Source of the DNA: a virus
Reading direction: 5' to 3' (one strand)
DNA: 39,858 nucleotides
Virus record (IMG/VR): IMGVR_UViG_3300034072_001411
Span: 1 to 39,858 of that record
This document shows, one piece after another, positions 1-39,858 of this stretch. The notes under the pieces are model-generated. The model ran no database searches. It saw only the letters and a list, made by a program, of their open reading frames with translations, and had not been told where the DNA came from. Each line of letters starts with the position of its first letter. Within the stretch, counting starts at the first letter, position 1. The translations under genes and the position numbers were made by a program.

Positions 1-148
1 AATGAAACCAATAAGCTTTAAAGGTAATAATGAAGCGGGTGTTTTTACAACAGAGGTTTCAGGAACATTTCCCGGCAGCCCTATATTATTTAATTACAAT
101 GTTCAGTTTAAAGGGGGGCTTATCCGTTCTTTAGAAATTACAGATTAA
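1..148 (+). CDS. NTF2/SnoaL-like protein, C-terminal fragment (host)
   Basis: An open frame enters from outside the window and stops with TAA at 146-148. The last residues contain TFPGSPI, then alternating hydrophobic strands, and end in GLIRSLEITD. This resembles the C-terminal strands of nuclear transport factor 2 / SnoaL-like small enzymes or binding proteins, which often end in a 'GKI..LEI' strand. It is outside the phage module and is read as the host gene next to the insertion. Family assignment rests on about 48 residues only. Confidence 0.5.
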   Translation, partial: MKPISFKGNNEAGVFTTEVSGTFPGSPILFNYNVQFKGGLIRSLEITD

Positions 149-202
149 TATGGGTAAAAAGGTTTGGTACTGACAGGTAAAAAGTACTAAACTATAATCG
201 CG

Positions 203-240
203 AAAATGAATTGTACACAAATTTAAAATGAATTGTGCAG
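203..240. repeat. Paired transposase-binding-like end sites (attR analogue)
   Basis: Two similar 16-mers lie 22 bp apart: AAAATGAATTGTACAC at 203-218 and AAAATGAATTGTGCAG at 225-240. Inverted counterparts occur at the other phage edge (15/16 and 14/16 matches). Adjacent sites two helical turns apart resemble the R1-R2 arrangement of Mu attR. The mom-proximal position agrees with this being the right end of the phage. Binding by the transposase is inferred. Confidence 0.7.
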
Positions 241-287
241 TTTCTCAGAAAAAAGACCTTTTTTAATCAGCGTTTAAAAAGCATTTA

Positions 288-309
288 AAAGCCCCTTAAT
301 TGGGGCTTT
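288..309 (-). terminator. Intrinsic terminator after mom
   Basis: An 8-bp perfect stem (AAAGCCCC / GGGGCTTT) with a 6-base loop directly follows the leftward mom stop codon. On the minus strand the stem ends in a short T run. It probably closes the long leftward late transcript. Confidence 0.7.
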
Positions 310-310
310 A

Positions 311-1090
311 TTATAAATCATTTATAAACTGTATTAACCGTTCCTTAATTAACTTTCTGTCTCTATCCATTTGTATTGCTGTAGAGCCTTTTTTATATGG
401 CGGATATGGCTTTTGTTTAAACCGTGGTTGAAAGTGTTTACACAACGGAAATATATAACGGTATGTATCTACTTTAAAAAACTCTAAATCACCAAGCATA
501 AAAGCTATATTATTGCGTATGTAGATGCTTTTGCTATCCATGCGTGTAATGTTCATGCAGTGATTTATTTCGCCTGTACGCTTGTTTTTTGCAAATATAG
601 TTTCGTGACTGCCATAGTATTTAAAGTTTGATGCCTTATATATGGTACCACATCCCAAACGCCCATCAGCAAAAGACTGTACTGCAACAATGTTTTTATT
701 AAGTTTTGGTAATTGTTTTAAGGAATGTGCTATTAATAGGCTTTCAGCATTTTTACCAAGCTCATCGCTTATCCACATTCTATTTAACTCAAGCATTACT
801 GCATCCGGATTAGGATGGGTAAACAGTTTTGCTTTTGGATGCATCGTATAACCGTAAACAGCCACACCGAGGCATTCGTCAGAGCCTGGCCTGAAAAAGC
901 CGAAATTATATAGGCCAAAGCCTGAATTATTCCATTTCCTGCTATAATGATTATTAATAATAATTTCACGTGCAACCTCTTTATTTACCTGTCTTATTTC
1001 AAGGTCGCCAAGATTTTTAGTTTTAATGAATTTAAGCATTCGTTTTTTGATTGATGATTGATGATTACTATATTTGCAGCCTCCAAACAT
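311..1090 (-). CDS. mom: Mom-family DNA adenine modification protein
   Basis: This resembles the Mom family, whose Mu member hypermodifies adenine in phage DNA (methylcarbamoyl-type group) and so blocks host restriction. Conserved-looking blocks are NHYSRKW (47-53), ELNRMWISDELGKNAES (101-117) and SFADGRLGCGTIYKASNF (139-156), which fit the GNAT-like Mom fold. The gene is the last one before the right phage end, as in Mu. The longest frame (259 aa) starts at 1090. The ATG at 1039 gives 242 aa, begins nearer to where the recognisable domain starts, and may be the real start. The 1090 ATG lies in the arm of a large inverted repeat, which recalls the Mu mom leader hairpin opened by Com. No Com-like gene is adjacent. 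Confidence 0.8.
   Translation of the reverse strand: MFGGCKYSNHQSSIKKRMLKFIKTKNLGDLEIRQVNKEVAREIIINNHYSRKWNNSGFGLYNFGFFRPGSDECLGVAVYGYTMHPKAKLFTHPNPDAVMLELNRMWISDELGKNAESLLIAHSLKQLPKLNKNIVAVQSFADGRLGCGTIYKASNFKYYGSHETIFAKNKRTGEINHCMNITRMDSKSIYIRNNIAFMLGDLEFFKVDTYRYIFPLCKHFQPRFKQKPYPPYKKGSTAIQMDRDRKLIKERLIQFINDL
1047..1076 (+). promoter_or_regulatory. Bacteroidota-type promoter antisense to mom
   Basis: TTG at 1047-1049 and TATATTTG at 1069-1076 are separated by 19 bp, an exact match to the Bacteroidota -33/-7 consensus. It points rightward, against mom, and predicts a start near 1083, just before the 92-bp inverted repeat. No rightward protein gene follows, so it would make an RNA antisense to the mom 5' region. 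Confidence 0.5.
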
Positions 1091-1172
1091 GACAAAGCAC
1101 GCTTATGCACGATAAGAAGGCATTGCCCTCAGTCGCGTGCGTAAGCGTGCTTTATTTATGTTATGTTTGGAG
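1081..1172 (+). ncRNA. Large hairpin / candidate antisense RNA at mom leader
   Basis: Outer arms CTCCAAACAT (1081-1090) and ATGTTTGGAG (1163-1172) are perfect inverse copies. Inside them, 18-base arms at 1094-1111 and 1136-1153 pair with one mismatch around a 24-base loop. On the minus strand the 3' arm contains the upstream mom ATG, so the mom mRNA could hide this start. On the plus strand a good promoter begins just before the hairpin, so a compact RNA of about 90 bases is possible. It could also serve as a terminator for the upstream leftward tail operon. Confidence 0.45.
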
Positions 1173-1199
1173 ACTTAACTAAATGGCTGGGGGCTTCTT

Positions 1200-1538
1200 T
1201 TACCCCACAGGCTCTGTAAATTCAATTTTCCTTAAAAAGTCGAGCAGGATGGCGTTCTTTAGCTTGTCCCATATATCCGACTCTAAAAAGGCCGTAAACT
1301 CATTGTCTGTGTCTTTAAACGGGTGCCTGCCACTATAGGTGCGCTCGCCCGTTGGCGATACATCATAAGAGTAGAACACACATTCTTTGCGCTTGTTCTG
1401 ATAGTTACCTATTGAGATGTCTTGAATGACGAAAACTTTTTGTAGACCGGTTCCCGTGTCGGGGCGTTCTATTTCAAAGTTTCCGTTGTTGTCAAAACGT
1501 ACTTGATAGGTAATGCCGTTGGATGCTGTTACATTCAT
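1200..1538 (-). CDS. Uncharacterised late phage protein
   Basis: This 112-aa protein is not recognised. It is soluble-looking, with an N-terminal beta-rich part and a C-terminal helix containing FLESDIWDKLKNAILLDFL. It overlaps the upstream fibre gene by 4 bp, so it is translated as part of the tail-fibre end of the late operon. A fibre-associated or fibre-assembly role is inferred from position only. Confidence 0.6.
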   Translation of the reverse strand: MNVTASNGITYQVRFDNNGNFEIERPDTGTGLQKVFVIQDISIGNYQNKRKECVFYSYDVSPTGERTYSGRHPFKDTDNEFTAFLESDIWDKLKNAILLDFLRKIEFTEPVG

Positions 1539-2347
1539 ATATCTAAGTTTTGAAATTTTATTCTCTCAGCGTTAAGAAGTCCCATGACTTGTAAATCAAA
1601 ACCCTGTGCCTGCTCACGGCTGTAATTCGTCCAGTCGTATATGAGCAAAATACCTTCCCGCACGGTCATTCCTGCCTGCCCTTGTAGTGCGATGTAAAAG
1701 CCGTTTTGCCCCGTTGGGTATTGTGCAGTAGTCGTAAAGAAAGGCGATAAGGTTGCCTGCGCGTTGCCATATCTCATAATCACGCCCAGCGTTTGCCCCA
1801 GGTTAACGCATGATGTTATTACAATACTGCTGTTTGCTGTAAAATTTGGGCTTGCAGGGTTCATAAAGCCGCTAACTTCCTTAGTTGGGACTGTAGCACC
1901 GCCCCTAATGGATGCCTGAAAACGCCCGGAGCTTGTATTACTAATGGTAAGCACTAAACCCGTAGCGGCGTTAGAACCAGTCCTAAATGGGCTATTAGCT
2001 GTTACTGTACCACTTGTTGCAAGCGTATTCTTCATAAGGCTGTATACTCCAAAACGCGAGCCGTTGTGCAAAAACCTGTAATCGGTATATGGTGCTGAAA
2101 GCGATACAAGGTTACTCTCAGATTTTAGCCACAAGTTATTTTCCAAAACCGGCATTCGGTCAGGGTTTAGGTTTTTTAACGGGTTAGGAAAGTTTGACTT
2201 ATCGCCCCAGGTTGACACCTTTTCCGCATCATACATGGTCAATAGTTCAGGCATGTAATTAAACTGCATGAGGCCAGGTACAGAATTAAAGGTATCCTGC
2301 ACCCTAATATTTAAACCGCTTAAGCGTATGCCTTTAAAATAACTCAT
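1535..2347 (-). CDS. Putative tail fibre / receptor-binding protein
   Basis: This is a 270-aa protein with no signal peptide. It is beta-rich with many Ser/Thr/Asn residues, as in distal tail fibres, and ends in a short helical tail (LLNAERIKFQNLDI). It abuts the frameshifted fibre gene upstream and overlaps the next gene by 4 bp. Its position after the baseplate genes and before the phage end fits a host-recognition module. The general composition recalls lectin-like fibre domains, but no specific family is recognised. Confidence 0.6.
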   Translation of the reverse strand: MSYFKGIRLSGLNIRVQDTFNSVPGLMQFNYMPELLTMYDAEKVSTWGDKSNFPNPLKNLNPDRMPVLENNLWLKSESNLVSLSAPYTDYRFLHNGSRFGVYSLMKNTLATSGTVTANSPFRTGSNAATGLVLTISNTSSGRFQASIRGGATVPTKEVSGFMNPASPNFTANSSIVITSCVNLGQTLGVIMRYGNAQATLSPFFTTTAQYPTGQNGFYIALQGQAGMTVREGILLIYDWTNYSREQAQGFDLQVMGLLNAERIKFQNLDI

Positions 2348-3467
2348 TACTCTGCTATAGGTTGGTTAACAATGTTATACTCTATTCTGCAATTAACATT
2401 GGTTAGTTTATTAACCGTGTTAACAAACTGAACGATAAGATTAGTGCCTGAAATTGCTACTTGCAGCCTGGTATCGCTACCCGTTGGTGCGCCTGCTGTG
2501 AGTGATGAGTATTGGCGTGCATAGTTTTGTGCTATATCGCCAATAGCGGTTATGACACCTGCCGTATTCCTAAATGCAAACTGCGCATTGCCGGTTATGT
2601 AGTTGCCGTCAACATTCATAGTGGCAATGTTGAGCAGGTCAACCGTTATAATACTGTTGTTTGGCACCGCTATCTGCTTAATGTTAAGTGTGCCGCTTGT
2701 TTCTATTGTGCTGGCTATAAAATGAACCTCATTGATGGTGCTGTCGCTTATGTAGCGCAGTGGCGTATAAAAGCGGAAAACAGGCGAACCGTTGCTGTTG
2801 CCAAAAGATGCAACGGTTATAGCGCCAATCATAAGCTTTAGAGCTTCTGATGCATTAATCACGCCTTTAATAATCATGTTGCCATCGGTTACGTTGGCAT
2901 TAGGCTCTATCTGGCATTGTGAGCCCTCAACAGAAAAAACCTTAAGTGTTTCAAACCACTTAATAAAGCTGCTCCTGAATATACTTCCCACCCTTGAGAA
3001 TAAAGCCGGAGCATATACATCTGAGCTGTCTGAAAGCAGTTCATATTCAGTATTGGCACCTTTGTTAACTTTACCCGTAAGCGCGGGAACGGTTGGCGCT
3101 GCTGCTGTGCCTGCCAAGTCACCGGCAAGCATTATTTTACCTTTTTCCGTAGTTGTGGCATCATTAATAACCACCGTTGCAAGGGCATCGTCAAGCCCGT
3201 TTATATCGGCTATCTCGTGCGTGTGCTCTGCATCGGCTTTAGCGGCAAGGCGGGCATCAAGGTTATGCGCATTAAGGTCAGCCGCATGCGCGTCTGTCTG
3301 TGCCTTATCTGCCTTAGCGTTAAGCGTGGCAGGCAGGCTTTGTATCTTGTCCTGAGGGATATAACCTCGTCTTTATGCCAAAAGCTATCCATCCAAGCCC
3401 AAAACTGCGCCTGTGTGGGCTTTTTGCCCGTCATAAACCAATTCTTTATTTGTGATAATGATGCCAT
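2347..3467 (-). pseudogene. Tail fibre protein, frameshifted by a 2-base duplication
   Basis: The gene starts with MASLSQIKNWF and a KPTQAQFWAWMDSFWHKDEVI segment, an N-terminus I know from Bacteroidota phage fibres. After codon 36 the frame is lost. Continuing two bases away restores a sensible helical linker (IPQDKIQSLPATLNAKAD...), an HTHEIADINGLDDAL motif and then VINDATTTEKGKIMLAGDLAGTAAAPTVP, a typical fibre repeat. The break coincides with ATAT at 3359-3362, where one AT would keep the frame. The downstream frame alone is open from 3174 to 2347 (275 aa). It lies between a collar gene and another fibre gene. It may be inactive, phase-variable by slippage, or a sequence error. Confidence 0.75.
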
Positions 3468-3468
3468 A

Positions 3469-4302
3469 TTATGCCGGTATAGGTTCGATAAACATTACTA
3501 TTCTGTAAGGGTTCATTATATTAACTGCCACGCCTGAACCGTCATAGGTTACGGCGAAGCTACCCGCCGATTGTGTGTTGTTGGCAAGCACACGCAAGCC
3601 GTCGTTCTCGCCGTTATCGGCCTCGCTGCGCGGTAAGTTAATGGTAAAAGATGGCAGGTTAGCGGTTGTTAATGCTTTGGTTTTAGAACCGCCCGTTTCG
3701 CCCACCGTATCAAAATCGGTATCGGCAGGGTTCCACCCCACAGGCATACGCCCGCGCCAGTCGGTTACTTCCTGCCATCCGGCAGGTATTCAGTTGGCAG
3801 GCTTTCTCCAAAAAACCATTGAGCCGTTAGCCACCGCAAACGGTGCTGCATACTTTTCAAGGGTTTCAACACGTGCCGTAAGGTTGTTAAGCGCGGTAAT
3901 GTTGGCTTTAAGGTTTAGCGCGGCCTGTATCTGGTTAGTTGGTATTGGGCGTGTAAAATTTGCCCAGGGATAATTGGTTGCAGCCGTGCCAAAAGTAGCA
4001 TAACGGGTTTTGCGCAATACCTTTAATTCGCCGTTCTCAAACTCTTTAGAGGTCTCCTCTTCAATGATGATAACCCTTACATCAGGAACAAGGTAAGCCT
4101 GCCTGAACTCCAACAGCTCACCGTTTAAATAGATAACGCCGTTTTGCACCAATGTCCCTGCTGTATTGCAGCCTGATATTATACTGAAATTGCCTGCGAG
4201 TTCGCCCAATGCCTGCAAGAACTGCCAGTCCTTTTGCAGTTCATCTAAACGCTCAAGCTTTAAAGGCCACCCGCCCGTTAGTAAAAATTCTGTCCTGTTC
4301 AT
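3469..4302 (-). pseudogene. Tail collar/fibre protein interrupted by in-frame TGA
   Basis: The first 170 codons encode a baseplate-proximal fibre segment with a helical stretch (LNLKANITALNNLTARVETLEKY). A TGA at 3790-3792 interrupts the frame, and translation would continue in the same frame as IPAGWQEVTDWRGRMPVGW and about 90 more residues ending in MFIEPIPA. The part after the stop is a phage tail-collar domain, usually joined to the first part. The lesion is a single stop codon with no length change. Separate expression of the C-terminal part from the ATG at 3747 is possible. The stop overlaps no obvious recoding signal. Confidence 0.7.
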
Positions 4303-4787
4303 TATGGTATAATCTTTATCTGGTATCTGCGCCCTGCTGCCTTATAAAAACTTATCGTAGCATGCAGGGCTTCTAATTGTGTGTAATATATTTCCTGCGG
4401 TACCCACACGGTAAAGTCAAGCCCTGTGCCTACCGTTTCGGCTTCGGTGCGTAGCCACATTGTGCCGTTTTCATCTTCCTTATTGGCAAAATCATCCTGC
4501 GCCTCAGCTTCGGTGTGCAGGTAGGTTGCATTAAATTCATTACCAGGGCCTATGTATATGCGCCGCAATGATGGGTCGTGCGTATCATTAAGCGCGCCCC
4601 GCAGGTAACAAACCTGCCCCGTATGGGTAAGTTTGTAAATATTGCTGTCACGCCATTGCCCCCAGGTGTAGTGCAACTGCTCTACAGGCTTAACCGCAAT
4701 CTGAGCAAGCGCAGCATAAGCAGGCCTGCGCAGCTTAACCGGCAAGAGCATCAAGGCAAGGCGCGGAAAATCTACACTATACCACAT
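4302..4787 (-). CDS. Baseplate/tail protein (Mu gp48-like position)
   Basis: This 161-aa protein overlaps the baseplate J-like gene upstream by 11 bp and the collar gene by 1 bp, so all three are co-translated. It occupies the position of the Mu gp48 / P2 gpI tail protein that links baseplate and fibres. The N-terminal helix (DFPRLALMLLPVKLRRPAYAALA) followed by beta-rich segments suits such a connector. The assignment is mainly positional. Confidence 0.55.
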   Translation of the reverse strand: MWYSVDFPRLALMLLPVKLRRPAYAALAQIAVKPVEQLHYTWGQWRDSNIYKLTHTGQVCYLRGALNDTHDPSLRRIYIGPGNEFNATYLHTEAEAQDDFANKEDENGTMWLRTEAETVGTGLDFTVWVPQEIYYTQLEALHATISFYKAAGRRYQIKIIP

Positions 4788-5634
4788 AAGCTATATTGTC
4801 ATAGGTTACCACTTCAAAATACCCGCTTTCAGGTATCTTGGCTATAAAGACCGGTTGGGGCTCGCCGTAATCGTTAACCTCAGGGTTTATCCATGCCGTC
4901 TCAGCAGACAGCACCGTAACATCAAGCACACCCGGAACAAGCTGTATTTTATCCACAAGGGCTGAAAGCTTCAGCTCGCCATTAAAAGGCAGTTCGGTTA
5001 GATATTCTTCTATAGCCTCATTAACCGGGTAGTTACCATTTAATGCGCTCATGCCTGTTTCTGTCAGTACCTGTGCATCGCGTTTAACCTGTATGCTCAG
5101 GTAAAGCCTGTCAGGCAAATAGTTAATAATGGTAACTTCGGTACCGGCTATCTTAAACTCATCCACATAAGCGGCAAAGGCTGTTTTCTGCTCGTCTGTT
5201 ACCGGGCCATCAGAACCGGCTATTTTTAAAATAACCCGGCTGCTCTGCTCTGCCTCATTGGCTGCGGCATATTTTATAATCTTAGAAGAGGCTACAAGCG
5301 CATCGTCTATGCCTGTATTGTCGTAATAGTCGCGGTCTGCCACAAGGTTAAAGCCGTACTGGAACTTAAGTGCCATTTCGCGGTACCAGGGCAAACGGCC
5401 TGTTTTCTGGTTGCGAATTATTTCGTCTATCTCTATAGTGTGCTGTGCGAAAATCTGCTCATGCAGGTAAATTGCGGTTGCAACTATCTCAAATAAAAAA
5501 TTCTCTATACTAACAATTGAAAAATGCTCTTCGAATATAGCTCCAACCGGAAAACCATATCTAACGGCAAGGGTTTCATTTGCCATGAATTGTGTTGTTA
5601 TGCTGTCCTTTATTTGTTGCCTGGTGCGTGCCAT
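4777..5634 (-). CDS. Baseplate J-like protein
   Basis: This 285-aa protein resembles baseplate assembly protein J / Mu gp47, the wedge component. Support comes from a helical N-terminus (FLFEIVATAIYLHEQ), a central segment with GPVTDEQKTAFAAYVDEFKIAGTEVTIINYLPDRLYLSIQV, and a C-terminal KLSALVDKIQLVPGVLDVTVLS, which matches the usual 'l...l..v.GV.dv.v' ending. It sits between the gp25-like and gpI-like genes, the standard order in contractile tails. Confidence 0.75.
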   Translation of the reverse strand: MARTRQQIKDSITTQFMANETLAVRYGFPVGAIFEEHFSIVSIENFLFEIVATAIYLHEQIFAQHTIEIDEIIRNQKTGRLPWYREMALKFQYGFNLVADRDYYDNTGIDDALVASSKIIKYAAANEAEQSSRVILKIAGSDGPVTDEQKTAFAAYVDEFKIAGTEVTIINYLPDRLYLSIQVKRDAQVLTETGMSALNGNYPVNEAIEEYLTELPFNGELKLSALVDKIQLVPGVLDVTVLSAETAWINPEVNDYGEPQPVFIAKIPESGYFEVVTYDNIAYVV

Positions 5635-5635
5635 G

Positions 5636-5920
5636 TTAAAAAATAATAAAAGTGTCTTCTATAATCATTGCGCCTATACCGTCTGCCGGAATAATGAGCG
5701 CGTTATCTGTATATAATAATGCCGAAGCGGGTTGCCTTTTGCTGCCCCAAAGGCTTGTTACCTGAGTATTAACAGAACCTGTAACCAAAAGCTCTGTATC
5801 TACAGGGATATCATCCGTAATGCCGTAGCTGTTAATAAGGCTCATTGCGAAAGCATTATCAATGCTGCCTGTCTCCTGTATTACCGCATCAAGAAAATTC
5901 TGCCCCTGCTTAGTTTTCAT
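5636..5920 (-). CDS. Small tail protein, possibly LysM/gpX-like
   Basis: This 94-aa protein begins with QGQNFLDAVIQETGSIDNAFAMSLINSYGITDDIP, which recalls a LysM-type repeat as in tail protein X. The remainder is hydrophobic beta-rich. It overlaps the gp25-like gene by 11 bp and is 1 bp from the J-like gene. A role in joining the tail tube or hub is inferred from the resemblance and position. Confidence 0.5.
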   Translation of the reverse strand: MKTKQGQNFLDAVIQETGSIDNAFAMSLINSYGITDDIPVDTELLVTGSVNTQVTSLWGSKRQPASALLYTDNALIIPADGIGAMIIEDTFIIF

Positions 5921-6254
5921 AATTTGCGTGTATAATTATTGGCTTGTCTTTATACAGGTCAAGCCGTGAAACCGTTAGCCCGTCTTTAGCAAAATGCTCG
6001 CGTATGCGGTGGCGGTATTCCAAATAATCCTCATTTAAAAGCGCATCCTCAATGCCTACACCCAAATCAGGGTTACTCTTCAGCTCTCCCGGCTGCATAA
6101 TCAGTATGAGGGCTTTATTTTGTTGCAGGGTATCGCCCACTACAAGGCCGCTTGTAATTTTGCCGAATGCATCATACACCGGATTTATTTTTAAATCCAT
6201 TACGGTACCCTGCTGCGGGTCTTCGTTTAGCTGTATGCCCATCTTTTTTGCCAT
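5910..6254 (-). CDS. Baseplate wedge protein, GPW/gp25 family
   Basis: This 114-aa protein has the gp25-like pattern: an N-terminal DLKINPVYDAFGKI segment, QQNKALILIMQPGELKSNPDLGVGIEDALLNED, and then a helix and a C-terminal strand (LTVSRLDLYKDKPIIIHANYE). The family forms part of the baseplate wedge that triggers sheath contraction. Length fits the family. The start overlaps the stop of the upstream gene by 1 bp. Confidence 0.8.
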   Translation of the reverse strand: MAKKMGIQLNEDPQQGTVMDLKINPVYDAFGKITSGLVVGDTLQQNKALILIMQPGELKSNPDLGVGIEDALLNEDYLEYRHRIREHFAKDGLTVSRLDLYKDKPIIIHANYEN

Positions 6255-6463
6255 TACTCCAAATTGCCTGCAAATGTTCCGGTAACGGGTGCGCCTGAAG
6301 CCGTTAAACCGCTTATATAAATTATAGTTGCTGTCTTAACATAGGTTTCTATCGCGCTGCTTAGCCTGTTTGCAAACTCCTCGTCGCTTATTTCAGATCG
6401 GGAACGCATATCGGTAAGCAACTGCTTTATTTCATCCTTTAAACCCGGTGTATTTAAAGCCAT
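6254..6463 (-). CDS. Small phage protein between spike and wedge genes
   Basis: This 69-aa protein has an N-terminal helix (LKDEIKQLLTDMRSRSEISDEEFANRLSSAIETYVKTA) and a short Gly/Thr-rich tail. It has no membrane segment. Tight spacing on both sides shows it belongs to the baseplate operon. Function is not recognised. Confidence 0.6.
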   Translation of the reverse strand: MALNTPGLKDEIKQLLTDMRSRSEISDEEFANRLSSAIETYVKTATIIYISGLTASGAPVTGTFAGNLE

Positions 6464-6469
6464 TTAAAA

Positions 6470-6973
6470 CTATTTTAAAAGGTTATTAAAATTGGTTTCC
6501 CATTGCTGTATTGCCTGTATGGTATCGGGTAACGGCGCGCCCGATGGCCCCGCAGGCGTATATACTTTAAACATCTTTAAAAGGTCGGCTTGCTCCTGCA
6601 TCAGCTCCTTTAGGTTTGCAAGGCTGTTCTTTATGCTTACCTTGCCGTCCTCTGCATCCAGCAGGACTTCTAAACCGCCAAGACGCGCCTCAATCTTTGC
6701 CGCCTTATCGGCTTTAATTACGGTTAGGTCGTCAAGCGAACCATTCCCGCTAATCATTACTACATTACATCCAATGGCAGGCGTTACAAGCAGGTAATCT
6801 GCATCGTCGTTAATGCTTGCCATCAGCCTTACGTTGGTAACAACTAAGCCGGTAAATATTTCAACAGAGCAGGTTTGCCCGGATATAGCCTTAACCACGC
6901 CCCTTATTGGGTAGTTAGGTTCTGCCCCTACAACCGCCTGTAAGCTTTTCTTTAATTTGGAATATTTATCCAT
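6470..6973 (-). CDS. Baseplate spike protein (gpV / Mu gp45-like)
   Basis: This 167-aa protein has an N-terminal OB-like segment (YPIRGVVKAISGQTCSVEIF...VRLMASINDDADYLLVTPAIGCNVVMISG) followed by strands and a C-terminal helix. This layout is typical of the central spike protein of contractile tails. It lies directly after the hub gene, overlapping it by 1 bp, as P-45 do in Mu. Confidence 0.65.
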   Translation of the reverse strand: MDKYSKLKKSLQAVVGAEPNYPIRGVVKAISGQTCSVEIFTGLVVTNVRLMASINDDADYLLVTPAIGCNVVMISGNGSLDDLTVIKADKAAKIEARLGGLEVLLDAEDGKVSIKNSLANLKELMQEQADLLKMFKVYTPAGPSGAPLPDTIQAIQQWETNFNNLLK

Positions 6974-7947
6974 CAGCTTAACTTTATGCCGAGCGTGGTG
7001 GTGCGTATGCCACCATCAGGGCCAAACTTTGTTGTAACGGCAACTACATAGTACCTGCCGTTTTTAAATTCATAATCCATGTCGAGCATTTCAGCAGTAT
7101 AGGTAGGGCGCACAACTGGTATTAACCAACTGTCAAACGTGCCCTCATAACCATCAAAGCTGTTTTTTACCAAAGCAGCCTTTGCCACTTTGCGCATATC
7201 AGCCGCGCTCATAGGGCCAACCTTTAATACAACCCTGTCGCCACCTGTAACGCCTTCTGTAACGCTTGTAACTTTGCCGCGCAAGTCGGTGCTCTCAACG
7301 GTTACCTCTACATTTTTATCAATAGCCCTTTTAAACTCAAGGGACGACTCTTCAATATTGTGATGAAAACTGAACTTAACATCGCCGGCCTTTTCTACAT
7401 AAGGCGGGTGTATGTGCAGCATTTTGTTAGCCGTATCAAAATAGATATTGGCTTTCGTTTCTTCTTGTATTTTCCGCAACACATCAAACCCGGTTGCCTG
7501 GTGTATGGTAAACTTCTCGTAATTGATGTCGTAATCGCAATTAATCTTAAACTGCGGGTCTATCTGGTTAACCAGGTATTGCGCAATAGCCTTAAGGCTT
7601 GTGGGCTTCAGCTCTGTATCTTTGACTGCCACCCGGAAAAGGAAAAGGGCATCTTCGCAAAGTATCTTAAGTGTGCTGTCGTTAGTGGTTATGTTCTCTA
7701 TATAACCGGTAAACTCGGTTTCAAGGTTGTTATCATAACCAAGCTTTATAACCACTTCTGAGCCGCGCCCTATCTTGCTCTGTAAATCATTTAAAATAAC
7801 CTCATTCATTACAGCTTCAGGCAGCACTATTGTTGCTGTATCGGCAAGGTTGTCAACGCTGCATATTATTTCTACCTCTGCAATAGCTTTAAGCCTATGT
7901 TCTTTACCATTGGTGTAGAACCTTATATCCCAATCCATTGAATACAT
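6973..7947 (-). CDS. Baseplate hub protein (gpD / Mu gpP-like)
   Basis: This 324-aa protein resembles late control D / gp27-type hub proteins. Support: the start (MDWDIRFYTNGKEHRL), DNLADTATIVLPE, GRGSEVVIKLGYD, FTGYIENI, a central LKAIAQYLVNQI, GFDVLRKIQEETKANIYFD, and a C-terminal part with MLDMDYEFKNGRYYVVAVTTKFGPDGG. The order tape measure, DUF6046-like, hub, spike is that expected for this tail type. Confidence 0.75.
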   Translation of the reverse strand: MYSMDWDIRFYTNGKEHRLKAIAEVEIICSVDNLADTATIVLPEAVMNEVILNDLQSKIGRGSEVVIKLGYDNNLETEFTGYIENITTNDSTLKILCEDALFLFRVAVKDTELKPTSLKAIAQYLVNQIDPQFKINCDYDINYEKFTIHQATGFDVLRKIQEETKANIYFDTANKMLHIHPPYVEKAGDVKFSFHHNIEESSLEFKRAIDKNVEVTVESTDLRGKVTSVTEGVTGGDRVVLKVGPMSAADMRKVAKAALVKNSFDGYEGTFDSWLIPVVRPTYTAEMLDMDYEFKNGRYYVVAVTTKFGPDGGIRTTTLGIKLS

Positions 7948-7948
7948 A

Positions 7949-8611
7949 CTATGTTAGTATAAGGTTATAACTTTCATCAGAATATGCCCTGATAGTATAG
8001 GCCTGCACGTTTTCGCCTTTAGTAAAAGGGAATGTAAAATCTTCAATTACAATATTTGAAATCCCTAAATATTCCAAAGGAGGGCTGCTAACCTTAATTT
8101 CTTTTGCATGCGTTAAGACTTTTCTTAATTTTTCAAAATCTTCTCTTGGAAAACAGTCTTCAACATTACCCGATATCATAGAACCGATAAGCACGCCTGT
8201 GATATTTATTTCATAATCGTCCTGGCTCCAGCGCTCTTTAATTGTGCCTATTCTGTTTTTTTGCCCTTCCTGAGCTTTCCATTTAGCAACAGAACGCCTT
8301 ATAATGTTATTACGACCACTAATGTTAATCATAGTTTCGTATGGCAGCAAAAACCAGGTATTGCCATCATCAATTGAAAAAGATAGCGGGAAAAACTGTT
8401 TGTCAATAGGAAAAGGCGCATCAGCACGCCAAAGGTTGTCAAACGGTTCCTGTGCGCCTGTGGCGATGGTTATTTCGTTACGGTTAGGCAAAAAGGGTAT
8501 GCCTGGCAGCGCATGCTTGCCCAGCTCGTTTTGCACCACGCTAAGGCGGGGTATCTGCTTTGCTATTCTGCTGCCTACCAATGAGGCGAAAAGTATATCC
8601 CTATTATCCAT
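7949..8611 (-). CDS. Tail protein, DUF6046-like
   Basis: This 220-aa protein lies between tape measure and hub, the position of the Mu gpN / DNA-circularisation protein. The sequence, with KWKAQEGQKNRIGTIKERWSQDDYEINITGVL and IVIEDFTFPFTKGENVQAYTIRAYSD, resembles proteins annotated as DUF6046 in Bacteroidota phages. It is probably a baseplate or tail-end component. It overlaps the tape measure stop by 1 bp. Confidence 0.6.
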   Translation of the reverse strand: MDNRDILFASLVGSRIAKQIPRLSVVQNELGKHALPGIPFLPNRNEITIATGAQEPFDNLWRADAPFPIDKQFFPLSFSIDDGNTWFLLPYETMINISGRNNIIRRSVAKWKAQEGQKNRIGTIKERWSQDDYEINITGVLIGSMISGNVEDCFPREDFEKLRKVLTHAKEIKVSSPPLEYLGISNIVIEDFTFPFTKGENVQAYTIRAYSDESYNLILT

Positions 8612-10638
8612 TATTCGCCTGCGGTTTTAGCCATTTCCAAAAGCCTTAGTAATTGGTCTAAGCTTTGCTCGCCTATCATCTCAGCATCTTTTTTGCCTGA
8701 TGTAACTGTATTGGCCTTTAAACCTATCAGTTCTTTAAGGTTTATTGTTATATAATTATGCTTAGTGCCACCTGTGGCAATAGCTGTATTTACATTTCCT
8801 GTACCGCCCCCTGTACCGCCCCCGGTACCATCGCCATCGCCGGTACCCATGCCTGTACCGCCAAGTCCGGGTATGCCCGGTAATGAAATTCCGCCATCTG
8901 CATTGTCTTTAAACTTGATAGAGTTAGCCGCCATTGCAAACTCTTCAGCCGCTGCAATACCAAGTTCCTTAACTTTTTTAGCACCATCTGTAATGGCTTT
9001 TTTACGGGCTTCGGTGTCGGCATGAATTTTTGCGAGTATCGCGTTGTTTTCGTTTTCATCTCCTATACCAACTGCATTTTTAAATTCGTACCAGCCTATT
9101 TTTATATAGTTTAGCCCTATCATGATGCCGTTAACCATGGTACTGAAGTAAAACTTTACCGCTTCTACATAAGCCTGAAAGATGAGCTTTGCGCCGTTAA
9201 CGGTATGTTCCCATGCCTGCCCCCAGCCCTCGGTAACAGATGCAACCCAAATGATAACACCTATAAGTGCGATTATGGCAAGAGTTACCAAAACTATAGG
9301 GTTCATAGCCATAATGGCGTTAAATACTGCCTGTACACCGCTCCAAATGGATGTGGCTATCGTTGTAACTTTCGTCCACGCGGCAAGCAGTTTTGTTTTG
9401 CTGGTTAATGTGCCTATTACAAGTGATGCGCCGCTTACAAGCGGTATAAGGTTACCTACATCGCGCGAAACATCGCCAATAACAGAGGCATAGCCCATTG
9501 CGCCGCCTGTTGCGTTGAACATGGATATTTTAAAGTCGTCAACCTGAGCTTTGAGCCGGGCGTTTTTTTCTTCCTGGCTTTCCATTACCTTATTGGCCTG
9601 CTCATAAGCCGACTGTGTGCCATTAATAGCACCGGTTAACTTTTGCATCTCATCTGCGCCGGATATCAGCGCAATTGCCGCATTGCTGTTTTCTTTACCA
9701 AAAAGCTTAGTTACAAGCGCCTGATCATTCATTATCTTTTTGAGCGGGTTTAAACGCTCGGCAAGTGATAACGATTGATTGTTAAGCGTGTTTACATTTA
9801 CGCCTGCGGCCTGTAGCTCTTTGATGACATCTTTAGGCAGGAAACGGCCCTGCGATAACGTGGCAAGCGTGTTGCGTAATGCCACACCGCCCTCGCTGCC
9901 TTTTTTGCCTGCCTTATCCAGTATCTGTATGGCGGCATTAGCTTCGCTAAAATCAACGCCTGCGGTTTTAGCTGCAAGACCTGCCTGCTCTAATGCCTGC
10001 TTGATTTGTGGCAGCTCCGCAGAACCCTCTTTACCGGCTGCTGCCATTATGTTCATCATGCGCGCCATCTCGGCTGATGCCTTTATCGGGTCGTCAAGCG
10101 ATACCTGGTATTGGTTAATGGCTGTGGTAAGCACTTCGGTAGCTGCAACGCTGTCGCCGCCCATCAGTTTGGATAGCACCGAAACCTGTTGCCCCATTGC
10201 CTGTAATGCTTTTGGCTGTTTTGCTAATTCGGGTGATAGCTGGCTTAACAGGAGCTTGTAGCTCTCTACCGACTGCGCCGCAGAACCGCCAAAGGTTTTA
10301 GCATTCTCACGGGCATAACCCTCAATCTCTTTCAGCTTTTGCCCGGCAACGCCTGTAATGGCAGAAAGGTCTTGCATACTTGAGTTAAGCGCAAGACCCG
10401 GTGTTGTCATAGCATTTAAGCCCGTTGCTACCCTATCAACCTGGTTGAGGATGGCATCAAGCTTTATAACGTTTAAATCCTTTTGGATTTTGGTAAACGC
10501 AGCGCTAAAACTGGATTGCATCTTATTTGCTGAGCCTGCCACACTATCTACACCCGCACGCAGCTTTACCATATCGGCAGTTACATTGCCGGCATTGCTG
10601 GTTACTTTAAAAATGTAGTTAAATAGGTTGTTACTCAT
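8611..10638 (-). CDS. Tail tape measure protein
   Basis: This is the longest tail gene (675 aa). It has long helices, a central DLSAITGVAGQKLKEIEGYARENAKTFGGSA region typical of TP901-type tape measures, and hydrophobic membrane-like segments around residues 385-475 (AMNPIVLVTLAIIALIGVII). A Gly-rich linker near residues 590-625 and a short C-terminal helical part follow. The protein sets tail length and assists DNA entry. It starts 3 bp after the extended tail-chaperone frame ends. Confidence 0.9.
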   Translation of the reverse strand: MSNNLFNYIFKVTSNAGNVTADMVKLRAGVDSVAGSANKMQSSFSAAFTKIQKDLNVIKLDAILNQVDRVATGLNAMTTPGLALNSSMQDLSAITGVAGQKLKEIEGYARENAKTFGGSAAQSVESYKLLLSQLSPELAKQPKALQAMGQQVSVLSKLMGGDSVAATEVLTTAINQYQVSLDDPIKASAEMARMMNIMAAAGKEGSAELPQIKQALEQAGLAAKTAGVDFSEANAAIQILDKAGKKGSEGGVALRNTLATLSQGRFLPKDVIKELQAAGVNVNTLNNQSLSLAERLNPLKKIMNDQALVTKLFGKENSNAAIALISGADEMQKLTGAINGTQSAYEQANKVMESQEEKNARLKAQVDDFKISMFNATGGAMGYASVIGDVSRDVGNLIPLVSGASLVIGTLTSKTKLLAAWTKVTTIATSIWSGVQAVFNAIMAMNPIVLVTLAIIALIGVIIWVASVTEGWGQAWEHTVNGAKLIFQAYVEAVKFYFSTMVNGIMIGLNYIKIGWYEFKNAVGIGDENENNAILAKIHADTEARKKAITDGAKKVKELGIAAAEEFAMAANSIKFKDNADGGISLPGIPGLGGTGMGTGDGDGTGGGTGGGTGNVNTAIATGGTKHNYITINLKELIGLKANTVTSGKKDAEMIGEQSLDQLLRLLEMAKTAGE

Positions 10639-10640
10639 GG

Positions 10641-10805
10641 TTATTTACCGTTTTCCAGTTTTCTGACATATTCCAGTTCTTTAAGGCGTGCGCACCAGGT
10701 TTCATCGTCGAGGCTGTCGGGGTCTTGTACATGAAAATAGTAACGCAGTTGTGCGTTACTAATCCTTATAAAATCCTCGCTATCTACCGCCGCAGCCTCT
10801 AAAGC
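10641..10805 (-). CDS. Tail assembly chaperone -1 frameshift extension
   Basis: This 54-codon frame has no start codon of its own and overlaps the end of the upstream chaperone gene in the -1 frame. It begins around ALEAAAVDSEDFIRISNAQL and ends at a TAA 3 bp before the tape measure ATG. Position, size and lack of a start are those of the G-T type extension of siphophage and myophage tail chaperones (lambda G/GT, Mu 41/42). The likely slip site is GAA AAG just before the CTT TAG stop. Confidence 0.7.
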   Translation of the reverse strand, partial: ALEAAAVDSEDFIRISNAQLRYYFHVQDPDSLDDETWCARLKELEYVRKLENGK

Positions 10806-11134
10806 TTTTCCAGCGTGGCCTGTTTAAATTTAACTATCTCAGATATCTGAGCAGATACTGAAAAAAAGTCCTCGTCATTTTCGATGATATTTTCATCGCC
10901 GCCCAGAAAACACATTTTAAAAATGGTTTCATTAAATTTAAAAGGGTCTTGTGCTCCCGCCTTAGATGCATAGCTTAGCACCTGCCTGTTTGGTTTTTTT
11001 AAGTAAGCCACCTTATCGGGTTCCTGTTTATCCTCTACAGTTTCGCCGAGAACGGTAATTTTGTAAACATCGCCGTGCTTGGCTTTCCAGCCGTCTATAA
11101 TTTCCTGTGTTACTTCTGTTGGTTTTGCCTCCAT
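10799..11134 (-). CDS. Tail assembly chaperone (short form)
   Basis: This 111-aa acidic helical protein lies between tail tube and tape measure, the fixed place of the tail assembly chaperone. Codons before the stop read CTG GAA AAG CTT TAG. A -1 slip on GAAAAG would lead into the 54-codon extension. The short and long forms are thought to coat the tape measure during tail assembly. Family sequence identity is not recognised, so the call rests on position and the overlapping frame. Confidence 0.7.
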   Translation of the reverse strand: MEAKPTEVTQEIIDGWKAKHGDVYKITVLGETVEDKQEPDKVAYLKKPNRQVLSYASKAGAQDPFKFNETIFKMCFLGGDENIIENDEDFFSVSAQISEIVKFKQATLEKL

Positions 11135-11139
11135 AATGG

Positions 11140-11553
11140 TTATACGTTCTTATTAATTTTTAGTGCTATTCCGGGCAGGGTTATCTCAGAGAACTTGTCG
11201 CCCTGCTTCATTTCAAGGCTGTCCTCTGTAGCGCGCCAGCCAATAACGCGGTGCGTTTTAATAACATCTCCAGCACCAGGATTACCAAAGCTCACTTCAA
11301 TATCAACAGCGATTGAAAAAATATCATTCCCTGCTGCGGCCTCTATGGCATCAAGCTCGCTTTGCAGCAGCGTGATTTCCACATCATACTTATTGTTGCC
11401 GCTTTGTATGGCGATAGGGTCAGAACCCTTTGCGTAAAGCTCTTCGCGCTCTTTTTTACGGCTCCATTTTATGCCCCGGATGCGGAGCAGGTCGCGACCA
11501 CCAAATATTACGGTAAGGTCTGCCCATTCGTATTCTCTGCTATTAAATGCCAT
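11140..11553 (-). CDS. Tail tube protein
   Basis: This 137-aa protein follows the sheath gene by 5 bp. It contains FNSREYEWADLTVIFGGRDLLRIRGIKWSRK and GNNKYDVEITLLQSELDAIEAAA, a beta-sandwich pattern with a helix that fits Mu gpM / P2 FII-type inner tube proteins. Length and position agree. Confidence 0.75.
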   Translation of the reverse strand: MAFNSREYEWADLTVIFGGRDLLRIRGIKWSRKKEREELYAKGSDPIAIQSGNNKYDVEITLLQSELDAIEAAAGNDIFSIAVDIEVSFGNPGAGDVIKTHRVIGWRATEDSLEMKQGDKFSEITLPGIALKINKNV

Positions 11554-11558
11554 TTCCG

Positions 11559-12794
11559 TTAGTTATTAGTGGTTACAGGCACATACCCAAGCGGAACAGA
11601 AATACTTCTGTTATAGCCTTTTGGCTTTACCTGTAGCTGTGCTATTTTAAGTTGTGATGTAGATGTAACGTTGTGGTTTAAATCTACTTTGCATATTACG
11701 CCCCTGTCGTTAGGGTCGTTGGGGTTGAATGACAGCTCGTTGTTTGCCGTCATGGTGTTATACAGGGTTTGTATTACACGGCCCTCTACCGTTTTGGCGT
11801 AGATGCCTGAAATGGTACCATCGTTGTTAACGGTGTTGTCATCCAGCAAGAAATCTACAAGGGCTATATAGGTTTGCCTGTATGCTTTGTCGATAACCCT
11901 GCGGTTAGTTCCGTAATGGTAATCGTCGTCAGGCTGGCAGGCCATACGGTCATCCGTAAAGTAATAACCCGCCTTGCCGGTATGTGTCCTGAAGCTTACA
12001 TAACCCTTGTCGTGCAGCGCGGTAATATCCGACTGCTCAGCAGGTACATCCAGTATATAAGCCTTGATGTTTGCTAACGGGCCGTCCATAACCTTACCGG
12101 GGTTTACATGCACCTGGCTTTTGGCTTTGCGCCCTGCCAGTATGCCCACCGCAGCGCCATTGCTTGCAGGCGTGCCGGTTCTCATTTCGGTATCGCCAAG
12201 CAATACCTGGCAACGGTTATAGGAAAGTTCTGTAAGGTCTTTCAGCGTTACTTTATTGCCGTCATAGGCATAGCCCTCAAACAGCACGTAAAACGGCGCA
12301 TATTTGCTCGCTGTATAGTCATCGGCAAGGGTTTGAGCCTTTTGCATTGCTGACCATACATCGGCATCAATGCCGTCTTCAAGTGTTACCTCATAATCGC
12401 CATCCGGAAAGAATGAAGTAAACAGCATCGACAATTTGCCGTTAGCGGCATCAAGCAGCTTGTGTGCTGGGGCTTTGCTGGTTCCTGCATCAGCCGTGAA
12501 CCAGTCGCTTACTTTGGTGCTGCGGGCAAAGCCCATCAGCCAAAGCTCTGTGCCTTCGCCTGCCTCGGCAAAGAACTCGCTCAGGGTTTTATACAGCCGG
12601 TAATTGTCAACGCTCGGCGTAATGCCTAACGCAGCCACATCTGCCATGCCGCGCACCTGGTAAGGTGTATTAAGGGCAAAAGTTGAGGCAACAGCCGCAG
12701 CACTGGCAAGCAGGCCGAAAACACCATCCGGGACATCAATAAACTGCCCCAGTTGCCCGTTTTGATAATTTATGTTTATTCCCGGTAGTGCCAT
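11559..12794 (-). CDS. Tail sheath protein (DUF2586-like)
   Basis: This 411-aa protein begins MALPGININYQNGQLG and has the sheath-type order: FGLLASAAAV, ELWLMGFARS, VLFEGYAYDG, then GYVSFRTHTGKAGYYFTDDRMAC, VIDKAYRQTYIALVDFL and a C-terminal strand domain (SISVPLGYVPVT). It shows that the phage has a contractile tail. The following gene is the tube, as expected. Confidence 0.85.
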   Translation of the reverse strand: MALPGININYQNGQLGQFIDVPDGVFGLLASAAAVASTFALNTPYQVRGMADVAALGITPSVDNYRLYKTLSEFFAEAGEGTELWLMGFARSTKVSDWFTADAGTSKAPAHKLLDAANGKLSMLFTSFFPDGDYEVTLEDGIDADVWSAMQKAQTLADDYTASKYAPFYVLFEGYAYDGNKVTLKDLTELSYNRCQVLLGDTEMRTGTPASNGAAVGILAGRKAKSQVHVNPGKVMDGPLANIKAYILDVPAEQSDITALHDKGYVSFRTHTGKAGYYFTDDRMACQPDDDYHYGTNRRVIDKAYRQTYIALVDFLLDDNTVNNDGTISGIYAKTVEGRVIQTLYNTMTANNELSFNPNDPNDRGVICKVDLNHNVTSTSQLKIAQLQVKPKGYNRSISVPLGYVPVTTNN

Positions 12795-12797
12795 TTC

Positions 12798-13145
12798 TTA
12801 TTCTTCTTTTTGGGTTTCAGAGCCTGCCTCTGCAAGCTCCTTAGTTCTTTTTTCAAAGGCAGCAACAACGGTACTCCTTTTGTCGTCCTTAAACGCATCC
12901 AGTTGCTCCTGGTTCTCGGCTTTTTCGATGGCTGCTATTGTGTCGTCAGCCGAAAGCTTTGCCGGTTTCTTTGCTTTAGGTTCCGGGGCTGCTGCCACAT
13001 CACCGCGGCTTACGGTTTTTACCGCTTTATCTTCTAAGGTGCGTGCGTGGTTAAGTGCGTTGCTTTTTGTGTAAAAAGCCTGCCCGTCTGATGTTTGGTG
13101 ATATTCTTCTAAGGATGGATTTTTGTCAAAAATGGTATTTTCCAT
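12798..13145 (-). CDS. Uncharacterised late phage protein
   Basis: This 115-aa protein is highly charged, with a Lys/Ala/Pro-rich middle (PEPKAKKPAKL) and a C-terminal helical part (TIAAIEKAENQEQLDAFKDDKRSTVVAAFEKR) that looks like a small helical repeat domain. It lies between spanin and sheath genes in the late operon. Function is not known. A head-tail or tail completion role is possible from position. Confidence 0.6.
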   Translation of the reverse strand: MENTIFDKNPSLEEYHQTSDGQAFYTKSNALNHARTLEDKAVKTVSRGDVAAAPEPKAKKPAKLSADDTIAAIEKAENQEQLDAFKDDKRSTVVAAFEKRTKELAEAGSETQKEE

Positions 13146-13150
13146 AATCT

Positions 13151-13642
13151 CTATAAGGGTTTTAAGCGTTTGATATTAGCAAGCAGAATCAGCAAAAGGA
13201 GTAGTAAAAAAAGCCTGCCTGCCCATATCTGAAAGTTTTGCCAGCCGGACAAAGGCTCTTTTACGGTTACCGGCACTTCTTTAGAAGCCTGCTTAAGTGT
13301 GTGCTTTTCTTTCCATTGCGCAAAAAGTTCCTGAGCGCGTGCCTCGCAATCCACTTCAAGTATATTATCCGGTGTAATGTTAACCTTTGGCGGCTTCAGG
13401 TAATTGCCTGCTTTTTGCACGGGCTTCTTTAGTGCGGGTTTACCCTCTATGCATTCAATGTAAGCCCGGTAAAACGAGCTGTCGGCTTTTGTTTCAAAAA
13501 CGGTATCGCGTACCGTTTCCGTGATAATTTCAGTTTCCTTTTCCTTAACTACAACCGGCTTAACCGTGCGGCAGCTTGTAAAGGCAAGTGCAGTAAAAAG
13601 GGCTGCAAACCAACAAATCAATACTATGTGTGTGCGTTTCAT
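13151..13642 (-). CDS. Putative u-spanin (lipoprotein with C-terminal TM)
   Basis: This 163-aa protein starts with a lipoprotein signal (hydrophobic 7-20, FTSC with Cys24) and ends with a transmembrane helix at about 138-156 (AGRLFLLLLLLILLANI). Being anchored in the outer membrane by lipid and in the inner membrane by its tail is the design of unimolecular spanins such as T1 gp11. The periplasmic part includes a probable coiled segment. It overlaps the DUF5675 lysin gene by 4 bp (ATGA), which strengthens a lysis role. Confidence 0.7.
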   Translation of the reverse strand: MKRTHIVLICWFAALFTALAFTSCRTVKPVVVKEKETEIITETVRDTVFETKADSSFYRAYIECIEGKPALKKPVQKAGNYLKPPKVNITPDNILEVDCEARAQELFAQWKEKHTLKQASKEVPVTVKEPLSGWQNFQIWAGRLFLLLLLLILLANIKRLKPL

Positions 13643-14043
13643 TTTATGGTAAGGGTAAAGCCTTCAGGGGCTGCATTAAGTAATTTTTTCATGGTGGCCT
13701 TGCTGCTGGTAACATCCCTGTAACCGTCTCCGTTAATATCCGTGTGTGCCTGGCCTACCAGGATGCAGCCTAAAATATCCGTGTGGTAATTGCCGTGATG
13801 GATAAGTATCATATCCCTGCCCGGCACATCGTTAACTAAAAAATGAGAGCCGTACTTTGCAGATTTGCGGGGCGTAACGTTATATGTTCCCTTTGGGATG
13901 CAGCTTTGCCGCCTTTCATTGTTCTGCCAGTCAAGCTCAAGGGTTTTAACCTCAAGTAGTTCTTTACCCGCGTCGTCGAAAAGTTCGAGCGTGCCTAATG
14001 TTTGTTTATCGTCAGATTTGCCCCTTATAAGTACAGCTCTCAT
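13639..14043 (-). CDS. DUF5675 family protein, probable endolysin
   Basis: This 134-aa protein matches the DUF5675 pattern: a start with RGKSDDKQTLGTL, CIPKGTYNVTPRKSAKYGSHFLVNDVPGRDMILIHHGNYHTDILGCILVG and a C-terminal helix. Conserved His residues (HHGNYH) and GCILVG are suitable for an active site. Members are common in Bacteroidota phages and are thought to act on peptidoglycan. Its neighbours (u-spanin just downstream, coiled-coil membrane protein upstream) make a lysis cassette. Confidence 0.75.
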   Translation of the reverse strand: MRAVLIRGKSDDKQTLGTLELFDDAGKELLEVKTLELDWQNNERRQSCIPKGTYNVTPRKSAKYGSHFLVNDVPGRDMILIHHGNYHTDILGCILVGQAHTDINGDGYRDVTSSKATMKKLLNAAPEGFTLTIK

Positions 14044-14059
14044 TGCTATGGCTCGGTTT

Positions 14060-14386
14060 TTAGTTTATCTGTATTGCCGCCCCGGATGGTATAAAGGCTG
14101 TGCCATCATATACCAGGGTAATTACTTTGGTTTTGTTTATCACGCCTGTAAGCACAGGTGCAGTAAACCCGGTACCGAAAGTAAGGTCGCGCGCTGTGCC
14201 GTCGCTTGATACTTTCAGTATGATCTCGTCGCCAAGTGTAGGCTTGGCATCTTCCGACAGCGCAAGTGTTCCGTTGCCTGTCATGTTAATTGTGGCGATG
14301 GTTCGGGTTTCTGAAACCGTAGCCTGCATGCTTGCCGAAAAGACAATTAGTAGGGCTGTTGAATGCCCAAAAGCGAATTTTCCCAT
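14060..14386 (-). CDS. Head decoration-like / structural protein
   Basis: This 108-aa protein contains ATINMTGNGTLALSEDAKPTLGDEIILKVSSDGTARDLTFGTGFTAP and ends AAIQIN. This beta-rich repeat is known to me from virion surface proteins of Bacteroidota phages, often annotated as fibre or decoration proteins. The hydrophobic start is not a clear signal peptide. It sits between the capsid-side membrane protein and the lysin. Confidence 0.55.
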   Translation of the reverse strand: MGKFAFGHSTALLIVFSASMQATVSETRTIATINMTGNGTLALSEDAKPTLGDEIILKVSSDGTARDLTFGTGFTAPVLTGVINKTKVITLVYDGTAFIPSGAAIQIN

Positions 14387-14388
14387 AT

Positions 14389-14739
14389 TTAAACGTGTTT
14401 GCCGTTTAGTTGTTTATACTTCCTTAGTTCTCCGGTCATAAGCTCTATGTCCGCTAACAATTGATTTACTTTTTCGTCACGCTCCTTAAGGTTTTTAAGC
14501 AGCGTGTTAATTTCCTGGCTTTGCTTTTCGTTAAGCGCTATCTGTTCATTAAGGCGTTTTGCGGCATTATCTAACAGCTTTTCGTAAATAGCCACTGATG
14601 CGTCAGAAGCTTCAAGCTCCTTTAACTTGGCCTCGGCTTCTTTAAGCTTCGCCTCGGCCTTGTTAAAACGCCTGGTAAAAAACCAACTTACAGCAGCAGC
14701 TATTGCAGAACTCAAGCCTGTTAATAGTACCTCCTGCAT
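14389..14739 (-). CDS. Membrane-anchored coiled-coil protein (holin or i-spanin-like)
   Basis: This 116-aa protein has an N-terminal hydrophobic helix (LLTGLSSAIAAAVSWFF) followed by RR and a long coiled coil (repeated KAEAKLKEAEAKLKELE, then LNEKQSQEINTLLKNLKERDEKVNQLL). This suits an inner-membrane lysis protein. Neighbouring lysin and spanin genes support the role. It could also be a structural scaffold. Confidence 0.5.
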   Translation of the reverse strand: MQEVLLTGLSSAIAAAVSWFFTRRFNKAEAKLKEAEAKLKELEASDASVAIYEKLLDNAAKRLNEQIALNEKQSQEINTLLKNLKERDEKVNQLLADIELMTGELRKYKQLNGKHV

Positions 14740-14743
14740 TGCC

Positions 14744-15619
14744 TTACAGTATGGCCCCTATATACTTAATCTCTACAGGTGTAGCAATAAAGTAGTGGCG
14801 GTAGCTCATTAAGTTAGCCTGGAACTCAGGGTCAGCTTTAGCTTCTTTAAAGTACTGCTTGGTGTTACCTGTTTTCTTGGCAACATTGTATGTACAGAAA
14901 GCCACTGATGCCTGCTTGTCGGTCTCTTCTTTTATAGCGCCGTATGCCTTTTTAGCACCGCCGCTGGCATAGAATGGCAGGCCTATAAAGCTGTACACCT
15001 CAAACCCGGCAATTATTCTGTTTACCTTGCCCGTAACGTGGTCTACCATAAGGTCGGCAAACCTGTCGCGGTCATTTAGCAACACTTCAATGTGTTCAGA
15101 ACACATTACAATCCTGCGGCCTTCAATCGGGAATTCTGCATCGTCAAACTGCTTTTTAAGCGAAACAAGCGCTTTATATACATCGCCATCCACAACGTTT
15201 ACAATTGGTGTATTGGCTGTATTGGATGCAGGGGCTAAAGCGTGTATTGCCTTTTTGTTCTTGGCAATGGCTATTTCGCGCCTGTGGCCTGCGGTTACAC
15301 TGTCTATCTTGTCGTAAGATGCTCCCATAATAGCATCATCTGAGACAGATGTAGGCTTTGTCTGGTACTTATCCAGCGTTACAGTTGTACTGCCGTCTTC
15401 ATGCTGCTGCACTTCTAACGGGTAGGTGTTATTGTTAATCAACACCTCAGGACGCATGGTCTCTATAGGGATGTTGATAATGTTCTTTTCGGTTTTGGTT
15501 CCCGCACCTAATGTGTAAACCTCTGCGTCAAGCTCAGGAATACCATCAAGCCACGGAGCCATGTCCTGCGTGGTTAAGATTTTCCTAACCCTGCTTTCCC
15601 ATACTTCAGGAAAATTCAT
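14744..15619 (-). CDS. Major capsid protein
   Basis: This 291-aa protein follows the protease/scaffold gene by 14 bp, as gpT follows gpI in Mu. It starts with FPEVWESRVRKILTTQ, and contains DSVTAGHRREIAIAKNKKAIHALAP, an E-loop-like region, IVMCSEHIEVLLNDRDRFADLM and a C-terminal FIATPVEIKYIGAIL. This fits HK97-fold capsids of Bacteroidota Mu-like phages. High expression is expected. Confidence 0.8.
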   Translation of the reverse strand: MNFPEVWESRVRKILTTQDMAPWLDGIPELDAEVYTLGAGTKTEKNIINIPIETMRPEVLINNNTYPLEVQQHEDGSTTVTLDKYQTKPTSVSDDAIMGASYDKIDSVTAGHRREIAIAKNKKAIHALAPASNTANTPIVNVVDGDVYKALVSLKKQFDDAEFPIEGRRIVMCSEHIEVLLNDRDRFADLMVDHVTGKVNRIIAGFEVYSFIGLPFYASGGAKKAYGAIKEETDKQASVAFCTYNVAKKTGNTKQYFKEAKADPEFQANLMSYRHYFIATPVEIKYIGAIL

Positions 15620-15633
15620 ATATCTTATGGTTT

Positions 15634-16626
15634 TTAGTTAAACAATTTGGCGTACTCGTCCGGGTGGTCCTTTTTAAAGGCAAGCTGCGCAGAAAGCGTT
15701 AGCTTTTCAAAATCGTCAAGCGACTTAACCCCGTCCGGTGCTGTGGCTGCTGTGCCGCCTTTTACGGTTGTACCCGCAAGTGAAACTTTAGCCGGTAAAG
15801 CGGCAAGGGTTTCCTGCGCAAGCGGTAAGTTGCTTTTAGCCAGGCTAAGGAATGTTTCCCTTTTGTCGGCTGTTATTCTCTGCTCTGCAATGGCATCATC
15901 TACCAATTTTGTAGCAGCGGCAAGCTGTGCGGCTGCCTGTGCATCCGTTAGCTCTTTGTTTACGGCCTTCAGGTTTGCGTTTTCAGCTTCAGAAGCGGTT
16001 AGCTTTGCCTTAAGGCCAGTAATTTTACTGTTAAGCTCTGCCTCATCAATACCATCATTTGGCGGGTTATCAAATCCAAGTGCCGCAAAAGCAGCCAGGG
16101 AAAGCACAATTTTTTTCATACTGTTTTTCGGTTTAAATTCTTTTTGAGGTTCGTTGCCCAATGACAGGCAGATGTTTTTTACTTCATCCTCGCTTAGCGG
16201 TTTTTCTTCCTGCCCTTTCAGGTAAAGCCTTAGTGCACCCGAGTTAGATGGCACAGGGATAATTGTACCCTCGGCAAGCTCGCTGTTGTTAAGTATGATT
16301 TTGCCATTCAGGTAAATCAAATCTTCACGGCTGAACAGTAAGCCCATAGAAGCGCCTTTTATATAGCCCCTGTCAACTTTACCGGCTATTTTCTTTGCGT
16401 CTTCATCTTCAAGGTCAAATTCAGGCTCGGCAGATAAAATGCTGCCTTCCTTTTTAAGATTTACCCACTTGCCCAACACTGCACTATTGCTGTTGTTGTG
16501 GTCTGAAAGCATTACCGGGTTCTGCTCAAATCGCCCCAGGTCTATGCCTTCAGTACGTACATAAAAGCCATAGGAATTTTGCACGTTCTCGTCATTCAGG
16601 ATAAAGGGTTTTGCTACATCTGGCAT
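15634..16626 (-). CDS. Prohead protease / scaffold (gpI-like)
   Basis: The ATG at 16626 (330 aa) is chosen because the frame upstream has no phage-like sequence, although it stays open to 16716. Residues 1-150 look like a capsid maturation protease: LSDHN with His43 and GYIKGASMGL with Ser93. Residues 190-300 form a coiled-coil, Ala-rich scaffold. A Met at 170 (MKKIVLSLAAF) could start a separate scaffold product, as gpZ is made inside gpI of Mu. The C-terminal part is probably removed during capsid maturation. Confidence 0.75.
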   Translation of the reverse strand: MPDVAKPFILNDENVQNSYGFYVRTEGIDLGRFEQNPVMLSDHNNSNSAVLGKWVNLKKEGSILSAEPEFDLEDEDAKKIAGKVDRGYIKGASMGLLFSREDLIYLNGKIILNNSELAEGTIIPVPSNSGALRLYLKGQEEKPLSEDEVKNICLSLGNEPQKEFKPKNSMKKIVLSLAAFAALGFDNPPNDGIDEAELNSKITGLKAKLTASEAENANLKAVNKELTDAQAAAQLAAATKLVDDAIAEQRITADKRETFLSLAKSNLPLAQETLAALPAKVSLAGTTVKGGTAATAPDGVKSLDDFEKLTLSAQLAFKKDHPDEYAKLFN

Positions 16627-16700
16627 CGGGTTAGTTCGTGTTTCGTTGCAGCAAAGTTTAAGCGGATGCAGCATAAAAAAAATTAGTTGTGTAGTTACTG

Positions 16701-16746
16701 TACACCTGTGTATCAAAACTTTACAACGTTGTACAGAAATAGTACA
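16701..16746. promoter_or_regulatory. Tandem dyads in the divergent late promoter region
   Basis: Two copies of TACA-N4-TGTA (16701-16712 and 16722-16733, the second a perfect palindrome) lie 21 bp apart. A further TGTAC-N7-GTACA is at 16730-16746. They sit between the leftward capsid/tail operon and the rightward head operon. This looks like an operator or activator site for the divergent late genes. The binding protein is not identified. Confidence 0.55.
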
Positions 16747-16753
16747 CCTTTTT

Positions 16754-16782
16754 TTGGTTACGGATTGGTAAGCTGAATTTTG
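16754..16782 (+). promoter_or_regulatory. Putative promoter of the head operon
   Basis: TTG at 16754-16756 and GAATTTTG at 16775-16782 are 18 bp apart, one mismatch from the Bacteroidota consensus TAnnTTTG. It would start transcription about 10 bp before the first head gene. The adjacent dyads suggest regulation. Confidence 0.4.
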
Positions 16783-16798
16783 CTATAAATAGAAGTGT

Positions 16799-17350
16799 AT
16801 GGGAGCCAAAAAAACCGTAGAAAAAGACTATGCAAAAATGCTTTTTGTTAATGAGAACCTGTCTCAAAAAGAGATAGCCGAGCGCGTTGGCGTTCAGGAA
16901 AAAACAATAGGCAAGTGGATAAATGACGGCAACTGGCAATCCCTTAAAACCTCGATGCTGGTTACTAAAGATGCTCAGCTTGTTGCATTATACGGACAGC
17001 TTGCGCACATTAATCATGAAATTGAAACCCGCCCGGTAGTACGCGACATTCCGCAATTCCTGCTTAAGCCGATGATTGTTAAGGATGCTAAAGGGAATGA
17101 AAAAATAGAATTACCTCACTATAATCCAGAAGACTATCCAATAAAAATTGGCAATGTAGCGACATCCAAAGATGCAGATATTATAGCCAAGATAACAACA
17201 GCAATAAAAAGGCTTGAAACGGAAACCAATATAGGCGAGACTGTAGATGTGTGCAAAAAACTAATACAGTTTATACAAAGCGTAGATATACAGCTTGCCA
17301 AAAAAGTTACTGATTATGCAGATGCCTATATAACATCATTAATGAAGTAA
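16799..17350 (+). CDS. Terminase small subunit-like DNA-binding protein
   Basis: This 183-aa protein has an N-terminal helix-turn-helix (ENLSQKEIAERVGVQEKTIGKWINDGNW), as in phage small terminases, and a helical C-terminal part (IIAKITTAIKRLETET, LIQFIQSVDIQLAKKV). It lies 4 bp before the large terminase gene. It probably recognises phage DNA for packaging. It is the first gene of the rightward head operon. Confidence 0.75.
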   Translation: MGAKKTVEKDYAKMLFVNENLSQKEIAERVGVQEKTIGKWINDGNWQSLKTSMLVTKDAQLVALYGQLAHINHEIETRPVVRDIPQFLLKPMIVKDAKGNEKIELPHYNPEDYPIKIGNVATSKDADIIAKITTAIKRLETETNIGETVDVCKKLIQFIQSVDIQLAKKVTDYADAYITSLMK

Positions 17351-17354
17351 GGGC

Positions 17355-18886
17355 ATGGCAAAAAAGAATGACAGGGCGCATCTATTGGACTGGCAAGCAT
17401 TTCGTGATAATACGCGACGCTCTACACCAATTGACCTTAACGAAACTGCCGACCAGAAAAAAAAGCGGGTGCAGGAACTTGAAAAGCATCCCGAAAAATG
17501 GTTCAAATACTACTTTCCGAGTTACTACACGGCAGAACCGGCACCATTCCATATAAAGGCCAGTAAGCGCATTCTGGCAAATCCTGAATGGTATGAGGTG
17601 CGCTCCTGGTCGCGCGAGCTTGCCAAGTCGGCGCGTACTATGATGGAAGTGCTTTTCCTTACCGTTACAGGCAAAAAGAAAAACGTGCTGCTGGTATCGG
17701 CAACCTATGACGATGCTGAGCGGCTGCTGGAACCCTATAAACTGATACTGGAAGCAAACAACCGTATCATTAATGACTATGGTGAACAGCAAAGCCCCGG
17801 CAGTTGGGAATCGGGCGAATTTAAAACACGGGGCGGTGCTGCCTTCAGGGCTATTGGTGCACGCCAGTCGCCACGCGGTACCCGTAACGATGCCATAAGG
17901 CCTGATGTTATCCTTATTGATGATATTGACACCGACCAGGATTGCCGCAACCCGGAAATTATAAAGGCGAAAGTAGAGTGGATAGAACAGGCGCTTATAC
18001 CCACGCGCTCAATATCTGTCCCGCTCCTGATTATAGCCTGTGGTAACATTATTGCCAAATACTGCTGTATTACCGAAATGGGCAAAAAGGCAGATATACA
18101 TGAGGTTATAAACATCCGCGATAAGAACGGCAAATCTACATGGCCCACAAAAAATACTGAGGAGATGATAGACCGGGCATTAAAGCCTATATCTACCAGC
18201 TCGCAGCAAAAGGAGTACTATAACAACCCGATAAGGGTAGGCGATATATTTAAAAAGGCAATTTGGGGCAAATGCCCTCCGCTAAATACCTGTGAGCAGG
18301 TATTAACCTATGCCGACCCTGCCACCTCTAATAAAGACAAGAGTGCAACCACCTCAAGCGGTTCTACTAAGGGCGTGGGTGTAATAGGTTATAAAGACGG
18401 CAAATACTACCTGTACAAAATTTGGCTTGACATAATGAGCCAAAGCACATTTGTAGGCCACCTATATGACGCGCGCGATTATGTGCTGAAACATAACATA
18501 GATGTGTGCAGGCATTGGTTAGAAAACAACTCCCTGCAAGACCCCATTTATGAGCAGATCATAAAACCGTTGGTGCTTACCGTTGGCAGGCAAAGAGGCA
18601 AAAGGCTAACGCTGTCGCTTGATAAGCGTGATAAAGGCGACAAGTTTACCCGGATTGAGGGTACACTTGAGCCTATTTGGCGAAATGGCGACCTGATATT
18701 TAATGAGGATGAACAAAACAACCCGCACATGGAACGCATGGAGGAGCAGTTTGTGGGTGTTGCGCCTAACTCAAAGTTTATGGACGGGCCGACCTTTTAG
18801 AGGGCGGTGTATGGCTGATACAAAACAGGGTAATCAATAACGAAAGCACCTACAGTTATGGTGCACGGCAAAACTATAAATACTGA
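17355..18886 (+). CDS. Terminase large subunit, frameshifted near the 3' end
   Basis: The gene is open as 481 codons to TAG at 18798-18800. It has a large-terminase ATPase: a Walker A-like RELAKSART, NVLLVSATYDDAE, and a DVILIDDID Walker B, then a nuclease part with YADPATSN and HWLENNSLQD. The stop falls inside a conserved C-terminal motif. Reading from 18794 in another frame gives LLEGGVWLIQNRVINNESTY and ends at TGA 18884-18886, 1 bp before the next ATG. A missing G between CCG and GAC (about 18791) explains the shift. Either a real deletion or a sequence error. Confidence 0.8.
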
Positions 18887-18887
18887 T

Positions 18888-19067
18888 ATGGCAAAGAAAC
18901 AATTTATAAGGTGTGTAACCTTTCAGGTTGGCGTAGATGTACTTGGATTTCCTATTTATGTGCAGCACGACATTTACCAGGATAACCCAAACCAAACCGC
19001 AAAGCAGGGCAATAGCCGCAAATTAAAGTGGGTAACGGTAATTACAAACATTTTTAAACAGCATTAA
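18888..19067 (+). CDS. Small basic head-operon protein
   Basis: This 59-aa protein starts at the ATG at 18888, chosen because it begins 1 bp after the repaired terminase stop. The sequence is basic, with a beta-rich N-terminus (FIRCVTFQVGVDVLGFPIYVQHDIYQ). It has no recognised family. Conserved spacing in the operon supports that it is real. Confidence 0.6.
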   Translation: MAKKQFIRCVTFQVGVDVLGFPIYVQHDIYQDNPNQTAKQGNSRKLKWVTVITNIFKQH

Positions 19068-19070
19068 AAA

Positions 19071-19526
19071 ATGGCATTCCTAACTCCTGAAGACATGGGG
19101 CAGGTAATTTATGATTACCAGCTTGAACAGATAACAGAGGGCGACGATATTGTTGTAGCACAGGCGCTGCTTGCTGCTGAACAGGAAACCCGCGCATACC
19201 TTGCGCCCAACCTTAATAACAGGGCAAGCTTTGACGGTAGGGCATTATATGACGTTGCCGCCATTTTTGCCACCACCGGAACCGAAAGGCCTGCCATATT
19301 GGTACAGCATGCCGTTACCATTGCCAAATGGCATTTAATACAGCTATGCGAGGCTGATATACTTTATGACAAAGCAGAAAAAGCGTATGACAGGGCTACA
19401 GCATGGCTTGTACGGGTTGCCAAAGGCGAATTGATTTTAGACGGCCTGCCGACAATTACGGTTGCCGACGATACAGCCGTATCACAATGGAGCTATGGCT
19501 CCCGTACAAAATTTAATCATGATTAA
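19071..19526 (+). CDS. gp36-like (DUF1320) phage protein
   Basis: This 151-aa protein begins MAFLTPEDMGQVIYDYQLEQITEGDD and has several helices with HAVTIAKWHLIQLCEADILYDKAEKAYDRATAWLVRVAKGEL. This matches the Mu gp36 / DUF1320 type, a head-tail connector-like protein. It is placed between terminase and portal, where connector genes occur in related phages. Confidence 0.75.
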   Translation: MAFLTPEDMGQVIYDYQLEQITEGDDIVVAQALLAAEQETRAYLAPNLNNRASFDGRALYDVAAIFATTGTERPAILVQHAVTIAKWHLIQLCEADILYDKAEKAYDRATAWLVRVAKGELILDGLPTITVADDTAVSQWSYGSRTKFNHD

Positions 19527-19529
19527 CTT

Positions 19530-20747
19530 ATGGGAAAAAACATAAACCGTTTCAGAAGGCAACAGCAGCAGCTCGCAGCAAAGCCTTTAGGTACAACCAC
19601 AGCACCAAAAATAAGCCCAACTATTGCGCAAAAGTCAATTGCTCGCACCAGGCAAGATATTAAGAACTGGAATGAGGCACTTAATAACGCCCGGAAAGCT
19701 GAAGACCCTAAATTCTTTCCGTTGCAACTGCTGTATAATGAAATAATGATAGATGCTTTGCTTAAGTCTCAGGTGCAGAACCGCGTAAACAAAAGCCTTG
19801 CAGCATCATTTACAATGAATGACTTAAAAGGTAACGGAAATGATGAGGTTACCGCTTTGCTGCAAAATCAAAAATGGGTAGCCGCAATTAATGAGGCTAT
19901 AATTGAAAGCCGATTTTACGGGCATTCACTTATAGAACTTAACCTTGTTAATGGCATACTTAATGTTACGGTATTGCCCCGTACCAATGTTGACCCGGTA
20001 AACGGCAGATTTTACCCTGACTATAGTGAGGATAAATATATAAAGTACCGTGAAATGCCTGAATATGGTACCTGGCTGCTTGAATTTGGCAAACCGGGCG
20101 ACCTTGGTATACTCAATAGCTGTGTACCGCACGTGCTTATGAAACGCTTTGCGCAAAGCTGCTGGAGTGAACTCTGCGAAATATTCGGCATACCGCCCCG
20201 CGTTATGAAAACTAATACTCAGGATACAGGTATGCTAAGGCGTGGTGAACGCATGATGCAGGATATGGGCGCGGCTGCATGGTTTATAATTGATACAAGC
20301 GAAGACTTTGAATTTGCTAAAGGCGTTAACACAAATGGCGATGTATATGGAAACCTGATACAGCTTTGTGATAACCAAAACAGTATGGTTGTTTCGGGGG
20401 CTATAATTGGGCAGGACACAAAGAACGGAAACCGCAGTAAAGACGAAAGCGCGCAGAACGTTTTACAGGACCTGGTAGACAGCGACCTCACGCTAATAGA
20501 GCAGGAATGGGCAACTATTGTTATACCGGCTTTGCAGGCATTAGGACAATTAAAAGGTGATCTGATTTTAGCTTTTGACAAAGCTGAAGATACAGCACAA
20601 CTTTGGAAAATAACAGAAGGCCTGTTGCGTAATTATGACATACCGCCTGACTGGATAAATGAAAAGTTTGGTGTGCCGGTTGAACCTAAAAAACAGCCTG
20701 AACAAAAGCCATTGGGCTTTAACCTTAGCCCGGATTTTTTCGTTTAA
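19530..20747 (+). CDS. Portal protein (DUF935 / Mu gp29-like)
   Basis: This 405-aa protein has the DUF935-type order: QLLYNEIMIDALLKSQVQNRVNKSLAASF near residue 70, an ESRFYGHSLIELN segment, CWSELCEIFGIPPRVMKT in the middle and KGDLILAFDKAEDTAQLWKITEGLLRNYDIPPDWINEKFG near the end. The portal forms the DNA entry ring of the head. It is 3 bp from the gp36-like gene. Confidence 0.85.
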   Translation: MGKNINRFRRQQQQLAAKPLGTTTAPKISPTIAQKSIARTRQDIKNWNEALNNARKAEDPKFFPLQLLYNEIMIDALLKSQVQNRVNKSLAASFTMNDLKGNGNDEVTALLQNQKWVAAINEAIIESRFYGHSLIELNLVNGILNVTVLPRTNVDPVNGRFYPDYSEDKYIKYREMPEYGTWLLEFGKPGDLGILNSCVPHVLMKRFAQSCWSELCEIFGIPPRVMKTNTQDTGMLRRGERMMQDMGAAAWFIIDTSEDFEFAKGVNTNGDVYGNLIQLCDNQNSMVVSGAIIGQDTKNGNRSKDESAQNVLQDLVDSDLTLIEQEWATIVIPALQALGQLKGDLILAFDKAEDTAQLWKITEGLLRNYDIPPDWINEKFGVPVEPKKQPEQKPLGFNLSPDFFV

Positions 20748-20779
20748 GCCCCAAAGCCTGGAACGGGTACTTTGGGGCA

Positions 20780-22282
20780 TTGCACAGCCGACTTTCATAC
20801 ATTTATGACTGCGATTGTGAACATTGCCGGGCATTGCCAAAAGAAACGCTTAACCTTGCAGCAAATGGCAGGTTTAAACAGCTTTTAAAGACTGTTGAAA
20901 AGGCATTTAAACAGCTTCACAAAGCAGGTAAGTATAATCCTGAAGACATTGTAAAGGTTAAGGAGTATAAGGCGTTGGTAGATGAAACATCGGGCATCTT
21001 CAGGCAGGGCATACAGGATAACCAAATCCCGCAGGCCATGCAGGAAAGCCTTAATAATGATGTTTATGTATTCTCAGGCCTTAAAACGCATGCCCAGCTA
21101 TTAGAGGCATCGCGCCAGTTGCTTACAGAAGAGGGCAGGATAAAGCCGTTTAGCCAGTTCAGCAAGGATATATCCAAAATTAAAGAAGACTACAACCGTA
21201 ATTACCTTGAGGCTGAATATCAGTTTGCGGTAACTTCTGCACAGATGGCAGGTAAATGGGCAAAAGTTTCTGACCGTTACAACCTGCAATACCGCACCGC
21301 TAATGACGACAGGGTAAGGCAATCACACAAAGCACTTGACCGTATAACGCTGCCTAAGGATGATGCATTTTGGCTTAGTTACTACCCACCCAATGGCTGG
21401 CGTTGTCGTTGTAATGCTATTGAGGTTTCCAAGACTAAATATGAGCAGAGCGATAGCGGTTCTGCCAGCGCTGCGGGTGAGCAGGCCACTACCGAAATTG
21501 GTAAAGACGGCAAGAACCGCCTTGAGATGTTCCGCTTCAATCCGGGTGCGCAAAAGGTGGTTTTCCCGCCATCACACCCATATACAAAAGTGCAGGGAGC
21601 GGATAAGGTTAAGAGCGATATGCAAACTATACCACTCAGCAACTTTATTAAAGGAGATCTGCCAACTAACACAGAGATTAAAAACATCTTTAAGGCTTAT
21701 GCGGATAAGTTTCCTGATGATTTCAGGAACGGACTTGAAGAAATTAAGTTCCAAAAATCTACCAGCTACATGATGCAGCACAGCATGGCATACCAGCCGC
21801 GTACAATGTCATGGGTGGGTAAATCTAAAATAACGTTAAGCACGCACACCTTTTCATCCATTGACTTTAATCCGGCTGAAGAGCTTCGCGCAGGTCTTGG
21901 AGCAATAAAGAAAGGCGAGCCTTTGACTTTTAAACAGGAGTATGCATTTGAGTCGTTATGGCATGAAATATTACATGCTAAAACGCAATCGCCACCGCAA
22001 AGGCTAAGCCAGGTTGAAGTAAAGAATATGGAAACAATCAATCAGTTTGTTGCCCGTCATACTTATAACCAATTCATTGAAAGACTTGGCGGTAAAGCAG
22101 CGCAGCAGACAGAAATTATAGAAAATGGTTACGGATATTCGACCTGGGTAAAAGACTTTAGGAATAAGCTAAGCTCTAAAGGAATAAGCGAGAAAGATGC
22201 TTTAGAATATTTTGAGCCTCATTTAATGACTGATTACAGGTCTATAGGGGCTAAGGGTAATGAGTTCTTTAATAAGTACTGA
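20780..22282 (+). CDS. MuF head protein with C-terminal HExxH domain
   Basis: The start is a TTG at 20780, the only initiator in an open stretch after the portal stop. Residues 1-215 are a MuF head morphogenesis domain, with DDRVRQSHKALDRI near 176-189, DDAFW and the PPNGWRCRCNAIEVSK end motif; an N-terminal CxCxxC (11-16) is also present. After a Gly/Ser linker (225-245) residues 290-500 form a separate domain with WHEILHA, a HExxH zinc site at 395-399. MuF proteins with C-terminal toxin domains are known in phages of several phyla. An independent reverse-strand gene follows at once. Confidence 0.8.
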   Translation: MHSRLSYIYDCDCEHCRALPKETLNLAANGRFKQLLKTVEKAFKQLHKAGKYNPEDIVKVKEYKALVDETSGIFRQGIQDNQIPQAMQESLNNDVYVFSGLKTHAQLLEASRQLLTEEGRIKPFSQFSKDISKIKEDYNRNYLEAEYQFAVTSAQMAGKWAKVSDRYNLQYRTANDDRVRQSHKALDRITLPKDDAFWLSYYPPNGWRCRCNAIEVSKTKYEQSDSGSASAAGEQATTEIGKDGKNRLEMFRFNPGAQKVVFPPSHPYTKVQGADKVKSDMQTIPLSNFIKGDLPTNTEIKNIFKAYADKFPDDFRNGLEEIKFQKSTSYMMQHSMAYQPRTMSWVGKSKITLSTHTFSSIDFNPAEELRAGLGAIKKGEPLTFKQEYAFESLWHEILHAKTQSPPQRLSQVEVKNMETINQFVARHTYNQFIERLGGKAAQQTEIIENGYGYSTWVKDFRNKLSSKGISEKDALEYFEPHLMTDYRSIGAKGNEFFNKY

Positions 22283-22550
22283 TAAGGGCATAGTCATTAC
22301 CTAAACCATCATATTTAAGATTAGCAGGTAATTTGCTCCAGTACTTATTGGCGGTTTCCAAATCGCCACGAAATTCAAAAAGGCAAGCTAAATCATAATA
22401 AGCATTTTCCTGCGTGATAAGCTCTAAATAAAGCTCACGGGTTAATTCGCCCGGAATGTCAATTCCGAATTTCTGGCAAAAGGAAAGTGCGTCGAAGCGA
22501 ATATCGCTCAACTCCTGAGGTGTAGGATTATAATTGAATATAGTTTCCAT
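22269..22550 (-). CDS. Lone reverse-strand gene behind MuF, candidate immunity protein
   Basis: This 93-aa acidic protein is not recognised. It contains an amphipathic helical region with DLACLFEFRGDLETANKYWSKLP, resembling a small helical repeat domain. It lies on the minus strand inside an otherwise rightward head operon, ends 14 bp inside the MuF stop region, and has its own promoter. Such an isolated gene next to a MuF protein with a toxin-like domain suggests an immunity protein made in the lysogen. This is inference from context; no family match is claimed. Confidence 0.6.
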   Translation of the reverse strand: METIFNYNPTPQELSDIRFDALSFCQKFGIDIPGELTRELYLELITQENAYYDLACLFEFRGDLETANKYWSKLPANLKYDGLGNDYALISTY

Positions 22551-22555
22551 TTAAG

Positions 22556-22587
22556 CAAAGGTATAAAAAAAATTGTATGGACATCAA
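22556..22587 (-). promoter_or_regulatory. Promoter of the reverse-strand gene behind MuF
   Basis: On the minus strand TTG (22587-22585), a 21-bp spacer and TACCTTTG (22563-22556) match the Bacteroidota promoter consensus. The predicted start is within a few bases of the ATG at 22550, so the mRNA would be nearly leaderless. The promoter lies in the start of the rightward gpG-like gene. Confidence 0.6.
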
Positions 22588-23062
22588 TGAGTTAGAAAAT
22601 AATATAGTGCGCGACCTTGCCGTAGAGCTTGCCGATGAGTTCGACCAGAACTTTGAGCGCAAAGCGTTCTTTGATGAAAAGTGGCCTGCGGCAAAGCTTA
22701 CCAACCCGCGCGGCTCGTTGTTGATGCGCTCCGGGAACTACAGGCGCTCTATAGAATATAACGTTAACGATGAAATATACTTCAGCAGCTCGTTGCCGTA
22801 TGCGTCCTTACATAACGAGGGCGGCGAAATTACTGTAACCGAAAAGATGAAGCGGTATTTTTGGGCAATGCACAAAAACACTAAAGGCACCGAGGCACAG
22901 CAATATAAAGCGCTTGCATTAATGAAAGTGGGCCATGTTATACGGGTGCCTAAACGGCAGGTGGTAGGCGACCACCCCGAAGTGGGCAAAATTGTAGAGC
23001 GTATAGTAAATGACAATATAGAACAGTTTAACCAGGAACTTAAAAAGCTATTTGAACAATGA
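22577..23062 (+). CDS. Virion morphogenesis protein (Mu gpG-like)
   Basis: This 161-aa protein has LLMRSGNYRRSIEY, LPYASLHNEGGEI and HVIRVPKRQVVGDHPEV, which match the phage virion morphogenesis family (Mu gpG / P2 S type), used in head-tail joining or tail completion. Length fits. It overlaps the next gene by 4 bp. Confidence 0.8.
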   Translation: MDINELENNIVRDLAVELADEFDQNFERKAFFDEKWPAAKLTNPRGSLLMRSGNYRRSIEYNVNDEIYFSSSLPYASLHNEGGEITVTEKMKRYFWAMHKNTKGTEAQQYKALALMKVGHVIRVPKRQVVGDHPEVGKIVERIVNDNIEQFNQELKKLFEQ

Positions 23063-23511
23063 AAGAAATACTTGACAGCATACAGAACAGGCTTGATACT
23101 GTAGAGGGTTTGAACTATGTAAGTGAAGACTGGGGGCAGCTTGAAGAGTACGGGCGCGATATACCGGCTAAGTTTCCGCTGTGCCTTGTAGATGTGCAAG
23201 CGGCTACTTATTCAGACATAGGGCAGGACAGAACCGCAAGCCCGCAGAACCGGCAGGAGGGCGTTATAAGGTTTACCCTGAAGTTTGCCGATTTAAGGCT
23301 TGGCAATGCCAACCAAAAAGCCCCGCAGGTGCAAAAGGACAGCGCATGGCGCATACATGAGATTATTGATAAGGCGCACGTAAAGCTGCACGGCTTCAGG
23401 CCTGTGCCTGAGCATGGCGCACTGATGCGGCGCGACAGGCGCAAATTTAAAAGGGGCGATGGTGTATTGCACCATGAGCTTACGTATGAAATGGCATTGC
23501 ACAATGTTTAG
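23059..23511 (+). CDS. Putative tail completion / neck protein
   Basis: This 150-aa protein follows the gpG-like gene with an ATGA overlap and ends the rightward operon. It has an N-terminal helix (ILDSIQNRLDTVEGL), a strand region (PLCLVDVQAATYSD) and RFTLKFADLRL. This layout resembles tail terminators of the gp37/gpU type. It was not recognised by sequence, so the role is positional. Confidence 0.55.
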   Translation: MKEILDSIQNRLDTVEGLNYVSEDWGQLEEYGRDIPAKFPLCLVDVQAATYSDIGQDRTASPQNRQEGVIRFTLKFADLRLGNANQKAPQVQKDSAWRIHEIIDKAHVKLHGFRPVPEHGALMRRDRRKFKRGDGVLHHELTYEMALHNV

Positions 23512-23741
23512 AACATTGCAATTGTCTTGCCTGCCTCAGCTTCTTTTAACAGCTTATCAATAGGGGTGTTGAGTATTGTGTAAAGCGTGGCCCTGCTTAT
23601 AGGATAAACCGGGTAAATGTAGTTTTTTAAGACTTTTGTTGTAGGTATGTCGTCGGTCTTGTGGCGGTTGTACAGCTCAACAATTAGCTTGTATCGCCTT
23701 AGCTTGTTGATACTGACACTATTTTTGCTACCCACTGACAT
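23508..23741 (-). CDS. Small helix-turn-helix-like protein
   Basis: This 77-aa basic protein contains TTKVLKNYIYPVYPISRATLYTILNTPIDKLL, which looks like a helix-turn-helix. It has its own near-leaderless promoter on the minus strand and overlaps the end of the rightward head operon by 4 bp. It could be a phage regulator or a lysogeny-expressed gene. The specific target is unknown. Confidence 0.55.
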   Translation of the reverse strand: MSVGSKNSVSINKLRRYKLIVELYNRHKTDDIPTTKVLKNYIYPVYPISRATLYTILNTPIDKLLKEAEAGKTIAMF

Positions 23742-23746
23742 AATGA

Positions 23747-23775
23747 CAAAAGTAACACTTTTTTAGTAATAACAA
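23747..23775 (-). promoter_or_regulatory. Promoter of the small HTH-like gene
   Basis: On the minus strand TTG (23775-23773), an 18-bp spacer and TACTTTTG (23754-23747) match the Bacteroidota consensus. The transcription start would fall at or just before the ATG at 23741. The box abuts the upstream terminator. Confidence 0.6.
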
Positions 23776-23799
23776 AAAACCACCCGCGGGGGTGGTTTT
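23775..23799 (-). terminator. Intrinsic terminator of the accessory operon
   Basis: A GC-rich stem (AAAACCACCC / GGGTGGTTTT type) directly follows the leftward exported-protein gene and is followed by a T run on the minus strand. It insulates the HTH-like gene beyond. Confidence 0.75.
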
Positions 23800-23805
23800 G
23801 TTGTA

Positions 23806-24297
23806 TTAAAACTTATCTATAGACCAATAAGGCGGCTCTTCTGGCTTAAATTTGTAAACCGTATAGCCCTCTTTATATTCCTGCATTTTTAGATTATCCG
23901 GCAAATCTTCGGGCGTGGCATTTGCAGAGAAATATTTTTTCCAAATAGGGAATAAATCCTTGTACTGCATCAACACATAATCAAATTTGTAAAGGCCGTT
24001 GTATTTCGTGAACCTAACTGAGCAACATTCGCCGGACTCGCATTGCCTTTGTTCCGATTTTAGCATCGCTTTACGCTCAGGCGATAATGACGCATTAATA
24101 AAGTACACGCTAAAAGATTTATCGTTTTCCTTTTCATATAGTGGCTCCCATTGTGAGCTACCGGCAGAAACGTATTCTTGTGCTATGGCAACAGCACTAT
24201 TTTTATCTAAGCTGTTCAGCTTAGCAATATACTCCCTGTCCTGAGCTTGCAGGATAAAGGTAAAAAGCAGGGTTGCAATTAAAAGTAATTTTTTCAT
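23806..24297 (-). CDS. Exported small protein of unknown function
   Basis: This 163-aa protein starts with a signal peptide (KKLLLIATLLFTFILQA, cleavage after about residue 19). The mature part is charged and includes a Cys-rich spot (QCESGECCSVRF) and an aromatic C-terminus. It overlaps the upstream membrane protein by 4 bp, so the two are co-translated. An effect on the cell surface during lysogeny, such as excluding other phages, is possible but unproven. Confidence 0.65.
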   Translation of the reverse strand: MKKLLLIATLLFTFILQAQDREYIAKLNSLDKNSAVAIAQEYVSAGSSQWEPLYEKENDKSFSVYFINASLSPERKAMLKSEQRQCESGECCSVRFTKYNGLYKFDYVLMQYKDLFPIWKKYFSANATPEDLPDNLKMQEYKEGYTVYKFKPEEPPYWSIDKF

Positions 24298-24926
24298 ACT
24301 GTCTCTTTTTTAGTTGAGGCTTCGCGCCTTATGCTAAATATTTCTTCTAAATATTTATTCTTTTCTTGAATGGATAAAGCTTTAATATGCTCTTTTACTA
24401 ATTCACAAAGCTCTATAATTTTTTGATAACGCCCTTGTATTGCTTTTTTTTGCTTCATTCCCGCTATGGCTTCATAATGATTAGCTACATTAACAGTAAG
24501 CGCCCTAAAAAGATTATCTGCATAAAACTCATTAAGTTGGTTTATGTCCTGTGGGTTCTCTGCTATTGAAACCTGTTCTTGAAAAATCAGTTTGTCATAA
24601 TACATTTGTTTATACTGCTCAACAACAGCAAAAAAAGAATTTTTATAAACTTGGTTTGAACTATGAGCAGCCAACCCACTACAAAGCTCCTTTACAAAAT
24701 CGTATCTGCCAATTATTATATCAATGTTTTTTGATGTTTTGATAATTTCTAAGCTTTCAAGCAACTGAAAAAAAAGACCAGATAAAACGCCCTTATTTAC
24801 CTTGCCATTTGTTGAAAGATATAAGGGCTTATCATTTCGCTTTTGCATTTTTACAGCTCTTATAATCTGCCAAACAATAAATATAATTAGTGAGAGAATA
24901 ACGATTATAATTCCTAAAGCAAGCAT
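24294..24926 (-). CDS. Membrane-anchored accessory protein
   Basis: This 210-aa protein has one N-terminal membrane helix (ALGIIIVILSLIIFIVWQIIRAV) followed by a long helical soluble part rich in Lys and Glu. It has no recognised family. It is coupled (ATGA) to the exported protein downstream. A TAGATTTG -7 element lies at 24965-24958 on the minus strand, about 30 bp upstream of the start. The local AT content is higher than in the structural genes. Confidence 0.6.
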   Translation of the reverse strand: MLALGIIIVILSLIIFIVWQIIRAVKMQKRNDKPLYLSTNGKVNKGVLSGLFFQLLESLEIIKTSKNIDIIIGRYDFVKELCSGLAAHSSNQVYKNSFFAVVEQYKQMYYDKLIFQEQVSIAENPQDINQLNEFYADNLFRALTVNVANHYEAIAGMKQKKAIQGRYQKIIELCELVKEHIKALSIQEKNKYLEEIFSIRREASTKKETV

Positions 24927-24946
24927 TGTTTAATAATTTAGTTAGA

Positions 24947-25246
24947 TTATCTGAAGCCAAATCTAATAATTTTTTCTTTTGGGTGCTCCTCAATAAACCA
25001 ATTATCGGGCAGCAGCTTATTAGCACGCTCTTTAAACGCCTTTATTTGCCATGCTGTGAGTTCAAGCACGTTAATATATATTTCGCTGCATATAATGGGC
25101 ATAGACAGCCTGTTATGCTTTGCAATGGTTGTATTGGTGCGGAACTCCTCAGCAGGGTTGTAGGCCTGTATGGCATCGGGTTTGTGCTTAAGGGCAAAAT
25201 TAAAAATCCGCTCTGCAGAGCGGACTTGTATTTCAGTCAATGGCAT
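24947..25246 (-). CDS. Uncharacterised accessory protein
   Basis: This 99-aa protein is soluble-looking. It has a first helix (TEIQVRSAERIFNFALKHKPDAI), a PIICSEIYINVLELTAWQIKAFKERANKLLPDNW segment and a basic C-terminus. Function is not recognised. It belongs to the leftward accessory set. Confidence 0.55.
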   Translation of the reverse strand: MPLTEIQVRSAERIFNFALKHKPDAIQAYNPAEEFRTNTTIAKHNRLSMPIICSEIYINVLELTAWQIKAFKERANKLLPDNWFIEEHPKEKIIRFGFR

Positions 25247-25294
25247 CAGTGTCTATTCTTAAATTTTCAGGGATATCAAAAATTAAAGGTTTTA

Positions 25295-25549
25295 CTATAG
25301 GCCGATAGTGCCAATCAGGGTAATAAAAATAATCCTGTTTTCATAACCACATACAACTTGTATTAAGTCATCTGCAAATAGCTTTTCAAAATTATAAAGG
25401 TGATTTACATTTCTTAATAAGTAATCTGGTAATGCACATTTAATGTCCGTTACTTTAATATCGTAAATATTAAAATAAATTTTAGCTTGTTTGATGAGAG
25501 ATTTCATCAAATTGCTATTGTCTTCTAAATAAATATCAATCATATTCAA
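25295..25549 (-). CDS. Uncharacterised AT-rich accessory gene
   Basis: This 84-aa protein has an acidic N-terminus and hydrophobic C-terminus (RIIFITLIGTIGL). A Met two codons later (25543) is an alternative start. Base composition is strongly AT-rich, like the SIR2-HerA pair on its other side. A TAGTTTTG -7 element lies upstream at 25573-25566 on the minus strand. No family is recognised. Confidence 0.5.
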   Translation of the reverse strand: MNMIDIYLEDNSNLMKSLIKQAKIYFNIYDIKVTDIKCALPDYLLRNVNHLYNFEKLFADDLIQVVCGYENRIIFITLIGTIGL

Positions 25550-25565
25550 TTAATTTTTAAGATTT

Positions 25566-25573
25566 CAAAACTA
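25566..25573 (-). promoter_or_regulatory. -7 box of the leftward accessory gene
   Basis: TAGTTTTG on the minus strand fits TAnnTTTG and lies about 17 bp before the start codon at 25549. A clear -33 TTG is missing. With the SIR2 promoter it forms a divergent pair. Confidence 0.35.
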
Positions 25574-25628
25574 ATAATTACTGAGCGTATTATTAAAGGT
25601 TAATTTATGCTAATAAAAGAATCTGTTT

Positions 25629-25662
25629 TTGTTATAACTTTTTAACAATTTATTTATGTTTG
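25629..25662 (+). promoter_or_regulatory. Promoter of the SIR2-HerA operon
   Basis: TTG at 25629-25631, a 23-bp spacer and TATGTTTG at 25655-25662 match the Bacteroidota promoter pattern. The predicted start is about 20 bp before the SIR2 ATG. The defence operon can thus be read in the lysogen independently of phage genes. Confidence 0.6.
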
Positions 25663-25688
25663 TGAATATAAAAAATAACTAAACAATT

Positions 25689-26972
25689 ATGGACAAACCT
25701 GTTACAATTTATCATTACAAGGGAAACACTAATATATTAGCGCAAGAACATAATTATGATGATGCTCTTAAAAAAATCAAAGATTCATTTAATAAAGTTC
25801 TTGATGGAAAAAATCTTTCTTTTTTATTAGGTTCAGGGTGCTCTTCATTTAAAATAAACTTAGTAGATGATAAACCAGACAATTTCACAGAAGTAGGAAT
25901 TCCGACTATGATTCCGCTTGCGAAATTTTTTTTTAAAGAAGTTTTAGATAAAGGCGATGTAAAATTTTTGCTTCAGGAATGTAAAATTGATGTTTCAGAT
26001 AAAAAAATTGAAACAAATATTGAACATTTTTTAGGGGTATTACACAGTTATCGAGTTTATCTAAATACTGCAATATTTCCTGATCACCCTGCTGGAGAAG
26101 ATACACTTTTGCAAAAAGTTGATAAAATTATTGATAAAGCAAGAAAATATATCATTGAGAAATGTTTAAATGAAAGCAATCGTAAGAGTGGAATAGACGC
26201 TGGTCTCAATGCATTATATGAGCAATTTTATCGAAAGTTAATATATCGAAATTCTAATCTACCTAAAGCTAACATTTTCACTACTAATTATGACTTATAT
26301 TCAGAAACTGCGTTAGATAATTTAGGGATTCACTACGTGAATGGTTTTTCTGGTGGTATTAAAAAATATTTTAATCCTACAATATTTAATTATGCGCTTG
26401 CCGAAAAAATAGACTTGTCGCAAGCCAAGTGGAATGTAATTGATAACTTTTTCTATTTGTACAAAATTCACGGTTCAATAAACTGGATTGAAGATGATTC
26501 AGGTTCAAAGCTTTTTAGAGTTCGAGAACTGCAAGACCCAACAACTGAAAAACTACAAAAGCAAGGTACTGTGATGATACATCCAACACCGCTAAAACAA
26601 AATGCCAGTTTGGGTAGTCCTTATTCTGACCTTTTCCGAGAGTTCCAAAAGAAACTAATGCAAAACAATAATATACTTATTACAATTGGGTATAGTTTCA
26701 GCGACGAACATATAAACAATATAATTTTTCAGGCATTTACAATACCTTCATTTAGGCTTATTATTATTGGTGATCCCACAAGAAGTAAACAAATTGAACA
26801 GTTACAGTCTTTAGATGACCCACGCATTTGGATTTTGGGTGGTATTTTGAAAAACGAGGATAAACTTCATTACTTTAATGGATTTGTTGAAAATGTATTA
26901 CCTGATTTGAGTAATGATCAAATCGATAATAAAATTGAAGAAGCAATCAAAAAACTGTTACGCGATGAATAA
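25689..26972 (+). CDS. SIR2-domain NADase-like defence protein
   Basis: This 427-aa protein has a SIR2 fold: a nucleotide-binding FLLGSGCS (45-52), FTTNYD (197-202), KIHGSINW with His261, and ITIGYSFSDEHIN (331-343). These are the motifs of bacterial SIR2 effectors that degrade NAD+ on phage infection. Its stop codon overlaps the start of the HerA gene, so the two form one operon, as in the known SIR2-HerA (Nezha) anti-phage system. The region is AT-richer than the phage genes, which suggests it was acquired as cargo. No transmembrane segment is seen. Confidence 0.9.
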   Translation: MDKPVTIYHYKGNTNILAQEHNYDDALKKIKDSFNKVLDGKNLSFLLGSGCSSFKINLVDDKPDNFTEVGIPTMIPLAKFFFKEVLDKGDVKFLLQECKIDVSDKKIETNIEHFLGVLHSYRVYLNTAIFPDHPAGEDTLLQKVDKIIDKARKYIIEKCLNESNRKSGIDAGLNALYEQFYRKLIYRNSNLPKANIFTTNYDLYSETALDNLGIHYVNGFSGGIKKYFNPTIFNYALAEKIDLSQAKWNVIDNFFYLYKIHGSINWIEDDSGSKLFRVRELQDPTTEKLQKQGTVMIHPTPLKQNASLGSPYSDLFREFQKKLMQNNNILITIGYSFSDEHINNIIFQAFTIPSFRLIIIGDPTRSKQIEQLQSLDDPRIWILGGILKNEDKLHYFNGFVENVLPDLSNDQIDNKIEEAIKKLLRDE

Positions 26973-29049
26973 AGACGATAAACAACGGGTAATAGGCAAA
27001 ATTGTAACTATCAGTTCAGACAAATTTACTGTAGAGCTTCTCGCAGGTATAGAAAACTTTAATATAAACGGGTTTGATGATATTAATTACTTTGCGCAAT
27101 TAAATAGTTACATTGTAATACCTTATCAAAATTTTTATATTATAGCTGAAGTGGCGGGAGTGAGAGAGAAAGACTCACCTGCCTTTGTAACTAATCCAAA
27201 GGAGCAAACACTAAGTAAGATTTTTTCAGGAAAATTTCTTGATGTTTTACCAATAGGTTCTTTAAAATTGAAAACAGGTCATTCTGGGGAATACGAATTT
27301 GAATTTGGGGTTAGTATATATCCACCCCTGTACACAGATGCCCTCTACATACATCAACGTGAATTAGATACAATATTTAATGTAGCAAATCAAGAGTTTA
27401 TAAAGTGTGAAAACGATAATCAAGGCGATTGTGCCGAAAGTTGCCACTGTAAAAATCAGATATATAAAACGCTACCGATAGGAACATCGTCCATTTTTCC
27501 GGACTATAAGATCAAAGTTGATATCGATAAATTTTTTGGCGGACATGCTGCAATACTGGGTAATACCGGGAGTGGAAAATCATGTACAATTGCATCTATA
27601 ATTCAAGGTTTATTTACCTATAAAGATTATAGTGCAACCGGTAGTACTTTCGTTTTTTTTGACGTTAATGGCGAATACAAGCAAGCGTTTTCAAAAATTT
27701 CAGAAATAGATAACGATTTAAAAACACGTTTTTTATCATTAAAGCCGGACGAAGATCAGAATGATGAGGATGATTTTTACCTTCCACATTGGTTTTTAAC
27801 AATAGAAGAATGGGCTTTACTACTTCAAGCAACTGAAAGAACTCAATTACCTATATTAAGAAATGCGCTAGGTATGGCTCCTGTGTTTTCAAAAAAAGAA
27901 GATTTTGAAGCAATAAAAAATCATATATTGTCTACATGTATCTCTGAAATACTCAGAAGCTCACAAAGTCCAGGTGCGGTAAGCGTTCGCATTACTGCGA
28001 TACTTTTAAAATTTGGAACGAAAGATATTAATTTGGAAACGGCTTTTTCTTATAGAGATGACGAGGGAAAATTAGTTAAAAGTTTCATTCATGGAACATT
28101 AGGTAAGAAAGATTTAACAATAAAGAATGCCATACATGTTCATTTTGCATCTATGCCAGGAGGCGAACACTTACAGAAATGGCTAAATTCCATTGATGAA
28201 CAAGGGAAGCGTCTATTTATAATGGATAACTTTAAGATGCCGGTATATCAACCGTATCAAAAATTTAAATTTGAAGACTTAGAGCAAGTTGTTGATTTAG
28301 CGTTACTGTATGAAGAAGCGCATGGAAATAATCAAATCAGGGAATTTAATTCTTCTATGGTTACACGCTTAAAAAGTATAAAAGACAGACCGGATTTTGA
28401 ATTTTTACGACAAGAAAAAGGTTCAGAAGAAAGTTATAAACGTAAACTTTTAGGTCTAATCAAGCGAAGAAGGCAAGGTGTCACATTAAAAAAATTTCAA
28501 ATAATAAATATTGATTTAAGTTCTTTAGAAGATGAAATTGTAGAAGTTGTTTCTTGTGTAATTACTCGTATCCTCTACGAAGCAGTAAAAGAAATAGAAC
28601 CTCGGAATACGTATCCTGTAAATTTAGTTTTAGAAGAAGCGCATCGCTACATTGGGGGTCATGTTCAGACAAACTTTTTGAGAGCAAACGGAATATTTGA
28701 CAGAGTTGCCAAAGAAGGACGAAAGTTTGGCTTGTTTTTATTAATAAGTTCACAGCGACCGAGCGAGCTTTCAAAAACTGTATTAAGTCAGTGCAGTAAT
28801 TTTATAGTGCATCGAATTCAAAACCCGGAAGATTTGTCGCATATAAGACAAATAACACCACATGTAAGTGAAACGGTTCTAAGGCGAATGCCTTCTATAC
28901 CAACACAACATGCATTAATATTTGGCCATTGTGTAAACTTGCCCGCTACTTTTAAAGTAAATACAGCCGATCCAAGACCGAAGAGTGATAACAATAAGAT
29001 TAGCGAAAATTGGTTTAAGATTGCTAATCATGAAGTGAACTTAAAATAA
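26965..29049 (+). CDS. HerA-like hexameric ATPase of SIR2-HerA system
   Basis: The ATG at 26965 is chosen because it gives the ordinary HerA N-terminus and an 8-bp overlap with SIR2 (694 aa). Residues 1-100 look like the HAS-barrel. The ATPase has Walker A GNTGSGKS (199-206), a DVNGEY motif (233-238), Walker B NLVLEEAH (553-560), RVAKEGRKFGL (580-590) and SSQRPSELS (595-603). Cys residues near 147-162 (CENDNQGDCAESCHC) could bind metal. HerA rings assemble with SIR2 into a large complex in known systems. A terminator follows. Confidence 0.9.
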   Translation: MNKDDKQRVIGKIVTISSDKFTVELLAGIENFNINGFDDINYFAQLNSYIVIPYQNFYIIAEVAGVREKDSPAFVTNPKEQTLSKIFSGKFLDVLPIGSLKLKTGHSGEYEFEFGVSIYPPLYTDALYIHQRELDTIFNVANQEFIKCENDNQGDCAESCHCKNQIYKTLPIGTSSIFPDYKIKVDIDKFFGGHAAILGNTGSGKSCTIASIIQGLFTYKDYSATGSTFVFFDVNGEYKQAFSKISEIDNDLKTRFLSLKPDEDQNDEDDFYLPHWFLTIEEWALLLQATERTQLPILRNALGMAPVFSKKEDFEAIKNHILSTCISEILRSSQSPGAVSVRITAILLKFGTKDINLETAFSYRDDEGKLVKSFIHGTLGKKDLTIKNAIHVHFASMPGGEHLQKWLNSIDEQGKRLFIMDNFKMPVYQPYQKFKFEDLEQVVDLALLYEEAHGNNQIREFNSSMVTRLKSIKDRPDFEFLRQEKGSEESYKRKLLGLIKRRRQGVTLKKFQIINIDLSSLEDEIVEVVSCVITRILYEAVKEIEPRNTYPVNLVLEEAHRYIGGHVQTNFLRANGIFDRVAKEGRKFGLFLLISSQRPSELSKTVLSQCSNFIVHRIQNPEDLSHIRQITPHVSETVLRRMPSIPTQHALIFGHCVNLPATFKVNTADPRPKSDNNKISENWFKIANHEVNLK

Positions 29050-29050
29050 A

Positions 29051-29070
29051 AAAGAGCCAATTGGCTCTTT
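29051..29070. terminator. Bidirectional terminator after HerA
   Basis: AAAGAGCCAATTGGCTCTTT is a perfect 20-base palindrome with A and T runs on both sides. It lies between the convergent ends of the HerA gene and the Cys-rich protein gene, so it can stop transcription both ways. Confidence 0.8.
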
Positions 29071-29076
29071 TTTATT

Positions 29077-29385
29077 TTATCCGCAAATCCATCCGCAGGG
29101 AGTGTTTGCACATCCTCCACTTATACACCAACGCCTGTTACCCAGGCGGCAGCAGGTTCTCAAAATACCATCAATTTCTGCCTTATCGGTGGCCGATGAT
29201 TTGGTAATGGAAGGAGCGTTGTCTAACCTTGAAACATTCTGCACCAGGCTTGCATTCCCTCCAACATTTCCGTCAAAGTCGATAGTTACTTTTTCATCAT
29301 CTAAAAAAAGTTCAGCAGTTTTGCCATTTTCAATTTTAACCGTGATAGTTTCCCCATCAATCTTGAGATCATAAAAATTTTCCAT
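29077..29385 (-). CDS. Small protein with Cys-rich tail
   Basis: This 102-aa protein has a beta-rich acidic N-terminus (DLKIDGETITVKIENGKTAELFLDDEKVTIDFDGN), a linker, and a C-terminal tail of about 25 residues with six Cys and several Gly (RTCCRLGNRRWCISGGC... TPCGWICG). There is no signal peptide. It could be a metal-binding protein or a peptide precursor, but no modification or export enzymes are nearby. It lies behind the defence operon on the opposite strand. Confidence 0.6.
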   Translation of the reverse strand: MENFYDLKIDGETITVKIENGKTAELFLDDEKVTIDFDGNVGGNASLVQNVSRLDNAPSITKSSATDKAEIDGILRTCCRLGNRRWCISGGCANTPCGWICG

Positions 29386-29465
29386 ATTGTAATATTTTAA
29401 TCGATTAGAATACTAATATATAACACGGCATAAAGTTATAAAATACCCATTGGTAGGTATATTAT

Positions 29466-29567
29466 TCAAGTTATTAGGCTACCGCAAAACTCGCAACGGT
29501 CGGTGTCGTCAACCTCTATGCTAAGGTTGCAGTTGCAGGGTTTATAATAATTTTGGAATGATAACAT
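29466..29567 (-). CDS. 33-residue zinc-ribbon peptide
   Basis: The reading frame gives MLSFQNYYKPCNCNLS, an acidic stretch, and RCEFCGSLIT, i.e. a CxC ... CxxC arrangement that could bind one zinc ion. It is too short to be found by common size limits but has a proper start and stop. Mini zinc ribbons such as Mu Com act as RNA-binding regulators, so this is one candidate for a mom regulator. No direct evidence links them. Confidence 0.5.
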   Translation of the reverse strand: MLSFQNYYKPCNCNLSIEVDDTDRCEFCGSLIT

Positions 29568-29604
29568 ACAGATTTATATATTTTAGAACCTTAATTCAAT
29601 AGAT

Positions 29605-29612
29605 TATTTTTG
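29605..29612 (+). promoter_or_regulatory. -7 box before the small rightward gene
   Basis: TATTTTTG fits TAnnTTTG and lies 27 bp upstream of the ATG at 29639. A -33 TTG is not evident. Confidence 0.35.
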
Positions 29613-29638
29613 TACTTATTAACTTTAAATTTTTAAAA

Positions 29639-29866
29639 ATGAAACAATTAGTTATCGACTTAGACAAGTTCGTTGGCAGAAATGTTGCTGAATTAAAAGA
29701 GCATGTACTTTCTGAAATTATGAGAATTGATATTTCTTATAAACTTGACGGGCCAAGAGACAGAAATGGACATACAAAACTTTTAAAAGTTGTAGACTCC
29801 TACCACGCACAAGGCCGCAGCACAATTACTGATGTAAATATTATAAAGCCTGATGATAAAGTTTAA
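29639..29866 (+). CDS. Small rightward accessory gene
   Basis: This 75-aa protein is charged, mixed helix/strand, with KQLVIDLDKFVGRNVAELKEHVLSEIMR and a basic end. It is the only rightward gene between HerA and the repressor and has its own -7 box, suggesting expression in the lysogen. No family is recognised. Confidence 0.55.
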   Translation: MKQLVIDLDKFVGRNVAELKEHVLSEIMRIDISYKLDGPRDRNGHTKLLKVVDSYHAQGRSTITDVNIIKPDDKV

Positions 29867-29874
29867 GCCTTTCA

Positions 29875-30399
29875 TCACTTATTCGTTTTAAGCATTGCCA
29901 GCTCGGCAAGTGTGGGGTTTTGGTTTTTGCCGGTTGGCCTTTTTATCAGTTCCTTAGCCACTGCATACCAATCGTCCTCATAATATTGCTGATGTATAAA
30001 GGTGGCAAGGTTTGCCTGTGCCACGCCCGAAACCTGCAAGTAGTACTTATAGCCCGGCACGGTAAAGAATATCTTGAGCTTGTCGGCTTCTTTTAGCTTG
30101 TTGTAACGCTTTTCGCTCTCAATCCTTTTAACCTTATGCGCGTACAGTTCCCATAGCGCAGAAAAGGACAGGTCAGGCTCGCCGATGTTTATTTCAAAGT
30201 TGCTTTTAAGCTTTTCCTGCCATTGCTTTACATCGGCCTCATAAAAGGGATAGTTGGCTTTTAGCCAGTTTATCTGTGTTTCGCTAAGTACGCCATCAAG
30301 CATTTTAAACTCGGCTAAAATGCCGTTTAAATGGTATTTAAACTGCCATATATAACCATCGCTGCGGCTTTTTATCGTGTAGGTTCTTAGTAGTTCCAT
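29875..30399 (-). CDS. Uncharacterised early-operon protein
   Basis: This 174-aa protein ends the leftward early operon. It starts MELLRTYTIKSRSDGYIWQFKYHLNGILAEFKMLDG and has a helical middle (LWELYAHKVKRIESEKRYNKLKEADKLKIFF) and a Pro-Thr-Lys-rich end. Its place beyond GemA is where Mu carries the middle regulator Mor, but no HTH of that type is seen. Function unknown. Confidence 0.6.
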   Translation of the reverse strand: MELLRTYTIKSRSDGYIWQFKYHLNGILAEFKMLDGVLSETQINWLKANYPFYEADVKQWQEKLKSNFEINIGEPDLSFSALWELYAHKVKRIESEKRYNKLKEADKLKIFFTVPGYKYYLQVSGVAQANLATFIHQQYYEDDWYAVAKELIKRPTGKNQNPTLAELAMLKTNK

Positions 30400-30408
30400 A
30401 GTGGTGGG

Positions 30409-30759
30409 TTAATTTGCAAAGTGAGGGTCGAGCAAAGTGTGCAGCTTTACTATCTTAGATTTGTTGTAGGGGTCAAATTCTATTAGCAAACGCCCGGTTA
30501 AGTACATCCATAAGGCATAACCTTCGTGAAATTTAAGCGTTACATGGTGCTTTTTCTTTGTGTCAAAAAGGGTAGGCTTTCGGCTCAGCTTCTCATACTT
30601 TTTGCATATCCTGTCGGCTATGTCGGTTACAATAGAAACAACTACCTTATTATCGCGTTTTAGCTTATTAAACCGGGCTGCATCGTGCTTGGCATGCTGC
30701 TCAAAACAACTGCTTAAAAATTGCAGGTCGTCTGCGGTAAGTTTTAGCTCTATGTTCAT
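30409..30759 (-). CDS. Uncharacterised early phage protein
   Basis: The ATG at 30759 (116 aa) is chosen over the TTG at 30765 because it overlaps the upstream stop as ATGA. The protein is Lys-rich, with HVTLKFHEGYALWMYLTGRLLIEFDPYNKSKI. No family is recognised. It is part of the coupled chain of small genes after GemA. Confidence 0.6.
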   Translation of the reverse strand: MNIELKLTADDLQFLSSCFEQHAKHDAARFNKLKRDNKVVVSIVTDIADRICKKYEKLSRKPTLFDTKKKHHVTLKFHEGYALWMYLTGRLLIEFDPYNKSKIVKLHTLLDPHFAN

Positions 30760-30929
30760 CTGCAATCCATTTGAGGGTTAGTTAATAACTGTCCGCAGTC
30801 GGCGCAGTACTCGCCTGTGGTTTCACAGCCAGCCGCTGCCCCGGTAACGCGGGTTATGCGGTTGGCATGGTTGCACGTGGTGGTATGGCCCTGCGGTGTG
30901 TTTCCTGGTGCGGGAGTAACGTTTGCCAT
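30756..30929 (-). CDS. Small Cys-containing protein, zinc-ribbon-like
   Basis: This 57-aa frame runs from the ATG at 30929 to TGA at 30756. It contains TTTCNHANR and GCETTGEYCADCGQLL, where a CxxC and upstream Cys/His residues could hold a zinc ion. It overlaps its neighbours on both sides (TAATG and ATGA types), a sign of translational coupling. Function unknown. Confidence 0.55.
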   Translation of the reverse strand: MANVTPAPGNTPQGHTTTCNHANRITRVTGAAAGCETTGEYCADCGQLLTNPQMDCR

Positions 30930-31159
30930 TATATATCCTGCTCCTGCATTTCTTTAAACACGCAATTTTTACGGCAGCGAATAGCGTCGTCACAATCGCA
31001 TACACCATCGCTGCTATTCTGATCGTGTTTATTATCCCGCAGGCTGCCAATTTTGTAACCTGTTATAAACATGCCTACCGCAATTACTATCATAGTTACA
31101 AGGGATAGCCAAAAGAAGCCGTTAATGCTCTCAATTGTGTATTTGTCTAAATCATTCAT
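30929..31159 (-). CDS. Small membrane protein with Cys-rich tail
   Basis: This 76-aa protein has one membrane helix (GFFWLSLVTMIVIAVGMFITGYKIG) and a tail with CDCDD...RCRKNC that could bind metal. It overlaps the next gene by 1 bp. Early expression and membrane location would suit a cell-envelope or exclusion role, which is only a guess. Confidence 0.55.
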   Translation of the reverse strand: MNDLDKYTIESINGFFWLSLVTMIVIAVGMFITGYKIGSLRDNKHDQNSSDGVCDCDDAIRCRKNCVFKEMQEQDI

Positions 31160-31168
31160 CGTGTTATA

Positions 31169-31243
31169 TTATTTGCGTTTGTATTTCCAGTTAACAGTAT
31201 TTTCGAGGGCTTTAATGACTTTGCTCAGCTCTTCATCGGTCAT
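31169..31243 (-). CDS. 24-residue peptide, probable GemA C-terminus in another frame
   Basis: The peptide MTDEELSKVIKALENTVNWKYKRK starts on an ATGA overlap with the GemA-like stop. Its sequence looks like the last helix of GemA (DUF1018) proteins, which end in a 'sle..vi.aL' helix. It may be re-initiated separately or joined to GemA by a -1 slip on the preceding A run. Either way the pair would rebuild a protein of typical length (about 141 aa). Confidence 0.45.
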   Translation of the reverse strand: MTDEELSKVIKALENTVNWKYKRK

Positions 31244-31593
31244 TTTTTAAGTGCCTTTTGTACCGGGCATTTGGCTGAGTGCATCCAGTCGTTTAGCTTT
31301 TCAAGGTCTGCCACGCGCCCGTGCTTATCGTTAAGCTGCCACCAGCCGAACTGCACACACAGCGACAGTATGTACTTATGGCGGCTATTCTTTTTGTCGA
31401 ACCCGGCGCGGAAATGCAGCTTGTGGGGTTGCTGGCCCAGCTTTACCAGTATCTTGTTGGCCTGCTCGAAAGTGAGGTCGTTACAGCTTATTTTTTTAAC
31501 ATCCTCTGTAGCCCATTGCACAAACTCCCCTTTGATGTCGCGGGTAGGTGCGTTTATTTGGATGAGCTTTTTTTGTTCTTTTGTTGCTTGCAT
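31240..31593 (-). CDS. gemA: GemA-like regulatory protein (DUF1018)
   Basis: This 117-aa protein resembles Mu GemA (gp16): KKLIQINAPTRDIKGEFVQWATEDVKKISCNDLTFEQANKILVKLGQ, then HKYILSLCVQFGWWQLNDKHGRVADLEKLNDWMHS. GemA affects host gene expression and DNA topology in Mu. The final helix seems to be coded in the overlapping 24-codon frame. Location between Gam and the small early genes fits the Mu order. Confidence 0.6.
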   Translation of the reverse strand: MQATKEQKKLIQINAPTRDIKGEFVQWATEDVKKISCNDLTFEQANKILVKLGQQPHKLHFRAGFDKKNSRHKYILSLCVQFGWWQLNDKHGRVADLEKLNDWMHSAKCPVQKALKK

Positions 31594-31661
31594 TCAATTA
31601 TTATTTTTATCAAACTTGCTAATGCAGAAATTGCCTTAATAACATCTATAAATGTGTCCAT
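31554..31661 (-). CDS. Possible 35-residue hydrophobic peptide overlapping gemA
   Basis: The frame MDTFIDVIKAISALASLIKIII followed by a basic tail (ECKQQKNKKSSSK) would form one short membrane helix. It overlaps the GemA start by 40 bases in another frame. Nothing else supports it, so it may be chance. The next 183 bases upstream (31662-31844) contain no gene that I can support. Confidence 0.25.
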   Translation of the reverse strand: MDTFIDVIKAISALASLIKIIIECKQQKNKKSSSK

Positions 31662-31844
31662 AGGTATAAATTTATTTGTGCAAGGTCTAAATCACCTTTC
31701 AAAATAAATAGGACACGGAAAACAGGCGCTTATTGTATTGTATATCAGTTTTTTACTTGATTTTAATTTTTCGTGAGATACTTTACAAGCCAGTAAAGTC
31801 GTTACTCATAGAGGACAATTTGGTAAAAATTATTTTTTGTCCAC

Positions 31845-31896
31845 TTGCACCGCTCCGGGTCTTGAACCCGGATGAATGCCGTTGCGGTAGTTACTT
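31845..31896 (-). repeat. tRNA-3'-half-like repeat, copy A
   Basis: This 52-base element matches copy B at 49 positions. On the minus strand it starts with the stop codon of the 91-aa gene (AAGTAAC) and contains a T-arm-like hairpin, CCGGG TTCAAGA CCCGG, followed by AGCGGTGCAA. No matching 5' acceptor half is nearby. It resembles the 3' half of a tRNA. Confidence 0.65.
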
Positions 31897-32166
31897 CTTT
31901 TTTTCTTTTTTAGCCTGGTCTTGAGCATCCATTAAAATCAACCTGTTCGCAAGGTGGTTAAACTCAAGAGGGTCGACTTCTTTGCCTGTGATTTTTGCAT
32001 ATACGTGCTGTGGAGTGCGTGTAGCAAGGCAATGGAAAAAGTCATTTAAAGCACCTTCTTTTTGTAATTCTTCAATCCATAAATAGTTTTCGCTTTCCTT
32101 GTCAAACAGATCGTTTAATGCTCCTGCAATTTTTACATGAAACTGTAGTTGTCTATCCTTATCCAT
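31891..32166 (-). CDS. Cassette-like small gene 1
   Basis: This 91-aa acidic helical protein (QFHVKIAGALNDLFDKESENYLWIEELQKEGALNDFFHCLATRTP) ends in a Lys-rich tail whose final codon and stop fall inside repeat copy A. Its leader is shared with the next small gene: copy B, then the 14-base leader GATTTAAAATTTGC (plus-strand reading) precede the start. Not related in sequence to the neighbouring small gene. Function unknown. Confidence 0.6.
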   Translation of the reverse strand: MDKDRQLQFHVKIAGALNDLFDKESENYLWIEELQKEGALNDFFHCLATRTPQHVYAKITGKEVDPLEFNHLANRLILMDAQDQAKKEKKK

Positions 32167-32182
32167 AATATTGATTTAAAAT

Positions 32183-32234
32183 TTGCACCGCTCCGGGTCT
32201 CGAACCCGGATGAATGCCGTTACGGTTGTTACTT
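32183..32234 (-). repeat. tRNA-3'-half-like repeat, copy B
   Basis: On the minus strand this repeat begins with the last codon and stop of the 78-aa gene, then a CATTCAT segment, the hairpin CCGGG TTCGAGA CCCGG (a canonical T-arm with TTCGA) and AGCGGTGCAA. It is 338 bp from copy A. Downstream it joins the 14-base leader also found after the nearby tRNA. Confidence 0.65.
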
Positions 32235-32465
32235 AATAATTTCTAATGCGATTGACAGCCCCGCGCCTGAACGCTTAATTTTTACTCTGCCAAAATTATT
32301 AAGAGCTGATAGCTGCTCGTTTTCTAATGTGCCGTTGAAAGTAAGTTTTACGCCATAATGGTCGCCAAAATCATTTACTGCATGGTCACTTACCGGCATA
32401 TTAAGAGCCGTGCTAAGCTCTGTTGCAATTTCTGTAGGGGTCTGTGTTGTAGTTTCTCTACTCAT
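32229..32465 (-). CDS. Cassette-like small gene 2
   Basis: This 78-aa protein starts MSRETTTQTPTEIATELSTALNMPV and ends in beta-rich GAGLSIALEIIK. Its stop codon is the first codon of repeat copy B, and its leader (14 bases identical to that of small gene 1) follows the tRNA-like gene. Function is unknown. The N-terminal Thr-rich stretch and absence of membrane helices suggest a small cytoplasmic protein. Confidence 0.6.
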   Translation of the reverse strand: MSRETTTQTPTEIATELSTALNMPVSDHAVNDFGDHYGVKLTFNGTLENEQLSALNNFGRVKIKRSGAGLSIALEIIK

Positions 32466-32486
32466 AATAAAAAGATTTAAAATTTG

Positions 32487-32561
32487 CTCCCTGTGCGGGG
32501 GTCGAACCCGCGAGCACCGGCTTTACTCACAACCGGGGCATTACCACTCTGCCAACAGGGT
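32487..32561 (-). tRNA. Phage tRNA-like gene, anticodon unclear
   Basis: On the minus strand, acceptor halves ACCCTGT and ACAGGGA pair at six of seven positions, a D-arm-like GGCA...TGCC and a perfect T-arm (GCGGG TTCGACC CCCGC) are present. The anticodon arm (CCGGT...GCCGG) is 20 bases instead of 17, so the loop is too long and the anticodon cannot be assigned. No CCA end is coded. It may be a degenerate or unusual tRNA. Confidence 0.55.
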
Positions 32562-32581
32562 AACCAATTAACCCAACTTAA

Positions 32582-32746
32582 CTAATCTAAAATGCCTTTA
32601 TCGGTAAGGTAGCTGCTAAAGGCGTGCTGCTCGTAAACCGTTAGTTCCTGCAAGGCTATAATGCGCCTTTCGCTGTCTATATGCACGTGCTTTCCGTTTA
32701 CGGTGTACACGCCCTGCTCTTTTTCTATTATTGTTGCCTGTGCCAT
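32582..32746 (-). CDS. Small protein upstream of the tRNA-like gene
   Basis: This 54-aa protein reads MAQATIIEKEQGVYTVNG... ending TDKGILD. It is beta-rich in the first half and helical in the second. It follows gam by 3 bp and is followed after 20 bases by the tRNA-like gene. Function unknown; it is short but well placed in the early operon. Confidence 0.6.
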   Translation of the reverse strand: MAQATIIEKEQGVYTVNGKHVHIDSERRIIALQELTVYEQHAFSSYLTDKGILD

Positions 32747-32749
32747 AGG

Positions 32750-33265
32750 TTAATCCTGCTGCTCTTTTTTAGGCTCAACAAAAAATGTTTCGTCCTGTGT
32801 TACTGCAATACCTACTTTGCCATATAGGGCAGCAACCTCTTCTTTTTCCCTGTCAGATAAAAGGCGGTCTTTTGCAGGCTCTTCTGTTGTGCGCACGTAA
32901 TCCGGCAGGAATTCTTTTAAAAGGTTCGTTACACTTGCCCAAGTAAAGCCCTTAAGCGTTTTAAGCTTTGGTGTGCCGGTTCTGAAACCGATTATACCGT
33001 GAATGCTTTCCAGTGATTTTTTCTTAGAGAAAAGCTCGTCCCTGTTCTCTAATGCAAAGGCCTGTAGTATTTCAAAGCTTTCATCTTTCTGCTCCTGTAG
33101 CTTGCCTATTTTCTCTGCATGCTTTTCGCGTATAGCGGTAATCTGTACATCTATCTGTGCGTTAATCTTTGCCATTTGGGCATCGGCTGTTGCATAAGTT
33201 GCGAAAGCCGTTTCCATTTGCTCTTTTGATACTCCTGTGTGAATTGTTTTTTTTGCTCTTGCCAT
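32750..33265 (-). CDS. gam: Gam-like host nuclease inhibitor
   Basis: This 171-aa protein has a long coiled-coil (ETAFATYATADAQMAKINAQIDVQITAIREKHAEKIGKLQEQKDESFEILQAFALEN), then GIIGFRTGTPKL, LKGFTWASVTNLLKEFLPDYVRT and VGIAVTQDETFFVEPKKE. This is the Mu Gam pattern. Gam binds DNA ends and protects linear phage DNA from host exonucleases. Placed after the transposition genes, as in Mu. Confidence 0.85.
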   Translation of the reverse strand: MARAKKTIHTGVSKEQMETAFATYATADAQMAKINAQIDVQITAIREKHAEKIGKLQEQKDESFEILQAFALENRDELFSKKKSLESIHGIIGFRTGTPKLKTLKGFTWASVTNLLKEFLPDYVRTTEEPAKDRLLSDREKEEVAALYGKVGIAVTQDETFFVEPKKEQQD

Positions 33266-33271
33266 GGTTAT

Positions 33272-33499
33272 TTATTTAATTAGTTCCAAATCTTCAGGGT
33301 TTACCCTGTATATCGTTATGTTATTTACCTCGTCTCTGATATCAATGCAGGTCTTTATATCATTGTTCTTGCCTATCATTGTTACTGTGGTTCCTTCGGG
33401 TATTTTGTCGCCTCCTATATTTTTCTGATCGCGTAGCACTTTGGCTGGCCTGTTCATAAAAAAGGATGCGGTGTTGCGCTTTACAAAATTGTCTGTCAT
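33272..33499 (-). CDS. Small early protein
   Basis: This 75-aa protein contains KIPEGTTVTMIGKNNDIKTCIDIRDEVNNITIYRVNPEDLELI, a beta-rich fold like a small SH3-type domain. It overlaps its upstream neighbour by 4 bp and precedes gam by 6 bp. Function unknown. Confidence 0.6.
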   Translation of the reverse strand: MTDNFVKRNTASFFMNRPAKVLRDQKNIGGDKIPEGTTVTMIGKNNDIKTCIDIRDEVNNITIYRVNPEDLELIK

Positions 33500-33774
33500 A
33501 GGTCTTTTGGTTTCCAGTTATGCCTTTTTATCAGGTATTCTATTCGGGTTATTTTGGCTTCAACCGTGTGGCTCTGCACAAAGTTGTGGGGTTCGTTCTC
33601 AAGCTCCCGGAACAAAGCGCCGCGCTCCTGGTTAACCATTATGCGCTCGCCAACGGTTAGGGTAACTTCTAAGCCGGGGTGCACGGTGCTCCATTGCAGC
33701 ACGGTGTGCAGCAGCATCAGCCGCTTTATTATCTCATCTTCTTCTCTCATCCTGTAGTTTTTCATGTTCTGCAA
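33496..33774 (-). CDS. Uncharacterised early protein
   Basis: This 92-aa frame may start at 33774, 33765 or 33750; the last reduces overlap with the preceding gene. It contains RLMLLHTVLQWSTVHPGLEVTLTVGERIMVNQERGALFRELE and a C-terminal RIEYLIKRHNWKP helix. No family recognised. It is coupled to the neighbours by overlaps. Confidence 0.55.
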   Translation of the reverse strand: MQNMKNYRMREEDEIIKRLMLLHTVLQWSTVHPGLEVTLTVGERIMVNQERGALFRELENEPHNFVQSHTVEAKITRIEYLIKRHNWKPKDL

Positions 33775-33892
33775 GTTGTCGTTCTAAATCCCGCTTGTCG
33801 TTAGCCACTGTGGCGTGGTTGGGGTGGTTCGGGTTGTGTGAGAGCCAATCGCTCAGCTCGCTTATCTTGTTTAAAATTTGCTGTCGTGTCAT
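33734..33892 (-). CDS. Small helical early protein
   Basis: This 52-aa frame runs from the ATG at 33892 to TGA at 33734. It reads MTRQQILNKISELSDWLSHN, then NPNHPNHATVANDKRDLERQ and a charged end. The helical DNA-binding-like charge pattern is suggestive only. It overlaps the next gene and follows the previous one by 2 bp. Confidence 0.5.
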   Translation of the reverse strand: MTRQQILNKISELSDWLSHNPNHPNHATVANDKRDLERQLAEHEKLQDERRR

Positions 33893-33894
33893 AG

Positions 33895-34278
33895 TTAGTT
33901 AGCTTGTAATGGGTTAAGGATAGCCCCAACGGGATATTTAAGTATAAGCTCGCAGGGTAAAGGCACCTTTTTTGCTTCTTTAAGTAAAGGTTTCGGATGC
34001 AAGTCAAATATTCGATTGATGCAGATGCCATAAACCCTTCTTAAATGCAGTTTGGTTATTGTTGCTTCAGTTTGAAACTGTTTAATCTCGTCTTTAAAGT
34101 CCTCTTCAAGCTGTGATAAATCACTCCTGAACCATTTTGCAATGGCGGGGTTAGCCATTATGTTTTGCAATTCATTAGGCTTTGCTGCCTGTTGTGCTGC
34201 CCATTCGTGAAAGAGCTGGAACACCATAGTATCATATTCGTCGGCTGTTGTTTCCAGCAGTTCAATAATTGTTGACAT
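33895..34278 (-). CDS. Uncharacterised early protein
   Basis: This 127-aa protein is helical and charged (LLETTADEYDTMVFQLFHEWAAQQAAKPNELQNIM...SQLEEDFKDEIKQFQTEATITKLHLRRVYGI) and ends with a more apolar part. No family recognised. It lies between the RecA-like ATPase and the small genes before gam. Confidence 0.6.
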   Translation of the reverse strand: MSTIIELLETTADEYDTMVFQLFHEWAAQQAAKPNELQNIMANPAIAKWFRSDLSQLEEDFKDEIKQFQTEATITKLHLRRVYGICINRIFDLHPKPLLKEAKKVPLPCELILKYPVGAILNPLQAN

Positions 34279-34296
34279 AGCTTTATGTTTTAGTTG

Positions 34297-34926
34297 TTAT
34301 GTTGCTGTAATGCCTGCCCAATAGTCGCGGGCACCTTCTTTCCAGATTATATAAGGTTCGCCACCGCCGTAGCGGCTTGTGGGGAAAGCCTTATAACCTT
34401 CAATCCTGATTTTAATGTCTGAGTCATATCGCACAAACTTTGCGGTGTTGCCCTGTGGTTCTTTGCCCTCGGCATGGCTTATAAAAATGAATAGTACATC
34501 CGGGAACTCTTCTTTTAATTTTATGTACTGATTTCGCGTTAAGCCTGTGTACTGAAAGCTGTCGATAAAAACAAAGCGGGGTGCCTGTTTTTTCTTTAGC
34601 CGTATCTTAAGGTGCTCTATAGGTTCGCGGTTCAGCACGATAAACTTTTTCTTTACCTCGTGCATGCGGCACTCGCGAATGTTTTTCTGCATGGTTTTGC
34701 GCGCTCCCTCTTCAAGAGAGTTATATGCCACTTTGCCGTACTTGGTAAGCTCTTTGGCAAGCTGCATACAAAAGCGTGATTTACCGCTGCCGCTTTGCCC
34801 CCAAATGAGCCAAACGCCGCTTGCTTCAGGTTCTCCGAAAGTGGCAAGCCACTCATCCTCAAATTTTATGTCTATGAACTTTTTGCTTAAAATCTGGTCT
34901 ACACTATAAGCCCTTTTAATCGTCAT
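34297..34926 (-). CDS. RecA-like ATPase
   Basis: This 209-aa protein has Walker A GQSGSGKS (43-50), VAYNSLEEGARKTMQ, Walker B FVFIDSFQ (118-125) and a FIFISHAEGKEPQG segment (147-158), the pattern of RecA/RadA-type ATPases. It may load or remodel proteins on DNA during replicative transposition. It overlaps the MuB-like gene by 11 bp, showing a linked role in early functions. Not present in Mu itself under this form. Confidence 0.65.
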   Translation of the reverse strand: MTIKRAYSVDQILSKKFIDIKFEDEWLATFGEPEASGVWLIWGQSGSGKSRFCMQLAKELTKYGKVAYNSLEEGARKTMQKNIRECRMHEVKKKFIVLNREPIEHLKIRLKKKQAPRFVFIDSFQYTGLTRNQYIKLKEEFPDVLFIFISHAEGKEPQGNTAKFVRYDSDIKIRIEGYKAFPTSRYGGGEPYIIWKEGARDYWAGITAT

Positions 34927-35776
34927 GCTTTTGCTGTTGTTTTAATGCGTGGGCCAGTCGCTTAACACGGCGCAGGTCGCCATCACATTCATTCCAAATC
35001 TTTTTTATTGCATTGGTGCCTGTTACACCATTTTCCATACATACAGCGTAAACATCGGTGTGCTGAACTCCTTTAAGCTCTATACACTTGCGCCCCATAC
35101 GGCTGTATATCTCCTGATATCCTTTTTTGTTAAGCTTAAGGCCGCGCTTAATACGCTTTTCAAGGTGGTCAGTTGCACACAGTACAATGCCGCACAGGTC
35201 TTCAAGCTCGTTGTACAGGGTTATAAAGAAGTACAGCACCTGGTCGGTTAGCTTGTCTGCCTCATCAAGTATCAGCAGGGGCTTTTCTTTACGCTTTAAC
35301 TGGCTTATGGCCTCAAACATCATCTCGGCAACGGTTAACCCGGAATAGTCTCGGCCCATTGCAGTAAGCAGCTCGGCAAGGAAATACTTGCGGTTCCAGT
35401 ATTCAGAGCAGCTAAGGCGGTAGCTGTTTTCATTCTCTTTAACAAACTGCTTCATCGTGGCGCTTTTACCGCTGCCTGCCGCGCCTGTTATGGCAAACAC
35501 GTTGCTGTGCTGCTTTGCATCTGTCAAAAGGGCTGTAAGGGCTTTAAAATCAGCTGTTGCCACAAGCTGCCATCCTTCCTGCTGCTCGTTCTTTAGTTGT
35601 GATGCTATGTTGCGCCACATTTCATCAGCTATATGGTTGTGCTTACCGTTAATAATTTGGCTTAGCGTAGCTGCTGAAACATTTTTAAGCATCTTGGCGG
35701 CTTTATTTTGGCTACCCGCACGCTCGGCAAATGCCTTAAGGTCTGCTACAATTTGTGTTTTGTTAAAAGTTGTCAT
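34916..35776 (-). CDS. MuB-like AAA ATPase, transposition target factor
   Basis: This 286-aa protein has an N-terminal HTH (KAAKMLKNVSAATLSQIINGKHN, 25-47) and an AAA core with Walker A GAAGSGKS (98-105) and Walker B LLILDEAD (167-174). This is the MuB design: it binds target DNA, protects phage DNA from self-insertion and activates the transposase. It lies just downstream of the transposase gene. Confidence 0.85.
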   Translation of the reverse strand: MTTFNKTQIVADLKAFAERAGSQNKAAKMLKNVSAATLSQIINGKHNHIADEMWRNIASQLKNEQQEGWQLVATADFKALTALLTDAKQHSNVFAITGAAGSGKSATMKQFVKENENSYRLSCSEYWNRKYFLAELLTAMGRDYSGLTVAEMMFEAISQLKRKEKPLLILDEADKLTDQVLYFFITLYNELEDLCGIVLCATDHLEKRIKRGLKLNKKGYQEIYSRMGRKCIELKGVQHTDVYAVCMENGVTGTNAIKKIWNECDGDLRRVKRLAHALKQQQKHDD

Positions 35777-35836
35777 ACTTTTGGTTTTTAGTTCTTTCCG
35801 GTTAGTTTCTCACGCCAAGCCGGAAAAGGGTTAATA

Positions 35837-37837
35837 TTACATGCTTGAATAAATGTCGGCTTCATCGTCGACTGTCGTTAAAACCGCGTTGGAAACTGCT
35901 TTTTGATAAGCCCCGATGTCGGTTTTTTCTTTTTTAGGCTGTGCTTTTCGTCTGCTGTTAATGCCTTTCAGGCTTGGGTTATTAAGCCCGTAATCGGCTG
36001 TACTCATTCCGTGGCTTGCTGCAATGCTTTCCATCTTGTTATAATCTTCAAGCCTCAGCGCTTTGTTTTGCTCTAATACATCGCGTATAAATGCCTGCTC
36101 CCAATCTTCCTGCTCCTGTGCCGACCTGTGCACCTGTACTTTTGGTTCTGCTGCCGCAACACGCTTAAGCCCGAGCGGTGTGTCTTGGTACAAGTAAATG
36201 AGCGTCATATCGTCCGGATCATACTTCACAATAAACTTGTTGTCTATGTTATCGCGCAGCCATCTTAAATCAGGCTTGCGGTCTTCGCCATAAACCATAT
36301 ATTGGTATTCGGCGCCTTTATGCTTAAAGCTGATGCCGTAAGCGGTGCAGGTAACAGGCTTTTCTCGTGCAATCCAAAACAAGTCTATCATTTCCCAATA
36401 CGATACTTCAGGAGTAGCCGGGTTAACACTGTTCAGGTACATTTCAAGCCTTGATATACCCGTTTTAGGGTGTGGTGCGCTGTTCCATTCCTTACGGCGT
36501 TCTGCATATATGGCCTTAACTTCGTCAAGGGTTGGCAGGTTCTTAACATTGGCAAGTATAAACTCCATATTAGCCTTGCTCTCTTTGCGCTTGGATGTAA
36601 TATTCTGCCCGGTAAAAAACCAGTCGCGCTTTAAAAACTGCTGCTGAAACCTACCGAAAGCGTTCTCAATCGTCTTAGATTTACCATTGTAGGGCTGCGT
36701 TTTGGTGCAGATGCGCGATATACGGCCTAAGAAACTGTTATTTTCGAGCTTTTTATGTCCGCCCTGGTTATCAAACTTAATTTCGTAAGGCTTATGCCCT
36801 GATGTTTGCAAAGCCATTTTGTAAGCGTGGTATTGCGCCTCAAAGTCTTCGCTCTTGCTGATGTGGTAGCCGAGAAATACCTCGCTGTATGTATCAAAAA
36901 CCTCATATACCTGGCAGGTCTGCATCTTACCGTTTTCATCTTGGTAGTAGTAGTTAAGTTTTGTACCGTCACTATACCAAAGGGTATCTCGTTTGCTTGC
37001 CAGTATGGTAGAATGCTGATAGCTGAATTTCTCTTTGCTGTCAAGCTCGCCAAAGCGGTGCCCGTACCATAAAACCTCTATTTTAGGGTCTTGTAAAAAG
37101 TTCTGCAGGCTTTGCTCGCTCTTAAGTTGTTTCCAGCCTTTCACTTCTGCCATTTGGTTGTACTCGCGCAGCATCTGGGCATAGTTAACAACACGGTTAA
37201 TCCTGTCGCTCCAACGGGCAAGTACCCAAAATTTAGCATCATCATTAATTTTCTCAGCGTTCTTATGGCAAAAGCCTTTGTGTATAAGGCTTTCATAACC
37301 GCCCTCTTTGTACTGCTTAAGTTTATCTTTAAGCCTGCGCACGTTTGCCGGTAGCGAGTGGGGCCATTGGTGTTTGGGCAATTCTTGTATTACTTCGGCT
37401 ATCTTGTCAAAGGCTTTAACCTTGCTGCCAAGTGCCTTGCGCTTTGCCATTGTGCTGTTATACACTATATCAATGGCGTTCAGTATTTCGGCATTGGCTG
37501 TATATTCCCTTATGTTCTTTTCAGGCAAGCCCTCGCCATTATCAAGCGTATAGTTGTTATAAAAATCTACAGCAGCAGTATCAGTTTTGATATAGTCGGC
37601 AAAGGTGATGTGCTTTGCCCTCTCTGTAGGGTCGCCCACAAGCTCAATAATTTTCTTTTTAATGTCCTGCCTCATAGTTTCAAACTTGATTAATGCTTTC
37701 CTGCCGTTGCCGCCTGTAGTCAATTTCTCAAGGTGGCCCCGGCTACATAATTGCTTGTAATTAGGTTCAGATATGATACCCTCATTTATAAGCCAGCTAC
37801 CGTGAACACATAAAATATTATTTTGATATTCAAACAT
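35837..37837 (-). CDS. Mu-type DDE transposase (MuA-like)
   Basis: This 666-aa protein has a DDE core: Asp290 in YSDGTKL, Asp356 in KFDNQGGH and Glu391 in TIENAFGRFQ (34 residues apart, as expected). N-terminal residues 1-60 form a DNA-binding part, and 550-666 the C-terminal domain that contacts MuB. It catalyses insertion and replicative transposition at the phage ends. The gene is near the left phage end, as in Mu. Confidence 0.92.
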   Translation of the reverse strand: MFEYQNNILCVHGSWLINEGIISEPNYKQLCSRGHLEKLTTGGNGRKALIKFETMRQDIKKKIIELVGDPTERAKHITFADYIKTDTAAVDFYNNYTLDNGEGLPEKNIREYTANAEILNAIDIVYNSTMAKRKALGSKVKAFDKIAEVIQELPKHQWPHSLPANVRRLKDKLKQYKEGGYESLIHKGFCHKNAEKINDDAKFWVLARWSDRINRVVNYAQMLREYNQMAEVKGWKQLKSEQSLQNFLQDPKIEVLWYGHRFGELDSKEKFSYQHSTILASKRDTLWYSDGTKLNYYYQDENGKMQTCQVYEVFDTYSEVFLGYHISKSEDFEAQYHAYKMALQTSGHKPYEIKFDNQGGHKKLENNSFLGRISRICTKTQPYNGKSKTIENAFGRFQQQFLKRDWFFTGQNITSKRKESKANMEFILANVKNLPTLDEVKAIYAERRKEWNSAPHPKTGISRLEMYLNSVNPATPEVSYWEMIDLFWIAREKPVTCTAYGISFKHKGAEYQYMVYGEDRKPDLRWLRDNIDNKFIVKYDPDDMTLIYLYQDTPLGLKRVAAAEPKVQVHRSAQEQEDWEQAFIRDVLEQNKALRLEDYNKMESIAASHGMSTADYGLNNPSLKGINSRRKAQPKKEKTDIGAYQKAVSNAVLTTVDDEADIYSSM

Positions 37838-37839
37838 GT

Positions 37840-38037
37840 TTACGCTGATTGATCAGTTGTAAAATCTTCAATTAATTTTTCGCGGTTTTCTTGTATCGTT
37901 TGCATAGCCTTAACCGCATCTTCGTCTTCCCGTAAAAATCTCATTCGTGCAGCAGCAACAGTCTTAGCTTTAAGTAGTTTCTGAAGCGTGTTATAATCGC
38001 CGTACTGAATATTATTTTTTATTTGTTCAAATGTCAT
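37840..38037 (-). CDS. Small first early-operon gene
   Basis: This 65-aa protein (MTFEQIKNNIQYGDYNTLQKLLKAKTVAAARMRFL...) is helical and ends acidic. It is the first leftward gene after the repressor intergenic region and lies 2 bp from the transposase gene. It occupies the place of Mu ner but has no clear HTH. Function unknown. Confidence 0.6.
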   Translation of the reverse strand: MTFEQIKNNIQYGDYNTLQKLLKAKTVAAARMRFLREDEDAVKAMQTIQENREKLIEDFTTDQSA

Positions 38038-38054
38038 AACAGTTCTTTTTTTGA

Positions 38055-38062
38055 TACATTTG
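38055..38062 (+). promoter_or_regulatory. -7 box of the repressor gene
   Basis: TACATTTG fits TAnnTTTG and lies 65 bp before the repressor start. The region 38038-38127 is the divergent control region between repressor and early genes. CTGTAGCAAA occurs here (38080-38089) and again near the left phage end (39330-39339), a possible operator. No good minus-strand -7 was found. Confidence 0.4.
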
Positions 38063-38127
38063 TTTAAATGTTATCACAACTGTAGCAAACAAGTTTTAAA
38101 AAACATTCTGATTTTTTTAATAGAATA

Positions 38128-38913
38128 TTGCAAATAATTGACTATAAAGGTATTAACAGTGTAAACGAGTTTGCAACAGAATACCTAAAATATAAAGCGC
38201 CACAAAAAATAAATAGATTAAAAAAGGGGGATGCTAAACCGTCGTATGATATTATAACAGATATTGTAAACACGTTTGAAGATATTAATCCTTTGTGGTT
38301 GCTTACTGGTAAAGGCGATATGGTTATAGAAAATAAACCTATTAATCCAAAGTCTATTACAGATAATGAAGCGGAAACTGCATACGAGAGAATGCCTCGT
38401 GTAGTAACTACTGAATCAGATGGTCGCAATAATATCATATTGGTTCCGGTTAGAGCTGCTGCCGGTTATCTAAATGGATATGGTGACCCTGAGTTTATAG
38501 AAACATTACCCACATACAGCTTACCTAATATTCAAAATGGTGTATACAGGATGTTCCAGGTTAACGGGCATTCTATGTTTCCTACACTTCATAATGGAGC
38601 TTATGTAGTGGGCCAGTTTGTGGAAAACTGGGTTAAGGACATTAAAGATGACAGAGTTTATATTATTGTTTCAAAAAACGACGGTATTATTGTTAAACGC
38701 TGTTTAAACAGGATTAAAAAATATAATAATATTTATTGCAAAAGCGATAACCGGAAAGAATACCCGAGTTTTGCTATAGAACCTGCTGATGTAATCCAAG
38801 TGTGGGAGTATAAAATGCATTTAGGATTTGAGCTTTCAAATCCCGCTGATTTATACGATCGGGTTTCAGACCTTGAGGCAGAAGTGTTTTTTTTAAAAGG
38901 GAAAATGTCGTAA
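38128..38913 (+). CDS. LexA/S24-type phage repressor
   Basis: This 261-aa protein starts at TTG (no ATG in frame upstream before the stop). The N-terminal part is a degenerate HTH followed by KGDAKPSYDIITDIVNTFEDINPLWLLTGKGDM, typical of phage repressors of this phylum. The C-terminal half is a LexA-like peptidase: an AAAGYL cleavage site, GHSMFPTL with the nucleophile Ser and IIVKRCL with the Lys. It would keep the prophage silent and be cleaved after DNA damage. Confidence 0.85.
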   Translation: MQIIDYKGINSVNEFATEYLKYKAPQKINRLKKGDAKPSYDIITDIVNTFEDINPLWLLTGKGDMVIENKPINPKSITDNEAETAYERMPRVVTTESDGRNNIILVPVRAAAGYLNGYGDPEFIETLPTYSLPNIQNGVYRMFQVNGHSMFPTLHNGAYVVGQFVENWVKDIKDDRVYIIVSKNDGIIVKRCLNRIKKYNNIYCKSDNRKEYPSFAIEPADVIQVWEYKMHLGFELSNPADLYDRVSDLEAEVFFLKGKMS

Positions 38914-39066
38914 AAGCTATTTAAGTATTTGTTATTGAGGTATTTATTTTTTTATTACCTTATTTTTTATCGGTCATTAAGGGGGTGCATTTTTTAATTA
39001 TATTACATTTTTTTTTTGGTTTTTATATATTAAGGCTATGTTTAAGAACACTATTTATACTTAAAA

Positions 39067-39102
39067 TGTAACCCCAACTGTAACCCCAACTGTAACCCCA
39101 AA
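39067..39102. repeat. Three 12-base direct repeats near the left end
   Basis: TGTAACCCCAAC occurs twice and TGTAACCCCAAA once, in tandem with no gaps. They lie about 360 bp inside the left end between repressor and end sites. Repeated repressor sites that also act as transposition enhancer lie near the Mu left end, so a similar use is possible. Confidence 0.6.
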
Positions 39103-39338
39103 ATAAAAAGTTCAGCTTTTTTTTATTTATGACTACCAATAAAAAAAGCCCCGGTATAGGAGCTTTAAATAGATGTTTAAACAGTGTTATAAACACTTTT
39201 AAATGGCTTAAAATGCTTAGATTTACCGCAGTTAATAGTAATTTTAAGCCCTTTCTATAGCTATGATGGTAACAAGCGTTTAAAAGAAGTATTTAAACCT
39301 TTTAGAAATAGTAGTAAAATGGTAGCATACTGTAGCAA

Positions 39339-39446
39339 ATGCACAATTTATTTTTCTCGTAATGTTTAACCTTTTTGGCTAAAAAGCCTTATTTTACTGT
39401 ACTTTTCGACCTTTTTTATAAATACTTAAAGTGTACAATTTATTTT
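39339..39446. repeat. Left-end transposase-binding-like sites (attL analogue)
   Basis: Two sites in inverse orientation to those at the other edge: ATGCACAATTTATTTT at 39339-39354 and GTGTACAATTTATTTT at 39431-39446. Each matches a partner at the right phage end (14/16 and 15/16). They are 92 bp apart, like Mu L1-L2 rather than the adjacent R1-R2. Confidence 0.7.
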
Positions 39447-39570
39447 ATAGCCCTTAAAACCTTTCACCCTTTTTTTTAGTTATATAACTGTACTATACAT
39501 GTTTAGTAATAAATGTGGCTGCTATTATTTCAATTTTTTGTAATCTTGTAACAAGAAAAACTCATGCATA

Positions 39571-39858
39571 ATGAAAAATATAGCTTCCGTTTTTGAATCT
39601 AAGCACAAAAAATTAGGGTTGGTTTCTTTTGATGCCGGCACATTCGATTTAATTAACGGAGAGGTTTTTCGGCAGTACATAAAAGTTTTATTTGTTCCTC
39701 AAGGATATTCATTAGCGGTAGATTTTAATGAATATGATATTCAGGTTCCGTCTCTCTTTTTTATCAATACCAACCAGTACCTAAGCTTTGAAAAGGCCGG
39801 TGCAGAAGAAGCTTTCCTGATGTACTATAACCGTGATTTTTATTGCATCCAGATTCAC
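39571..39858 (+). CDS. AraC-family regulator, N-terminal part (host)
   Basis: The frame is open to the window end (96 codons) and contains a cupin-like sensor part, LVSFDAGTFDLINGEVFRQYIKVLFVPQGYSLAVDF...FINTNQYLSFEKA, ending in YYNRDFYCIQIH. This sequence pattern is common in AraC-type regulators of Bacteroidota, whose helix-turn-helix part would lie beyond the window. It marks the host side of the right boundary. Confidence 0.7.
   Translation, partial: MKNIASVFESKHKKLGLVSFDAGTFDLINGEVFRQYIKVLFVPQGYSLAVDFNEYDIQVPSLFFINTNQYLSFEKAGAEEAFLMYYNRDFYCIQIH

Follow-up and report, generated by a model that had tools for sequence, protein, structure and literature searches.

Comparisons across Bacteroidota temperate phages give good support to the view that the element in front of the DNA-modification gene mom of a Mu-like phage is a predicted small-RNA (sRNA) gene of about 120 nt, encoded on the + strand and belonging to a family retained across these phages. 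Its place is equally well supported: the predicted gene occupies the gap just ahead of the modification gene or genes, whichever kind these are, and is read from the other strand. That the RNA is expressed, stable and functional we infer from the same comparisons. On our best reading it represents an undescribed family of phage sRNAs, most likely with antisense-type control of modification genes: the openly accessible literature that we searched gave no description of the RNA, and Rfam gave no score at the gathering threshold, the weak matches lying far below gathering scores. The window, that is the whole stretch of DNA analysed here (IMG/VR virus record IMGVR_UViG_3300034072_001411, 39,858 nucleotides), is a Mu-like phage by its Pfam and PHROG profile matches: transposition genes resembling MuA and MuB, together with Mu Gam and an S24 repressor, occupy one end and Mom the other.

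Table 1. Features in and around the gap upstream of mom (window coordinates)
Feature	Position	Strand	Basis or remark
mom, DNA-modification gene (likely extent; longest ORF 311-1090)	311..1039	-	PF25680 and starts of relatives
sRNA promoter TTG-N19-TATATTTG, Bacteroidota -33/-7 type	1047..1076	+	sequence and relatives
Outer stem P1, 1078-1094 paired to 1159-1175; inner stem P2, 1094-1111 paired to 1136-1153	1078..1175	+	
Predicted small RNA, about 120 nt	1081..1201	+	promoter, hairpin, loop-tail helix and T-run
Apical loop AAGAAGGCATTGCCCTCAGTC	1114..1134	+	pseudoknot helix, 5' strand: GCCCTCAGTC (1125-1134)
3' strand of the pseudoknot helix, GGCTGGGGGC (1185-1194), then TTCTTTT	1185..1201	+	terminator-like 3' end
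Convergent last gene of the tail-side operon	1200..1538	-	stop codon abuts the sRNA terminator

The longest reading frame of mom matches the Pfam Mom profile PF25680 at full length (profile positions 1-201 of 202, E 1.2e-62) and a PHROG described as 'Mom-like', so its initial annotation as a Mom-family gene holds. That annotation also had the upstream ATG of the gene held in the stem. An ATG does lie inside the hairpin (1088-1090), but it is probably not the start codon of mom, since the Mom starts of relatives align with the window ATG at 1037-1039 (MLKFIKTKNL...), outside the hairpin, which we therefore take as the likely start. In relatives, too, start codons are outside the stem, at 16-60 nt or more past the -7 box. 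Directly past the end of mom a hairpin AAGCCCC-TTAATT-GGGGCTTTA (289-312) is a likely terminator. The convergent gene on the far side of the gap gave no Pfam or PHROG match; at the equivalent position the Elizabethkingia phage TCUEAP3, one carrier of the RNA gene, has a tail gene.

The 92-bp hairpin described initially was recovered with its arms and positions. The inner arms span 18 nt with a single mismatch and the outer arms 17 nt with two mismatches, including the 10-bp perfect CTCCAAACAT. The structure is stable on both strands, with fold energies of -53.8 (+ strand) and -51.8 (- strand) kcal/mol; as z is about -10 on each (-10.4 and -9.6) and 0 of 200 shuffles folded equally well, it is not a product of chance. 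The promoter said to oppose mom is exact, with TTG at 1047-1049, N19 and TATATTTG at 1069-1076, and its position puts the predicted start of the RNA at the hairpin, much as had been proposed. The ends of the sRNA are likewise predictions, the start falling at 1081-1083 and the 3' end at the U-run. Promoter, hairpin, loop-tail helix and T-run together have a single match in the whole window.

The strand on which the element would work is indicated by a pairing between apical loop and tail, which the first description did not contain. In the window GCCCTCAGTC and GGCTGGGGGC form 10 bp, 8 Watson-Crick and 2 G-U on the + strand, and in the family the apical GUCCUCC(NNN) pairs with (NNN)GGAGGAC immediately ahead of the U-run. 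Given 43 diverse sequences, RNAalifold chose this helix unaided. Its cells are paired in 98.2% of cases compared with 89.1% when shuffled and 46-53% when slid, its covariation is 0.321 compared with 0.143, 0 of 500 shuffles do as well, and at a single position six types of pair occur. Counted on the sRNA strand over helix positions 1-10, the non-Watson-Crick pairs comprise 107 G-U against 1 A-C (the search pattern introduces some bias at position 2, while the unbiased position 9 gives 42 to 0), which fixes the functional strand of the helix as the one opposite mom. A strand-biased helix just before a U-run implies a pseudoknot-type terminator, and loop-tail helix plus T-run would thus make up a putative 3' end of the intrinsic type. 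The long stems, which we assessed sequence by sequence because the MAFFT alignment of them was too loose for a covariance model, carry 82 G-U and 76 A-C pairs (apical loop excluded) and so give no strand information; the sense leader or the DNA may therefore also be under selection. In every clade examined (AGAAGAC/GUCCUCC, AGAGGC/GCCCCC, AGAAC/GCUCU) the apical loop retains an A-C mismatch, equivalent to G-U on the opposite strand, although neighbouring pairs covary; the mismatch may keep this mini-hairpin weak enough for the tail to displace it.

In all 18 Mom loci of related phages (L002-L019; 17 by scanner, L019 by eye) a similar hairpin separates the upstream gene from mom or, in some cassettes, from a C5-methyltransferase+mom pair. 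Close relatives that keep mom have thus retained the hairpin, and the refuting outcome named with the first reading, its loss in such relatives, did not occur. Their stem sequences are unrelated, and an exact search for the stem of the window found no match, as is explained by the drift of stem sequences. What is constant on the strand opposite mom is TAnnTTTG ahead of the hairpin, the loop AGAAGAC-N-GUCCUCC (with small variants, the window copy included) and a 3' GGAGGAC-like tail with T-run. The loop and tail pattern matched 114 viral contigs and 70 genome contigs, almost entirely from Flavobacteriales, with 154 unique copies. TAnnTTTG stands 41-54 nt ahead of the loop motif in 145 of these 154, compared with a background of 35 in 819 80-bp windows (4%), and TTG at N19, the exact spacing of the window, is 5-fold enriched (40 of 154, 8 expected), which makes the antisense promoter a conserved part of the element.

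The family extends beyond this loop sequence. Diverged copies precede related cassettes in phages such as Hankyphage p00 and the Porphyromonas Mom phages, and there loop and tail still match each other despite different loops (GCCCCCGGUC/GGCCGGGGGC, UCCCCGGC/GCCGGGGA, GCUCUCGG/CCGGGAGC). A scanner independent of the loop sequence, requiring TAnnTTTG as promoter, a hairpin, a loop-tail helix of at least 8 bp and a T-run, reported one site per locus and exactly one copy in each of the three phages scanned in full (window 1077+, TCUEAP3 31955-, p00 40685-). An independent Bacteroidales loop-class pattern gave the full architecture in 64 of 98 contigs (48 unique). Altogether there are 208 distinct copies with 68 different loop/tail helices, and 75 distinct outer hexamer pairs form equivalent stems from unrelated sequence. 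Since the scanner requires TAnnTTTG, coverage outside Bacteroidota consists of Mom loci, checked with no promoter requirement; upstream of these non-Bacteroidota Mom genes and in Mu the antisense-strand architecture was absent. Two of 300 genomes of one family, one of them the query genome, contain the RNA, so it is prophage-borne and patchy. A MITE or other insertion element was ruled out by the single copy per phage, the fixed place and the conserved promoter.

The initial annotation tied the element to mom, and comparison of leaders does not support this part: the same RNA fronts five other unrelated cassettes. Of 151 Flavobacteriia copies, 144 have a gene for DNA modification as the first one across the promoter (a D12-like MTase, alone or accompanied by a thymidylate-synthase-like gene, in 81; ABC-ATPase plus GNAT and formyltransferase in 20; D12 in 15; ParB-MTase in 10; C5 in 9; Mom in 9), the six unrelated kinds being Pfam-confirmed. 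Bacteroidales copies have such a neighbour in 43 of 48 cases, often with a small HTH gene in between; of the other five, three lie at contig ends, one has an IS4-like insertion and one is a genuine exception. In that exception, L353, the sRNA architecture (around 9116, + strand) lies beside lysis-type genes and a modification gene is absent nearby. The intervening Bacteroidales ORF (Hankyphage p00, L423, 40709-40951; also L338, L334, L402 and others) is HTH-like, has about 80 aa and ends in SERKVYxLIKRF. It separates the sRNA promoter from the modification genes and is possibly a regulator.

Near-identical RNAs (94-96%) adjoin different cassettes, and the RNA is thus not enzyme-specific. In the pairs L124/L075 and L235/L149 the sRNAs, 96% identical, diverge at the -7 box or upstream of it and have different cassettes. 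It seems that cassettes are exchanged at the promoter and that each comes with a TAnnTTTG of its own. Nor is the association merely one of shared position. Most carriers have a Mu-type transposase, present in 30 of the 45 records tested (among them a few cassette loci with no detected copy), but several have a tyrosine integrase instead, and in integrase phages the RNA and cassette lie not at the genome end but between tail-tube-like and terminase-like genes, as judged by sequence resemblance. The presence of the RNA beside unrelated modifying enzymes suggests one common RNA-based control.

What would such an RNA do then? We lean towards a model, drawn from sequence comparison, in which the sRNA is made in the lysogen and represses the modification genes as an antisense RNA. 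Host RNA polymerase would transcribe it from the host-type Bacteroidota promoter, which lies on the strand opposite the target leader, as is expected of an antisense regulator. A late transcript would have to cross the gap to reach the modification genes. As the element contains no TAnnTTTG directed at the cassette (0 of 155), the cassette is probably read through from the late operon, and read-through would make its leader fully complementary to the sRNA. Expression of the modification genes would be kept low by pairing between the two RNAs, by RNase III cleavage or by collision of polymerases, and late transcription would eventually overwhelm the repression. Such RNA-based control would be compatible with interchangeable enzymes. 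The initial proposal of an antisense RNA is supported as to the conserved promoter, the predicted start of the RNA at the hairpin and the missing com, and not as to a mom leader comparable to that of Mu. Somewhat more tentatively, a structure-conserved antisense sRNA with a pseudoknot terminator may form a previously unnamed, general control-of-modification family that governs any cassette present, RNA and cassette moving together between transposable and integrase phages.

We favour control in cis because sequences drift while structure is conserved, no other strong target appeared in three phages and the RNA is independent of the enzyme. Against this model, the sRNA begins on the upstream side of the modification start codon, at a distance of 16-60 nt or more, and so does not cover the start site directly, the stems are strand-neutral, the near-constant Flavobacteriia loop is not needed in cis, and L353 has a copy with no modification gene nearby.

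The same loop counts in favour of the next reading, an unlikely one, that of a trans-acting anti-defence or host-takeover sRNA directed at a host factor or at other RNAs, which would sit beside modification genes because phages cluster their anti-defence functions. AGAAGAC-N-GUCCUCC is nearly constant in Flavobacteriia while the stems vary, the RNA has its own promoter and putative terminator, and its neighbours are anti-restriction-type genes. However, the loop sequence is not conserved beyond Flavobacteriia, and in 187 of 199 cases the RNA directly adjoins modification genes and is strictly divergent from them; the other cases are mostly at contig ends or disrupted. A search for loop complementarity, made in the start regions of the three complete phage genomes, gave no target clearly outside the shuffled range; besides the trivial cis complement, the best hits fell within that range or slightly beyond it, as with the window ORF start at 3747 (-26.7 compared with a shuffled minimum of -24.2).

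Control through the sense-strand leader, with an mRNA hairpin that blocks translation until opened and an opposite promoter of secondary importance, is improbable. The model for it is phage Mu, where the mom start codon lies in a hairpin opened by the zinc finger protein Com (PMC6483171), and the initial annotation had compared the mom leader to this structure. As in Mu, a Mom homologue (35% identical to that of Mu) is found towards the right end of a Mu-like genome, the region ahead of mom is structured and tight control is expected to be needed; the sense strand also folds about equally well, with strand-neutral stem mismatches and a G-U in the apical mini-hairpin where the sRNA has its persistent A-C mismatch. 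Against this reading stand the loop-tail helix, which at 107 to 1 favours the opposite strand, the promoter and T-run conserved on that strand, the likely start codons outside the stem and a hairpin common to six unrelated genes. As had been noted, there is also no com: the Com profile PF10122 had no match in the window or four relatives, while phage Mu, the positive control, was detected.

Still less probable is an element acting in DNA with no RNA function, such as a bidirectional transcription boundary or an insulating cruciform between late operon and cargo slot; the stems do resemble a DNA palindrome in being almost perfectly Watson-Crick with equal G-U and A-C, and the end is terminator-like, but the loop-tail helix is strand-biased and covarying, the promoter is conserved at fixed spacing and a sense-strand T-run is absent. 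A cofactor or guide RNA for the modification enzyme, as their constant proximity might suggest, is very improbable since the enzymes are unrelated (Mom, D12, ThyA-like, C5, ParB-MTase, ABC/GNAT/formyltransferase) and near-identical RNAs accompany different ones.

CopA/CopT, RNAI and RNA-OUT are cis-antisense regulators, and the RNA proposed here resembles them as a short, strongly folded RNA against the leader of a bordering gene, with structure kept while sequence drifts. It differs in using a loop-tail pseudoknot as putative terminator, in serving several unrelated genes as one family and in loops that are not the variable part within Flavobacteriia. Some restriction-modification systems also have antisense RNA control of DNA-modification genes, whereas here there is no restriction enzyme, the setting is a phage late operon and the RNA family is conserved across cassettes. 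Rfam structured RNAs near methyltransferase genes are alike in being structured RNAs near phage genes, with no real match. Phage DNA modification defeats restriction yet can harm the host cell, so its timing matters; to our knowledge, little is known of its control outside Mu. If the model is correct, a phylum-wide RNA family beside unrelated enzymes, including those of the abundant gut Hankyphage, would make this control testable in culturable systems, and the RNA could mark further modification cassettes. The Hankyphage prophage PV107405 carries the element, and public RNA-seq exists for a Hankyphage lysogen, B. thetaiotaomicron jmh43, with repC silenced or not (PMC12135933).

Two further observations concern single genomes. 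In Flavobacterium sp. TAB 87 (L186) a copy with neither promoter nor cassette is possibly a prophage remnant broken inside the hairpin. The window itself also encodes a SIR2 and HerA gene pair (25689-29049, + strand; PADLOC models SIR2 E 1e-143, HerA E 3e-245), by these matches a probable prophage-carried anti-phage defence system.
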